64,000 bases of DNA from an uncultured Pirellulaceae bacterium (GCA_937981585.1 CALJOA010000060.1:1-64000); one strand, 5' to 3'; shown: positions 1 to 64,000, numbered from the stretch's first letter. Program-made: numbers and translations. Notes: generated from the sequence alone by a model not told the origin.

Positions 1-48
1 AGATCGATCTGGGTGCTAATTTCTGTGATTGGATTAGCAGAATAGCTT

Positions 49-102
49 GGCTGTCCCAGCCGTGAACAAGCTGCAATAAACGGCTGGGACAGCCGTGCTA
101 CT
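49..102. repeat. Dispersed hairpin element, family A (G-C variant 1)
   Basis: ggctgtcccagccgtg ... acggctgggacagccgtgctact. The 24-nt segment 51-74 is the exact reverse complement of 23635-23658. Confidence 0.85.
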
Positions 103-212
103 ATCGATTAACGCTTAGTTTGAGTAGCTACACGAATTGAGCGTTTCTGAGTTCAGCATTGAGTAGGTCAGGCTATTGCCAACTCGAATTTTACAGAGTT
201 GCAATAAAATTT

Positions 213-283
213 GAAAACATGATGTACATGATCAACAAGGTGTTGTGACATCATGTCAATCATGTTTATCCTGTCCAAACAAA
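213..283. repeat. Dispersed inverted repeat, family D
   Basis: aaacatgatgtacatgatc ... catcatgtcaatcatgtttatcctgtccaaacaaa; matches 58801-58834. Confidence 0.7.
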
Positions 284-312
284 TCCGACACCAGCAAAAT
301 ATTCGCTCGGCT

Positions 313-1482
313 TTAGCGGCGTTTCCGTTTGCCACCAGTCGCTTTCTTCTTGCGAACTGGCTTACCCGCGGAGGTTTTGGTCCCCTTCCGTTTTCCTCGC
401 GAGCCTGCTGCCGAAGCCTTGCGGCCTTTGGAAGACTTGGCAGCGCCTCGTTTTGATTTCCCTTTTGAAGCGCCAGCCCGACCTGGTGCGGTTCGCTTGG
501 ATGACTTAGTCGATCGTTTGCCTGACTTTCCGCTTTCCGACTCGGCAATCTTCTTGGTCGTTGGCTTGAGCGGTTTCTTCCTTGGCCTACGCTTCTTGAT
601 TTCACCTGACGCTGATTTCTTCAGCGCCCGCAGCTCGCTGGTGAACAACGGACGGTGAGCACCGGTGGGCAGATCACCAAGCTTCAACGATCCGATCGCG
701 ACACGTTTGAGTACGCGGACCTTATGGCCGATCTTGGCAAGCATCCGGCGGATCTCCCGGTTGCGTCCTTCGTCGAGAACCAACTCCAACCAGCAGCCGT
801 TCTTGGCTTTTTTAAGAAACTTGCAACGCGTCGCTCGGGCTACACCTTCAGCCAGATAAACTCCTTGCTCCAATTTGCGCAGCTCGGCAGCGGCGGGCAC
901 ACCAACCACATGAACATGGTACTTCTTCTCAACCCCATAGCGCGGATGAGTCAAGCGATTGGCAAGCTCCCCATCATTAGTAACAAGAATCAAACCCTCA
1001 CTCGCCTTGTCCAGACGACCGACGTTGTAGACCCGTTTGTCGGTGTTGATCAAGTCGATCACGCGAGCTCGCCCCGAAGGATCCTTGCTCGTTGAAAGTA
1101 CTCCCGAAGGTTTGTTGAGGATAAAGTACTGAAGCTTTTCAATGACCAACTCTTGGGCATCGACAAGGATCGTCTGTTTGGACGGATCGACTTTGACACC
1201 CAGCTTCATCACGATCTGCCCGTCGACTTCGACTCGCCCTTCTTCGATAATCAATTCGCATTCACGACGACTGCCGACTCCGGCAGACGCCATGACGCGC
1301 TGAAGCCTTTGCCGCGGATCGGCGGGCTTGGATGACTTTGACGGACCTGATTTGGCTCTCTTCTTGGTCGAAGTTTTACCCGCAGTTTTAGTCTTGGGCT
1401 TCGGGCCTGAGGCGGGCTTTTTTCTCGAAGCCCCCTTGGTCGATCCTGAACGATTCGATTTTGCTGCTTTTCTTTTGGCCAT
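313..1482 (-). CDS. RluB/RsuA-family pseudouridine synthase with long basic N- and C-terminal tails
   Basis: S4-like start RLQRVMASAGVGSRRECELIIEEGRVEVDG, then catalytic motif NVGRLDKASEGLILVTNDGELANRLTHPRYGVEKKY and EGRNREIRRM. Likely start is MAKRKAAK at 1482, inside the longer ORF 313..1581. Confidence 0.9.
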   Translation of the reverse strand: MAKRKAAKSNRSGSTKGASRKKPASGPKPKTKTAGKTSTKKRAKSGPSKSSKPADPRQRLQRVMASAGVGSRRECELIIEEGRVEVDGQIVMKLGVKVDPSKQTILVDAQELVIEKLQYFILNKPSGVLSTSKDPSGRARVIDLINTDKRVYNVGRLDKASEGLILVTNDGELANRLTHPRYGVEKKYHVHVVGVPAAAELRKLEQGVYLAEGVARATRCKFLKKAKNGCWLELVLDEGRNREIRRMLAKIGHKVRVLKRVAIGSLKLGDLPTGAHRPLFTSELRALKKSASGEIKKRRPRKKPLKPTTKKIAESESGKSGKRSTKSSKRTAPGRAGASKGKSKRGAAKSSKGRKASAAGSRGKRKGTKTSAGKPVRKKKATGGKRKRR

Positions 1483-1660
1483 TGCTCTACTGTTTGCTGG
1501 TTTGCGCTGGATCGCACAGTGTAGTTCGGATTGAACGCTTACCACAGTCACAATCGCGAGATTGAGGGCGCCGAGCTGCAAAAAAGAAGTTCAGTGGCTC
1601 ATGCAAGCGTGAAGCATGGCGCCAGAGGTCTACCACCTGCGACTACACCAGCTCATTCGT

Positions 1661-2356
1661 CTACTGAGTCACTGACGCCGGAGGGCAGTTTTCGGCTACG
1701 CGCGACAACCGCTGCTGAATGTTCCGCAAGATTTGTTGCTCAAGCGAAAAATCTCGGCCCCTCGGAATCCAGCCCTTCTGCCGCCCCGTCAGCCACGGCT
1801 CGTTTATCCCAACATCCAGCGCATTGTCGTGGCGAAGCAGTGGACCGCCGACCGATGCTCCAACAGGTTGAGGCAGATCCTCAAGCTCTTTAAAGACTTT
1901 GACATCGACCTGATAACTGTTCCCAGTCGGAATCACACGGAGCTTCGCAAACCGACGAACCGTTTGAAGCGTTGAGTGTATCCGTTCAAATCCGGGAGTC
2001 GAGTCAAGCTGCCACGGCTCAAGCAATGTCCCGCCGATCTTCGGATGGGTTTCGATCCAGCCTTCAGACATCACGCCATCGAGAACACGAATCCGCTCTT
2101 CACGATAGATCTTGAAGTAGTCATCCACCTCGTCGCTGATCTGATCCATCACAAACCAACGATCCATCATCGGCACTATCATCGGATTGGAGACTTGCGC
2201 ATTGCCGCAGAGATTGGGCGAATTGGCGTCATACCGCAGCGCCCGGCAACCCGTCGCAGCCATGGTCACAACAATCAGTGCCAACGACATTGCGCAGATC
2301 AAGATCGAGCGACAACGCGCCCGTTGGAAGAATCGATTGAAGCGACTCAGCAACAT
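1661..2356 (-). CDS. Hypothetical lipoprotein
   Basis: 231-aa ORF; N-terminal hydrophobic segment with lipobox-like TMAATGC; no family recognised. Confidence 0.65.
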   Translation of the reverse strand: MLLSRFNRFFQRARCRSILICAMSLALIVVTMAATGCRALRYDANSPNLCGNAQVSNPMIVPMMDRWFVMDQISDEVDDYFKIYREERIRVLDGVMSEGWIETHPKIGGTLLEPWQLDSTPGFERIHSTLQTVRRFAKLRVIPTGNSYQVDVKVFKELEDLPQPVGASVGGPLLRHDNALDVGINEPWLTGRQKGWIPRGRDFSLEQQILRNIQQRLSRVAENCPPASVTQ

Positions 2357-2486
2357 GCAATCCTGGCTTTAACTACGACCGACTAAGCAATGACTTCGAA
2401 ATTTGGCGGCGTAGTGTCTGTGATTGGCAGGGCGCGAGCAAGGGCAGGTTGGGTGCTAGCGGCAGAAGATCAGGCCAGCCATCTGG

Positions 2487-4133
2487 CTAGCCAATCTTTA
2501 CGATCGAAGCGTCATAGTTTTCCGGCGGAACAAACCCGAGGCAATCAACTACTGTCGCGGCCAGACTGCTGATTCCCAGATCCGAGTCGTCAGCCAGCCC
2601 GATTTTCCCCGCCCCAGACGCATCAAAGATATAGCAGGGCACTGGATTGAGCGTATGACTGGTTTTTGATTTCGGATTTCCTTGCTTGTCCTCTTTCAGG
2701 CTTCCGTCTTTGTTGACTTCGTACATTTCATCGGCGTTGCCATGGTCAGCGGTGACGATCAAAACGCCTTTGGATTCCTTGACCGCCTTGAGCAATCGCC
2801 CGACGCACAGATCGACCGCTTCAACAGAAATTTCGACCGCCAACAAATCGCCCGTGTGACCAACCATGTCCCCGTTGGGATAGTTGGCCCGAATGAAATT
2901 GTGTTTTGAGTTTTCGATTGAATCGAGAATCACGTCGGTGATCTCGCCGCCTTTCATCCACGGCCGTTGCTCAAAGGGAAGCAAATCAGAAGTGATCTCG
3001 ACATAGTCTTCGGAGGCTTCGTCGAATTTCCCGCTGCGGTTTCCATTGAAGAAGTAAGTCACATGGCCATACTTCTGAGTTTCGCTGACGGCCAACTGGG
3101 AAACTCCAGCGGCTGCCAGGTACTCACCCATGACTTCGTCGATCGAGGGGGGGGAAACCAGGAACCGTTTGGGAATTTGCAAATCCGCATCGTACTGCAT
3201 GATTCCGGCGAACTTGACATCTGGAATCGGCCCACGGTTAAACGTGTCGAGGTCCGGTTCGTCGAAGGCCCGAGAAAGCTCGATCGCACGGTCGCCTCGG
3301 AAATTGAATAGCACCACACTGTCACCATCAACGATTGGGCCGATTGGTGCTCCATCTTTAACGATGACAAACTCTTTGAGATCTTGATCGATAACGCCTG
3401 GATCTTCACTGCGAAGCGTTTCAATCGCAGTGGTCGCTGATTCAAACTGGCGCCCGATGCCTTTGACATGAGTATTCCACCCACGCTCAATCATCGGCCA
3501 ATCGGCGTTGTAACGGTCCATCGTGATGTAAAGCCGCCCCCCTCCGGAGGCGATCGAATAATCGAATCCATCACACTCGTTGATCTCTGCCAAATGTTTC
3601 TCCAGCATTTCAACGTAAACCAGTGCCGAAGTCGGCGGCACATCGCGGCCGTCAAGCAACGTGTGCAAGCGGACTTTTTTGATTCCTTGTTCGTGCGATT
3701 TGGTAAGCATCGCCAGCAGGATGTCGATGTGGGAATGAACGTTGCCGTCGGAAAGCAAGCCGATCAAATGAAGCGTGGCATCGCCAAGCGAGCCCGTCAG
3801 TTCCTGCCAGGCTTCGCCTTCGAACATCGCCCCCGACTTGACCGCGTTCTGCACCAGCAACGCGCCTTGGTCAAACACACGACCAGCACCGATCGCGTTG
3901 TGACCAACTTCGCTGTTCCCCATATCGCCATCGGTTGGCATCCCAACGGCGCGCCCGTGGGCTTTGAGAGTTGTGTAAAGCGCGTTCTCCTTCAGCCAGT
4001 CCAAACTCGGCGTTGAGGCTTTTGTTACCATGTCGCCCGGATCGCCTTTCCCGATTCCGACTCCATCCATGATGACAAGCACAACCGGGCCCTCGGGGCC
4101 GTTGTAAGAAGAATGTTTTTCGAGTGGTTTCAT
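2487..4133 (-). CDS. gpmI: 2,3-bisphosphoglycerate-independent phosphoglycerate mutase
   Basis: VVLVIMDGVGIGKGDPGDMV, GNSEVGHNAIGAGRV, LLDGRDVPPTSA, ANYPNGDMVGHTGDLLA, VTADHGNADEM. Confidence 0.95.
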   Translation of the reverse strand: MKPLEKHSSYNGPEGPVVLVIMDGVGIGKGDPGDMVTKASTPSLDWLKENALYTTLKAHGRAVGMPTDGDMGNSEVGHNAIGAGRVFDQGALLVQNAVKSGAMFEGEAWQELTGSLGDATLHLIGLLSDGNVHSHIDILLAMLTKSHEQGIKKVRLHTLLDGRDVPPTSALVYVEMLEKHLAEINECDGFDYSIASGGGRLYITMDRYNADWPMIERGWNTHVKGIGRQFESATTAIETLRSEDPGVIDQDLKEFVIVKDGAPIGPIVDGDSVVLFNFRGDRAIELSRAFDEPDLDTFNRGPIPDVKFAGIMQYDADLQIPKRFLVSPPSIDEVMGEYLAAAGVSQLAVSETQKYGHVTYFFNGNRSGKFDEASEDYVEITSDLLPFEQRPWMKGGEITDVILDSIENSKHNFIRANYPNGDMVGHTGDLLAVEISVEAVDLCVGRLLKAVKESKGVLIVTADHGNADEMYEVNKDGSLKEDKQGNPKSKTSHTLNPVPCYIFDASGAGKIGLADDSDLGISSLAATVVDCLGFVPPENYDASIVKIG

Positions 4134-4331
4134 TTTGATTTCGTTCAGCGATGTTCGTTTCGTGTCTCAAAGAGTCCTGGATCACCTATGGAAATTTATC
4201 CTGCGGAAATCAACAACCCCCAACAAGCCCCCAAAGTATCATTTTAGGGAACTGAGCAGAATAAGCACGAAGCACAACTTTCAACTTTCATATCGAAAAT
4301 GGATCAGCCTTGCACGCAGGAGAATCGGGTT

Positions 4332-4364
4332 AACTACGAATGAACTACCAATGAGCTACTGGTG
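4332..4364. repeat. Three tandem imperfect 11-bp repeats in the divergent gpmI/pgi intergenic region
   Basis: aactacgaatg / aactaccaatg / agctactggtg, read directly. Confidence 0.6.
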
Positions 4365-4557
4365 AGATCGGCTTCGATTGGCGACAATAACCGTGAGCAT
4401 TGAACAGGAGTAAGCCGAGAAATTGGACGCCTCAGCCATGGCTGCGTGGACTCTGCTGATCAGTTTTCTCGTGTTCGATTGAAATTTAAATTGAGGAGAT
4501 CTTTACCGGCTGAGGCCGTTTGAGACTTCAAGGCATTCTTCAATTCGACGGAAACCG

Positions 4558-5985
4558 ATGGCAAAAATTAAACCACTTACGTTCAACTATGACGGTTCGC
4601 TGATCCCCGAGAATGGCATAACGCAGGCCCAGATTGAGGCGTTGGCCCCCAAGCTCGAAGCAGCTCGGGATGAAGTCATTCAAACTGATCTTCAGCTTTA
4701 TGCCTCTGGTGAGAACATCCCGGAAGAGAAACTGCCACTCGATGCCGGGTTCCACGAGATGCCCGAACGAATCCTCGACGAGTATCAATCCGATCGGGCC
4801 AACAGCGAGTTGGGCCGAATTCTCGCAACCGCAGCAAAGCTTCGTGAGCGAGTCGACAAAGTCGTCGTTCTCGGGATTGGTGGTTCCTACATGGGCGCCC
4901 GAGCGTTGATGGAAACGTGCTGCCAGCCATACTTCAATGAATTGACTCGAGCCCAGCGCGGCGGTCATCCGCGAATGTACTTTGCGGGGAACAATGTCGA
5001 TAACGACTGGTCGCAGGCATTACTGGAATTTCTGAGAACCAATTCGACTGGCGATGGCCCTGAGGGCAAATGGGGAATCGTCGTGATCAGTAAAAGCGGC
5101 GGTACGCTCGAGACGGCTTCTGCGTTTCGACAGTTCCTCGCCGAGCTTGAGAAACTGGTCGGCGCTGAGAGCCTTCCGGACTACGTCGTTCCTGTCACGG
5201 GAGCAGAGGGGAAGCTTGCCAGCCTCGCTGACACGATCGGTTGCAAAGACAGATTCCTGGTCCCCGATGGTGTTGGAGGACGATTTTCGGTTCTTTCGGC
5301 CGTGGGACTTTTGCCTGCCGCGATCCTTGGCATCGACGTTGTCGCCTTGCTCGAAGGCGCTGCCGCAATGAACGGTCAATTTCGAACCGAGCCGATGGGT
5401 AGCAATCCAGTCATGGATTATGTTGCCGTCAATCACTTGCTGGAAAAAGAGCGTGGCGTGTTGACGCGTGTGCTTTCGGTTTGGACTAAGTCCCTGGAGT
5501 CAGCCGGTTTTTGGTATGACCAACTGCTGGCAGAGAGCTTGGGCAAAGCAGAGCAGGGGGCGCTACCGCTGACCTGTGTCAACTCAAGAGACCTTCACTC
5601 CCGTGCTCAGCAGCACCAGGAAGGCATCCGCGACAAAGTCATGAACAATGTGATCCTTGATTCGTGGCGATGTGATCCATTGCCAATCGGAAGAAGTGAT
5701 CGGAACGAAGACCAGCTCAATGAACTGGCCGACAAGACGCTGCCTGACGTGATGGCGGCCGCAATCGCCGGTACGAATTTGGCCTACAAAGAAGACAATC
5801 GCCCAACGACCGACATCCATTTGCCAGCCGCCGACGAGTCGTCACTGGGGCAATTGTTCCAGATGTTAATGCTGACGACCGTCCTCGAAGGCCGATTGAT
5901 GGGGATTAACCCATATGGCCAACCCGGGGTCGAGAAGTACAAGAAGTACATGAACCAGTTGTTGCGACAAACCGTATCGACATAG
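4558..5985 (+). CDS. pgi: Glucose-6-phosphate isomerase
   Basis: VLGIGGSYMGARALME, VISKSGGTLETASAFR, VGGRFSVLSAVGLLPAA, ESLGKAEQGALPLTCVNSRDLHSRAQQHQEG. Confidence 0.93.
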   Translation: MAKIKPLTFNYDGSLIPENGITQAQIEALAPKLEAARDEVIQTDLQLYASGENIPEEKLPLDAGFHEMPERILDEYQSDRANSELGRILATAAKLRERVDKVVVLGIGGSYMGARALMETCCQPYFNELTRAQRGGHPRMYFAGNNVDNDWSQALLEFLRTNSTGDGPEGKWGIVVISKSGGTLETASAFRQFLAELEKLVGAESLPDYVVPVTGAEGKLASLADTIGCKDRFLVPDGVGGRFSVLSAVGLLPAAILGIDVVALLEGAAAMNGQFRTEPMGSNPVMDYVAVNHLLEKERGVLTRVLSVWTKSLESAGFWYDQLLAESLGKAEQGALPLTCVNSRDLHSRAQQHQEGIRDKVMNNVILDSWRCDPLPIGRSDRNEDQLNELADKTLPDVMAAAIAGTNLAYKEDNRPTTDIHLPAADESSLGQLFQMLMLTTVLEGRLMGINPYGQPGVEKYKKYMNQLLRQTVST

Positions 5986-6070
5986 GGACAATGCTATCGC
6001 GATGAAAGTGAGCCGAGGTTCGACTATTACTTACAGTAGAAAATGAACGCCGACCTAATCAAACTCGGCT

Positions 6071-6144
6071 CCCCCTCTCCCGCAAATTCGGACGAACATG
6101 GCTTGCCTGTGATGAAACTCAATCCGAATTTGTGGGAGAGGGGG
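6071..6144. repeat. Long intergenic inverted repeat (22-bp stem)
   Basis: ccccctctcccgcaaattcgga at 6071-6092 pairs with tccgaatttgtgggagaggggg at 6123-6144; one G-T wobble. Confidence 0.85.
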
Positions 6145-6312
6145 CCGGGGGGTGAGGGTTAAAAATGCACAAAAATGGATAGTCGGTTTTGGCATTGAGA
6201 TTTGAATACCAGAAATGATCAATGCCGAAAAATCTAAGGTAGGTGTCATGGCCACAACACCATGGCGAACCCGAACGTCTTATCGCGGGCCCAACGCAAA
6301 ACGGATGAACAA

Positions 6313-7287
6313 ATGAGCTTTCTCAAACTTAACTCGCTGGCCATCTTAGTGGCGGCGACCTTTTTTGGATTGGCCGCCGGCGCCCCGGCTCAATCGGAGC
6401 CCTTGAAATGGAAGCTCGCTGCGGGAGACAAATTTGAAGTCGTCCTGATTCAGGCTTCTTCAGCGGACACAAAAGTCGGATCGCGCAAGACGTTGATTGA
6501 GAATTCGACGACGTTGAAAATGAACTGGGACGTTTTGAAGGTCGCCAACGGTGACGCGACGATCGAGCAGTCGATTGCGGGAATCTCGCTCAACGTCAAC
6601 AACCCTGCGATTCCCAGCCAGGCGATCGCTTTCGACACCGCGGCCGACGAAGCCCACACCAAAGAGTTCTCCAAAGCATCTAAAAAGCTACTAAAGCAAA
6701 TCCAGCCGCTGATCGGGTTGAAGTTCAACGTGACGATGGCAGCCACGGGCGAGATCAAAGAAGTCACATTGCCACCCGAGTCGACCACCGTCATCAACCA
6801 GCTTCCTGACACCGTCAGGCTTCGCCAGTTGTTTTCCGCTCCTGGCCTGACTGAGATTCTCGGCGCCTCCGCGATCGTTTTTCCCGAAAAAGCTATCGAG
6901 TCGGGTGACTCCTGGACCGACGAGAAACCGGTGACCACTCCGCTGGGAGAATTCACGCGAAATCGGACTTACACCGTTGTGGGCAACGCCACGGTTGATG
7001 GCGAAGAACTGATTGAAGTCCAAATGAAGCCGACGCTGGTACCCAAGGAAACGGAAGAGGGCGAACCGGCCGAATCAGCCGAACCGGCCAAAACCCGTCT
7101 CGATGGCAAACTGATTTCGTTCACAGGATCCGGAAAACTACTTCTCGATTCCGACAACGGCTACTTGAAGTCAAGTTCGTTTGCCAACGAGTTGAAGTCG
7201 GAGCGGGCCTACCGTGAGAAGACGATCGAAACCGTCGTCAAAAATGAAATCTCAATGACGGTCAACAAGTTGGTCAATGAGAAATAG
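6313..7287 (+). CDS. Secreted protein of unknown function (planctomycete-type)
   Basis: Signal peptide MSFLKLNSLAILVAATFFGLAAGAPAQS; in-frame upstream starts at 6262. Confidence 0.7.
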   Translation: MSFLKLNSLAILVAATFFGLAAGAPAQSEPLKWKLAAGDKFEVVLIQASSADTKVGSRKTLIENSTTLKMNWDVLKVANGDATIEQSIAGISLNVNNPAIPSQAIAFDTAADEAHTKEFSKASKKLLKQIQPLIGLKFNVTMAATGEIKEVTLPPESTTVINQLPDTVRLRQLFSAPGLTEILGASAIVFPEKAIESGDSWTDEKPVTTPLGEFTRNRTYTVVGNATVDGEELIEVQMKPTLVPKETEEGEPAESAEPAKTRLDGKLISFTGSGKLLLDSDNGYLKSSSFANELKSERAYREKTIETVVKNEISMTVNKLVNEK

Positions 7288-7289
7288 TG

Positions 7290-7700
7290 ATGTCTGAATT
7301 TACAACCGTTGCTCAAGTCGGAGATATCCCGGAGGGCCTGGGCAAAGCTTTTCCCGTCGGCGATCAGATGGTCGCGGTCTTCAATGATGGCGGAGAGTAT
7401 CACGCGATTGATGACATGTGCCCGCACATGGGCGCGTCGCTTAGTGCAGGGCGATACGAAAATTGCGTTGTGACGTGTCCCTGGCATGGCTGGAGTTTTG
7501 ACACTCGCGACGGTGCCTGGTGTGACAACCGAAAAATCAAAATTGATGCCTTTGAGGTTCGAGTTGTCGGGACTGATATACAAGTCGCCCCAACGCCCAG
7601 CAATAGCGATACTGATAATGATAATGATTCGGGCAACGAGAAAACTCCCTCGAAATCAGACGGCCCTGAATCACCGGGCGCAAGCCAGGACGGCCAATGA
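7290..7700 (+). CDS. Rieske [2Fe-2S] domain protein (NirD-like)
   Basis: CPHMGASLSAGRYENCVVTCPWHGWSFD carries the CxH...CxxH Rieske motif. Confidence 0.9.
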   Translation: MSEFTTVAQVGDIPEGLGKAFPVGDQMVAVFNDGGEYHAIDDMCPHMGASLSAGRYENCVVTCPWHGWSFDTRDGAWCDNRKIKIDAFEVRVVGTDIQVAPTPSNSDTDNDNDSGNEKTPSKSDGPESPGASQDGQ

Positions 7701-8107
7701 ACAACCAAAAACCAGACACCGAAACTTCCGGCGAACCTGCGAACCGATTGGCTCAGCAAGGCGTATCAATAGAGGCGTTTCAGGGCTTGATTCGCGAAAT
7801 GTATTTCGAGAAAGACGTCGCGCGCGGCATCCCCGCAACGTTCATGTGGTTGATGGAGGAAGTCGGCGAGCTTTCATCGGCGCTTCGTGAAACCAGTCCC
7901 GAAGAAGCGACGCGTGTATCGCCAGCTGAACTGGAAAAACGCCGGGCGAACCTGTCAGCCGAATTTGCCGATGTATTGGCTTGGCTTACCACGATTGCCA
8001 ATGTCGCCGAAATTGATCTGGGAAAAGCGATCTCTGATAAGTACGGCTCTGGCTGCCCGGGTTGTCAGGAATTTATCTGCGTTTGCCCCGACGAAGAAAA
8101 ACCATAG
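7697..8107 (+). CDS. MazG-like nucleotide pyrophosphohydrolase
   Basis: WLMEEVGELSSALRE and EFADVLAWLTTIANVAEIDLGKAI match the MazG EExxE and ExxD pattern; ATGA overlap with the upstream Rieske gene. Confidence 0.85.
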   Translation: MNNQKPDTETSGEPANRLAQQGVSIEAFQGLIREMYFEKDVARGIPATFMWLMEEVGELSSALRETSPEEATRVSPAELEKRRANLSAEFADVLAWLTTIANVAEIDLGKAISDKYGSGCPGCQEFICVCPDEEKP

Positions 8108-8222
8108 CCTCAGCGTTGTCGATAGCCGCAATCAACTCCTTCGATTATCCTATACGGCTTGAGCCCAACCATTTTTCTTCGCTTTATCAATTCACTTCCA
8201 AGCGCGGTTGTAAATCGAATCA

Positions 8223-10508
8223 ATGTCATTTCATCACCCGCGCTATCAACGATCTGATTGGATGAGCATGATTCGCTGCGTCATGATGGCCTGCGTGTTG
8301 ATGGGTTTGATGGGTAAGACAGCGTCAACTGCGTCAGCTTACACCGCAGTTGAGAACGACAATGTCAATTCAAGCGCCGGCCCCAACGTTTCAATCGGAA
8401 TCGACGGCTTTGTTCGCTTGGGCAAATGGGTTCCCATTTACGTCAACTACGATTCGGCGCCGAACGAAGCACCGGTGAAGTATGAAATTAGCGTTCTCGA
8501 CTGTGATGATGCGCCGATCGCTTATTGTGGCGATCTGATTCCAGTTTCAGAGAACAAGTATCAAGGCTTGGCTAGGATTGGACGCAGCTACGGCAACGCG
8601 GAGCTTCGATTGCTTGACGGCAGCGGCCAAGCCATTGAGACCGTCAAGCTCCCGTTTCGCGGGGAAGACAAAGCTGCAACCATCACTCGCTCAACTCGCC
8701 CTCTGATTGCGACAATTGAGCCGAACAGCGAATTCAAATCGGCAATCGAATCTTACTCATTGGTCGGCAAGCAAGAAGACTCGCCGATCGTCGTCCGACT
8801 GGGGGACCTGCCAACCAATCAGCTTGGTTACGACAGCGTCGAAACGATTCTGCTGGTTACATCTGACCTTGAGCAGATGAAACAGTATTCGAAGCAGCAG
8901 ATTGAAGCTCTCATGGCCTGGGTCAAAAATGGCGGAACGCTGGTCGTTTCGGCTTCAAAAAACGGACAGCAATTACTTGCCGATGGCGGACTGTTAGAGC
9001 CGTTCTGCCCTGGAAATTTCGACGGCTTGGCCCAATGCGCCAGCAGCAAGATGCTGGAGCGATTCATGCTGGAGAGATTCAATGCCAGTGTCGACCAGCT
9101 AATTGCCAAACGTGGGACCGTTGGTGGAGAGCCGATTCCAATGGCCTCACTGTCCGACGCGACCGGTAAAGTTCTCGTTGCAGTCAACAAGAAACCGCTG
9201 ATCATCAATCGCGCGATTGGATTGGGCGAAGTCCTGTTTTTTGGTATCGATCTCGATTCGGATCGAATGAAACAGTGGAGCGGACGAGACTCGCTGGTTG
9301 GCTTGCTGGTGACGTTAGCAGAGACCTCAGTCGAAGATCAGGTCGGTCAAAAAGCCGTCAAGGGAACGTCCGTCTCAACATTCGGGTACGAAGATCTGAT
9401 CGGTCAACTGCGAGCTCCGCTGGATCGGTTTACCAACGTCAAGTTTGTCGCGTTTACCTGGATCGCGTTGCTAATCGGTCTATACATTTTGTGCATTGGC
9501 CCAGGGGACTTTTTCTTCCTCAAGAAACTGCTCAAGAAAATGGAGCTGACGTGGATTACGTTTCCGCTCTTGTCGCTGCTGTTTTGCGGATTGGCGCTTG
9601 GGATCTCCCGGATGACCCGGCCCAGTTCGATCCAGATCAACCAACTCGAAATCATTGACATCGATACGATTCAGGGATGGACGCAGGGCTCAGTTTGGGC
9701 CAACCTCTACAGCCCCAGTGGCGGGTCGCGAAACATCAGCATCGACAGAAAGCACAATCTGGGATTTGAAATTGATTCCGATGTTTTGAGCTGGCACGGG
9801 TTACCAGGTGATGGCCTGGGAGGAATGTGGAGCAGTCCGACTCCGGGACTTTCGAAAACAGGATATCGACAAACCATTGAGCTTGGCGACGCGCAACAAC
9901 CCAAAGTCTCAATTGAGTCGCTGCCACTGCAGGTTTCGTCCACCAAGCCAATGTTTGGGCAATGGTGGTCGGGCAACGATATCTCGCGAACCAGCCGACT
10001 GACGTCTGACGACAAGAAAAACGGCGGAACGGGACTAAGCGGAACGGTTACAAACCCACTGCCTTACCAATTAAAAAACTGCCGATTGGTTTTTAGGGAC
10101 TGGGCGTACGTGCTCGATTCAACGTTTGACCCAGGGGACACGTTCGACGTCCGGACTGAACCGGACGAGAAAAAACTATCGGCACTACTGACGCGAAGGT
10201 TTACGCAGTCGGATGAAGGGAACAAAAGCAACAACACCGCCTGGAACCCTACGGACACCAATATTGGCCGCATCGCATCAATGATGATGTTCTACGAGGC
10301 AGCCGGAGGGAACAACTACACCGGACTGACCCATCGATACCAACCCTTCATGGATATGTCGCGTAACTTGTACCTCAACCGAGCGGTATTGGTTGGCGAG
10401 ATCGAACAGATCGGTGCTGAACTGCTTGTCGATGAAAAACGTGTTACCGACAACTACGATCAGTCCAGAACCATTGTCCGAATTATCTTGCCTGTCAAAA
10501 TAAAATAG
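8223..10508 (+). CDS. Large membrane-anchored secreted protein of unknown function
   Basis: 761-aa ORF with signal-like N-terminus and two hydrophobic segments mid-protein (FVAFTWIALLIGLYILCIGPGDFFFL; WITFPLLSLLFCGLALGI). Confidence 0.75.
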   Translation: MSFHHPRYQRSDWMSMIRCVMMACVLMGLMGKTASTASAYTAVENDNVNSSAGPNVSIGIDGFVRLGKWVPIYVNYDSAPNEAPVKYEISVLDCDDAPIAYCGDLIPVSENKYQGLARIGRSYGNAELRLLDGSGQAIETVKLPFRGEDKAATITRSTRPLIATIEPNSEFKSAIESYSLVGKQEDSPIVVRLGDLPTNQLGYDSVETILLVTSDLEQMKQYSKQQIEALMAWVKNGGTLVVSASKNGQQLLADGGLLEPFCPGNFDGLAQCASSKMLERFMLERFNASVDQLIAKRGTVGGEPIPMASLSDATGKVLVAVNKKPLIINRAIGLGEVLFFGIDLDSDRMKQWSGRDSLVGLLVTLAETSVEDQVGQKAVKGTSVSTFGYEDLIGQLRAPLDRFTNVKFVAFTWIALLIGLYILCIGPGDFFFLKKLLKKMELTWITFPLLSLLFCGLALGISRMTRPSSIQINQLEIIDIDTIQGWTQGSVWANLYSPSGGSRNISIDRKHNLGFEIDSDVLSWHGLPGDGLGGMWSSPTPGLSKTGYRQTIELGDAQQPKVSIESLPLQVSSTKPMFGQWWSGNDISRTSRLTSDDKKNGGTGLSGTVTNPLPYQLKNCRLVFRDWAYVLDSTFDPGDTFDVRTEPDEKKLSALLTRRFTQSDEGNKSNNTAWNPTDTNIGRIASMMMFYEAAGGNNYTGLTHRYQPFMDMSRNLYLNRAVLVGEIEQIGAELLVDEKRVTDNYDQSRTIVRIILPVKIK

Positions 10509-10591
10509 CAATCGCGGTTGGAATTCGCCACAAAAATTGATCCTTAAATTTGCAGTCCAAAAAAGTAAAAAACTACACCTGAAACAAACCC

Positions 10592-11548
10592 ATGATCAAG
10601 ACCGAGAACCTGACCAAAAAGTACGGCGAGCTGTACGCGATCAAGGGAATTGAGATGGACCTTCAGCAGGGTGACCTGTTTGGCTTTATCGGCCCCAACG
10701 GTGCAGGCAAGACGACGACGATGCGAATCATTGCGACTCTTTCAGAGCCATCCTGGGGAGAGGCTTATGTTTGCGGGCATTCGATTTACAACGAACCCAA
10801 AGAGATCCGTCGTTTGGTCGGATACATGCCGGACTTCTTCGGTGTCTACGATGATATGAAAGTCATTGAGTATCTCGAGTTTTTTGCGGCAGCCTACCGG
10901 ATTAAAGGGCCGGCGAGGCGCAAGAAATGCGACGAGATGCTCGAAGTTGTTGACCTCGATTTCAAACGGGATGCGTTTGCCAATACGCTTTCCCGAGGCC
11001 AAACCCAACGGCTTGGTCTGGCCCGCGTCCTGTTACATGATCCCCAAGTCCTGCTGCTCGATGAGCCGTTGAGTGGATTGGATCCGCGTGCGAGGATCGA
11101 AATGCGAAACCTGCTCAGACGGCTTGGTCAAACAGGAAAGACGATCATCGTTTCGAGCCACATTCTTCCTGAGCTTGCCGACGTCTGTAACAAGATTGGA
11201 ATCATTGATCGTGGAGTGATGAGTTTTTCAGACGATGTGGCGGCGGTGATCAAGAAGGTACGTGACCAGATCATTTTGCACGTTGGGGTCGGAGCATCGG
11301 GATCAAGCAGTTCTGATGGCGAAGCCGCACGGGCGATTAAGTTTCTCGACTCGCACGAGGACGTTGAATCGGCCACGCAAGGCGATGGCTACGTCGTTGC
11401 AACGCTTAAAAAAGAAGTCGAAGATTATTCGGAGCTTCCAACCCAACTGATCGGTGAAGGGTTCAAGCTAACTCTGTTCTGCGAGGAAGAAGTCAATCTC
11501 GAATCGGCGTTTATGGCGCTGACCAAAGGTACCGGGGCGAACTTTTAG
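10592..11548 (+). CDS. ABC transporter ATP-binding protein
   Basis: Walker A GPNGAGKTTTMR, signature LSRGQTQRLGLARVLLHDP, Walker B VLLLDEPLSGLD. Confidence 0.93.
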   Translation: MIKTENLTKKYGELYAIKGIEMDLQQGDLFGFIGPNGAGKTTTMRIIATLSEPSWGEAYVCGHSIYNEPKEIRRLVGYMPDFFGVYDDMKVIEYLEFFAAAYRIKGPARRKKCDEMLEVVDLDFKRDAFANTLSRGQTQRLGLARVLLHDPQVLLLDEPLSGLDPRARIEMRNLLRRLGQTGKTIIVSSHILPELADVCNKIGIIDRGVMSFSDDVAAVIKKVRDQIILHVGVGASGSSSSDGEAARAIKFLDSHEDVESATQGDGYVVATLKKEVEDYSELPTQLIGEGFKLTLFCEEEVNLESAFMALTKGTGANF

Positions 11549-11555
11549 GCCACGG

Positions 11556-11903
11556 CTAAATCGCGTCCGAGCCCCGTTCGCCAGTGCGGATTCGGATGCA
11601 GTCATCCAATGGCAGCACAAATATCTTGCCGTCGCCGATCTCTCCGTCTGTGCCCGTTCGCCCACCTTCGACAATGGCATTGATCGTTGGCTCGACAAAC
11701 TCTTCGTTGACCGCGATTTGAAGCTGAATTTTTCGGCGGAGATTGACCGTCAACTCATCGGTCCCAAACATCGGCCCGTGACCTTGCTGACGCCCGAACC
11801 CCTGGCAGTCCATAATCGTCAGCCGAAACACTTCGACTTGGCTCAGTGCGTTTTTAACTGAGTCCAAATGATGAGGCTGAATGATGGCGATGATCAATTT
11901 CAT
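11556..11903 (-). CDS. glnB: P-II family nitrogen regulatory protein with variant T-loop
   Basis: MKLIIAIIQPHHLDSVKNAL, GFGRQQGHGPMFGTDELTVNLRRK, GEIGDGKIFVLPLDDCIRIRTGERG. Confidence 0.9.
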   Translation of the reverse strand: MKLIIAIIQPHHLDSVKNALSQVEVFRLTIMDCQGFGRQQGHGPMFGTDELTVNLRRKIQLQIAVNEEFVEPTINAIVEGGRTGTDGEIGDGKIFVLPLDDCIRIRTGERGSDAI

Positions 11904-11906
11904 TTT

Positions 11907-13040
11907 TCAGTTTTCTAGTTCTTCCATTTCGTCAAACAGCGCCTCAACGTATTGATCGACGTCAAAGGGAGCCAAGTCTTCGATCGACTCGCCGAGACCG
12001 ACGAATTTGACTGGCAGGTTGAACTCTTGTCGGATCGGAATCGCGACGCCACCTTTGGCGCTACCATCGAGTTTGGCCAAAACGATACCGGTGCAACCGG
12101 CCGCGTCTGAAAAACCGCGGGCTTGGCTGATCGCGTTTTGTCCGGCAGTTGCATCGAGAACCAGCAAGACTTCATGGGGCGCACCCGGGATGACTTTGTC
12201 CATCACACGCCGGATCTTTCCGAGTTCATCCATCAGGTTGCTTTGCGTTTGCAGACGTCCCGCGGTATCGACAATGCAAACCTCAGCGTTGTCAGTCTTG
12301 GCCTTTTCCACGGCTTGGTAAGCCACGCTGGCTGGATCGCTGCCTTGTTTGCCCGTGACAATCGAACAGCCCAGACGCTGTGACCAAATCGTCAGTTGCT
12401 CAACCGCTGCCGCTCGAAATGTATCGCCAGCACCCAGGACAACCGAATAGCCATTGGCGGCAAACGAGTTGGCCAGTTTGGCAATCGAGGTTGTCTTTCC
12501 AGCACCATTAACACCGACGACCATGACGACGGTTGTTCCAGAATCGGCCATCTCCATGGTACCGTCACCCTGTTCCATGATCTCTCGAATCGTGACCTTG
12601 GCCGAGTCGACCAGATCGCTCATGAAAAGCTTACGGGCACGAAACTTGGAGTGGATGTCGTCGCGAATTTTCCCTGCCGGCCCAACTCCCATGTCTGTCT
12701 TGATCAAATAGGCGAACAGCTCGTCGAGAAACTCGTCGTCAACCAGCCGTCCTTCTTTGCCAACAAGATCACGAATATCTGTGTTGAGGACATCAACCGT
12801 CTTCTTCATTGCCGACTTGAGCCGGGCAAACATCCCCTTGGGCTTTTCCGGTTCAGGAGCTGGAGTGGGGGCCGCGACTGGCGCTACCGCTGGCTGAGCC
12901 GACGCTTGGCCCGAGCCTGCTACCGACGCTGATTCTGCGGCTGCAACATCAGCTGGCTGATCCAACGGATCGTTTTTCTGCGCCGGCGGATCGGCCGGCT
13001 GTTTGCTTTTTTTCTTTCCGAAGGGATTCCAAAGAGCCAT
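11907..13040 (-). CDS. ftsY: Signal recognition particle receptor FtsY
   Basis: NG domain GVNGAGKTTSIAKLAN, GDTFRAAAVEQL, DTAGRLQTQSNLMDEL, TKLDGSAKGG-type LAKLDGSAKGGVAIPI. Confidence 0.95.
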   Translation of the reverse strand: MALWNPFGKKKSKQPADPPAQKNDPLDQPADVAAAESASVAGSGQASAQPAVAPVAAPTPAPEPEKPKGMFARLKSAMKKTVDVLNTDIRDLVGKEGRLVDDEFLDELFAYLIKTDMGVGPAGKIRDDIHSKFRARKLFMSDLVDSAKVTIREIMEQGDGTMEMADSGTTVVMVVGVNGAGKTTSIAKLANSFAANGYSVVLGAGDTFRAAAVEQLTIWSQRLGCSIVTGKQGSDPASVAYQAVEKAKTDNAEVCIVDTAGRLQTQSNLMDELGKIRRVMDKVIPGAPHEVLLVLDATAGQNAISQARGFSDAAGCTGIVLAKLDGSAKGGVAIPIRQEFNLPVKFVGLGESIEDLAPFDVDQYVEALFDEMEELEN

Positions 13041-13111
13041 TTTCAGCTTCCAACATTACAAGGTGAGGTTTTACTTTGTTGAACCAAATGCTGATTCAAA
13101 TGCGATCGTTA

Positions 13112-13603
13112 TCATGACGATGATTCAGATTCAGCGGAGTCATCGACCGGTGAGACTTCCGTATCCTCTGTATCTGCTGACTCGGCTTTGTTTTCTGGAT
13201 CCGATTCGTTTCTCATCAGTCGGTCCAAAACTCCGTTGACGAACTGCGACGAGTTATTTGTCCCGTACCGTTTGGCCAACTCGATTGCTTCGTTGATCAC
13301 AACGCGATCGGGCGTATCAGTGAACAGAATTTCATAGGCACCCAATCGCAACACATTGCGGTCGGTCGCTGCCATTCTCGAAAGCCGCCAGTTTCTGGCC
13401 GTCTTTTCCAAACGGTTGTCGACTTCTTCTTGATGCTCACGCACCCCCGCCAGCAGTTGCCGCGCAAAATTAATCAAAGCCTGATCGTGGTTCAAACGAG
13501 AGTTGATAAACCGCAACCTGATGTCTTCGGGTTGATCGGCGTTCAAATCGTCTTGGTAGAGAACTTGCAGAACGATTTCGCGGGCGCGGCTGCGACGAGA
13601 CAT
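13112..13603 (-). CDS. nusB: Transcription antitermination factor NusB
   Basis: RSRAREIVLQVLYQDDL ... RNVLRLGAYEILFTDTPDRVVINEAIELAKRYGTNNSSQFVNGVLD; acidic C-tail. Confidence 0.92.
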   Translation of the reverse strand: MSRRSRAREIVLQVLYQDDLNADQPEDIRLRFINSRLNHDQALINFARQLLAGVREHQEEVDNRLEKTARNWRLSRMAATDRNVLRLGAYEILFTDTPDRVVINEAIELAKRYGTNNSSQFVNGVLDRLMRNESDPENKAESADTEDTEVSPVDDSAESESSS

Positions 13604-13722
13604 ATAGCTTACGGATCTGAAAATTTAGGAACAGCGGTGCTCTCAATTCTACGAAAATCCAGCCTCGAAGTTAAGCATAGGAGGGCGGTCGCGTTTCGGC
13701 TCGTAGTCAAAGGGCCGCAGAT

Positions 13723-14205
13723 TTAGCCCTGACTCGAAGCGATCTCTTTGAACAACAACAGCATATGAATTGCGGCTTCGGCGACCTCGACGCCTTTGTT
13801 TCCGACATCTCCCCCCGAACGCTGGATCGCTTGGTCCATCGTGTTGACGGTTAGGACACCAAAAGCAACCGGGACTTTGTAGTCCAGCGCCAATCGTCCA
13901 AGACTGTTGCTGACCGAGGTGTTGATATGCTGGTCGTGAGTCGTTTCACCCCGAACGACACATCCAAGAGTCAATACTGCGTCACAGCTACCCACGTCAA
14001 GAACATGCTGAACCGCACTGGGGATCTCCCAAGCTCCGGGAACCCAATGCGTCGTGATTTGATTTGCAGGAACAAGATTTCGCGTTAGCGTTTGAACAGC
14101 GCCATCGAGAAGCTTTTGAGTAATGCTGTGATGGTACTTGGAGACAACGATTGCGAAACGGCGATCGGTTACCGAACCGGTCGTGCCCTGATGTTCTTGA
14201 ACCAC
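13723..14205 (-). CDS. ribH: 6,7-dimethyl-8-ribityllumazine synthase
   Basis: [56 protein letters not shown]. Confidence 0.93.
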
Positions 14206-14259
14206 TTTGCTGATACCTGATGAAAGGAGAAAAGACTTACACGGAGCTACACCAAACGA

Positions 14260-15762
14260 TTACAGCGTGCCGCCGGATTTGAGACTCATCAAAAACTCGG
14301 CGTTGGACTGTGTCTTCTTCAGTCGTGTCGTCAACATGTCCATCGCGTCGGGCGGATTCATGTCGCTGAGCACACGACGAACTTTGCAGATTCGATCGTA
14401 CTCGTCTTCATCAAACAGCTTTTCTTCGCGACGAGTACCACTGGAGTTGATTTCAATGGCTGGCCAAACTCGTTTTTCAACCAATGAGCGATCCAGCACG
14501 ATCTCCAGGTTTCCAGTTCCTTTGAATTCTTCAAAGATCACTTCGTCCATTTTGCTGCCGGTGTCGATCAGGGCGGTTGCAAGAATCGTCAGCGACCCTC
14601 CTTCTTCCAGCTTCCGCGCCGAACCAAAGAAGGCTTTGGGTTTCTGCATTGCGTTTGCGTCCAAGCCACCTGAGAGCGTTTTTCCTGACTGAGGGCATTC
14701 GGAGTTCCAAGCCCGACCAAGCCGTGTGATCGAATCAAGGAAAATGACAACATCAACGCCGGCCTCAACGAGCCGTTTGGCTTTTTCGAGCACCATCTCG
14801 GAGACTTGAATGTGTCGTGAAGCAGGCTCGTCGAACGTTGAGCTGATCACTTCGCAACGATCACCTTTGACTTCCCGCTCCATGTCGGTGACCTCTTCAG
14901 GACGCTCGTCAATGAGCAGCATGATCACGTAGGCTTCGGGATAGTTGGCCAGTGTCGCCTGAGCCATTCGCTGCATCAGGATCGTCTTTCCAGCTCGAGG
15001 TGGACTGACGATCAAGCCACGTTGGCCAAATCCTATCGGTGCGATCATGTCAACAACTCGTGTGGACATGTCCTTGGGATCGTGCTCCATCACAATTCGC
15101 GTGTCTGGATGAAGCGGTGTGAGCTCATCAAAGCCGGCACGTTTGGCACTGTCTGATGGATCAAGCCCATTGACTGACTCGACACGCAAGAGTGCAAAAT
15201 ATCGCTCGTTTTCCTTGGGGGGACGGATCTGTCCCTTGATCACGGCGCCATTCTTCAAATTGAATTTTCGAATCTGGCTGGGTGAGACGTAAATATCGTC
15301 AGGACAATTGAGATAGTGATACTCCGGGCTTCGCAGGAAACCAAATCCATCGGGCAGAATCTGAAGCGTGCCCTGACCGCACATGATCCCTCGCGACTTG
15401 ACTCGTTCTTTGAGGATCAAAAAGATCAACTCGCGACGATCCTTGTCGTCGACATCGGAAACGCCTTCTTCAGTCGCCACCTTGGACAACTGATCAACGG
15501 ACATTCTCTGCAGTTTAGTTACATCGATGACATTGTCTTTGGAAACAGATTCTCTCTGGGAATCGTTAATTGCTTTAGCCTCTTCGCGTGAAATGGTCTC
15601 GGCGATCGAAACTGGTTCCCCGTCAGATTCCAGTTCTTTCAATTTTTGGCTTACATCCGCGTCCAAACCACGGTGCGGTCGCACGCCTTTGGCTGACAAC
15701 CGGCGGTTTTCGCCCGTGCTGGTTTTGCGAGTATCTGACATTTTCATTCTCCCGTTTGGCAA
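14260..15762 (-). CDS. rho: Transcription termination factor Rho
   Basis: [75 protein letters not shown]. Confidence 0.96.
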
Positions 15763-15799
15763 GTAGTGGTGAGAAGCTCGCCGAAACCTGGTGTGATCT

Positions 15800-16438
15800 T
15801 TAAAAAAATTCAGATGGGGATTCCAACTCGGGAAGAAGAGCCAAACCCCAAGTCTTCCACAACTTGCAGGCTTGGGCGTATGTCTTTTCTCTCGATCTGG
15901 AGTTGTCGATCAAGTCAGTCGATTTCGACCGCTTTTCGAGAACCGGGAGTTGCTGTGATTCACGTCGGGTAATTTCTTCTTCGTCCCAGCCTCGTTGCCT
16001 GGCACGTTCCCGACGTAGTTCGATATCCGCATGGACAAAAACAATCTTGTCGCACAAAAGATCCCAGTTTGCTTTGAACATTACTGGAGCATCAAGCACA
16101 ACTGCCGGGATATCAGATTCGGACTTGAGCTGTATAAGCTCGTTGCGAATTCGAATTCCAATTGGCGGGTGTGTAATCTCCTCCAAAAGCCTCAGCGACC
16201 TGGCGCCATCAGGGGAAGGATCAAAAACAATCCTGCCCAATGCACGTCGATCAATCTCACCTTTTTGAAGAACAATTTCACCGAATTGAGAAACAATCGA
16301 ATCAATGACCTGAGTGTCTTTCAACACTTCATGTCCGACACGATCGGCATCGAGAACTCCAGCTCCAAAACGTTCGAAGCAACGAGCCACCAAGCTCTTT
16401 CCGCTGGCAACTCCGCCTGCTATGCCTATAACAAGCAT
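15800..16438 (-). CDS. coaE: Dephospho-CoA kinase
   Basis: [38 protein letters not shown] ... RRALGRIVF ... ITHPPIG. Confidence 0.9.
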
Positions 16439-17093
16439 CAAGTTCTCAAGTTCTTTGTTTGCAACACTACGGTGGGTCGTAATCTCCCGATCTCAACTGA
16501 ACCATATCCAAGCCGATTCCAATAGGTAGGACGAATCAGCTTCAAAATGGCAGCGCCAAGACAACTATTCCTCGATCAATTTCATCCGCAGATGAAAGCG
16601 CTCCCGAAATCTCAATTCAATTGAAACACGCCCCAATGAGTTTGAAGCACAATTGACTCAATCTCCCGTCTCCTTTTCGAGCCCCAATTTGGACCTCATC
16701 TTGTCGCGATTGCCCGCGACGGTGTCGTCTCAAGACACTCCTAGGATAGCTACATTTGGACTTTTTTTCTAGCTATAACCTGCCTTTTGTAGCTGTGAAC
16801 CCCTTGGAAGCGCGGGGTGAGGCTGGATTCGGGATAAATCGCCCATTTCCCCAAAGCGAAATTTGAGGACGGATTCCCCAGTTGCTCTAGCAAGAGATCT
16901 CCACCAATTGGAATTTTCGATAATTACGCAAAAATTGACCTTCAGCCGTTGGACACAGTTGAATGGCTTTCTTTTAATAAAATCATGAGCGTTCAAAGCT
17001 GAATCCAACCCGACTTTGCCCATCTAAAAGTGGCTTTGATCACGAGTTTAAGGCTCATCACGTTTCCAATCACATAACAAATGACTGAATTTT

Positions 17094-18107
17094 ATGACAA
17101 CGATCCAATCCAAATCAAAAGTTAAATTGGGCATTGTTCCCACACACCTCATGTTTGTCGGTGGGCTTGTACCAGACGAAGAGGGAAAGATTCCCCGCGA
17201 TGGGGACGGCAATCTCATCGTTGCTGCCAATCTTGAGAAGCTGGTTTCTGAATCCAAAGCCAAAATCAGCTGCGTTCAAGTCCCATACTTTCCAGGTTTG
17301 GACGAGTCCGATGTCGCTGAAATGGTCGCCAGTTTCAAGAAGAACGACCTCGAAGTTCACTTCATCTTGATGGTGGGCGGAGCCGATCCGATGGAACCCG
17401 GTGACGAAGACGCGGTCGTCGAGATGCTGGTCAGCGGTTTATCAGCTGCGAAAAAACACGGGGTCGCCCATGTATCGTCGACGTCGGTTGAAGCTTGGAT
17501 GCAGGAAGGCGCCAAACCCAAAACCGGAGCCGAGTTTGACGCTGCGGTCGCTCAGAATGTCAAAGTCCATGCTCGCGCGGCGCGCCAGGCCGACGTTGAA
17601 AACTCTTGCATCGAAGCTTGGCATATTGAGTTCCTACGCGGCGGCGAATTTCAGACGTTTACTGATGCTGGAAAGATCTGGAAGTTCGTCAGCGCCGCCA
17701 ACAAGGAAATGGGACGACCGTTTTTCAAAGTCATGATCGATGCGGCCCATTGTGGTGATTCCGATCTTTCGATTCCCGAGAATGAAGCAGTCATCAATGA
17801 GATCGCGGCCGGAAACGCGTTGGGCATTTTCCACGCTTCGTCCAAAACGACTCGTGGATGCCTGTCGACCGACGATGGTTGGATTGGGGCTTTGTTGACC
17901 GCATGCGCCAAAACTGGAGACTTGGAATTCGCGTTCGTCGAATTGTTCCATCACGAGGACCCGGCCTTGGAGGCGCTGCGCAGCTATGACTCCAATCACG
18001 GCGTCGATACCCGCGATGGCCGAAGCTACGACGAAGCGGTGTTGGACGGTGTCGTCGATGTTACCCGGCGGCTCAATAACCTCGTGGCCCGCGGGCAGCT
18101 TTCTTAG
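17094..18107 (+). CDS. Xylose-isomerase-like TIM-barrel protein
   Basis: Repeated beta-alpha pattern, EAWHIEFLRGGEFQTFTDAGK and FKVMIDAAHCGDSDL; subfamily not identifiable by eye. Confidence 0.6.
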   Translation: MTTIQSKSKVKLGIVPTHLMFVGGLVPDEEGKIPRDGDGNLIVAANLEKLVSESKAKISCVQVPYFPGLDESDVAEMVASFKKNDLEVHFILMVGGADPMEPGDEDAVVEMLVSGLSAAKKHGVAHVSSTSVEAWMQEGAKPKTGAEFDAAVAQNVKVHARAARQADVENSCIEAWHIEFLRGGEFQTFTDAGKIWKFVSAANKEMGRPFFKVMIDAAHCGDSDLSIPENEAVINEIAAGNALGIFHASSKTTRGCLSTDDGWIGALLTACAKTGDLEFAFVELFHHEDPALEALRSYDSNHGVDTRDGRSYDEAVLDGVVDVTRRLNNLVARGQLS

Positions 18108-18190
18108 CGTAGAGCAGTTTTGAAAGCAGCCCGACCGATCCGGCCCATCCAGGCGGGTTTAAGAGAGCAACAGGTAATACCGACACAAAC

Positions 18191-18245
18191 GGCCTGGCTT
18201 GCACGTCGTGGATTGGTAATCCAACTCAATCATCGGGGCCAGGCC
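18191..18245. other. Nested hairpin downstream of the TIM-barrel CDS
   Basis: Outer stem ggcctggc/gccaggcc (18191-18198/18238-18245) and inner stem tggatt-ggt-aatcca (18209-18223). Confidence 0.5.
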
Positions 18246-18546
18246 TTTAAATTTGACTCGGTTTTGCCCCCCATCTACTATGAAATGTTGGCGGTTGGGG
18301 GGTTCTGCCAACTATCTGGGTAACCCCTAATTTCTGGCGCGCCTGTTGTACTGCTTCAATGCGGTAGCATCATGACGCTGTCAAATGACTCCGATAAAAC
18401 ATCAAAGCGCGTTTAACTCAGTTCCAATGGGATTTGCGCAGTATGTTTGAGTGCCTGAGATAACGTGATTGGCCAACCCAATCCATAAAATCAAAACTAA
18501 CGAAACATTTTTGCCGATCGGCTGGTCGGCGTTGTAGGAGATCCAA

Positions 18547-20013
18547 ATGGCTGCCAGAGAAAATCAAGGGCTCTTGATTGCCGTCATTATTTTGGTGTTG
18601 CTAACTCTTGTTTTGGCACTTGCCGCGTTTCTTGGGATGTCCAATGCGAGCGAGAACGCAGACAGTAAAAAGCAGTTTGAAGCCGATCTCAATTACAACA
18701 AGAAGTTGGCTGCAGCCTATAACGAACAAGCCGAACTCCTCAAAGCTCTTGTTGCAGGCGGCGAATTTAGTAGCGCAGTCATCAGTGATGCCCCTGGTAT
18801 TCTGAATTCCTTGAGCGGTCTTTCGAGTGGGTTCGAAGGTAACCAGCAAGACACGCTTCGAAAAATCCACGAGCAGTCAAAAGCTATTCATGAAGCATAC
18901 GAAAAAGATGTAGCTGGCGCGGCCCCAGAGGGGGGCGAGGCATCTTACCGCCAACTGTACCGAGACCTGACAAGCTTGGTCGCCAAAAAGAACAGTGAAT
19001 ACAACATTCAGGTCAAGAACTCTCAACGAACCAATCTGGATGCCGAAACCAAAATCGCTGCGATGGAGAAAACGCTGGCCGCGATGCAGGATAGCAACAC
19101 CAAACTACAAGATGAGCTGGCCACCGAAAAGAAACGTGGTCTTGAAAAAGAAGCCGAACTCAAAGACGAACTCGCCAAAGCCGTAACCGGCAATGAAACT
19201 GTCAACAAAGAGTTTGCTGCCTTCCGTCAGGTCGCCGATGAAAACATGCAGACTGCCAGGAACACTCAGAATCAGCTGGACAAGGAAAACGCATCGCTCA
19301 AAGCCCGGATCAACGAATTGACGCGAGAAGACTTCGATCGTGCTGATGGGAAAATCGTCAATGTTTCGGCTGGCCTGAGAACGGTATACATCGACCTTGG
19401 AAGTGCCGACGGCTTGACCAACAACCAAACCTTTGCCATCTACGACAAAGAGATCACGAATTTCGAAAAAGGTCGCCACAAAGCGATGGTCGAAGTCACC
19501 AAAGTTTTCCCTTATCGGGCAGAAGCTCGAATCACCAACGAGGATCCGACTGCCCCGATTCTGTCGGGCGATCACATTTTGACAGCGACTTGGGATCCGG
19601 GTTACTCGGTTCCGATCGCGTTGTGTGGCGTGTTTGATCTCGATGGAGACATTTACGACGACACTGAAAAGCTAATCTCGATGATCAAGCGAAATGGCGG
19701 AAAAGTCGTGGCTTATCACGATCAAGACGGCGTCGTGACTGGCAAAATCGACTCTTCAATTCGCTACCTCGTCGTTGGCGACGCTCCAGTGTCCGGCGAA
19801 AATGGCCGCCGCCCTGAAGCCGCCAGATCAATCGTGATCGCAATGCAACAAATGCAAGAAGACGCCAAAGCCAACACCGTTGATTCGATTGACTTGCAAA
19901 AACTAATGAACCGAATGGGAGTTCGAGCCCGACCAAAAACGGTTCAGTTTGAAAAACGATTCGGTGGTTTCCGGGAGCGACGGCCATCAGACAAGGCGAC
20001 TGGCGAACGTTAA
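18547..20013 (+). CDS. Membrane-anchored coiled-coil protein with a C-terminal globular domain
   Basis: N-terminal TM (LLIAVIILVLLTLVLALAAFLGM), long K/E/Q-rich coiled coil, globular C-terminus; RBS-like taggag upstream. Confidence 0.75.
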   Translation: MAARENQGLLIAVIILVLLTLVLALAAFLGMSNASENADSKKQFEADLNYNKKLAAAYNEQAELLKALVAGGEFSSAVISDAPGILNSLSGLSSGFEGNQQDTLRKIHEQSKAIHEAYEKDVAGAAPEGGEASYRQLYRDLTSLVAKKNSEYNIQVKNSQRTNLDAETKIAAMEKTLAAMQDSNTKLQDELATEKKRGLEKEAELKDELAKAVTGNETVNKEFAAFRQVADENMQTARNTQNQLDKENASLKARINELTREDFDRADGKIVNVSAGLRTVYIDLGSADGLTNNQTFAIYDKEITNFEKGRHKAMVEVTKVFPYRAEARITNEDPTAPILSGDHILTATWDPGYSVPIALCGVFDLDGDIYDDTEKLISMIKRNGGKVVAYHDQDGVVTGKIDSSIRYLVVGDAPVSGENGRRPEAARSIVIAMQQMQEDAKANTVDSIDLQKLMNRMGVRARPKTVQFEKRFGGFRERRPSDKATGER

Positions 20014-20039
20014 ACCGATTGCTGAGCACTATAGAAAGC

Positions 20040-20074
20040 AAACGGCCGCAAACAAAGTTTGCGGCCGTTTTTTT
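20040..20074 (+). terminator. Rho-independent terminator after the coiled-coil CDS
   Basis: Perfect 14-bp stem aaacggccgcaaac-aaa-gtttgcggccgttt followed by a T tract. Confidence 0.92.
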
Positions 20075-20111
20075 GGTGTCCAACTATATTTGTCCTGCAA
20101 GCGCGCCGTCG

Positions 20112-20816
20112 CTATTTGGAACCAGCTTTCTTCTTCTGTTCCGCCTTTTTCACCTCGGTCTTTTGGGGCTCGTCTTTTTTCATTTCCTTTTCAGGCTCTG
20201 GCTTTGGTTCGACCTTAACCGGTTCCAGCTTCAGCGCACCGACGACTTGGGCATCCGGCAAAAGTTTGCTCAGCTTTTCAATCCCTTCTTCCGTGATCGC
20301 CGATTTCCAGACGTAGAGCTTTTTGAGGCTCTTGATTTTCGCAAGCCGTTCGATTCCAGCGTCGCTAACCTTAGTTTGGTAAAGGTTGAGATATTCCAGC
20401 TCCTTGAGCGACTCAAGATGCTCAAGCCCAGCGTCCCCGATCTCAGTCCGCTCCAGATGAAGCTTCTTCAGCGGAAGCCCAGCCAAATGCTTCAGCCCTT
20501 CATTGGTTACTTTCGTTCCAGCAAGGTTGAGCCAAATCACGTTGCCAATGGAATCGATGTCTTTGAGCTGCTCGTCGTCAATCGGTTTACTCGACAAACT
20601 GAAACTGATCTCAAGCGACTCGTCTTGAGCCGAAATCTGGTGTACGCGACCACCAGCAGATTCAATTTTCTTGATCGCGCCAGCCTCGCGACGCGAGGAT
20701 TGGTCTTTGTCTTGCGGACAAACGGCAAACGACGACTCGGAAAAGATTAAAGAACCAGCAACTGCAATCGCCGCTGCGAACATTGCTGTCTTGGAAAAAT
20801 CAGTCTTGATGGACAT
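20112..20816 (-). CDS. Secreted leucine-rich-repeat protein with a K/E/P-rich tail
   Basis: LRR-like repeats LNLAGTKVTNEGLKHLAGLPLKKLHLERTEIGDAGLEHLESLKELEYLNLYQTKVSDAGIERLA; signal peptide at N-terminus. Confidence 0.85.
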   Translation of the reverse strand: MSIKTDFSKTAMFAAAIAVAGSLIFSESSFAVCPQDKDQSSRREAGAIKKIESAGGRVHQISAQDESLEISFSLSSKPIDDEQLKDIDSIGNVIWLNLAGTKVTNEGLKHLAGLPLKKLHLERTEIGDAGLEHLESLKELEYLNLYQTKVSDAGIERLAKIKSLKKLYVWKSAITEEGIEKLSKLLPDAQVVGALKLEPVKVEPKPEPEKEMKKDEPQKTEVKKAEQKKKAGSK

Positions 20817-20939
20817 GGTTGGCCCTGAAATCAAATTTGAACTGCTAATAAAATGCAGTCCGAAATATAACCGACGTACCGTTAAAATGGAAACAATTGC
20901 AAGCTCGAAGGACCCGCAGCGGGCCCTGGCCCACCAACC

Positions 20940-22379
20940 CTACTGCACAGCAACAGCATCGTCACCGAATGGATTTTCGTTACGCGGCATCCACTTACAC
21001 ATCCCGATGCCCAGAAAATAGAGTAGCGAAAGCGGCACGGCCAACAGCATCATACTGATCGGATCGGCCGGCGTCAGGAACATGGCGAGTACAAAAATGA
21101 TCATGATCGCAACTCGCCATTTCGCCAAATAGTCGGTGACTTCGAACAAGCCGATCCGATTCATGAATAACATGACCAGCGGCAGTTGAAACGCGATACC
21201 AAAACCCAGCGGAAGGAACATCACAAAACTCAACCAATCATTGATTCTCATTTCAGGTGCGATACCCATGCTTCGGTTAAACGAGAATAGGAATCCGAGA
21301 ACTGGTTGGAATACAAAGAAGAATGCCAACAGGACTCCCGCCATGAACAACGCGATGCTGATCGGCAGAAATACGTGAATGTGCTTTCGTTCGTGAGGGT
21401 AAAGCCCGGCTGCCACGAAAGACCAAAGCTGAAAAAACACCCAAGGTCCCGCAATCGTTAGCCCGGTAAATAAACCGGCCTTCAGCCAGACCCCGAACCC
21501 TTCGCCCACACCCAATGCCTGCGGTTTGAATTCAGTACTTTCCCAAATTTCAATCGTTTTCAAGTTCGCCATCATCGGAGCGATTTGATCCGGAAAGCTG
21601 GATGTGATGAGAGCCAGATTCAAACGCCGATTCAAATCCACATCAAACTTATCGACTAGTTTCTGCTTGATTCTGGCCAGCGGTTTGGGCTTTTCGGGAG
21701 ACAGCGTATCCCAAAACCCGGAGGCTCCCTCGGTCAGCTCAGCCTCAAACGCAGGCGATTTGAAAAGCGACTCGCAACGCGAAACTCGGTTGACCACATC
21801 GACGACTGATTGAATGTCGAGGGCTGTTGGTTTGGTTTTGACCTCTGCAATCCGCTTGATCGTTGCCTGATCGGTCGGAGAGACTAGAGCCCAAAGCGCC
21901 TTTCGCTTTGCCGTCGTGGCTTGGTCAGGCCCGGTTTGACTGGACAACGCTTGGCAAAACTCAGAGAGCTTTCCCGCTGGGATGTTGCTTTGCTTGAACG
22001 AATGAGGCTCAACCTTGATCTTCGTTCCCAGATCGGGAATCAGTTCACTGATCGCCTCAACCAACTCCTGAGGCGCAATTCTGACCTGCTTGGGGGCCAT
22101 TCGCTCATCGTCAATCCAGGAAAGGTACTCAGGCGGAACAAAGCCATACTCTCCGGCCAACCGCTCTTTGGCATCATGGGTTTCGTACTCCTCGATCGCA
22201 TTCTTGAGCGGCTGGACGAGGATCTGAACGACTTGATTGGCAAAAAGAAAACCAAAAACACAACCGATCGCCACACCATAGAGGGCTTTGACGAGGACCT
22301 TCCGAAGCTCCTCCAGATGATCACCGAACGACATACGGCTGGATTCGAATAGATCTTCGTTGGGTTGGCGAAAATTCAT
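20940..22379 (-). CDS. tatC: Sec-independent protein translocase TatC with a large loop insertion
   Basis: MSFGDHLEELRKVL, FFQLWSFVAAGLYPHERKHI, FGIAFQLPLVMLF, FVLAMFLTPADPISMMLLAVPLSLLYFLGI. Confidence 0.93.
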   Translation of the reverse strand: MNFRQPNEDLFESSRMSFGDHLEELRKVLVKALYGVAIGCVFGFLFANQVVQILVQPLKNAIEEYETHDAKERLAGEYGFVPPEYLSWIDDERMAPKQVRIAPQELVEAISELIPDLGTKIKVEPHSFKQSNIPAGKLSEFCQALSSQTGPDQATTAKRKALWALVSPTDQATIKRIAEVKTKPTALDIQSVVDVVNRVSRCESLFKSPAFEAELTEGASGFWDTLSPEKPKPLARIKQKLVDKFDVDLNRRLNLALITSSFPDQIAPMMANLKTIEIWESTEFKPQALGVGEGFGVWLKAGLFTGLTIAGPWVFFQLWSFVAAGLYPHERKHIHVFLPISIALFMAGVLLAFFFVFQPVLGFLFSFNRSMGIAPEMRINDWLSFVMFLPLGFGIAFQLPLVMLFMNRIGLFEVTDYLAKWRVAIMIIFVLAMFLTPADPISMMLLAVPLSLLYFLGIGMCKWMPRNENPFGDDAVAVQ

Positions 22380-22582
22380 ATTCGAAATTGCTCGGGCCTG
22401 TGCTGGCAAATTGCTGAACGGATTAGGTTAGTAATATGTTGACCTAATCCCAACAATAATCAATGCCTGAATTCAACGACTCCGATCTGCCGATAAAGTA
22501 ACGGCTGATTGCTTGCGGACTCACTCAGCTCCCGCCGCAGTCGTCGATGAACATTTTGAAATGACCAACCGAGAAACTCGTC

Positions 22583-23581
22583 ATGTATCCACTTCGATTT
22601 GAGCCGCTTTTCCGTCGTTATATCTGGGGTGGCCGCCGCCTGGCCGAAGTACTCGACAAACCAATCGGGGACCAGACTGCCGCAGAAAGCTGGGAAGTCG
22701 TCGATCACCAAGACGATCAAAGCATCGTTCAATTCGGCGATTTGGCTGGCAAATCACTGCGTGAATTGATTGCCGAACATGGTAACGATTTACTGGGAAG
22801 CCAATTGATGGAAAAGATTTCGTCAAACGAGTTCCCTGAACATCTTCGCAATCGGTTTCCATTGCTGCTCAAGTTTCTCGACGCCAACAGAAACCTGTCA
22901 GTCCAAGTTCACCCCGATGACGAATTCGGGGCGACCCTCTCGCCGCCGGATCTCGGGAAAACGGAAGCTTGGTATGTGATGCACGCCGATCCTGGAGCCA
23001 GGATTTTCGCCGGCCTCAAGTCAAACGTCACCGCCGAAAGTTTCCGCGCCGCGATTGAGTCGGGCCAAACGGAGTCAATGCTGCACAGCTTTGAACCCAA
23101 ACAGGGCGATTGCGTTTTTATTCGAGCCGGAACTCAACACGCGATTGGCGCGGGTTTATTGATCGCCGAAATTCAGCAAGCCAGCAATACAACCTTTCGC
23201 GTTTACGACTGGGGGCGCGTCGGAGCAGATGGCCAACCACGAGATCTGCATATCGAACAAGCGATCAAAGCCACGGATTTTGATCGCGGACCGGTTGCGA
23301 TCGAAACGCCACAACCAACCGACGACCCTCAGTGGCATACCATTGTCCAATGTGAAAAGTTCGTGATGAACCGAGGCAAGCTTGACGCGCCCACCACCAT
23401 GGGTGGCGACGGAAGGTTTCGCATCGTGGCCGTGATCGGCGGAGAAATAAAGGTGGCCGGCGACCCAAGCCAATCCGCAATGAAGCTCAGTGACACGACG
23501 CTGCTGCCAGCTTGTCTTGGCCCGACAACGTTGACGCCGGGGCAGGGTGGTGCCGAGGTGCTGGAGATCTTTGTGCCCTAA
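22583..23581 (+). CDS. manA: Mannose-6-phosphate isomerase, class I
   Basis: PLFRRYIWGGRRLAEVLDK, LLKFLDANRNLSVQVHPDDEFG, GKTEAWYVMHADPGARIFAGL, GTQHAIGAGLLIAEIQQASNTTFRVYDWGR. Confidence 0.93.
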   Translation: MYPLRFEPLFRRYIWGGRRLAEVLDKPIGDQTAAESWEVVDHQDDQSIVQFGDLAGKSLRELIAEHGNDLLGSQLMEKISSNEFPEHLRNRFPLLLKFLDANRNLSVQVHPDDEFGATLSPPDLGKTEAWYVMHADPGARIFAGLKSNVTAESFRAAIESGQTESMLHSFEPKQGDCVFIRAGTQHAIGAGLLIAEIQQASNTTFRVYDWGRVGADGQPRDLHIEQAIKATDFDRGPVAIETPQPTDDPQWHTIVQCEKFVMNRGKLDAPTTMGGDGRFRIVAVIGGEIKVAGDPSQSAMKLSDTTLLPACLGPTTLTPGQGGAEVLEIFVP

Positions 23582-23634
23582 CTACTCAAACGGGGCGTTC
23601 ATCGATAGTAGCGCCCCTGTCCCAGCAGTGTTTT

Positions 23635-23668
23635 GCAGCTTGTTCACGGCTGGGACAGCCGTGCTACT
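23635..23668. repeat. Dispersed hairpin element, family A (G-C variant 1)
   Basis: gcagcttgttcacggctgggacagccgtgctact. Confidence 0.85.
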
Positions 23669-23733
23669 CAACGAATCCAGTTAGAAAAACTATCACTTGG
23701 ATCTCGAGGTTTGAACAAGGTTAAGCAATATCA

Positions 23734-23791
23734 GCCCGAAGCGCGAGCAAGGGTTCCTCCGGTAAACGGTCCCTCGCTGGCGCTTCGAGGG
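23734..23791. repeat. Intergenic inverted repeat, family C
   Basis: gcccgaagcgcgagcaagggttcctccggtaaacggtccctcgctggcgcttcgaggg; 16-nt arms with 14 matches. Confidence 0.75.
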
Positions 23792-23824
23792 TGTGATTTT
23801 TTCAAAACACTCCCTGACAACATC

Positions 23825-23884
23825 AGCCGTTTTGGCGATAGCCACGGTTAATGGCGGTTCAATCGGGGCTATCGCCAAACGGCT
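23825..23884. repeat. Dispersed inverted repeat, family B
   Basis: agccgttttggcgatagccacggtta ... ggctatcgccaaacggct. Confidence 0.85.
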
Positions 23885-24119
23885 AATACAATCACAACCT
23901 ATTCGGGCTGGTATTCGCACGTGAAAATCGAATCAACGTAAATTCTGTTAGCTCAGTTTGAGTAGCTAGTAGATGCGAGCGAGATGCTATCAATCCGATC
24001 GCGTAAGTTCGACATTGTCTGGATTGCCGCAGAGTCCTATGGTTCTCAACCATTTATTTGGTTGATCACTGATCATTGTGCACAATTCTGAATCGTTCCT
24101 GAATTGCTCAGGCGGAATC

Positions 24120-24404
24120 ATGATTAACAAAACTGACCTGCTTCTTTATCTTGCGTTCGGAATCTGCGCGTTCTCAATCGGCTGCAACCATCGTCCGAAT
24201 TTTGGCCCGCAGGGCACAATCGGAATGCAGCGCAATCGGGCCGTCGTCCATGACCCGTATCCAAGCAACGACTTGGGACCACCGATCGTTGGAGCCCGAC
24301 CGCTGGGTTACGAACGTGCTTCGGCAGAATCAATGTCGCTTCAGGGCAGTCCCTACGCCCCGAAATCTCGTGGCGGACCAGCCATCCGAACCAACGGATT
24401 CTAG
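24120..24404 (+). CDS. Small putative lipoprotein
   Basis: MINKTDLLLYLAFGICAFSIGCNHRPNFGPQG, with lipobox SIGC. Confidence 0.6.
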   Translation: MINKTDLLLYLAFGICAFSIGCNHRPNFGPQGTIGMQRNRAVVHDPYPSNDLGPPIVGARPLGYERASAESMSLQGSPYAPKSRGGPAIRTNGF

Positions 24405-24721
24405 AGGCGCCTTTTTTCAAGCCGCGCTGGACTGATTGCTGATTGTGAATTTTGTGCTGTGCCACCTGGTTGCAGCTTTCCCTTGGTGCGGCTTCTGCAA
24501 ATCGAGCATTTCCCCAGGAGTCGTCGGTTAGAAACCGCACTCGCGTGGGGACATTTTCTTTTCGCGAGTTGCCAATTCGCATCAGGATTTGCAGGTTTGG
24601 GGTTGGATTCGAATACGCGATTGCGGCACCGGCCTCAAAACGCTTGCTTACTCGAATGCTATGCTTACCCTAATAGATAAGGCATTGCTGCTCTTGCGAT
24701 GCGAAACTCTGGGAGACCACG

Positions 24722-26662
24722 ATGCTGCAGCGACTGACTTTGCTTTGTTTCTTGACTTTGATTTTGCCCGTTTCCCTGGATCAACGAGCCCAAGCCCAGA
24801 ATGTCAGCGACGCGATGGGATTCAACTGGGATTTTGCTGCCAACGGCTCAGTCAACGATGGTTCCGATGATGCATTTGATGGCGGGATTGTATTGCACGT
24901 CAGTGGCACCGCCTTTAACGGTACTGGTCAAGGCGTCAACAAAGACGGTTTAATCGTATTCGGGCCAGAGACAATTGGAAACATGGTCGTGACCCGTCAC
25001 GTACTGATGATTGAAGACCCACCCGGATTGGTCTACGCCGATAGTTACCATAATCCCGGTAAGGCTTCAGTCACTGCAACGCCGATCATCTACAACGATT
25101 TCGGAGACGCAGCGGTACCGCAGGTGAAGTCCAACAGCGATGGCAAGATGTCAGCGATGCTTTACATGCATCAGCCCAATCGCCCATTGATTGCATTCCA
25201 TTTCGGTGAGCCGAGCACGGATTATTTACCAACATTGAGTGGCAGTAGTGACAACTATCAATTTTCTTTCCCGCCACTGGAACTAAAAGCCGGCGAAACA
25301 AAAACAATCGGATACTTCGTTGGACAACGCCGACCTGGAACTGGCGAAAAAACGTTTTCCAATGAGGAAGCATTTCGAAAAAGCATCTTGCAGATCAATG
25401 CTAAAAAGACGTTCGATTTTGTGAACCTCCCCGGGTTCGGCTTGTACGATTCCGGAAAATTGAAACTGATCGAGCGTTCGTCCAGCGACTTTATTGCCAC
25501 GCTTAAGAAAGACAAGGTTTACGGAACGCTCTTGACCAAAGAGTTTATGCTGGAAACGGCAATTGGAAAACGCAAATACAAAGCCGAAGAGATCGTCAAC
25601 GCCGTCCGCTTTGGCAGCGACAACTATTCAGTGGCCGCCGACGATGGCTCGATTCTCGATGGGAAACTCTCACCTGACAAAGTGAAATTCGAACTTTCTG
25701 ACGGCGGGCAAGGCGAAATTGAACTCAAGAACATTGAAGCTCTTGTTCCGCGCGAACCCAATATGGCGAAAGCGAAAAAACGCAAACCGGGTCAATGGTT
25801 TGAATTCAAAGCACCGGTGTTCGCGTTCGTCAGCCAGGATCGCCTCACTGGAACGCCCGTCAATGATTCACTCGAAGTCCACACATCGATTGGCGTTTTA
25901 GATGTCCCCTTGAAATTCATTCAGACCATCGAGATGGAACAGGGCCAAAACAAACAGCAGCCCAAGTTCACGATGACCGATGGCCAGTCATTCACTGGAT
26001 TTCTCTACGAAGACATCGAGGTCAAGATTTTTGACGGCTCGACAATGAAAGTCGCGCCAAAGAATCTCAGAACGGTTTTCCTTAGCGGGCAAGTTAAACC
26101 GGCTTCCAATAGCGCTCCAACAGACCATCCCTATTTGAGTCTTAGCGGTCAGGATTATCTCTTGGTCGAGTTCCTCAACGATCAAAAACCGCTTGAGTTT
26201 ACGTCGTTGTTTGGAACCCAGACGATCAATCTAGAACAGGTCCTGATGTTGGAGTCGTCTCCCGGACTGGCGGCAGGCATGCACGTTACGTTATGGGATG
26301 GCTCAAAGCTTCAGGGAAAGCTCTCCGGCGAGAGTTTGTTGGTAAAAGTGTTTGGCAAGGAAAGGGAGATCGCCGTTGAAATGATTCGAGAGTTTCACAA
26401 CCCTCTGGCGATTCCACCGGAGTCGATCCGCAAGGAGTACCTTCAGTTGATCAAGCTGCTTGGAAGTAAGAAGTACAGTGAGCGCGCACGAGCCCTCAAG
26501 ATCTTGGAGAAAGACAAAGAGAAACTGCGAGGATTATTCAAATTGCACCTGGATAAGGTCGGAGTGGAAGCCAAGTCGCGATTGTGGAGGCTGCTTCCAG
26601 AAAAAGACCGCCCCCAAGACGCCAAAAAATCAAACGTAAAGCAGAAGGGCGAAGAAGGTTAA
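24722..26662 (+). CDS. Large secreted protein of unknown function
   Basis: 646-aa ORF with signal peptide MLQRLTLLCFLTLILPVSLDQRAQAQ. Confidence 0.75.
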   Translation: MLQRLTLLCFLTLILPVSLDQRAQAQNVSDAMGFNWDFAANGSVNDGSDDAFDGGIVLHVSGTAFNGTGQGVNKDGLIVFGPETIGNMVVTRHVLMIEDPPGLVYADSYHNPGKASVTATPIIYNDFGDAAVPQVKSNSDGKMSAMLYMHQPNRPLIAFHFGEPSTDYLPTLSGSSDNYQFSFPPLELKAGETKTIGYFVGQRRPGTGEKTFSNEEAFRKSILQINAKKTFDFVNLPGFGLYDSGKLKLIERSSSDFIATLKKDKVYGTLLTKEFMLETAIGKRKYKAEEIVNAVRFGSDNYSVAADDGSILDGKLSPDKVKFELSDGGQGEIELKNIEALVPREPNMAKAKKRKPGQWFEFKAPVFAFVSQDRLTGTPVNDSLEVHTSIGVLDVPLKFIQTIEMEQGQNKQQPKFTMTDGQSFTGFLYEDIEVKIFDGSTMKVAPKNLRTVFLSGQVKPASNSAPTDHPYLSLSGQDYLLVEFLNDQKPLEFTSLFGTQTINLEQVLMLESSPGLAAGMHVTLWDGSKLQGKLSGESLLVKVFGKEREIAVEMIREFHNPLAIPPESIRKEYLQLIKLLGSKKYSERARALKILEKDKEKLRGLFKLHLDKVGVEAKSRLWRLLPEKDRPQDAKKSNVKQKGEEG

Positions 26663-26690
26663 GAAGCTGCTGAAGGCCAGCAAGGCGACG

Positions 26691-27821
26691 CTAAACTCCT
26701 GCTGGCGGGTTTCTGGCGATCTTGCAAAGCGTTTCAATCCCACGCTCGATCACTGCATCATCGACGGCGTATGAAATTCGAAAATGTGAATCAGAGTCGC
26801 TAAAGATATTTCCCGGGATCACCATCAAATTGTTGGCAATCGCCTCATCAACAAATTGTTGACCGTTGCCCCAAGGCAATTTCGGATACACGTAAAACGC
26901 GCCACCGGGCTTTACAATCTCGTAGTCGTCCTTCAACCCGTCAATCAATCGGTCCCGTTTGGCTTTGTAGTTGGCAACGTACTGCGACATATCCACGTCC
27001 ATTGCGACCGCTGCCGCCCACTGAACTGGCTGAGGCGAGCAGACAAACGTGTACTGCTGGATCTTCAACATCGTTTGCACTAGCGTCTGAGGAGCCGAAA
27101 CATAGCCGCAACGCAAACCTGTCATGGCGTAAGACTTCGAGAACCCATCGACCACGACCGTATCCGGATTGAACTTCGCCGCAGAAACATGCGGCCGGTC
27201 ATAGGTGAACTTGCTATAAATCTCATCGGAGACCAGGCAAATTCCTTTCTTGTGCGCCAGCTCTGCGATGGCTTTGATCTCTTCATCGCTTGGACAGATC
27301 CCCGTCGGGTTGGACGGACTGTTGAGGATGATCATTTTTGTCTTGTCGGTGATCGCGGCTTCGACTTTGTTGACGTCCAGTTTGAAATCAGGATAAGTGC
27401 TGATTGCGACGCTCTTTCCTCCGGCCATCTCAACCATCGCCGGGTACATGGCAAAGTAAGGGTCAAAGTAGATCACCTCGTCGCCCGAATTGATCATCGC
27501 CAACACGGCAAGGAAGAGTCCGCCGCTGGTCCCTGAGCACACAAACGCGACGCGATCATCGTGACCAAACTGCTGATCGGTTTGGGCTTGAATTTTATCT
27601 CGCAAGACCGGCACGCCCTGGGTGGCTGTGTATCCGTTCTTGCCATCCTCTATCGCCTGAATCAATTCGGCTTTGATTGTCTCGGGGACATCGAAATCCG
27701 GCTGTCCAATCGAGAGGTTGATCGGGTCCTCCAGCTTGGCCGCCAAATCGAACATTCGACGAATCCCACTGGAATCAAATCCTCTGGTTCGATCTGCGAC
27801 CCAGCTATCAAAATCGGGCAT
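26691..27821 (-). CDS. Pyridoxal-phosphate class I/II aminotransferase
   Basis: NLSIGQPDFDVPETIK, ILNSPSNPTGICPSDEEIKAI, VSDEIYSKFTYD, VDGFSKSYAMTGLRCGYVSAP (PLP lysine). Confidence 0.92.
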   Translation of the reverse strand: MPDFDSWVADRTRGFDSSGIRRMFDLAAKLEDPINLSIGQPDFDVPETIKAELIQAIEDGKNGYTATQGVPVLRDKIQAQTDQQFGHDDRVAFVCSGTSGGLFLAVLAMINSGDEVIYFDPYFAMYPAMVEMAGGKSVAISTYPDFKLDVNKVEAAITDKTKMIILNSPSNPTGICPSDEEIKAIAELAHKKGICLVSDEIYSKFTYDRPHVSAAKFNPDTVVVDGFSKSYAMTGLRCGYVSAPQTLVQTMLKIQQYTFVCSPQPVQWAAAVAMDVDMSQYVANYKAKRDRLIDGLKDDYEIVKPGGAFYVYPKLPWGNGQQFVDEAIANNLMVIPGNIFSDSDSHFRISYAVDDAVIERGIETLCKIARNPPAGV

Positions 27822-28085
27822 AAATTCTTCTCCCATATAGTCTTCTGCCAGCGCGGCGGTTTGAGGTTCATTTTAGCGTCCCGGAACTTCGCCGATAGAA
27901 CCGGTTTTTTTTGGAGACGAGTTTTCTCAAGCCCCCTAGAGAGCTGTTCTTGGAGAAGCGCCTTCTTGTCCGCCGACGTTTGCTTCTTTCAAAATCGGCG
28001 GTTGTTAGATCAACGGTCTGAAACTAGAATCCCAGCTCCGCAGAAAAAGAGATCTGCGACCTGATTTTCGCCACTGGAAGCCTTG

Positions 28086-29714
28086 ATGAGCGAACTCCAC
28101 CACGAGTGCGGCGTTGCCGCGATTTACCAACTGCCCAGCCAACCTGTCAGCGAACTTTGCCCCGGAGGAGAGCCAGGCAACGCTTCGACCTTGATTCCGC
28201 GAATGCTGTTGGACATGCAAAATCGCGGCCAATTGTCGGCAGGAATTTCGAGGTTCCACCCTGAACCTGAAAATGGCCAACTGATAGATACCTATCGGGA
28301 CATCGGCAGCGTTCAGGAAGTATTTCGGCTTTCCCACACCGCCAAAGCCACCAGTCTGATGAAGCGCTACAGCGGCGCTGCAGCGATCGGCCACGTACGC
28401 TACGCCACATGTGGCAAAGACGACAAGAGCTACGCCCAGCCATTTGAGAACCATCATTTTAACCGTCGCCAGTGGTTCACTTTCGCGTTCAATGGCCAGC
28501 TCGCAAACTACACCGAACTGGCCCAGGACATTCTGAGTGAACCGGATAACCACCTCGTCCGCGAGACCGATACCGAAGTCCTGATGCACGAGATTTGTAC
28601 TCAGCTGAAGAATCAAGACTCGAATTGTTTGGTCGAAATGATTCGCGAAGTCGCAAAACGGCTTGATGGCGCCTACTCGCTGGCTTTGCTCAACGCCAAA
28701 GGCGAAATGCTGATTGCGCGGGATCCGCTTGGTATCAAGCCGATGTGTTACGCAGTTCAGGGCTCCATGTTTGCCGCGGCTAGCGAAAGCGTTGCTTTGC
28801 TCAATCTCGGTTTCAAGCGAAATGAAATCGAGTCACTCAAACCAGGCAACGCGATTGCAATCGTCGATGGAAAAATTGAGTTCCATCAGTTCGCCGATAC
28901 CCCCGGAAATGCACATTGCTTCTTTGAATGGATTTATTTCGCCAACGTTGCCAGTACGCTGGACGATCGAGGCGTTTACACCACGCGAACGGCGCTTGGG
29001 AAAGAGCTCGCCGACCAGGAAGAATCGATCGGACTGATCGAAATAGACGATGACACAATTGTCGTGCCAGTTCCGGATACCAGCAAGGCGGCAGCCGACT
29101 CGATGGCGTTCCACCTCAAGATCCCTTCGCGTGAGGGCTTGATCCGAAACCGTTACAGCGGTCGTACGTTCATTGAGTCGTCACAGGAAACGCGAGCTAA
29201 ACGCGCCAAAACAAAATACACGCCGCTTCGAGAAGTCCTCGAAGGCAAACGTGTCATCTTGGTTGAAGATTCAATTGTCCGTTCAACTACGATGAAGGCG
29301 TTGCTGCGACGAATTCGAGAAGAAGGCGGAGCCAAAGAAATTCATGTCCGTGTCGCTTGCCCTCCGATCGTCGCTCCGTGCTATTACGGAATTGATATGT
29401 CGACGATTGAGCAGCTCTTCGCCCCCAATTTTTACCTGCCCGGCGATCCTCTGACTGACGAAATTCAGGACGAGATGGCGGAAACACTTGGTTGTGATTC
29501 GCTGCGATATCTCCCAATCGAATCGGTCGCCCGAGCCATTGGAATCCCACAAGACGGGCTTTGCCAAGCCTGTATCAGTTGCCACTACCCAACGCCAACC
29601 GGTAGGAAGCTATATCAACTCGATTTTGAGAGTTACTCTCAAGGCGACAAGAACAAGATCAGCGACTCAGGCCGAGCGTTCGATACTGGTAAACCGCGAG
29701 TCGGTTTGACGTAA
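28086..29714 (+). CDS. purF: Amidophosphoribosyltransferase
   Basis: [14 protein letters not shown] (N-terminal nucleophile Cys after a short propeptide), [39 protein letters not shown]. Confidence 0.95.
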
Positions 29715-29807
29715 GCGGATGACTTGGAAGGAACTGCATCGATCGACCGGCGATCGGTCGCACCGCACAACACTAAATCATTGAACATCAGATCTGAAGG
29801 AACCGTC

Positions 29808-30089
29808 ATGGCCAAAGCAACCGCCCGTCACATTCTTGTTGAAACTGAAGAAGTCTGTGAAGACCTCAAGAACTCGATTGCTGGCGGAAAAGATTTCGCC
29901 GAAGTCGCTGCTGAGTTTTCATCATGCCCTTCGGGAAAAAACGGAGGCGATTTAGGTGAGTTTGCCCCCGGCATGATGGTTAAGGAATTTGATGATGTCG
30001 TTTTCAGCGCGGAACTCAATACAGTTGAGGGGCCGGTGAAGACGCAGTTTGGTTACCACTTGATCGAAGTCACCAGTCGCGAAGACTAG
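29808..30089 (+). CDS. Parvulin-type peptidyl-prolyl cis-trans isomerase
   Basis: MAKATARHILVETEEVCEDLK ... GKDFAEVAAEFSSCPSGKNGGDLGEFAPGMMVKEFDDVVFS ... TQFGYHLIEVTSRED. Confidence 0.93.
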   Translation: MAKATARHILVETEEVCEDLKNSIAGGKDFAEVAAEFSSCPSGKNGGDLGEFAPGMMVKEFDDVVFSAELNTVEGPVKTQFGYHLIEVTSRED

Positions 30090-30092
30090 TTT

Positions 30093-31139
30093 ATGTCTTC
30101 TCATTCAGAACAGACAACGCAGCCTGCGCTCCGGATGCCGTCCGAATGGGAACCACAGGCTGCAATCTGGCTTAGCTGGCCACACAATAACGAAACGTGG
30201 CCCGAAAATCTTCGTGAAGCACAAGAAGAATTCTCCCAACTGGTCAAAGCCATCGCTCGGACGCAAGCCGTTTTCGTGATGGCAAAAAGCTCAACCGATC
30301 CAGCGGTTTTCCAGTTTGCCGATCGGGCGCTTGGCGGCTTGGGAAACGTTACCGTTCTGGACATCGCCACTAACGACGCCTGGGCCCGAGATTACGCACC
30401 GACGTTCGTCAAAAACTCCGCTGGAAGAACGACCGCGATCGACTGGCGCTACAACGCTTGGGGCGGGAAATATCCACCGTTTGATGACGACCAGAAAGCT
30501 TGCGCTGAAGTCGCCAGACATTTGGGTATCGATACGATTTCGCTGGACTTCTGTTTCGAAGGAGGCGCGGTCGAAGTCAACGGAACCGGTGTTTTACTTT
30601 CTACAAAGTCGTGCGCATTGGATCCCAACCGAAACCCAGATACAACCATCGAAGCGATCGACTTACTTCTCTCCCGGCATCTTGGCACTTCAAAACACAT
30701 CTGGCTTGGTGGCGGAGCGATCGAAGGTGATGACACCGACGGGCACATTGACCAGTTGGCCAGGTTCACGGACGAGAAAACGATCGTCTACGCGTGGACT
30801 GACCGGAAAGACGATCCTCAGTTGGACAGACTGAAGCAAAACCGGGACGAATTTAGGCAACAGCTGGAAATCACCGGCTTAAGGGAATTTCGTTTGATTC
30901 CATTGCCAATTCCAGCCAGAATCGAACACTGCAAACGTCGAATTCCTGCCAGCTACTGCAATTTTCTGATCACCAACGACTTGGTAATCGTCCCGCAATT
31001 CGGCCAGCCAGAAGACAACCAAGCGATTGAGATACTCTCGGGTCTTTTCTCGCGCCGCCAAACCATCGGGCTCAACTCGCTTAACCTCTCGGTAGGCTTG
31101 GGTTCGTTTCATTGCCTTTCTCAGCAACAACCTGCGTAG
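30093..31139 (+). CDS. Agmatine deiminase family protein
   Basis: MPSEWEPQAAIWLSWPHNNETWP, ARDYAPTF, FCFEGGAVEVNGTGVLLST, DDTDGHIDQLARF, C-terminal GSFHCLSQQQPA. Confidence 0.9.
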   Translation: MSSHSEQTTQPALRMPSEWEPQAAIWLSWPHNNETWPENLREAQEEFSQLVKAIARTQAVFVMAKSSTDPAVFQFADRALGGLGNVTVLDIATNDAWARDYAPTFVKNSAGRTTAIDWRYNAWGGKYPPFDDDQKACAEVARHLGIDTISLDFCFEGGAVEVNGTGVLLSTKSCALDPNRNPDTTIEAIDLLLSRHLGTSKHIWLGGGAIEGDDTDGHIDQLARFTDEKTIVYAWTDRKDDPQLDRLKQNRDEFRQQLEITGLREFRLIPLPIPARIEHCKRRIPASYCNFLITNDLVIVPQFGQPEDNQAIEILSGLFSRRQTIGLNSLNLSVGLGSFHCLSQQQPA

Positions 31140-31186
31140 CTGAACAGCGTTACTTTATCTTTGATCGCGTTGAAAGCTTTGCCTTA

Positions 31187-33079
31187 TCAGGCAGAGTCAG
31201 AGTCGGCTTCGACCACGGCATCGGTTTTCACAAACGAAATGACTGATTGCTCAGAGAGCGGCTCAAGCTTGATATCGGTTGTGTTGATGTTGACCATGCC
31301 GTTTTTGTCGATCACAAAAATCACAATAACTTCTTCTCCATGTTGGGCCTTGAAGTCTTCGAACGTGAATTCTTTTGAAATTCGGGTTAGTTTTGGTCGA
31401 AAGCCTTCTGCGTATGCTGCCTCGAACCTCTCTTCGCCCCAATGCTCTGTAAACAACTCGCGTCCCTTGGCGACTTCTCCAACTTTCGCGCGAGAACCTT
31501 TGTCAGCGTCGCGTGGAAGCAAACGGTAAACGTTCTGACTTCCGAAGAAATGTGAAAACTCGGCGACTGCCATCGCGTTGACCGCGTCGTTTTTTGTTAG
31601 CGCCATAAATCGTCCGACCCCAGCCAGGTCAATCTCCTCGTGCGCGTACTCGGAGAGTATGCTTTTGCAATGAGCCGGCAGCCCCGCCATCTTGGCGGCG
31701 GAAATGTTCCGGTAGTTGGTGTCGACTAGAACAACAGCGTAACCGGCGTCTTTGAGGATCACCGCGATATCTCGAATCCAGGCAGCCGCACCACCGAACA
31801 GGATTCCCTGTGGTTTCGACTCGGCCAAACCAAGTTTTCGGGCCAGCGGCGCGGCTCCCAAACCGTAGATCGCAACCGTTCCTACGATCAGCATGAAGGT
31901 CGCAGGAACCATCACTTCGGCGTCAGCAATCAAGGATTCGTCACCATGGGCCGTTGCAATAATCTTCAGCGCAAAAACACTTACCACGGCCGCCGCGACG
32001 ATTCCGCGTGGCGCGAGGAAAGCGAGGAAGATCTTCTCCTCGCGGTTCAAACCGGACTTCCACATCGCGGCCCAGATAGAAAGTGGCCTGACGATCAAAA
32101 TCATCAGCAATACAAACAGCACACCGCGCCAACCGACTTCGCCTAGCACCGCCAAATCGAGCCTTGATCCGAGCACGATGAACAGACAGGAAATCAAAAA
32201 CACGCCGAGGTTTTCCTTGAACTCGACGACATGCTCAATCGAAAGATGTTTCTGATTGGCAAGAAAGATCCCCATCACCGTCACGGTGACCAAACCTGTT
32301 TCGTGCATCAAATAGTTTGACAACGCAAACATCGCCAAAGCACTTGCCAGAAAAGCAAGTCCGTGCAAGTAATCGGGCAACCAGTAGCGTTTGACCACCA
32401 CGGCCAGGATCCAAGCCGAGACACAACCGATACCGATCCCGATGACAGCCGTCTTCAAAATCCCCAGCACCGGGCTCCACAACGTCACCGCCTCGCCTTC
32501 ATGAAAAAACAGTTGCTCATAAACCAGCACGGCGAGAATCGCGCCGACCGGGTCGATGATAATTCCTTCCCATTTGACAACCGAGCCAATTTTTCGATTG
32601 GGTCGGATGTATCTCAACAGCGGAGCCACAACCGTCGGGCCAGTCACCACCAAAACGGCAGCCAGCAAAACGGCGAGTTTCATTTGAATATCAAGAATCA
32701 CCCAAGCCAATAAGCTGCCCAGCAACCAGGAGACGAGGACACCAACGGTACACAACCGGACGACAGCACCGCCGACCGACGCTTTAAGCTCACTAAACCG
32801 CAATGACAATCCGCCTTCGAAAAGAATCACTGCCACTGCCAGCGAAACAAGCGGAAAAACGATCTTGGGCCCCAGAGTTTCATCACCACTGATCTCTTGA
32901 AGGATGTGGTCGGGGTTCATCCAGAATCCAAGCAGAACTCCGAACCCAAGCAAAAGGAGAATCGATGGTACGCGTATCCACCAAGCAACCAACTGGGCCA
33001 ACATGCCCAATAACGGAACAACAGCCAGGTAGTAAAAGATCTGATCGTCCAAAGCGATGCCTTGTTCCAGGTGAGTCAA
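31187..33079 (-). CDS. CPA-type cation:proton antiporter with C-terminal TrkA-N/RCK-like domain
   Basis: Multiple TMs incl. VTGPTVVAPLLRYIRP and FLAFLAPRGIVAAAVVSVFALKI, plus a cytoplasmic Rossmann-like tail (VVLVDTNYRNISAAKMAG). Confidence 0.85.
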   Translation of the reverse strand: MTHLEQGIALDDQIFYYLAVVPLLGMLAQLVAWWIRVPSILLLLGFGVLLGFWMNPDHILQEISGDETLGPKIVFPLVSLAVAVILFEGGLSLRFSELKASVGGAVVRLCTVGVLVSWLLGSLLAWVILDIQMKLAVLLAAVLVVTGPTVVAPLLRYIRPNRKIGSVVKWEGIIIDPVGAILAVLVYEQLFFHEGEAVTLWSPVLGILKTAVIGIGIGCVSAWILAVVVKRYWLPDYLHGLAFLASALAMFALSNYLMHETGLVTVTVMGIFLANQKHLSIEHVVEFKENLGVFLISCLFIVLGSRLDLAVLGEVGWRGVLFVLLMILIVRPLSIWAAMWKSGLNREEKIFLAFLAPRGIVAAAVVSVFALKIIATAHGDESLIADAEVMVPATFMLIVGTVAIYGLGAAPLARKLGLAESKPQGILFGGAAAWIRDIAVILKDAGYAVVLVDTNYRNISAAKMAGLPAHCKSILSEYAHEEIDLAGVGRFMALTKNDAVNAMAVAEFSHFFGSQNVYRLLPRDADKGSRAKVGEVAKGRELFTEHWGEERFEAAYAEGFRPKLTRISKEFTFEDFKAQHGEEVIVIFVIDKNGMVNINTTDIKLEPLSEQSVISFVKTDAVVEADSDSA

Positions 33080-33305
33080 TTGGCTCGATCAGTTTTGCTG
33101 TTTGTCAGCAAACCGAGCCAGATAAGTCATTTCATTATCGAAACATGGCCAGTTTTTGGACAGGGCATATTCCCCAAGAGGAAAGTAATTTTATCCCGGC
33201 TAGCCCGGTATTTGAACCACCAGCAGTCAACGATGTTGATGTTCGCCTCTTGAGCCACGGTGTTCCAGACTGCAAGGCAGGCACTGTCGGGTCAGTAAAA
33301 CGCCA

Positions 33306-34349
33306 CTACGAACTAGCAGCGGGCCGCGCTGGTCGTTGAGGAGGATTGTAAGTGCAACAGTCTTGCGGGCACACGTCCCAGTTTGCCGGCATGTTTCCGA
33401 TCGCGCGTTTTTCGGTTCCGCTTGTGCGCTCAAGGATCAATTCGCGAATCATCGCGACAAATTGCGGATGCACCCCGACCGATTTGGCTCGCTGCATGTT
33501 GATCCCCAGCTCGTCACATTTTTCTTGGGCTTCGGTATCCAGGTCGAACAGGACTTCCATGTGATCCGAAACAAAACCGACTGGCATTAAAACCAGATCC
33601 TTGACGTCGGTTGTTTCCTTCAGATCACCGATGTAGTCACATACGTCGGGTTCAAGCCACGGTTGATGCGGCGGGCCTGAACGGCTCTGGTAAACCAGCT
33701 CCCAAGGGTAGTCGCCGATCTTTTCCATTATCAACCGACAAGCCTCGGTCAGTTGAGTCGAGTACTTGCAGCCTTCGGCCATCGACATTGGAATGCTGTG
33801 GGCCGTGAATACGAACCGCGTCTCGGGACGACGAGACTCTTCAATTTGATCAAATGCGTTTTGAACCCTGTCAGCCGACGCCTCGATATAAAGCGGATGG
33901 TTAAACGCCATTCGAAGCTTGTGAACTTCTGGAGCATCGGAACCGATTGCAGCCTGCGCCTGGGCGATGTTCTCCCGGTATTGGCGACAGCCCGAGTAGC
34001 AACTGTAGATGGAAGTAAAGAAACCAAGGGCACACTTTATTCCATCGTCTTTCATTTCACGAAGCGCGTCTGGAATCATCGGATGCCAGTTGCGATTGCC
34101 CCAGTAAACAGGCAACTCGATATCGTGATCGGCGAGTTCCTTTTTGAGGGCCGCGATCAAGTCCCGGTTCTGCTCATTGATTGGACTGACACCACCAAAG
34201 TGGTTGTAGTGCTCGGAGACCTCAAGCATCCGCTGGCGCGGGACGTTTTTTCCTCGGAGGACGTTCTCCAAAAACGGCATTACATCGTCGGGGCCCTCTG
34301 GACCTCCAAACGAAACGACAAAGATTGCATCGTAGTTTTTATCTGACAT
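33306..34349 (-). CDS. hemH: Ferrochelatase
   Basis: AIFVVSFGGPEGPDDVMPFLENVLRG, YNHFGGVSPINEQN, VYWGNRNWHPMIPDAL, VFTAHSIPMSMAE, PVGFVSDHMEVLFDLDTEA. Confidence 0.93.
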   Translation of the reverse strand: MSDKNYDAIFVVSFGGPEGPDDVMPFLENVLRGKNVPRQRMLEVSEHYNHFGGVSPINEQNRDLIAALKKELADHDIELPVYWGNRNWHPMIPDALREMKDDGIKCALGFFTSIYSCYSGCRQYRENIAQAQAAIGSDAPEVHKLRMAFNHPLYIEASADRVQNAFDQIEESRRPETRFVFTAHSIPMSMAEGCKYSTQLTEACRLIMEKIGDYPWELVYQSRSGPPHQPWLEPDVCDYIGDLKETTDVKDLVLMPVGFVSDHMEVLFDLDTEAQEKCDELGINMQRAKSVGVHPQFVAMIRELILERTSGTEKRAIGNMPANWDVCPQDCCTYNPPQRPARPAASS

Positions 34350-34465
34350 GTTTGTTTCTAAGTTGTGACGGTTGAGCAGGTCGCGTTCAAAAGGCCTCTG
34401 CCTCTAGCGCGACGCGAGTAGTTCAGCAGATGCTGAGCATCATCAACGCTACCCGAGCTCAGATT

Positions 34466-34909
34466 TTATGTTTCACCTAACAACGCGTCCATGACATGTT
34501 GCGGTGTCAGGACGGCGTAAGGAGGTGCATCGTCGGGAAATCGACACACGGCAACACAGAAACGCCCTTCAACAGCGACGCTGCGATTCTGGTCAACGAT
34601 TTCAAACTCATAGACGATTTGCTTACCGTCGATCTCGACAAGCTTTAACTTGACTTTGACACAGTCGCCCAAAACGAGGGGTTGGTTGATCTTGAGGCTG
34701 GCAGTCAGCCGGGGAAATCCAAGCGTGCCCAGTTCATCGTGCAATACAACCCGCAAGCCCCGACTGCGAAGAAACGCGTACTCCGTCTCCTCCATCATCC
34801 GCACATAGACAGAAAAATGGGCAAATCCTGTTACATCCGTGTCGACAAAATGGACCTCTCGTGGATACTCAAACTCGGCAATGACGGCTGTAGCTGGTGT
34901 GGTAGACAA
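34466..34909 (-). CDS. 4-hydroxybenzoyl-CoA thioesterase-like (hotdog fold) protein
   Basis: VHFVDTDVTGFAHFSVYVRMMEETEYAFLRSRG. Confidence 0.83.
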   Translation of the reverse strand: MSTTPATAVIAEFEYPREVHFVDTDVTGFAHFSVYVRMMEETEYAFLRSRGLRVVLHDELGTLGFPRLTASLKINQPLVLGDCVKVKLKLVEIDGKQIVYEFEIVDQNRSVAVEGRFCVAVCRFPDDAPPYAVLTPQHVMDALLGET

Positions 34910-34954
34910 GGTTCGTCGGACTCAAAGGCTGAACTTACGGGAAACTTACGACTT

Positions 34955-35749
34955 ATGAAACCGTCAGAAGACCATTGGCACAACCGGGCAGCCTGGGATC
35001 GGTTGGCAAAAATTCAGGATCGACTGGCCAAACCGGCTCGCGACGTGGATTTTGCCAACCCACTCAAAACCGTCGACAGCATCGGCTGGCTCGGATCCGA
35101 TATCACGGGCAAGCACGTTCTTTGTCTGGCCGCAGGTGGTGGCAGGCAAGGTCCAATTTACGCAGCGGCAGACGCGATCGTGACCGTGGTTGACCTGAGT
35201 CCGGCGATGCTTGAGCTTGACCGAGCCGTCGCGGCCGAGCGAAATCTGGAGCTACGCACGATCGAAGCCTCAATGGACGATCTCTCGGCGCTGCAAGATC
35301 AATCGTTCGACATCGTCATCCACCCGGTCAGCACTTGCTACGTCCCTGACGTCAGGCCAGTTTTTCAGGAAGTGGCCAGAGTGCTGCGGGCCGGCGGGAT
35401 TTACATCAGCCAACATAAACAACCGACGAGCCTCCAAACTAATCTCGAAGCCGGTCAACCAGGGTATCACGTTGCCCATCAGTATTACCGAACCGATCCG
35501 CTGCCAGCGTGTGAAGTTCCAAACTTGATCCGCGAAGAGGGTACGCTGGAGTATATCCATCGTTGGGAGGAGCTGCTGGGCGCGATGTGCCGCAGTGGCT
35601 TGGTGATCGAAGACGTTACCGAACCGCTGCACGCCAAACTGGACGCCGAGATCGGTAGCTTTGGACATCGGGCACAGTATGTCGCTCCGTACATTCGAAT
35701 CAAAGCCCGTCGCGCCGGACTGCCAAAGTCAGGTTTGATATTGGATTAA
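34955..35749 (+). CDS. SAM-dependent methyltransferase (class I)
   Basis: GKHVLCLAAGGGRQGPIYAAADAIVTVVDLSPAMLELDR and QSFDIVIHPVSTCYVPDVRPVFQEVARVLRAGGIYI; start set at MKPSEDHW inside the longer ORF. Confidence 0.87.
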   Translation: MKPSEDHWHNRAAWDRLAKIQDRLAKPARDVDFANPLKTVDSIGWLGSDITGKHVLCLAAGGGRQGPIYAAADAIVTVVDLSPAMLELDRAVAAERNLELRTIEASMDDLSALQDQSFDIVIHPVSTCYVPDVRPVFQEVARVLRAGGIYISQHKQPTSLQTNLEAGQPGYHVAHQYYRTDPLPACEVPNLIREEGTLEYIHRWEELLGAMCRSGLVIEDVTEPLHAKLDAEIGSFGHRAQYVAPYIRIKARRAGLPKSGLILD

Positions 35750-35846
35750 CGTTGAGATTGGCATATTCCCCCAACAACACACTGGCTCAGATGGTCAACT
35801 TTGCTGTTAAGTTCGCGAAGACTCAGCGGACATTTCAGTTCTTGTT

Positions 35847-35870
35847 AGTAGCACGGCGCTTCGAGCTGTG
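35847..35870. repeat. Dispersed hairpin element, family A (degenerate member)
   Basis: agtagcacggcgcttcgagctgtg: stem cacggc/gctgtg with one G-T pair. Confidence 0.5.
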
Positions 35871-35912
35871 AGGTGATTTCTGGTCTCGGCTCGCAGAGGT
35901 TGTGAATTTATT

Positions 35913-35974
35913 TAGCCGTTTTGGCGCTAGCCACGGTTGAATCGCCGTTAACCGTGGCTAGTGCCAGAACGGCT
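35913..35974. repeat. Dispersed inverted repeat, family B
   Basis: agccgttttggcgctagccacggttgaatcgccgttaaccgtggctagtgccagaacggct. Confidence 0.85.
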
Positions 35975-36034
35975 GGTGTTGTTAGGGCGTTTTTTGAAAA
36001 ATTCATGGCCTCACCGAGCCGTGAAACATGTTCG

Positions 36035-36060
36035 GTCTCGGCTCGGAGAGCCGAGCTACT
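36035..36060. repeat. Dispersed hairpin element, family A (covarying variant 2)
   Basis: gtctcggctcggagagccgagctact: stem ctcggctc/gagccgag. Confidence 0.8.
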
Positions 36061-36090
36061 ATTCCACGATAACCGAACGGCTTCGTTCGA

Positions 36091-36690
36091 CTAATCCTGA
36101 AGAATCTCGAACAGGGATTCGGATTTGAGAACTGCGCAGGTTTCGGGGAACGTATGAAACGTTCGGACTTGAACGTGCTTTCGAAACGCCTGAACGTTGA
36201 TGTAGCTGATCGCGCCGAATGAGAGGCGACCGCTGGAGCCAAAACGGTGAACAAGTCCTTCGAACTCGATCTTTTCGTCGAGCTGTTGCTGAATCACGAC
36301 AAACGTTTTTGGATTGACCGATTCCAACTCGACTTCGGAGCGGTATTTGATTCTCACACCGACAGTAGCCCGATCGTGACAAACGCCTTCGACGGGATGA
36401 GAGACAAGAATCTGATTGGCGGGCAATGGATGATGAGCTCCGGCGCTGACTTCCGTCAGCAGCAAATCATCATGGGCAAACGAAATGGAGTGACCATCGG
36501 TATTGATGTTGATTCGCAGCTCATACTGTTCACGCTGAATCGTTCGGCTGGCACAAACGTTGAAAAGCTCAGGGTGTATGTTCCTCGCGAACAAGTGAAA
36601 ATTCAAATCCGTGATTTTCGGCCGCGTGGTTAACACTGAAACGCTTTCCAATACTTTGGTGTTAAATTGTTGTGAACTGGTCTTTGCCAA
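36091..36690 (-). CDS. Conserved hypothetical protein, possibly DUF2617
   Basis: 199-aa ORF with LFARNIHPELFNV; family assignment tentative; start is TTG. Confidence 0.5.
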   Translation of the reverse strand: MAKTSSQQFNTKVLESVSVLTTRPKITDLNFHLFARNIHPELFNVCASRTIQREQYELRININTDGHSISFAHDDLLLTEVSAGAHHPLPANQILVSHPVEGVCHDRATVGVRIKYRSEVELESVNPKTFVVIQQQLDEKIEFEGLVHRFGSSGRLSFGAISYINVQAFRKHVQVRTFHTFPETCAVLKSESLFEILQD

Positions 36691-36883
36691 AGACTGTCTG
36701 ACTCATGCTTCAATTGTAGAGTCACGACAAATGGACTTGGACTTCGATAGTATGAATTTCGACTCGAAACCTCAAAAAGGTAAACCAAAATTTTGACATA
36801 AAAAATTTGCTTTTAAGTTGACAAGTGACTTCCTTTTGGCCTTGCGAAAAGAAACAAAAAAAATCGAACTTTAAATTTTCATG

Positions 36884-37933
36884 TCAAACTTGCGTTAGCA
36901 CGTCGTATGCCACATGCGTGCCGACGGCAATTCCAAAACCTCGGCATAAGAACAATGCGCAAAAGATAATACTGGCACCAAATCGAAACATAAAGCTGGA
37001 CAGCTCGAACTGATTGCCAGCAGGATTAAAAACGCTGTAGTGCATAGAAGCGAAAATCAGACTTACGGCAATTACACCGGTCGAAACCGCGAGCTTTGGG
37101 GCGTCAAAGACTTTGTTTAACCAGTAGATGGCTGGTACTAGCAGAATGATTCGGAAGATAAGCTCCTCGTAAATCCCGCTACCGACATAACTGACTGCGT
37201 TGGCCCACCAACCGGTTGAAAGATCCAGACCTGCTTGTGCCGCCGGAGCGGCTCCGCCAAAGAGAAGGTTAAGCGAGTTGGCGGCGCAAAATAGGATCAA
37301 GCCCAGCCCGGCGGCTTCGCCCAACATTCCCAGCAAGACCATCGGGCGAATTCGCCAATGATCGTTGACTCGGTGATGCCAAGCCAAGATGACACCGACC
37401 GTAACCAGCGGCAACAAAACCAACTGGCCGAACCCAAGCTGAGCTAGGGGCTGGTGAAACCACTGGTCGATGCCACTGCGAAGTGCATTGGCCAAATAAG
37501 TCGCATCGTCACCCAGAAAAATCGAGCCGATCTCGTAGAACGCCAGTAGCGGCAGAACGAATGCCAGACAAACCAGTGGACGTTGCGTTTCGAAGTGATA
37601 CTTTTTCGTCTCAAGCCCTGCCAGCTTTCGTTTGCGCCTCGCTTCTGTCTTGGACAATAGCACCTGCTCAATGGCTTGGGAAACGTCGGGCGTATTTGAG
37701 TTTGAGCCGAACTCGTTTGAATCCAAAGAAGCGGAAGTCTCTATCGCAGCTGATGATTCTGGCTCGGGCTTGTGCGTAGATTCGTTTTTGCGCGGATCGC
37801 TGGAAGCATCACGCATATTGCCACCTGGCCGTTGTTTCGGTCGAATTGACTGGCGCTTGGCGTGGGGGCGTTTCGCTTGTTTAATGGGGCGGTTCAGTTT
37901 GAATTCCATTTCTCGTACTGATTCCCGAGTCAC
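36884..37933 (-). CDS. CPBP-family intramembrane metalloprotease
   Basis: IYEELIFRIILLVPAIYWL (EExxxR) and FASMHYSVFN in a multi-TM protein. Confidence 0.8.
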   Translation of the reverse strand: MTRESVREMEFKLNRPIKQAKRPHAKRQSIRPKQRPGGNMRDASSDPRKNESTHKPEPESSAAIETSASLDSNEFGSNSNTPDVSQAIEQVLLSKTEARRKRKLAGLETKKYHFETQRPLVCLAFVLPLLAFYEIGSIFLGDDATYLANALRSGIDQWFHQPLAQLGFGQLVLLPLVTVGVILAWHHRVNDHWRIRPMVLLGMLGEAAGLGLILFCAANSLNLLFGGAAPAAQAGLDLSTGWWANAVSYVGSGIYEELIFRIILLVPAIYWLNKVFDAPKLAVSTGVIAVSLIFASMHYSVFNPAGNQFELSSFMFRFGASIIFCALFLCRGFGIAVGTHVAYDVLTQV

Positions 37934-38136
37934 TGCATTGATTCATCCAAAGGGGATGTGGCAAGGCAGATTTCGAGTCGTTTCGAGGAGGAATCGTAGC
38001 GGTTTTGCGTTGCCGCTCCAACGCTGAATTGGCAGTGCATTGGCGAACAAAACTGAGCTTGACTTGTTGAAGCGCGTAGGACGACCACTCGTTTAGTACG
38101 CCCAGCCTCGGGCCCCTCGGCTCACACCGGCGCCGA

Positions 38137-38523
38137 CTAACGGACCTCTTGCAATGAAGCTTCGTTCAAATTGATTAAGCAAAACAGGATTGCCGAGACG
38201 GTCAACGTAACCGGGTTGAACGCGTGGGTCGCGTGAGCGGGCGACATGACAAGCGCCGCCACCAAAAGAAAACTGAATCCGATCAGCGACAGATAGGCCG
38301 GCCATTTGAGTTTCCAAAACCCAAGCACACAAAGTCCAAGAATGACTTCCGCAATTCCCGCAATCAATAACGTTGTTTCGGGCGCAAAGACCATGGGCCC
38401 CTTTTCGATCAACTCCAGTTCCGTCTGCGAACGAAAAATCAGTTTTGGAACCAAGCCGTGATACAGCCAGATAAATCCGATCGCCAGACGGGACAGAAAA
38501 TAGGTTGTCGGTTTGAGTTTCAT
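38137..38523 (-). CDS. DoxX-like small membrane protein
   Basis: Four hydrophobic segments, RLAIGFIWLYHGLVPKLIF, IAGIAEVILGLCVLGFWKLKW. Confidence 0.7.
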   Translation of the reverse strand: MKLKPTTYFLSRLAIGFIWLYHGLVPKLIFRSQTELELIEKGPMVFAPETTLLIAGIAEVILGLCVLGFWKLKWPAYLSLIGFSFLLVAALVMSPAHATHAFNPVTLTVSAILFCLINLNEASLQEVR

Positions 38524-38860
38524 GCTGTCTGTTTCATATGATTTCAGTGTTCTAGGGCATTTTCAATATCGCTATTCGCTTTAGCGGAACGGCGCAAGCC
38601 GTCCGGTCGGGCTTCTGTCTTACGGTGGGGTAGGCTACCAGCCTTGTCATTTTTTCTCGATGCTGCTGACAGGCAAGATCCTGTCCCATCTAAAGCGGAA
38701 ACAAACTTTTAAAGTGTTCCAGATCGGTGGTTCGTCAAACCTGATTTCAATAGTAACTGGATTCGCAAGACTTTAGGCCATCCAAATCGTCGCCAATCCG
38801 GCTAGCCCTTTGCTCAGTCCAATATGAAATTGTCCAATTAGTCATTGCAGGTTTGACACA

Positions 38861-39592
38861 CTACGCCCAAACGATCTCTTGATACCCGAATTTTTTGAGA
38901 ACTTCATTACATTGTGAAAATGGTTTGCTGCCAAAGAAGCCTCGGTGGGCCGAAAGCGGAGAGGGATGGGCCGAAGTGATCACGGCATGTCGTTCGATAT
39001 CAATCAGCTTAGCCTTCTTTTCTGCCGACTTGCCCCAGAGAACAAATACCAACCGCTCCGAGCGAAGATTCAACCGAGCGATCACTTGATCGGTAAACGC
39101 TTCCCAACCTTGCTTGCGATGGGAGTTGGCCTCAGAGGAACGAACGGTCAGTACTGCATTGAGTAAAAACACGCCTTGCCGGGCCCAGGATGTTAGATCA
39201 CCTGATTGCCCGACGATGGTATCTTCACCTAGATCTGAAGCAAGCTCTTTGAAGATGTTCTTGAGCGAAGGAGGAAGTTTTACCTTTCTTGACGCCCCTT
39301 CTGCTTCACCGCTGGCTTCACTACTGGCCTTCACCGAAAAACTCAGGCCGTGGGCCTGACCGGGACCGTGATACGGATCCTGACCAAGGATGACGACTTT
39401 CGTTTTGGCAAACGGCGTCAACCGAAACGCAGTGAACACATCCTCGGGTGGCGGAAATACAGTCTCAGCCGCTCGCTCGTTTTCGACGAACTTGCAAAGC
39501 GATTGAAACCCTGGCTGCGCGAAATGCGACTCCAACTCCGCCGTCCAATCGGATGACTGGGGCCAACCGGGAGGCAGAAAAGCTGCGCTCAT
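38861..39592 (-). CDS. ung: Uracil-DNA glycosylase
   Basis: VILGQDPYHGPGQAHGLSFSV, VFLLNAVLTVRSSEANSHRKQGWEAFTD, AHPSPLSAHRGFFGSKPFSQCN. Confidence 0.95.
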   Translation of the reverse strand: MSAAFLPPGWPQSSDWTAELESHFAQPGFQSLCKFVENERAAETVFPPPEDVFTAFRLTPFAKTKVVILGQDPYHGPGQAHGLSFSVKASSEASGEAEGASRKVKLPPSLKNIFKELASDLGEDTIVGQSGDLTSWARQGVFLLNAVLTVRSSEANSHRKQGWEAFTDQVIARLNLRSERLVFVLWGKSAEKKAKLIDIERHAVITSAHPSPLSAHRGFFGSKPFSQCNEVLKKFGYQEIVWA

Positions 39593-41382
39593 ACTGCCGG
39601 GACCGTCGACGTACTCGGGCGGAAATCGATCAACTGAACCTCGACGCTTCGATAGCCGCGAAACTCGTTGATCACCGGTCGAAACGCAAAATCAAATTCG
39701 GCGTTTTCTTTGCCAAGCTCCTCAGCCCACTCGCCTTTGCCAAACGCGACCCCGCGAATTTTGCTTCCGTGTTGCTCAAGTTGCAACGACAAATGGCGAC
39801 CGTCGGATCCCATCGTTTTGGGAGGACTGGCAAGCCGAACCCCGGTCGCACAAAGTACCGGACGCGGATTCTTCTGGCCAAATGGCGCGAGTTTTTCGAG
39901 ATCATTCATCATGTTCATCGTCAGGTGGCCAATCAAAGCTTCGGCGTCGATGTCGAGATCAGGAATCAGTTCTTCAACGCTAACCTGAGAGATGACTTGC
40001 TCACAAAAGTCCTCCCGAAACGCATCGATGTTCTTGGGCTCAATCGACAAACCTGCGGCGGCCTTATGTCCGCCAAACTTGATCAAGTGTTCGCTACAAC
40101 CGGCGAGGGCCTCGTACAAATTGACACCACATGACGAACGGCAGGACCCGACACCAGGTCGATTCCCCAGTGGATCAGTTGAGATCATGATCGTGGGACG
40201 ATGAAACTGTTCGGCGATTCGTCCGGCGGCGATTCCAATCACCCCCAGATGCCATCCCGGCTCGGTCAGCACTAGCGCCGCTTCGTTTTCGGGTTCGTGA
40301 TTCTCTTTAATGAGCTTCTTGGCTGACTTGAGAATCTTTCGATCAAGCGTATCCCGATTTTTGTTGAGCTGATCGATGTACTCGGCAAGCGCTTGGGCTC
40401 GATCGTCCGATTCACACGTCAGCAGCTCGACGCCGAGCTGGGCCTGACCAAGACGACCAGCAGCATTGAGCCTCGGGCCGAGTGCGAAACCAATGTCTTC
40501 GGCGGCCAAGCGAGGTTTGTCGGCTACCTTGGCCATACCGATCAAATGAGTCAGCCCCGGATTGGCGTACTGCCGCATGCAATTCAAGCCGTGATGAACA
40601 ATGACGCGGTTTTCATCAAGCAGCGGAACGACATCGCATACGGTACCGATCGCTGCCAGAGAAACGGCGGAGAATAAAAAGTCACGATACTTTGGTGGAA
40701 GTTTTGGCGAGCCGTGATCGATTTGGCAAAGCCCCCACGCGAGTTTGAAAGCCACTCCCGCACCGCACAAACCGGCAAATGGATATCCGTAGCCCGGCAG
40801 GGCAGGGTGGACGATCCCGTCGGCTGGCGGAAGCGTCGGTCCAGGATGGTGATGATCGGTAATTACGATCTGCATCCCTTTTGATTTGGCGAATTGGACT
40901 TCTTCGATGCTGGAGATGCCACAATCGACTGTGATAATCATCTCGGCGCCGCGCTGGTGGAGCTTTTCCAAGGACGCTTTGCTCAAACCGTAACCATCGT
41001 CGAGCCGGTTGGGCACAAAGTAGCTCACCTCGCCGCCGATGAGCTTGATGCAGCGATAGAGAATCGCGGTTGATGTCATCCCGTCGGCGTCGTAATCACC
41101 GTAAACGACAATCTTTTTTCGTTCGCTGATCGCGGAGTAGATCGTGGCGACGGCTTCTACCAGCCCTGGCAGTTCCTCAGGCGGACGGAGCCCGGTTGTC
41201 ATTTTCATGTTGAAGAAGGAAGCGATTTGGTCTGGCGCCGTGATCCCGCGGAGCGCCAAAATCTGAGCGACGACGGGTGAGACGTTCGAGCTGCGCTCGA
41301 TCTCCTGAACAAGCCGGGCGTCGTGGGCTCTCAGGGTCCATCTCAATCCCATGTTGCATCCTTGTGCTGCGAACCGATCCAC
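39589..41382 (-). CDS. recJ: Single-stranded-DNA-specific exonuclease RecJ
   Basis: VVYGDYDADGMTSTAILYR, TVDCGIS, ITDHHHPGPTLPPADGIVHPALP, GFALGPRLNAAGRLG, FGGHKAAAGLSI; overlaps ung by 4 nt. Confidence 0.95.
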   Translation of the reverse strand: MDRFAAQGCNMGLRWTLRAHDARLVQEIERSSNVSPVVAQILALRGITAPDQIASFFNMKMTTGLRPPEELPGLVEAVATIYSAISERKKIVVYGDYDADGMTSTAILYRCIKLIGGEVSYFVPNRLDDGYGLSKASLEKLHQRGAEMIITVDCGISSIEEVQFAKSKGMQIVITDHHHPGPTLPPADGIVHPALPGYGYPFAGLCGAGVAFKLAWGLCQIDHGSPKLPPKYRDFLFSAVSLAAIGTVCDVVPLLDENRVIVHHGLNCMRQYANPGLTHLIGMAKVADKPRLAAEDIGFALGPRLNAAGRLGQAQLGVELLTCESDDRAQALAEYIDQLNKNRDTLDRKILKSAKKLIKENHEPENEAALVLTEPGWHLGVIGIAAGRIAEQFHRPTIMISTDPLGNRPGVGSCRSSCGVNLYEALAGCSEHLIKFGGHKAAAGLSIEPKNIDAFREDFCEQVISQVSVEELIPDLDIDAEALIGHLTMNMMNDLEKLAPFGQKNPRPVLCATGVRLASPPKTMGSDGRHLSLQLEQHGSKIRGVAFGKGEWAEELGKENAEFDFAFRPVINEFRGYRSVEVQLIDFRPSTSTVPAV

Positions 41383-41514
41383 ATCGGGCTTTGTTCTGTT
41401 CCTTGGCGGCTTCTTCAGTCGTACAATCGTAAAAGAATTGGGAACGGCTCACAACCGACACGGCTTCAGGCAAACCGGCCTGGCAACACTAAAGAATACT
41501 AGAGGTCGGCGCAG

Positions 41515-41541
41515 CAAAAAAGCCGGACAATAGATCCGGCT
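41515..41541 (-). terminator. Rho-independent terminator of rpmG
   Basis: Minus strand reads AGCCGGATCTATTGTCCGGCTTTTTT, a 7-bp stem plus T run, just downstream of rpmG. Confidence 0.8.
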
Positions 41542-41572
41542 TTGAATGCTCAATTTGTCTTGCTGGCTACTA

Positions 41573-41746
41573 CTACTTCTTCTTCTCGACGTGAATGGTG
41601 TGCTTACGAACTCGGGGTGAATACTTCTTCAGCTTGAGTTTCTCACCACCAGTTTTGCGACGAAGCGTGTAGTTGTAATCGCCCGTTTCTTCACACACCA
41701 AGTGTACGATTTCGAGCTTCTTCTTCTTTTTTCCAGTCTTAGCCAT
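41573..41746 (-). CDS. rpmG: 50S ribosomal protein L33 (absent from the supplied ORF track)
   Basis: Hand translation: MAKTGKKKKKLEIVHLVCEETGDYNYTLRRKTGGEKLKLKKYSPRVRKHTIHVEKKK*. Confidence 0.92.
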   Translation of the reverse strand: MAKTGKKKKKLEIVHLVCEETGDYNYTLRRKTGGEKLKLKKYSPRVRKHTIHVEKKK

Positions 41747-41877
41747 CGGAAAATCTTCGAACCTTGATCAATTATCGGAACCAGTTAGTTCGCAAATTGT
41801 ATCAAAAATCCTGTGTTTCGTAAGGCTAAATCATGTCATCTGGAGACGAAACCAAAAAATTAGGTTCTGGTTTTCGA

Positions 41878-43077
41878 CTAGCTGGGTTCACGAACGGTTC
41901 CCGGTTTTGGCGCTTCTAGCAGGGCGTTACATCCAACCATTGCCGAGCTTTCGTCAACCGTATATTTCGAGATCGGGCTTGGTCGACCGTAATAGAAACC
42001 TTGACCAAGCTGAAATCCCATTTGAACCAGAATTTCATGACATTCTCGAGTTTCGACGCCCTCTGCAAGCGTCTGGATTCCAAGATTGTTGACCAAATTA
42101 GCAAACAAAGCCACCAGCTCCTGCCGTTTGGGGGGCGCGTGCTCGATGTTCTTTGTCAGCTTCATATCGAACTTGAGGAATTCAGGTCGGACTTCGCCAA
42201 GCTCAACAAGACGCGCCCGTCCAACACCAAAATCATCGAATGCAAGCTGAATGTTCAAGTCCTTAAGGACTGCACAAAGCTCTCGCATCATCGTCATATT
42301 GGTCGACGCACCTTCGTGAATTTCAAGCGTGATGGCCTGCTCAGGAGCGGCTTCGCGAACTTCACGAAGTGAATCATAAAACTCGGGACGATCTAGTTCC
42401 TTGGGATGTGTATTGACGAACAGGTTTGACTCGGATCCAAAAGCGGTGCCGATTTCAATTCCTCGCAACCGGAAGGCTTCGCTCAGCTGTGCTTCGAGTC
42501 CCAACTGCGAGGCAGCACTGAACATTTCATGAGGAGTCTGAAGTCCAAACAAACGACTACGACCCAGAACCTCATATCCAATCCGTGATTGGTCATCAAG
42601 TCGTACCAGCGGTTGGAAGTGTGGATACAACCCACCATCGCTGATCAAGCGTTCAAACTGGATCATCGCCAATGCTGAATCGCAAACGTCCTCGTGGATC
42701 GTGTGTGTATTGGTCTGTGCAATTTGGTTCTTCGATCCAACACGGAAAACTATCGATGCAAAGTGAATCAGATCGTTCTCTTTGATCGTGGTCTCACCTT
42801 CGACTTTAACTCCATTGACAAACGTACCGTTGGTGCTGCCCAGTTCTTGAAGAATCAACCCTGCCGGAGTCTCCTTGACGACCGCATGGTCTTTGGAAAT
42901 ACATCCGACCGGTAGAGGTAGAGAAGACTCTTCTCGGCGGCCAATGGTGAACGGGAATGTATGTAGGGGATACTGACGGTTCGAATCAGACTCATCGATC
43001 TGCCCAGACAAGAACCATTGTGTTTGGCTCTGATCCTGATGGTTTTCGACGTTAGGATTTGAAGTTGTTTCAGTCAT
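41878..43077 (-). CDS. FHA domain-EAL domain protein (c-di-GMP phosphodiesterase-like)
   Basis: FHA: FTIGRREESSLPLPVGCISKDHAVVKE...ELGSTNGTFVNGVKV. EAL: YEVLGR, LEIHEGA, FDDFGVGRARL, LAEGVET, GQGFYYGRPSP. Start MTETTSNP at 43077. Confidence 0.88.
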   Translation of the reverse strand: MTETTSNPNVENHQDQSQTQWFLSGQIDESDSNRQYPLHTFPFTIGRREESSLPLPVGCISKDHAVVKETPAGLILQELGSTNGTFVNGVKVEGETTIKENDLIHFASIVFRVGSKNQIAQTNTHTIHEDVCDSALAMIQFERLISDGGLYPHFQPLVRLDDQSRIGYEVLGRSRLFGLQTPHEMFSAASQLGLEAQLSEAFRLRGIEIGTAFGSESNLFVNTHPKELDRPEFYDSLREVREAAPEQAITLEIHEGASTNMTMMRELCAVLKDLNIQLAFDDFGVGRARLVELGEVRPEFLKFDMKLTKNIEHAPPKRQELVALFANLVNNLGIQTLAEGVETRECHEILVQMGFQLGQGFYYGRPSPISKYTVDESSAMVGCNALLEAPKPGTVREPS

Positions 43078-43408
43078 GGGAGGAGGATCGTTGGTAACGA
43101 TTTTCAATAGGTGTTGTTTTCTGCAGTTGCAGGAAGCGACGAAACTTTCGTCTGAGATTTTTAGCTCTCGGTTAAGGTCAACGCGGGCAAATTTGGGGTC
43201 AGCTTGGCTAAATCCGCAAGAATCGCCAAGTCCTTGGGTACGGTTAATCGGATTTAAATGATCACAAGGAACGTCCGGATCGCAATCCCGACGATGCCTG
43301 CCTGCGATAGCGAATATTCGGTTATCAGGGTGTTGAGATACTGATGATTGGCCAAATGGTCGATTGAAAGATTGATTGAATCTCCAAAAGCAGAACTTTT
43401 CTAACACT

Positions 43409-44773
43409 ATGTCCACCACTACCCATTCCACTCTCAGCAGCGGCCTACTGGCTACGATTATGGCGGACGAATCTTTCCGTCCGTCGGAGCCAGCATCGCT
43501 TCAAGAAGCCGGGCTACCAGTTTCCCTGGTGGAATCCTTGATCATCAAGCGCCTGGCGGTGGTGGGAATGACAAGCGGAAGGCAGTTGGCAAACGACCTC
43601 TGTCTGCCATTTGCGGCTTTGGAAAAGACGTATCAACATTTGCGATCTCGGCAAATGATTGTCCACAGCGGCTCTGCGCCACTCAACGACTACAACTATG
43701 TTTTGACCGAAACTGGAGTCGATCGGGCAGCAGTTGCCAGACAAGCCTGCTCGTACGTCGGCCCGGCACCTGTTCCGCTGATGGACTACGTGCTCAGTGC
43801 TGAAGCCCAGACTATCCGAGCCGAGGCCCCCAAACGGGCCCAGCTTCGACACGCATTTCGCGACATTTCAATCAATGAGTCACTGTTTGAGAGTCTCGGG
43901 CCAGCAATTAACTCTGGGGCAGGGCTATTTCTTTACGGTGAACCAGGCAACGGAAAATCGACGATCGCCCAACGGATAACACAGTGCTTTGGCCATGAAA
44001 TCTGGATTCCTCAAACGATCTTCGAAGACGGCCAGTTGATCAAGTTTTACGACGCGGCCTACCATCAGAAAGCTTCCGACGATTCGGATTCGCTCATTCA
44101 CGAAGCCGCGTTTGACAAACGATGGGTCAAAATTCGCCGACCAACCGTTGTAGTTGGAGGTGAGTTGACGATGGACTCGCTTGAGATTCGCCACGATCCG
44201 ATTTCCAACGTTAGCGAAGCTTCGCTGCAGATGAAAAGCAATTGTGGTTGCCTGCTGGTTGACGATTTTGGACGTCAGCGAATTGAACCAGGTGAGTTGC
44301 TCAATCGCTGGATCGTTCCTTTAGAAAGTCGAATTGATTTTTTGACACTTTCGTCCGGCAAAAAGATCCAAGTCCCATTCGAGCAGTTGATCATTTTCTC
44401 AACCAACCTTGAACCATCCGACTTGGTCGATGACGCGTTCCTCCGCAGAATCCCTTACAAGATCGAAATTGGTGATCCCAGCCCGAAGGAATTCCATGTC
44501 TTGTTTCAGATATATTGCGACAAGTTCAAGTGTGAATACAAACCGGAAGTGGTTGACTACCTGTTGAACACACACTTTCTCAGTACGGGTCGACGATTGA
44601 GGCGTTGCCACCCCCGAGACTTGCTCAGCCAAATTCGCAGCTTTTGTGTCTACAACGAACTGCCAATTGAACTGCGGCCAGAGTATTTCGATCGCGTGGT
44701 CAAGAGTTACTTTACAGACGTTTTGGACAGCAAGGACGGCAAGCCCAAAACGATGGCCAAAGGCGTCAGCTAA
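43409..44773 (+). CDS. AAA+ ATPase with N-terminal winged-helix-like region
   Basis: Walker A GLFLYGEPGNGKST, Walker B GCLLVDDFG, sensor-like LIIFSTNLEPSDL, arginine-rich AFLRRIPYKI. The N-terminus (GRQLANDLCLPFAALEKTYQHLRSRQMI) reads as wHTH. Confidence 0.85.
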   Translation: MSTTTHSTLSSGLLATIMADESFRPSEPASLQEAGLPVSLVESLIIKRLAVVGMTSGRQLANDLCLPFAALEKTYQHLRSRQMIVHSGSAPLNDYNYVLTETGVDRAAVARQACSYVGPAPVPLMDYVLSAEAQTIRAEAPKRAQLRHAFRDISINESLFESLGPAINSGAGLFLYGEPGNGKSTIAQRITQCFGHEIWIPQTIFEDGQLIKFYDAAYHQKASDDSDSLIHEAAFDKRWVKIRRPTVVVGGELTMDSLEIRHDPISNVSEASLQMKSNCGCLLVDDFGRQRIEPGELLNRWIVPLESRIDFLTLSSGKKIQVPFEQLIIFSTNLEPSDLVDDAFLRRIPYKIEIGDPSPKEFHVLFQIYCDKFKCEYKPEVVDYLLNTHFLSTGRRLRRCHPRDLLSQIRSFCVYNELPIELRPEYFDRVVKSYFTDVLDSKDGKPKTMAKGVS

Positions 44774-44865
44774 ATCAATATCGGAATCGACCGATATTTT
44801 TAAGCTCGACCTCTCCCACACAAACCATTTTGAAAATCCCGTAGACAACTACGGAGGAACCGACT

Positions 44866-47800
44866 GTGCTCTCCGAACCCCTTTCAGCTGATAAACACAT
44901 CCTGGGCTATACACTCAAGGAAAGAATTGGAGCGGGCGGATTCGGCGAGGTCTGGTCTGCGGTCGCACCTGGTGGACTACTCAAGGCCCTCAAGGTCGTT
45001 TACGGATTTCACGATGAGAAGCGCGCTCAAGCGGAAATGAAGGCGCTTGACCGAGTCAAGGAGCTGAGACATCCGTTCTTGTTGTCGCTTGAGCGAATCG
45101 AAATCCACGAAGGCCAGTTGATTGTGGTGACCGAACTGGCAGATAACAGCTTGGCTGATGTCTACAATGAATTCGCGGCAAGAGGCGAAGGAGGAATTCC
45201 TCGAGAAGACCTGGTCAAGTACATTCGATCGGCTGCCGATGCGCTGGACTATTTGAGCGACGAACATGGGCTTCAGCACCTCGATATTAAACCAGAGAAC
45301 CTGTTGATGGTCAGTGGCCACGTCAAAGTGGCTGACTTTGGTTTGATCAAAGACTTGCAGGATGCCTCTCAATCGTTGATGTCAGGTATGACGCCGGCCT
45401 ACGCCGCTCCAGAACTATTCGATGGCCGCCCCGGTCGCTTCAGCGATCAGTATTCGCTGGCGATTGTGTACCAGGAGATGTTGACCGGAGTTCGTCCGTT
45501 CCCGGGACTAACTCCTGCCCAGTTGGCGGCTCAACACATGCACGGCAAACCGAATCTGCGACCGTTGCCGCAAAGTGACCAACCGGTCATTTCAAAGGCC
45601 CTCTCCAAAGATCCTGTAGTTCGCTTTAAATCCTGCCGTGACATGGCAGAAGAACTGGGAAACAAAAAGCGAAAAGTTCGCAAAGCGATTCGAAGAACAA
45701 CAGAGTCTCGAAGTGCAGCAGACACCGAATCGCCAACCATCGGACTCGATTCAACGAGAACAGGCGGGACGGCTTTGATCTCCGGAGGTTCCGGGTTGCC
45801 GTTCCAGGCTGCCGAACTGAAATCACTCGACCCTCCACAGTGCGACGGCGAACAAGCCAAACTCAGACCTGTTTTGATTGTAGGAGTGGGAGAAACCGGC
45901 AACACAGTTATCGAGAAACTGAAAACAAATCTTACCCTTCGACATGGTTCGATGGAATTTGCACCTGCCATCAGCTGGCTCTGTATCGATTCGGATCGAC
46001 CAGCGCTTAACGAAATGCGCATGAACAGGTCTGAAGGCTCATTGCTGCCCAACGAAATTCTCGAAATCCCATTGCGGAAATCAGCGGACTACCGAAACAG
46101 CTCGGAGCAGCATCTGAGCTGGCTAAGCCGACGTTGGATCTATAATATCCCGCGCTCGCTGCAAACCGAGGGACTGCGACCGCTTGGACGCCTGGCATTT
46201 GCAGACCATTTCGAAGCCATCTGCGATCGGTTGCAGGAAGGAATCAAAAAAATCTCGATCGAAGAGAACTTGGCTAAAACCGCTGACTTTCTTGACTTGG
46301 ATCCAGGTGAACTCTCTCCTCGCGTTTTCGTTGTCACCTCAATCAGTGGTGGTTTGGGCAGTGGAATGACGTTGGACCTGGCCTATACGATCAAACTGCT
46401 GATGCACGAGGCGGGACTTTCGACGGATCAAGTGGTAGGAGTACTGACGCATTCGACCTACCAGAGATCCAGAGACCCCGGACTCTCGGCGGCCAATGCG
46501 TTCGCCTTTCTCACCGAGATGCGGCACTTTGTTGAACACGGATTCCCTGGCGACAACACGATAGGGTTACCAGAGCTGGATGAAGGCGCCCCGTTTGACT
46601 ACACCTACTTCAATGACCTTGGGGACGACCTGAGCCAATCCGATTTTGACTCTCAACTCGAAAAAATCGCTGAGTACATCTACCTCTCTACGACAACCAA
46701 ATGTTCGGAGTTCTTTGATGCTTGTCGATCATTTGAGTCCGAGATCGAGCACTTGTCACTGCGAACCTTCGGACTCGGCGTCAGCAACCAGACCGCAGGT
46801 GAAAAACTCACCAATGAAGTCGGACGAGGGCTGTTAAGACTTTGGACCCAAGGGGATCCCGGAGTTGAATTTGATGCCTACGCAAAGGTTGAACAAATAT
46901 TCGGCTCTGCTGGCCTGATGCATGATGACGCAGTCGCTCGGGTCAAGAGCATAGCGATTTCGACACTCGATGGGGCCTTTGCCCCAATAATTGACGGAGC
47001 ACGGGAGATCGCCTCCAGCCTCAATCCTCATTGTCGTGAAGAGCTTCAAGACTACCTTGATGGAGCGTTCGGATGTAGCGCCTCGCGCCGGACGTCAAAT
47101 GACGCCGATCCGGAAATATGCCTGGAGATGGAAGACCTCATTGGAAGTCTCGGGTTGGAATCTGGTGATCAGGTATCCACGGCGATTCTCGGACTCATTG
47201 ATGGCAACGAAATGAGACTGCACGATGCCAGAATGACTTGTGAAATTGCGATCAAAAAAATCGCTGCGCTCGGCCAACAACTGGCTCACAACGCTGGTGA
47301 GGTTGAGAAGGCGACTCTCAATCATCTTGCCGAGATACAAAATCTCAATGCCGACGAGTCTGGCTCTGAATTGCTTGAAGCATCGTTGGCGGAGTACTGT
47401 AACTCACGGCTGACCGAATTCATCATGCGCTACGTGAAATCTACTTATCAGATGGTCAGTCAAGCGCTCGACTCGGTTCGGTTGATGCTCGAAAAGTATG
47501 GAACCCAGCTACGCGCCGTCGAAAGTGATTTTGCTGCTAACGACGAACTGGAGATTCTCAGCGACGAGACGACCGTGGACTCTCTCCTCAATGACAGTAT
47601 CGCGGACGAACTCCAACAACATATCGCACAAACGGAGTTACAAGTTTACGAATCTTTTGCAAAGGAAAATGGCGGCTTCCGTCAGATGCTTGAATCTCCA
47701 TCGGTGCGGCACGATCGCCTAGTGAAGGAAGTCCGCGACTCGACTCAAAAAGTTCTCAGTAACGCGTTCCGTAAAGTCTCATTGGAGTCGGTAATCACTC

Positions 47801-48147
47801 AACACAATATCGGCCCCGAACAACTCGTCAAATGGCTCAACAACAAGATTGTCGATGCACAGCCGAAACTTGATTCGTGCGGAGGTAGTTCAAGACTGTT
47901 GATCGGATTGCCATCGCTCTCGGAGGGATCATTGCTGCCAGAGATGTTGGATAAGCAGTTCCAATTAAAGGGTTGTGACCTAAAGGGAACTGCCGGCAAC
48001 TTTGTGTTGTGTTTTGAAGTCGAAGACGTTTCGTTTGCTAACGTTGCGTTTCGGCTTCTTGAGGCTAGGCCCGATGCGATCGAACTGGTCAAGCGTATCC
48101 AAACGCGAAAAGACATCGAGTGGACAACGCTCGACGATCTGCTTTAG
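44866..48147 (+). CDS. Ser/Thr protein kinase fused to a tubulin/FtsZ-like GTPase domain
   Basis: Kinase: RIGAGGFGEVW, ALKVV, HLDIKPENLL, VADFGL, AAPELF, FSDQYSLAIVYQEMLTG. Tubulin-like: VLIVGVGETGNTVIEKLK and SISGGLGSGMTLDLAYTIK (GGxGSG G-box). GTG start, RBS ggagga. Confidence 0.85.
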   Translation: MLSEPLSADKHILGYTLKERIGAGGFGEVWSAVAPGGLLKALKVVYGFHDEKRAQAEMKALDRVKELRHPFLLSLERIEIHEGQLIVVTELADNSLADVYNEFAARGEGGIPREDLVKYIRSAADALDYLSDEHGLQHLDIKPENLLMVSGHVKVADFGLIKDLQDASQSLMSGMTPAYAAPELFDGRPGRFSDQYSLAIVYQEMLTGVRPFPGLTPAQLAAQHMHGKPNLRPLPQSDQPVISKALSKDPVVRFKSCRDMAEELGNKKRKVRKAIRRTTESRSAADTESPTIGLDSTRTGGTALISGGSGLPFQAAELKSLDPPQCDGEQAKLRPVLIVGVGETGNTVIEKLKTNLTLRHGSMEFAPAISWLCIDSDRPALNEMRMNRSEGSLLPNEILEIPLRKSADYRNSSEQHLSWLSRRWIYNIPRSLQTEGLRPLGRLAFADHFEAICDRLQEGIKKISIEENLAKTADFLDLDPGELSPRVFVVTSISGGLGSGMTLDLAYTIKLLMHEAGLSTDQVVGVLTHSTYQRSRDPGLSAANAFAFLTEMRHFVEHGFPGDNTIGLPELDEGAPFDYTYFNDLGDDLSQSDFDSQLEKIAEYIYLSTTTKCSEFFDACRSFESEIEHLSLRTFGLGVSNQTAGEKLTNEVGRGLLRLWTQGDPGVEFDAYAKVEQIFGSAGLMHDDAVARVKSIAISTLDGAFAPIIDGAREIASSLNPHCREELQDYLDGAFGCSASRRTSNDADPEICLEMEDLIGSLGLESGDQVSTAILGLIDGNEMRLHDARMTCEIAIKKIAALGQQLAHNAGEVEKATLNHLAEIQNLNADESGSELLEASLAEYCNSRLTEFIMRYVKSTYQMVSQALDSVRLMLEKYGTQLRAVESDFAANDELEILSDETTVDSLLNDSIADELQQHIAQTELQVYESFAKENGGFRQMLESPSVRHDRLVKEVRDSTQKVLSNAFRKVSLESVITQHNIGPEQLVKWLNNKIVDAQPKLDSCGGSSRLLIGLPSLSEGSLLPEMLDKQFQLKGCDLKGTAGNFVLCFEVEDVSFANVAFRLLEARPDAIELVKRIQTRKDIEWTTLDDLL

Positions 48148-48200
48148 GTCGACGATCTGCTGAACAGCCAGAGTGATGAACCGTTGGAGTGATTTGGAAG

Positions 48201-49170
48201 TTAGTCTCCCAACACGTACGCGAAGATCAGCGGCGCGACGATCGAAGCGTCAGAGTTGATCATAAACCTTGGCGTGTCTGCCGAAATCTTGCACCAAGTG
48301 ATCTTTTCGTTGGGCACCGCCCCGGAATAAGAACCGTAAGACGTCGTCGAGTCTGAGATCTGCGCAAAGTAGCCCCAGAGCCGGATGTTCTTCTTCAAGT
48401 CCTGAATGATCGTGGGGACCGCGCAAATCGCAAAATCACCAGCGATACCACCGGCAATCTGGAAGAATCCGATCGAAGCATTCGCCTCATTTTCCAGATA
48501 CCAGCTAACCAAGTGTTCCATCTGCTGGGTTCCGCTTTTGACCGCCGCGTGTGAGCTGATCTTCTGCTCGATCACTCTGGCAGCAAAGATATTGCCCAGC
48601 GTCGAGTCTTCCCAACCGGGGCTGTAAACCGGAATTCCTTTTTCATAAGCCGCCAACATCCAGGAGTCTTCTGGCGGAATCTGAAAATGAGGCTCCAACA
48701 CCTTGGTTTCGAACAACTCGTAAAAGACTTCGAAGGGAAACATCGAGTCTCCCGAATCGGCCAGTCGCGAGCAGACGTTCATGAAGTTGTCTTCGATGTG
48801 ACGCATCACCGATTCAGGAATGCAGGTATCGGTTACTCGATTGAAACCTTGATCCAGCAGTTCGGTTTCAGCTTCTGGTGACAAATCGCGATAGTTTGAG
48901 ACAATGTGATAGTCGTTGTGTGCAACGAGGTTGAAGATGTCTTCTTCAAGGTTGGCCCCCGTACAGGAAATCGCATGCACCTTGTCTTGGCGGATCATTC
49001 TGGCAAGTGAAATGCCCAACTCTGCCGTACTCATGGCGCCACCAAGACTGACCAGCATTTTACCGCCGTCTGCCAAATGTTGCCGGTAAGCCTTCGCTGC
49101 GTCGAGCGTTTCTCGCGCGTTGAAATGCAGGAAATTTTGCTCCAGAAAACTGGAAATCGGTGAGTCAGCC
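48201..49170 (-). CDS. Deoxyhypusine synthase family protein
   Basis: MLVSLGGAMSTAELGISLARMIRQDKVHAISCTGANLEEDIFNLVAHNDY, GIPVYSPGWEDSTLGN, ICAVPTIIQDLKKN. Confidence 0.88.
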
Positions 49171-49382
49171 ATACGCCTATCGCCCGCTAGTTGAGGCAAA
49201 AAAGAAACGTCAATTGTTGCTTGGGTTCAACAGGTTCCAAAAAAGCAACGTGCGAAGTCCGAGGATTTTACAAGAACCCTGCGGTTTCAACAACTTGTTG
49301 GGGTTAGGCACAGTTGGAACCCCATTTGCATTTGTGGTCGGTATCAAATCAACTTGGAACCTCCGTCACAAAAGAAATATCA

Positions 49383-50234
49383 ATGCACGCCAACCAACTT
49401 GCAGAACTAGGTAGCTGGGTCGCCACAAACGCTGGGTCACTTATCTACGGTGAGAACGGACAGCCCGCGCTTGTCTCAACCGGCTACTGGACATCGTCAA
49501 GAATACGCCTAAACCGCTGGACGACGGCATTGAAAATGTTCGAGCAGGACTTCACAGACTCCACACCAAGTCACGATCCGTGGCCAGCGTTATCGATTGT
49601 TGTGCAAGAGATTCTGATGTCCGAACTCCTGACTCGAGTCTGGGCAGCGGTTGTATCGTCACACGACTGGTACCGACAATCCGACGAAATGCATGGACTG
49701 GCTCACTCGGTACACGTTGGTCACATTGAAGCCAAAAATCGTGCGTTTCGCGTCATGCTGGAAGGCCGCGAGTTGAACGAAGAGATGTTTGATCAGATGA
49801 ATGCTCTCCGAAGACGGATTGAACGTTGGACTGATCTTTTTCTTGGCCAGTTGCCCAGCGCCTCGGAATCTGCAAAGTTCGCATTTGATCGCAGCCGAGT
49901 TGCAGACTTTAACGAAGAACAAAATGAGTCGTTTGGCCCGGATCACACCATTCGCCTGAAAGTTCTGGCAGCCTCGTTTTCTTCAGACCTTCTCAGAAGC
50001 AACATTGACTTTGCAGCAAACCCGGATCTCAATCGAGAGATTGCCGCTGGAATTCTTGGCTGCTTTCCATCAGACCGATTCGATTCGTTTGGGCTTCCAA
50101 AATCAGTGCGAACGATCTGGCTCGAGAAATCACAAACCGACACCCAATTGCTGATCGATCGTTTGGTTGAGTTTGAGAACCAAGCCGAAACTCGTCCGAC
50201 CGAGAAAGTGCCTCACATTTGGAGTCGCAACTAA
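49383..50234 (+). CDS. Hypothetical protein
   Basis: Uninterrupted ORF with plausible ATG (MHANQLAELGSW); no recognisable family. Confidence 0.6.
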   Translation: MHANQLAELGSWVATNAGSLIYGENGQPALVSTGYWTSSRIRLNRWTTALKMFEQDFTDSTPSHDPWPALSIVVQEILMSELLTRVWAAVVSSHDWYRQSDEMHGLAHSVHVGHIEAKNRAFRVMLEGRELNEEMFDQMNALRRRIERWTDLFLGQLPSASESAKFAFDRSRVADFNEEQNESFGPDHTIRLKVLAASFSSDLLRSNIDFAANPDLNREIAAGILGCFPSDRFDSFGLPKSVRTIWLEKSQTDTQLLIDRLVEFENQAETRPTEKVPHIWSRN

Positions 50235-50252
50235 TCGCGTTTGGAGGCGAGG

Positions 50253-52427
50253 CTATTGGATACGTGACCAATCCTTCTCAAGAATCTCGTCGGTGTCTTT
50301 AGCCTCGACAGGTTTAGAGTATAGAAAACCCTGAAAGTAGTCGCACTGCAAGCCTTGCAGATAAGCCGCCTGAGCTGAGGTTTCGATGCCTTCTGCGATT
50401 ACTTTGAGCCCGAGGTTTTGAGCCAATCCAATAATTGACCGAACGATCGCCTGGTGCTTTTTAGATTCGGATAAATTCGCCACGAACGAGCGATCAATCT
50501 TGAGCACTTTGAGCGGCATCTGGTGCAGGTACGAAAGCGACGAGTATCCTGTTCCGAAATCATCGATGCTTGTCGTCACCCCCATCGACTCGAGCCTCTC
50601 AAGCAACTCAATCATCTCGTCTGGCTTCTGCATCAGCAAGCTTTCGGTGACTTCGAGTTTGAGCTGACTTGCCGCGATTCCTGAACCGGCAAGTGCCGTT
50701 TGCACGTGCTCAAGAAAATCTGAACCGCTGAATTGTCTCATCGAGACGTTAACGCTGATTTGAATCTCCCGGTCTGACTTCTGATTCCAAATGGTGGCCT
50801 GTTTACAAGCCTGTTGAAGTACCCAATTGCCGATCTCGACAATCATCCCGTTGGACTCCGCGATCGGAATGAAGTCGTTGGGTGAAATGTTTCCGTGAAC
50901 AGGATGATGCCAGCGAATCAACGCTTCGAAACCAGCCGTTTGCATCGTGCTGGAATCGATAATCGGCTGGTAAGCCAACGACAATTCGTCCCGTCGAATC
51001 GCATCCTTTAGTTCGCTGGCAATTTCCAGTCGCGCGGCCGACTCTTGTTGCATCCGATCTTCAAAGGCGCTGATACAATTTTCAGAGAACTGCTTGCCAT
51101 GGTACATCGCCGTGTCAGCTTGACGCATAATTTCGTCCACCGAAGCGTTTTTCTGTGAAACGACCACGACTCCGATGCTGACCCTTGCCAGAATTTCGCG
51201 ACCGTTTATCGAAAACGGCGCCTTGATTCGCTCCTGAATTCGCTCGGCGACTTTCATCGCTTCGCCAATTTTGTTGATGCCTTCGATCAAGATGCCGAAT
51301 TCGTCTCCGCCTAACCGTGACAAAACGGCTTCTGATTGACGTAGGCAGGAATCCAGTCGAGCTGATATCTGAATCAGGAATTCGTCACCGACATCATGGC
51401 CCATTGAATCATTGATGAGCTTGAAATCGTTGACGTCGATGTAAAATACCGCGAAGCGTCGCGTTCCATTTCGTTTGTATTGTTCAACACAACGTTCCAC
51501 GCGGTCGTGAAACAAAGTTCGATTAGGCAGCCGCGTCAGCGCGTCGGCGACTTTTCCTTCGGTAATGTCCGTCAGTGAACCAGCGATCCGCGTGGGTACT
51601 CCGTCCCCGTCGCGAACTGCCAGTCCACGGCAAAGCATCCAACGAAAACCGCCCGAGTGATCGGGCATTCGCAATTCGGTTTCAAAGTGGCTGCTTTCGC
51701 CGCACAAGTGGGCTTCGAGGTCCGAAAGAACTCGGTCGCGATCTTCGTGAAACACCAGCTCCAACCACGACGTGCCGTGAGCAACCCAATTTGGATCCTC
51801 AATTCCGACCATGGCGATCCAGCGAGGGGAAAGATATATTTCACCAGTATCAAGATTCCAATCCCAGATGCCATCTCGCGTTCCTTGCGAGGCCAGAGCA
51901 TATCGTTGCTCGCTTTCACGAAGCGCCTCCAACGCACGCATCAGCTTGAACTGGGCTTCGATTCGAGCGATCAAGCTCGCTTGTTGGATCGGTTTGGCAA
52001 GATAATCGCTTGCACCGGCATCAAAACAACCGACGACTTGCGCTTCTTCTAAACTAGATGTCATCATAATGATGGGTAGGTCAGTACTGCCGTGCATCTG
52101 TCGCATCATCCGCAAGGTAGAGAGGCCGTCCATCACCGGCATTGAAATGTCCATCAACACCAAATCGGGTTTGTTCGAATTCATCGAAGTCAGTGCTTCC
52201 TGACCATTTTCGGCAGTCAGAATTTCGTATCCGGCGATCTCAAGGTGATGGGCAAGTAGCTTCCGCGTCACCATTTCGTCATCAACCACCAGAATCTTAC
52301 CTGCAGATACTGCTGGCGAACCGGAAACAGTTGGCATCTGCTTTGGCGCGTCACGCTCTAGAGAGACAGCGGGAAAAACCAGCTGTTCCGATGAAGGCAA
52401 ATTCGATTGTGGGCTATTGCGGATCAT
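50253..52427 (-). CDS. Response regulator: REC-PAS-GGDEF-EAL
   Basis: REC: ILVVDDEMVTRKLL...LVLMDISMPVMDG. PAS: RYALASQGTRDGIWDWNLDTGEIYLSPRW. GGDEF: LSRLGGDEFGIL. EAL: GFEALIRWHHP, SIDDFGTGYSSL. Confidence 0.95.
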   Translation of the reverse strand: MIRNSPQSNLPSSEQLVFPAVSLERDAPKQMPTVSGSPAVSAGKILVVDDEMVTRKLLAHHLEIAGYEILTAENGQEALTSMNSNKPDLVLMDISMPVMDGLSTLRMMRQMHGSTDLPIIMMTSSLEEAQVVGCFDAGASDYLAKPIQQASLIARIEAQFKLMRALEALRESEQRYALASQGTRDGIWDWNLDTGEIYLSPRWIAMVGIEDPNWVAHGTSWLELVFHEDRDRVLSDLEAHLCGESSHFETELRMPDHSGGFRWMLCRGLAVRDGDGVPTRIAGSLTDITEGKVADALTRLPNRTLFHDRVERCVEQYKRNGTRRFAVFYIDVNDFKLINDSMGHDVGDEFLIQISARLDSCLRQSEAVLSRLGGDEFGILIEGINKIGEAMKVAERIQERIKAPFSINGREILARVSIGVVVVSQKNASVDEIMRQADTAMYHGKQFSENCISAFEDRMQQESAARLEIASELKDAIRRDELSLAYQPIIDSSTMQTAGFEALIRWHHPVHGNISPNDFIPIAESNGMIVEIGNWVLQQACKQATIWNQKSDREIQISVNVSMRQFSGSDFLEHVQTALAGSGIAASQLKLEVTESLLMQKPDEMIELLERLESMGVTTSIDDFGTGYSSLSYLHQMPLKVLKIDRSFVANLSESKKHQAIVRSIIGLAQNLGLKVIAEGIETSAQAAYLQGLQCDYFQGFLYSKPVEAKDTDEILEKDWSRIQ

Positions 52428-52436
52428 TTGATATTC

Positions 52437-55400
52437 TTAAGCCAACAATTCCCCAAGTTCACGAAGCGTCGCCTCGATGCGCTCTTCCAATTCCGTCAAC
52501 GTTTTTGGAATCAACTCCTGCTGATTGGCGTTCGCATAGTTCTCAAGCTTTTCAGCCGAGTCACAGATTGCAAGCAAAGAGGTATCACTGGCAGCGCCTT
52601 TTAGTTGATGTGCGATCGAACGCACTCGTGGAACATCGTTTTTCAGATTGGCTTGACGCAGTTCAACAATTCGCTCCGGCAACGTGTCTTTCATGATCGA
52701 AAGCAGCTGAAACTGAAGCTCTCGATTGCCGTTGCAACGCTGATCCATCGATACTTGATCAAAGTAAGTGTCGCTGCCACTCACGCCCAAACTCGAAACT
52801 GAATTCGCATCGGCAGATGGAACTGATTGCTGGATTGCAGGCTCGGCGGCACGCAAAGCCGTCTCCGGGGACGGAGCTTCAGTTGGGTGCTTGTCTCCAT
52901 GTCGGCGCTGCGGATGGACAGCAGACTTCGGCGGTTGAGCTTGAATAACGCGTGATCGAGTTGGCACCAACGCTGGACCAATTGGTTCACCCACGAATTC
53001 CATCGTCGCTGCCTGCAAACGCTCCATTGTGATCGGCTTGCAAAGGTAGTCGTTCATTCCCGCGTCCAAACAACGCTGCTTGAATCCGGCAATCACATTT
53101 GCGGTCAGGGCAACGATCGGTGTGCTGCGAAAGTCTGGATCGTTGGCCTGTTGCTCGAGCTCCCATTGGCGAATCTTCTTACTGGCGGTTAAGCCATCAA
53201 GGATTGGCATGTGGCCATCCATCAAGACCATTCGATAGCTTCCAGTCTGAATCCTCTCCAATGCGGCTTGCCCGTTGGCAACAACCTCCGTCGTGTAACC
53301 GAGGCTCGAAAGCATTTGCTGAACGACAATTTGGTTGATCTGGTTGTCTTCAGCAATCAGGATATCGGCCGTAAACGATGGATCTAGTTCGATTGCCGAG
53401 GCGACTTCATTGATCTCGTCAAGGGAAAATACCTTGCCCTTTATGTTACTTCGCACCGGAGGAGCAGTGTCAAGAGGAGCAGTATCTAGCGGCGCAACTT
53501 CAATGTTGGCTGCCGGTGCTGGGCGGCTTTGTCGATTCTGGCAGACAACTGAAACAATTGAATCGAACAGTCGACTTTGTCTCGCTGGCTTTGTCATTGC
53601 CACTTGAATTCCTGCTTCTCGGAGTTCATCGCGGGTCATCAGATCATGATTGCTCGAAAGCATGATGATCGGAACGCTGGACAGCTCAGGATGGTCTTTC
53701 AGTTGCATCGCAACATCGCGACCGTCCATCACCGGCATGCAGAAATCAAGAATGATCAAGTCAAAGGGACGCTCGAGGCGTTGAGCGACCAGCAACTTTT
53801 GGACAACAGCACTCGATTGTCGACAAACCGTTGACCTCATACCCCAACTCGCCAGCTGATTCTCAAGAATTTCGCAGTTGGTAGCGTTATCATCAACAAT
53901 CAAAACGTTGCAATTGGACAAGCCCTCCAGGACTTTCTCCAGATCCTGCTCTTCGGGAACTTCGTTTTCTATGACGACCATGGGAATTTCAAACCAGAAA
54001 TTGGACCCCTCTCCAGGTAAGCTATCTACTTTTAGCTTGCCGCCCATAAGCTGAACCAGATTACTGACGATCGTCAGTCCCAATCCGCTTCCACCGTACT
54101 TTCGAGTCGTCGACGGATCGGCTTGGACGAAGGACTCAAACAAACTTTCCTTGGCGTCGTCTTGGATCCCGATCCCGGTGTCTTGAACACTAAAGTGAAT
54201 CACGCTTCCTCGTCGCGAAACACACAAGTTAATCTCACCCGTTTCGGTAAACTTAATGGCATTGCCCATTAGATTGATAATCGACTGCCGCAAACGCTCT
54301 GGATCACCGTTGACCAGAAACGGCAAATCGGGGGCCAAACGGCAATTCATTTCCAGACCTTTGGTGTGAGCGCGGATGGCAAACTGCTCTGCCGTCGACT
54401 CCATCAATTCCCGCAAATCGAATTCGACTTGTTCGAGCTCCAGTCGACCTGCTTCAATTTTTGAAAAGTCCAAGATGTCATTGATCAACGATAACAGCGT
54501 GTCTGCACTTGAGCGCGCAACGCTGATATAGTTTTCTTCTTTGGAATCCTGCTCGCTGGTTGCCAGTAAATCCAGCATTCCAATTACGCCGTTGAGTGGG
54601 GTACGAATCTCATGGCTCATATTGGCCAGAAATTCACCTTTGGCGATGCTCTTGGCTTCTGCTACTTCGACTTCGGCCATCATGGACTGCTTGCGTTGGG
54701 TAACATCGTGAACCGTACCCAGCCAAACAACCAACCGGCCGTTCTCATCGCGAATCGGAACGATGCTTTCCAACAACCAACGTCGTTCGCCAGCGGGGTC
54801 AACAAATTCAGTCTCCAGATCTTTAACGGCTTCGCCGCGTTCAAAGTGGCCTGCAACTGATTGAGCCTGCTCGCCGTGCCAGGGAATCAGGAATTCCTGT
54901 TCCTGATCGATCAAAGCCGAAGACGAAGCGTACCCAAAGATCTGCAACAGCGTAGGATTGGCGGATTGGAATCGCCCGTTTTCGTCCAACTGATAAATAC
55001 CAACACCGGCGTGTTTAAGCACCGACTGCAGGCGAAGTTTCTCGCCTTGCAAGATCTGGTTTGTAGTTTGATGCCCCAGAACTTCTTCGTCAACACGTGC
55101 GATTACGGCGTTGTACTCTGACGCGATCTGGCCAACTTCAGTGTCGGTATCAGTTTCGATTCGCGTTGAAAAGTTGCCGGTATGACGATGTTGATTCATC
55201 GCACCGAGCAAATCGGTAACCTCGTTGGTCGCACCATGCTCTACAACATTGAGCCCGATCTTCTCTTCACCAGCTTTAACCCGTAGTCGAGTAAAGAGAC
55301 TAAGAATTTTGAGGGCGCCGTAAACGGTAGTAAAGCTAAATCCACACGCCGCCGCCGCACCAGTTACCTGGACTCCTATTTGTATCAAACGACTTCCTGC

Positions 55401-56411
55401 CGGTAGCATTTCGGTCGGGGCAAAGAAAGCGAACACTAAGGTGCCCCAAAGGCCAGCGGCTCCATGAACAGCAAATGCACCAACCGCATCGTCGACACCA
55501 CATTTTCGAACCACTTCGATCGCCCACAGCGCCAGAATTCCACCGATCGCTCCGGCAAAAACTGCCGCCAATGGAGAGATTGCGAAACAGGCCCCAGTTA
55601 CCGAAACTAGCCCCGCCAGGGCACCGCTGATTAAGTCGACGACATCTGTTTTACGAGTCCGGATCCATGACCAGAAAGACGCGGCAATCAAACCAGCAAC
55701 TGCACCGAGGTTGGTGTTGAGCAGGACGATCGAGACATTTTCGTCGGCAGAAAGTCCGCTTCCTCCGTTGAAACCCCACCAGCCGAACCACAAAAGAAAG
55801 CAACCCATGATGGCCAGCGTCAGACTATGCCCACCTGTGAGTTTGCCACGTCGGTAGTTCCTTCGAGGGCCAATCGCAATCGCCGCCGCCAGCGCCGCGA
55901 ATCCACCACACAGGTGGACTACAGCAGTTCCAGCCCAGTCGACAAAGCCAAGTCGCGCCAGCCACCCGCTACCTGTGTTTTCAAGCGTTCCACCCCAGCA
56001 CCAATGTCCGATCAGCGGATACACGAATCCGCTCAGAACAAACACGATTACGAGGTAAGTTATCAACCGGGTTCGCTCGGCGATTGCACCACTGACAATC
56101 GTTGCAGCGGTACCACAGAAAACCATTTGAAACAGAAAGAAAGCACACAATTCGTTGCTTGACCAGAATTCGAAATGCGAACCGAACAAACCGTAGTTGG
56201 TTACACCGAACATGATCGAGAAACCGAAAGCCGCAAACACCAACATCGAAATTCCGAAATCCAAAAGATTTTTCACGGCGACGTTGATGCTGTTCTTAGC
56301 GCGAATCATGCCGCTTTCGAGCAAACAAAATCCGGCTTGCATCAGAAACACCAGCGCCGCGCAGATGAGGACGAATCCAACGTCCATGTTTTCGGGGGTT
56401 GCAGGGGACAT
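52437..56411 (-). CDS. Ammonium transporter fused to a hybrid sensor histidine kinase (Amt-PAS-HisKA-HATPase-REC-REC-HPt)
   Basis: Amt: LMQAGFCLLESGMIRAKNS, VDWAGTAVVHLCGG, VHGAAGLWGTL. HK: FLANMSHEIRTPLNGVIGMLD, GNAIKFTETG, GGSGLGLTIV. REC: VLIVDDNATNCEIL, DILIAEDNQINQIVVQQ. HPt: IAHQLKGAASD. Confidence 0.95.
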   Translation of the reverse strand: MSPATPENMDVGFVLICAALVFLMQAGFCLLESGMIRAKNSINVAVKNLLDFGISMLVFAAFGFSIMFGVTNYGLFGSHFEFWSSNELCAFFLFQMVFCGTAATIVSGAIAERTRLITYLVIVFVLSGFVYPLIGHWCWGGTLENTGSGWLARLGFVDWAGTAVVHLCGGFAALAAAIAIGPRRNYRRGKLTGGHSLTLAIMGCFLLWFGWWGFNGGSGLSADENVSIVLLNTNLGAVAGLIAASFWSWIRTRKTDVVDLISGALAGLVSVTGACFAISPLAAVFAGAIGGILALWAIEVVRKCGVDDAVGAFAVHGAAGLWGTLVFAFFAPTEMLPAGSRLIQIGVQVTGAAAACGFSFTTVYGALKILSLFTRLRVKAGEEKIGLNVVEHGATNEVTDLLGAMNQHRHTGNFSTRIETDTDTEVGQIASEYNAVIARVDEEVLGHQTTNQILQGEKLRLQSVLKHAGVGIYQLDENGRFQSANPTLLQIFGYASSSALIDQEQEFLIPWHGEQAQSVAGHFERGEAVKDLETEFVDPAGERRWLLESIVPIRDENGRLVVWLGTVHDVTQRKQSMMAEVEVAEAKSIAKGEFLANMSHEIRTPLNGVIGMLDLLATSEQDSKEENYISVARSSADTLLSLINDILDFSKIEAGRLELEQVEFDLRELMESTAEQFAIRAHTKGLEMNCRLAPDLPFLVNGDPERLRQSIINLMGNAIKFTETGEINLCVSRRGSVIHFSVQDTGIGIQDDAKESLFESFVQADPSTTRKYGGSGLGLTIVSNLVQLMGGKLKVDSLPGEGSNFWFEIPMVVIENEVPEEQDLEKVLEGLSNCNVLIVDDNATNCEILENQLASWGMRSTVCRQSSAVVQKLLVAQRLERPFDLIILDFCMPVMDGRDVAMQLKDHPELSSVPIIMLSSNHDLMTRDELREAGIQVAMTKPARQSRLFDSIVSVVCQNRQSRPAPAANIEVAPLDTAPLDTAPPVRSNIKGKVFSLDEINEVASAIELDPSFTADILIAEDNQINQIVVQQMLSSLGYTTEVVANGQAALERIQTGSYRMVLMDGHMPILDGLTASKKIRQWELEQQANDPDFRSTPIVALTANVIAGFKQRCLDAGMNDYLCKPITMERLQAATMEFVGEPIGPALVPTRSRVIQAQPPKSAVHPQRRHGDKHPTEAPSPETALRAAEPAIQQSVPSADANSVSSLGVSGSDTYFDQVSMDQRCNGNRELQFQLLSIMKDTLPERIVELRQANLKNDVPRVRSIAHQLKGAASDTSLLAICDSAEKLENYANANQQELIPKTLTELEERIEATLRELGELLA

Positions 56412-56589
56412 GACGGTTGTAGTGATCAAGGAATGTTTACGGAATCTTTATCCTTTAAACATTGCTTACGAAACCACGTTCCGTTTATGTCTGAGAAGTA
56501 TTCTCGGCATTAGTGCCGAAACTAAAACGTAGAATCGAAACTGCCATCACGATCCATCTAACCATGCAGCCAAACGCTTCAATTGCGTT

Positions 56590-57354
56590 CTACGATTTCG
56601 ATCTGGCTTTTCGTCGCAATGGCGTGAATACATGTTGGGCCATGTAGGCGGCTTCGGCGACGAATTGATCGATCCGGTTGCGAAATATTGCAAACGCGCC
56701 GATCGCCGGAATGGCCACGATCAAACCGCCTACCGTTGTCACGAGAGCCTGGTAGATTCCCTCGGCCAACTGAGGGGCACTTGCAGTCCCTTGCGTAGCA
56801 GCGACGCTTTGAAACGCGATGATCATTCCAATGACGGTCCCGAGCAGTCCAACCATTGGGGCAATGTTGCCGATCACGGAAAGGTACTCGATCTTTCGGA
56901 ACAACCTCGCCGATTGCTCCGCCAACGCGTCCTCGATTGACTTCTCGACAGCATTCCAACCAAAATCCAACTCCGATATTCCGTGCATCAGAACAAACGA
57001 AAGGAAACTCGGTTGGGAATTGCAGGCCTCCTGGGCTCCCTTGACGTCGCCGCTCATCAGGCAAGTCCGAACTTTGTCGCTGAGCCCTTCAGGCATCAAG
57101 TCCTTTCTACGAATCGTCATCAAGTGATCGAAGATCAAATAAGCCGCCGTAAAAGAAAGCAACAGCAGGATCAAAATCATGATCATGCCAACGATCCCAC
57201 CCGAAAACAGGATCGATAGGAATCCGCCAGACGCGGCTGGACCATCTCCGTCTTGAGCCAAACAGACCGAGGGGTTCAGGCTCAGGATCGAGAAGATGAT
57301 CGACATCCCAAGTAGACGGATTCGATTTTGCAAATTTGATAGACTTCTTGTCAT
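56590..57354 (-). CDS. MotA/TolQ/ExbB proton channel family protein
   Basis: LSVIGNIAPMVGLLGTVIGMIIAFQ ... GIYQALVTTVGGLIVAIPAIGAFAIFRNRID. Confidence 0.9.
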   Translation of the reverse strand: MTRSLSNLQNRIRLLGMSIIFSILSLNPSVCLAQDGDGPAASGGFLSILFSGGIVGMIMILILLLLSFTAAYLIFDHLMTIRRKDLMPEGLSDKVRTCLMSGDVKGAQEACNSQPSFLSFVLMHGISELDFGWNAVEKSIEDALAEQSARLFRKIEYLSVIGNIAPMVGLLGTVIGMIIAFQSVAATQGTASAPQLAEGIYQALVTTVGGLIVAIPAIGAFAIFRNRIDQFVAEAAYMAQHVFTPLRRKARSKS

Positions 57355-57529
57355 GCTAATTCCGCTGGGCTTGCTTCCATTGAAGCGCTTCGACATTCGG
57401 AGTTACGTTAGTAAGGTGCATTGCTTCAATGAACGGAATTGATTCACGCCAACTTAGTTGAAGTCTATGCAAAACTATTCTTCGCATCTAGAAGAAATCT
57501 CGGTCACGATGCGTGCCGCAAAATGCTGG

Positions 57530-58597
57530 TTACTGTCTAGTTTGTTGCGCCCAAATTGTTTCGGGATACTTTGTCACCAGTTCGTTCGTGATCTCTTTGG
57601 CTTGTTTCGTCTTTCCATTATTGTGCAGCAAACTGGCACAACGATACAACGCCGCCGCCCCCAAGAAACGTTGCTCCGGAAAAAGAATCGGGATTCGCAT
57701 CAGGTTAATCATCGCTTGATCCGTTTTCTGGCATTTCGACTGCGCGTCGGCGAGAACGAAATATGGTCCGGCCCGAAGTTGGCGCGGCATTTTTTCAACC
57801 AACTTTTCCCAGACTTCGGTTTGTTTGGCGCTTACATTGGTCCGGGTTCGCCAAAGCTGTGCAATGGCAACATTTCGCACGCCTGGGTCAATATCACGAC
57901 TTAGTTGTTCGAGCAACCTGATGCCCTGGGCCCGTTTGGGGCCAGCCAACAACCAACTTCCCCCAATCAGCTGCACGATCGGCTGGCGAATTTCCACCCA
58001 CTTTTCGGCTTGTTGCACCAACGCGTTTCCTGACCCAGACCAGGGCAGGGGGGCTAGGTGCAGAAAACGTGTCTGCGGATCCTCAGCCACAATTTCCAAG
58101 AACTGCTTGACTGCATCCTCCGGCTGATCGACGGCCAGATGAGCCTCAACCAGATGCGAACGAACAATCCGTTTCGCCCACGGCCGCGTTTCTTTCTCGA
58201 CAACATAGTTGAGCTGCTGGATCGCAAGCTTCGCTCGACCTTGTCGCAGTTCATCTAGACCGGCTTGATAAGCATCATCCCAAACCGTTTGTACTGCGAC
58301 GATGTCCGCATTGTCGATCTCCCGCTCGCGACCGGTCGATTCAAGCGTCAGTGAAATCCCGCGCCAATCAATGATTTTCCCCTGACGATTGACGATCTTC
58401 TCGGATCCAGGCTTGCGGGTGACGACGATGTCGAGAGTCTCTTGGGCAAATGCGTTGGAAACCTGCAACGTAATCAGACAAACAATCACAAAGCCAAAGA
58501 GCCGAGCGAGAGAAGAAATTCGGAGATTTGAAGCCAAGTTAAAACTCACGCGGTGAAGAATATCCCTTGCCGATGATGCTGCTAGCCGTGCCGGCAT
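57530..58597 (-). CDS. Secreted TPR-like protein of unknown function
   Basis: Signal-like segment, then helical repeats such as AQLWRTRTNVSAKQTEVWEKLVEKMPRQLRAGPYFVLADAQ. Confidence 0.65.
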   Translation of the reverse strand: MPARLAASSARDILHRVSFNLASNLRISSLARLFGFVIVCLITLQVSNAFAQETLDIVVTRKPGSEKIVNRQGKIIDWRGISLTLESTGREREIDNADIVAVQTVWDDAYQAGLDELRQGRAKLAIQQLNYVVEKETRPWAKRIVRSHLVEAHLAVDQPEDAVKQFLEIVAEDPQTRFLHLAPLPWSGSGNALVQQAEKWVEIRQPIVQLIGGSWLLAGPKRAQGIRLLEQLSRDIDPGVRNVAIAQLWRTRTNVSAKQTEVWEKLVEKMPRQLRAGPYFVLADAQSKCQKTDQAMINLMRIPILFPEQRFLGAAALYRCASLLHNNGKTKQAKEITNELVTKYPETIWAQQTRQ

Positions 58598-58749
58598 TCT
58601 AAGCCGACGGCGACCATTGCGCTAGAGCGTTTGAGAACATTTTCTGGCCAAGCCGCACAAACTCCATCGCCGGCCCAGCGATTGACACGTTAGGTCAACC
58701 GGTGGGATTCTATCAACGGGGTTTCTTATTGGTTTCGAAACCAAAGTGT

Positions 58750-58834
58750 TGGGACAGGATTAGCATGGTTAAAAAGATGCAGGAAGCAGTCGTATACAAA
58801 TCATGTCCATCATGTAAATCCTGTCCAAAACAAA
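58750..58834. repeat. Dispersed inverted repeat, family D
   Basis: gggacaggattagcatgg ... tcatgtccatcatgtaaatcctgtccaaaacaaa; outer arms complementary. Confidence 0.7.
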
Positions 58835-59036
58835 CCTGCCTTGCCAATCAAACGTTCGCCTGAATGCTGTCAGTTTTCGCTGACGGCCAGTCGATAACCA
58901 AGTTTCCACCAGCAAAACCTGTTTTTGACTGAGCCCTCAAACTTTTTCGAAAGTTCTTTTCGTTGCGTGACCAACTGTGTCACTCGTCCGCCCAATAGTA
59001 CTTCCAGACCAACTCACTTGAGCAAAGGAAGTACAA

Positions 59037-59249
59037 ATGATCAAGCCACTCAACTGCCCGCAACTCTCCAGTACTAAACAGCGAACCGGACTTCAGAGCG
59101 TCAGTGATCTAATCCCAAGACTGATTCGTCAGTACGAGCTACAAGCCGAATTGATGAAGCGCCGAGCTGAGCAGGCACGTCCAGCAGTCGCGGGGGGAGC
59201 ACATGCAACAAGCTGCCCAACCCAAGCGACATTCGGCTGGGATGATTAG
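59037..59249 (+). CDS. Small hypothetical protein (70 aa)
   Basis: RBS-like aaaggaag before ATG; no overlapping gene call. Confidence 0.4.
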   Translation: MIKPLNCPQLSSTKQRTGLQSVSDLIPRLIRQYELQAELMKRRAEQARPAVAGGAHATSCPTQATFGWDD

Positions 59250-59315
59250 GGGAGTATCTCTAAACCACGGCCATGGAGGGCCATTTTTTGACTTCGAACT
59301 GTGGCTCCAGCAGCT

Positions 59316-60113
59316 TCAGGCATCCAAAAACTTCATCAACTCCCAGTTGAACTGAACATGGTTCTCCAGCGGAGCCATGTGACCGGCATTCTCGATCTGG
59401 ATAAACCGTGATCCGGAAACCAAATCGGCGTTGCCCTTCATTTCCTCAGGCGTCGTGATCTCATCGAACTCTCCCACCACAAACAATGTTGGAATCTCGA
59501 TCTCGGATAACCACGGGGTTGCGTCTGGTCTCTCTGCCATCGCCAACTGTCCTGTGGCAATCGACGCTGGATCGGTCTGAGCAATAATGCGATGAACCTC
59601 GCCAACGATAGTTTGCTTTGACGCCGAGTCGGAATCATGAAAGAGTTTTTGCACCATCGAATCGGCAACGGGATTTGCGCCAGTCTTCATGACGCTTTGC
59701 GCAGAAATATTGCGGGCCCGTTTCACCTGCTCCGTATCGCCAGCGGCACGGGTGTCACAAGCGATCAAGTGAGAAAGCCGGTCCCGATGGTGCTTCCAGA
59801 ATTGCCAGCCGACGTAACCGCCCATCGAAAGCCCACAATAAGCAACTGGCTCCGTGACACCCATAGCGTCCAGCAGTCCCGCAAGCGTATCGGCCAACCC
59901 GCGCATCGAGATTGGAGTTTGGCTGGCAGGACTCGCCCCAAACCCCGGCAGATCGGCAGCGACAATACGAAAGCGATTTGCAAGCCCATCGATTTGATAC
60001 TTCCACATTGCATGGCTTAGTGGAAAACCATGGCCCAGTAATATCACCGGTCCGGTTCCAACGTCGACCACATTGAGACGTTTGGTACCGACGGGAATCT
60101 GTTTCGGTTCCAT
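59316..60113 (-). CDS. Alpha/beta hydrolase
   Basis: VILLGHGFPLSHAMWKYQ, VAYCGLSMGGYVGWQFWK (nucleophile elbow GLSMGG), VVGEFDEITTPEEM, NAGHMAPLENH. Confidence 0.9.
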   Translation of the reverse strand: MEPKQIPVGTKRLNVVDVGTGPVILLGHGFPLSHAMWKYQIDGLANRFRIVAADLPGFGASPASQTPISMRGLADTLAGLLDAMGVTEPVAYCGLSMGGYVGWQFWKHHRDRLSHLIACDTRAAGDTEQVKRARNISAQSVMKTGANPVADSMVQKLFHDSDSASKQTIVGEVHRIIAQTDPASIATGQLAMAERPDATPWLSEIEIPTLFVVGEFDEITTPEEMKGNADLVSGSRFIQIENAGHMAPLENHVQFNWELMKFLDA

Positions 60114-60116
60114 CCT

Positions 60117-60656
60117 TCAAGATCCAAGTTCAGTTGAAATTTTCCAAATCCAGTTGATTGTCAAAATGACCACCACTCCAATTGGCGCCATGTAGGCCCA
60201 GGCCGTAACCAGCGGTTGCCTGCGAGCAGTCAGCCGCCAAATCTGAAACGTATGCCAGGGAATTTGCACTGCTACAAAGAAGTACACGATGAAACTGGCC
60301 GGGTTGAAATTCCACGCCCGGGAGAACTGAGCCGAGCTGATCGAAATGAACGCTCTGGTCATTCCACAGCCCGGACAGTCGATTCCAAAGAGCCGCTGAG
60401 CCGAACAGGTCTCCGGCATTGCACTAGCAAACCCTGGCAGGAAGACCGATTTCTCGCCTTCGCTTCGCATCAAAAACGAAAGCAAAATTATGATCGCGGC
60501 CATCAAGAGAAAGAGCCAATGCAACGTCAGCTCACTGCGAACGTAGTCTGGATTCAATTCGAAACCGGATTCTTCAGCGCTAACGGAAGCAGATTGAATT
60601 GTTGGATCGGTACTCAACTTACTGGAACTTCCAATTGTTCGTCTTGTCGTTGACAT
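60117..60656 (-). CDS. DUF2752 family membrane protein
   Basis: FGIDCPGCGMTRAFISISSAQFSRAWNFNPASF. Confidence 0.83.
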   Translation of the reverse strand: MSTTRRTIGSSSKLSTDPTIQSASVSAEESGFELNPDYVRSELTLHWLFLLMAAIIILLSFLMRSEGEKSVFLPGFASAMPETCSAQRLFGIDCPGCGMTRAFISISSAQFSRAWNFNPASFIVYFFVAVQIPWHTFQIWRLTARRQPLVTAWAYMAPIGVVVILTINWIWKISTELGS

Positions 60657-60710
60657 ATTGTAGACGAAACGCGCCCATGCTCACCTCATTCCTCCGACCT
60701 CCGACCTCAC

Positions 60711-62585
60711 TCAATCTCGCCAAAATCGTGGCGCAAAGAGAACCAGAATTGGGAATATCTCCAATCGACCAAGCATCATCAGCCAGATGAACAACGACTT
60801 GGATAAGAAGCTGAAATTCGAATAGTTTTCCGTCGCACCGACGACGCCCAGTCCTGGCCCAACATTGTTAAGCGTCGCGGCCACCGCGCTGGCGGAATCG
60901 ATCATCTTGTTGACCGGATCCACTCCCCACGTCGAGTTTGGCTCGATCATCATCACGACCAAAAACCCGAACACAAACAACACCGCGATGAGCCCAAAAT
61001 AGACAAGGATCAAATGACGCAGCGATTGATCCTCGGCGGTCTTGCCACCAATTTTGAGCAATTGCACCTGCTTGGGTTGGTAGGCGTGGGTGATTTCCAT
61101 GCTGAGAATTTTGGCAAACAAAACGTGACGGATGACCTTCACGCTTCCTGCGGCGCTTCCGGCACAACCACCGATAAACATCAAAATCAATAAGGCGGTA
61201 CGGCTGAAATTGTTCCACTGATCAAAATCAGCAGTTGCGTAACCCGTCGTCGTTGTAACCGCAACGACTTGGAACATACCGTTGCGAAAGCTCTTTTCGG
61301 GCGTTGAAAAATCTTCTTCACCGTTGCCAATCCCCAAAATGATGATTATTGCCGTTACACCAAGGATCACCCAGATGTAAGTTCGAAACTCAATGTCCCT
61401 GAGTAGCGCAAGCGGATTTCCAGCGATCACAAGATACAACAACGCGAAATTCGTGCCGCCAAGCACCATGAACAGGATGACCACGTACTCGATTGCTTTG
61501 CCGTTAACGCCGCCTTCAACAAAATGCCCTAGACTCGAGTTGTAGGTACTGAACCCACCGGTAGCGACGGTCGCAAACGCATGGCAGACCGAATCGAAAA
61601 TCGACATCCCGAGAAACATCAGGATCACCGCCAACACGAAATTGAGCCCGACGTACATCGCCGCAAAAAGCCAAGCCGTATGTTGCATCCGAGCGTTCGA
61701 ATTGTCTTGGGTTGGCCCGGGCATTTCGTGGCGCATCAACGCTTTGCCCGCTGAGCCTTGTCCCAGCAACACAACGAACAAAACAATAATGCCCAAGCCA
61801 CCGAGAAACTGGGTGCTGTGACGCCAGAACAAAATGCAATGCGGAATCAGAAACGGATCTTCCAAATCACAAATGACCGTTGCACCGGTGGTGCTAAATC
61901 CGGACTGCGATTCAAACATCGAATCGATCAGCCCCATTCGAACGTAGTTCATCCGGTAGTTCGACGAACGATCGGCCGGCGCATAAGGATCCTCGCCGGG
62001 CTCGGAAAGCCGCTTGGCCCAGGGTTGGCGCTGATTCAATTCACGGAAAACCTCCGGTGCATCCGTTAGCCCGGTTGCGGCGGTCAACTCGCGCTGCGAC
62101 AACCCGAGTGCGTTGGAGCTTGCGATCGCATTAAGGACAGCCAACTCGGAGGCGCTGACCGGATCGGCAGCTTGCCAGCTTTTCCAAATCTTTAATCGCG
62201 GCGCTGAAACCAGAATCGTATCGGCTTCTTCGAAAACTCGAATCGACGGACCGCGACAGGTTCCACTGAGAACGTAGGGTAGGGCACCCAGTACGGTCGC
62301 CAACACCCAGCTAAGCCCCACCACGGCCATCGCTTCTTTGCGGTAGATCTTCGTGTCGGCATCCCGACCGTACCAATACATCCCGCCGCCGATCAACCAG
62401 CAAATTAACGCGCTGTAAATCAACCCCCAAACCCCGTTGGCTTCGGGACGGTCAACGGTAACGCCCACAGCGGGATTGGTGTGCGCACCAATCCCAGGAT
62501 CGGCCCACACGAGGCTGAAGAGCATGAACCCGCCAATCAACAGCGCGAGAATGCCAAGTAGTTTAAAGAGAAGTCGAAAGTTCAT
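60711..62585 (-). CDS. trkH: TrkH family potassium uptake protein with an internal insertion
   Basis: LGALPYVLSG, IDSMFESQSGFSTTGATVI, FWRHSTQFLGGLGIIVLFVVLLG, CHAFATVATGGFSTYNSSLG, TTTTGYATADFDQW, GGCAGSAAGSVKVIR. Confidence 0.93.
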   Translation of the reverse strand: MNFRLLFKLLGILALLIGGFMLFSLVWADPGIGAHTNPAVGVTVDRPEANGVWGLIYSALICWLIGGGMYWYGRDADTKIYRKEAMAVVGLSWVLATVLGALPYVLSGTCRGPSIRVFEEADTILVSAPRLKIWKSWQAADPVSASELAVLNAIASSNALGLSQRELTAATGLTDAPEVFRELNQRQPWAKRLSEPGEDPYAPADRSSNYRMNYVRMGLIDSMFESQSGFSTTGATVICDLEDPFLIPHCILFWRHSTQFLGGLGIIVLFVVLLGQGSAGKALMRHEMPGPTQDNSNARMQHTAWLFAAMYVGLNFVLAVILMFLGMSIFDSVCHAFATVATGGFSTYNSSLGHFVEGGVNGKAIEYVVILFMVLGGTNFALLYLVIAGNPLALLRDIEFRTYIWVILGVTAIIIILGIGNGEEDFSTPEKSFRNGMFQVVAVTTTTGYATADFDQWNNFSRTALLILMFIGGCAGSAAGSVKVIRHVLFAKILSMEITHAYQPKQVQLLKIGGKTAEDQSLRHLILVYFGLIAVLFVFGFLVVMMIEPNSTWGVDPVNKMIDSASAVAATLNNVGPGLGVVGATENYSNFSFLSKSLFIWLMMLGRLEIFPILVLFAPRFWRD

Positions 62586-62604
62586 TGTGCTTGGGCGTTG
62601 TGTA

Positions 62605-63105
62605 CTAACCCGAAGAGTCGAGGAATTTCTCGTCTTCAGAATTGTATTTTTGAATCATGGAGTTGATCGCCCATTTCGCTCCGACCAACAAAGCTATTGG
62701 AAAGACAACCATGTAAATCAATGTCATCGACTTCTTTCCCACTGGATCAGAAATCGCAGTCTGCAGGTGAGTGATGAAAACCAGTACCGCAACGAATATA
62801 GCATGGCCAAAATGCGAAAAAGGAGCCGTCTTGATGACGTATACGCCAATCAACATGCTCGCCAGCGCGGTTACGGCGACAACAATCCAAAACATCAACG
62901 GAGGAACCGCCTGCTCAGGATTGTTCGCCATGATCTCTTCTTGAGTTTCCAGCGGCAGTTTTACGAACTCGGCGAACTCGGGAAAAAAGCCCAGCCCAAT
63001 CCCAAACGTCGCCGCCGCGAGCGCGACAATCACCAGAACGAACGCGGAACCCACAGTCAGAAAACTGCGGAACATCATTCCCGGTGGAAAAGGTTCTTGA
63101 GACAT
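62605..63105 (-). CDS. Hypothetical membrane protein
   Basis: Four hydrophobic segments; likely start MSQEPFPPGMM; no family recognised. Confidence 0.6.
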   Translation of the reverse strand: MSQEPFPPGMMFRSFLTVGSAFVLVIVALAAATFGIGLGFFPEFAEFVKLPLETQEEIMANNPEQAVPPLMFWIVVAVTALASMLIGVYVIKTAPFSHFGHAIFVAVLVFITHLQTAISDPVGKKSMTLIYMVVFPIALLVGAKWAINSMIQKYNSEDEKFLDSSG

Positions 63106-63210
63106 ACGAGATCTAACTGGCTCCGAAAACTCGTATTCTATGCAGTCAAGCCTGACACGCAAACGTTGAAAGAGGCAAGCTACTGACATGCGACTGCTTA
63201 AACGACATGA

Positions 63211-63879
63211 CTACTTGGTCAACGTCGCCTTGGGGCCGGTGGCAACATTGGTTGGTGGCAGCGTCTTTCTTTCAAAAACGACCATGGCATCGCAATCCCT
63301 GAGCTCCGGACTGACTGGAACCCTGAATGCAATCTGATTTCTGTCAGCCGAGAACTGATAGAAATGCTGATCCGAAGCGATCGTGCCGTCGGCCAGTCGC
63401 TCCTGAATTTGAACCAACAAGCCGTTGGGCTTGGCGTCCAGAACTCTCCACGAAGCCAACGAGCCGTCTCTCAAGATTTGACCTTGAGTCGAAATCAGCT
63501 CGACTTCGCTTTCAAGGGTCCCGTTCTCTCGAAACTCCATCGCCATCACTGTCGAGAGAAAACTCTTCGCCTTTGCGCTGGCAACTTTTTGGTTCTCCGG
63601 ATCAAGCTGACTAACCCGTTGCTCCAATTTTCGAGCATCTAGAACGGCCTTACCCAGCCAAACCCCCGCTAGAGATCGAGCGGTCAAAGCCACTGGCGCG
63701 CTGCTTGTGCCGGTAGCCGAAGCAACCACAGAAGAATCTTGAGCGACAGACGCCTCTTGGGCACCAATGTCACCTGGCTCTGAACTGGCAGTTGTCTTGG
63801 TTCCACAACCGACTGCTCCGATTAACAATCCTAGAACTAAACAAGGGAACAGTTTTTCAATCAAAGCCAGACTCTTCAT
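63211..63879 (-). CDS. Putative lipoprotein
   Basis: MKSLALIEKLFPCLVLGLLIGAVGCGTKTTASSE with lipobox. Confidence 0.65.
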   Translation of the reverse strand: MKSLALIEKLFPCLVLGLLIGAVGCGTKTTASSEPGDIGAQEASVAQDSSVVASATGTSSAPVALTARSLAGVWLGKAVLDARKLEQRVSQLDPENQKVASAKAKSFLSTVMAMEFRENGTLESEVELISTQGQILRDGSLASWRVLDAKPNGLLVQIQERLADGTIASDQHFYQFSADRNQIAFRVPVSPELRDCDAMVVFERKTLPPTNVATGPKATLTK

Positions 63880-63882
63880 CTC

Positions 63883-64000
63883 TCACTGCCCATCAAATTT
63901 TGAAAACTTCAGTTTCATCGATAGTCCAGCCATATTGGGCGGAACCAGTTTGATGGTGTTCTCATCGACAAAAGTGATCTCATGCTCCGAGTTTTGCAGG
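63883..64000 (-). CDS. Partial CDS running off the window end
   Basis: Open minus-strand frame ending ...LQNSEHEITFVDENTIKLVPPNMAGLSMKLKFSKFDGQ*. Confidence 0.5.
   Translation of the reverse strand, partial: LQNSEHEITFVDENTIKLVPPNMAGLSMKLKFSKFDGQ

Follow-up and report, generated by a model that had tools for sequence, protein, structure and literature searches.

A protein kinase fused to a tubulin-like domain in an uncultured Pirellulaceae bacterium is strictly co-inherited with two further genes, one encoding a AAA+ ATPase and the other a protein that combines FHA and EAL domains (FHA-EAL), and the three are very probably functional partners. Our best overall explanation, for which belief and doubt are evenly balanced, is that the fusion is a kinase-bearing member of the FtsZl1 family within a conserved signalling module completed by the other two proteins.

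The fusion itself has already been published and is not a discovery. The main text of Makarova and Koonin (2010) describes four FtsZ-like proteins of Planctomycetes with an extra N-terminal kinase domain (PMC2875224), a 2023 paper on FtsZ/tubulin evolution records an N-terminal kinase domain in Planctomycetes (PMC9871819), and passages of a 2024 kinase survey give tubulin-like as the commonest partner domain exclusive to cytoplasmic Planctomycetota kinases (PMC11032199). The protein studied here resembles FtsZl1, as presented in the main text of the 2010 paper, in its phylum and in its order of kinase, FtsZ-like domain and long helical C-terminus, and it resembles the kinases in those passages of the 2024 survey in joining a Ser/Thr kinase to a tubulin-like domain in Planctomycetota. 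It differs in its company, since the neighbours named in the 2010 main text are vWA, kinase, GTPase and OmpA-like genes whereas those found here encode a AAA+ ATPase and an FHA-EAL protein; partner genes, a proposed mechanism and a predicted structure, which the passages of the 2024 survey do not give, are given here. This company of the fusion seems to be unreported in the full-text open-access literature searched, the main text of PMC2875224 included.

Architecture of the fusion protein

The gene lies in a 64,000-nt stretch of DNA (the window) from a 3.5-Mb Pirellulaceae MAG that is 80% complete; its closest relatives with a name are Mariniblastus and other Pirellulaceae MAGs. The fusion comprises the following features.

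44866-48147, + strand: coding sequence of the kinase–Tubulin_2 fusion, 1093 aa (open frame, Pfam, conservation)
44908-45669, + strand: Hanks-type kinase domain, residues 15-268 (PF00069, 6.7e-32)
45670-45867, + strand: kinase–GTPase linker, residues 269-334, rich in threonine and in Thr-x-x-hydrophobic motifs
45874-46758, + strand: Tubulin_2 (FtsZl1) GTPase-fold domain, residues 337-631 (PF13809, 2.6e-32; AlphaFold2/Foldseek)
45883-45903, + strand: T1 loop GVGETGN, residues 340-346 (conservation; hhalign to E. coli FtsZ)
46126-46191, + strand: group signature SRRWxYNIPxSxxTEGxRPLGR, residues 421-442 (conservation)
46345-46365, + strand: T4 glycine box SGGLGSG, residues 494-500 (conservation)
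46876-47859, + strand: long helical region, residues about 671-998 (AlphaFold2 secondary structure)
47887-48123, + strand: small C-terminal alpha/beta domain (AlphaFold2 model, alignment)

An earlier note on this DNA had proposed a single polypeptide in a planctomycete, with a complete N-terminal Hanks-type kinase followed by a member of the Pfam 'Tubulin-like' group, and this description holds throughout. The frame runs uninterrupted from a GTG start codon with GGAGG just upstream, the Pkinase match covers a complete domain, and both Pfam matches lie well above their thresholds (for Tubulin_2, 112.9 bits where 27 would suffice), the profile search of the GTPase region giving no placement in an unrelated Rossmann family. 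Of 25 genomes sampled from the genus, 22 retain the protein at full length. It contains no strongly hydrophobic (membrane-spanning) stretch and is the single Tubulin_2 protein of its host genome; one genome of the genus has a second Tubulin_2 protein (G007:C835:676-1644).

Within the kinase, the glycine loop GAGGFGEVW, the beta3 lysine (K43), the alphaC glutamate (E57) and the HLDIKPEN, DFG and APE motifs are near-invariant in the alignment, and the catalytic loop reads HLD in place of HRD, which makes the enzyme non-RD. Across 93 linkers (mean 72 aa) threonine reaches 8.8%, against 4.7% elsewhere. The density of Thr-x-x-[ILVMF] in these linkers is above that of shuffled linkers (z 6.8), with no enrichment over shuffles for the controls Ser-x-x-[ILVMF] (z 0.4) and Thr-x-x-Pro (z -2.0); the result pools related sequences, which align poorly outside the genus, and is exploratory because the hydrophobic set was widened after an earlier test with Thr-x-x-[ILVD] had yielded only about 1.6 standard deviations.

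The two nucleotide-binding motifs quoted in the earlier note are real: the T1 loop is followed about 155 residues on by the T4 box, and they are not chance matches, since each is retained in 30 homologues drawn from many families. Conserved loops in this set are T1 (in which G342 is invariant), T2 (D375/D377) and T4 (GGxG(S/G)G), and within the group signature R422, R423, W424, N427, P429, G436 and R438-R442 are invariant in all 30. An AlphaFold2 model of residues 326-1093, computed from a 30-sequence alignment of that region (mean pLDDT 86.7, pTM 0.77), shows an FtsZ-like alternation of strands and helices up to about residue 640 and then the long, mostly helical C-terminal part typical of FtsZl1; the C-terminal domain closes with an invariant RxxxRxDxxW (residues 1077-1086). 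When the PDB was searched with this model using Foldseek, all 50 matches listed were FtsZ or CetZ (best E 2e-5; TM-score to the target about 0.5). The domain identities and the tubulin GTPase fold, as the earlier note had called it, are thus practically certain.

Direct profile comparison with FtsZ gave little, which is why the fold search was used instead. The fusion scores 16 bits with PF00091, under the cut-off of 33; hhalign against E. coli FtsZ aligned the T1-T2 stretch alone, in one run (E 0.00078), and a comparison using a shorter alignment aligned nothing useful. PDB sequence matches to the profile running from the GTPase to the C-terminus were mainly coiled-coil or designed helical proteins and were rejected as composition bias.

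With FtsZ and CetZ the fusion shares the fold of the GTPase region and the T1, T2 and T4 loops. It differs from them in its sub-cut-off PF00091 score, the inserted SRRWxYNIPxS...RPLGR motif, an unrelated C-terminal part, the attached kinase and an unrecognisable T7 loop. An NxDxxD-type T7 loop between helix H7 and strand S7 is absent in 30 of 30 homologues, and three loose N...E matches are located elsewhere or isolated; the main text of the 2010 paper reports T6-H7 as unidentifiable in the FtsZl1 family (PMC2875224). Conservation of T1, T2 and T4 without a recognisable T7 makes nucleotide (GTP) binding by the FtsZl1 part likely and leaves FtsZ-type GTP hydrolysis unsupported, as it does the filament-forming GTPase of the earlier note. 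Because T7 is unrecognisable, the FtsZl1 part is probably a nucleotide-bound scaffold or oligomer, not a treadmilling FtsZ-like filament.

Co-inheritance with an ATPase and an FHA-EAL protein

The two companion genes lie upstream of the fusion in the window.

43376-44773, + strand: AAA+ ATPase, likely start 43409, with an N-terminal winged-helix-like domain (alignment, co-occurrence)
41878-43431, - strand: FHA-EAL protein, running divergently to the AAA gene and probably starting at the ATG at 43077 (Pfam, alignment, co-occurrence)

A count of homologous loci gave 97 distinct ones, at 93 of which the kinase is fused, with three cut by the contig start and one kinase-less. In the surroundings of 30 homologous loci, the genes that recur from family to family are those for the AAA+ ATPase and the FHA-EAL protein, and beyond this module no other gene common across families was found in the neighbourhoods. 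At the 77 loci with enough flanking sequence, FHA genes are nearby in 74 and AAA genes in 60; the host genome has only nine FHA matches in its 3.5 Mb.

The same association appears at the level of whole genomes. Tubulin_2 is present in 31 of 40 relatives, and the AAA orthologue (called at >700 bits, with paralogues <640) occurs in all 31 of these and in none of the nine others. The FHA-EAL protein (called at profile E below 1e-40) occurs in 30 of the 31 and again in none of the nine, the best match in one genome, G023, being weaker and possibly a paralogue. In a sample of the phylum (n=393), AAA scores of >750 bits were found in exactly the 10 genomes in which a kinase-fused protein was recognised and in 0 of the other 383. 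Fisher P values for these three comparisons are 3.7e-9 (AAA, relatives), 3.7e-8 (FHA-EAL, relatives) and 4.6e-20 (AAA, phylum), all of which overstate the strength of the association because phylogeny is ignored; the genomes are mostly MAGs, and absence from any one of them is weak evidence. The kinase, GTPase, AAA and FHA parts also show correlated divergence (r 0.70-0.86).

In several genomes the AAA gene is present without linkage to the fusion, and in G020 and G009 it neighbours the FHA-EAL gene at a distance from the fusion. The kinase-less locus (L070, genome G028) encodes an 839-aa FtsZl1 protein immediately after the AAA gene, and that genome yielded no FHA-EAL match anywhere, a pattern which suggests that the AAA gene accompanies the FtsZl1 part and the FHA-EAL gene the kinase; G028 is one MAG, weakly placed near the base of the tree, in which loss and primitive absence are inseparable.

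The alignment of the ATPase shows an invariant Walker A (GxPGNGK(S/T)), Walker B (DDFG), sensor 1 (STN) and arginines (RR), but every Pfam AAA model scores this divergent AAA+ protein below its cut-off. The structure predicted for it is poor over most of its length (pLDDT 50.7), with confidence limited to the winged-helix-like and C-terminal parts, and PDB sequence matches to VCP-like proteins or spastin cover short stretches of the Walker region and were rejected as a classification. Paralogues of the ATPase (L122, L124, L127 and L129) are widespread in the class, often two per genome; two of their neighbourhoods seem, by eye, to contain pilin- or TadE-like genes, and no consistent function was found among the paralogue neighbourhoods.

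In the FHA-EAL protein, the phosphopeptide-binding residues of the FHA domain (GR, S, H, STNG) are invariant in 26 of 26 sequences. The EAL catalytic residues E, N, E, DD, K, E and Q are intact in the window and the genus, and with this set complete the window protein is a predicted phosphodiesterase. The EAL domain is degenerate, with the FHA domain intact, in several families (L063, L064, L074-L079), and c-di-GMP hydrolysis is therefore not a conserved core of the module; the invariance of the FHA residues despite EAL decay makes the conserved function look like phosphothreonine reading. Genes encoding REC-GGDEF-CBS or CBS-GGDEF proteins adjoin the module in several families, and the window contains a further c-di-GMP gene near it, for a REC-PAS-GGDEF-EAL protein (50253-52427, - strand).

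Other genes downstream in the window include one for a deoxyhypusine-synthase-family protein (48201-49199, - strand; PF01916, 3.3e-40), which adjoins the fusion in several genomes, within the genus only; proteins of this family are more familiar from archaea and eukaryotes. A 306-aa protein with no Pfam match (49314-50234, + strand) is conserved beside the deoxyhypusine-synthase-like gene in some eight genomes belonging to the genus. Farther on is a 1330-aa transporter-sensor chimera (52437-56429, - strand) that unites an ammonium transporter with PAS, histidine kinase, two receiver domains and Hpt.

A proposed mechanism and its alternatives

FHA domains recognise phosphothreonine, with a preference at position +3, and kinases paired with FHA proteins are familiar from mycobacteria (PknB with FhaA or GarA) and from type VI secretion (PpkA/Fha). 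By analogy, the FHA protein encoded near the fusion would read a phosphothreonine made by the kinase, a docking that we propose here; the present pair differs in its fusion partners, a tubulin relative for the kinase and an EAL domain for the FHA domain. Taken together, the linker motifs, the invariant FHA residues and the module favour an assembly switched by phosphorylation. We infer that the kinase would autophosphorylate Thr-x-x-hydrophobic sites in the kinase–GTPase linker and that the FHA domain would dock on the resulting phosphothreonine, thereby bringing to the FtsZl1 assembly an EAL domain that would hydrolyse c-di-GMP or, where degenerate, might sense it or be purely regulatory. The state of the assembly would depend on bound GTP, and the AAA+ ATPase would remodel or disassemble it.

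These steps do not carry equal weight. Phosphorylation-controlled assembly, which the earlier note had suggested, is plausible and gains some indirect backing from the partner genes, and the chances of kinase-FHA docking appear even, whereas disassembly of FtsZl1 by the ATPase, a role assigned from ATPase class alone, is a tentative suggestion. That the parts make up a three-part circuit of phosphorylation, c-di-GMP and cytoskeleton peculiar to Pirellulales and related planctomycetes, with a switch thrown by the protein's own kinase, a phosphothreonine-binding c-di-GMP readout and a dedicated, spastin- or Vps4-like AAA+ disassembly, is a possibility that we regard as rather doubtful in its complete form.

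Several other explanations were weighed against this phospho-switched scaffold. Given FtsZ and CetZ as top fold matches and the conservation of T1, T2 and T4, the fusion might form dynamic, GTP-hydrolysing FtsZ/CetZ-like filaments whose polymerisation is set by the kinase, but this is unlikely in view of the unrecognisable T7 loop, the T6-H7 region left unidentified in the main text of PMC2875224, and the long C-terminal part, which could block or replace longitudinal contacts. FtsZl1 has been proposed to work with vWA, OmpA-like and GTPase partners in remodelling membranes, and an operon with vWA, OmpA-like and P-loop GTPase genes is typical of the family, though not required. A place in that machine would fit membership of the same family; the conserved partners here are instead AAA and FHA-EAL proteins, vWA and OmpA are not among the identified neighbours (BLAST-clustered and in part Pfam-scanned), and the lack of a strongly hydrophobic stretch further makes such a role quite unlikely. 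It is still less probable that the fusion belongs to an anti-phage or other conflict system. PADLOC does match the kinase domain to mad6 and PD-T4-6, there are weak IetA matches of the ATPase, and tubulin homologues are known in GTPase-centred conflict systems (PMC7159879). The PADLOC matches are nevertheless restricted to generic kinase and short ATPase regions, and a defence assignment was rejected with both the PADLOC and the NCBIfam matches being domain-generic; moreover, the partner genes of mad6 and PD-T4-6 differ from those of the module, which is nearly fixed in the genus, has parts that diverge together, and sits in neighbourhoods that otherwise share no gene across families.

The least probable of these explanations is that the fusion replaces FtsZ as a kinase-regulated filament constricting or positioning the division or budding site. 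Besides the tubulin/FtsZ fold, it has in its favour that no PF00091 match was found in the host genome, though this MAG is only 80% complete. The earlier note's hint of a stand-in for FtsZ is contradicted by phyletic distribution: PF00091 is present in 7 of 393 Planctomycetota genomes and a kinase fusion was recognised in no more than 10 of them, so that most FtsZ-less genomes of the phylum carry neither. Tubulin_2 was likewise not found in 3 of 25 genomes of the genus, nor in several other families of the order. FtsZl1 elsewhere is usually found together with FtsZ, according to the main text of PMC2875224, and the T7 loop is again unrecognisable. From its distribution the fusion cannot be a general FtsZ substitute, which leaves room for a lineage-specific role in division.

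Strict co-inheritance thus turns a kinase–tubulin fusion known since 2010 into a testable circuit, in which a tubulin-fold protein would be surrounded by a kinase, a protein that reads phosphothreonine, c-di-GMP and an ATPase that is a candidate remodeller, and the distribution of the fusion argues against a simple replacement of FtsZ in planctomycetes, which divide and bud without it.
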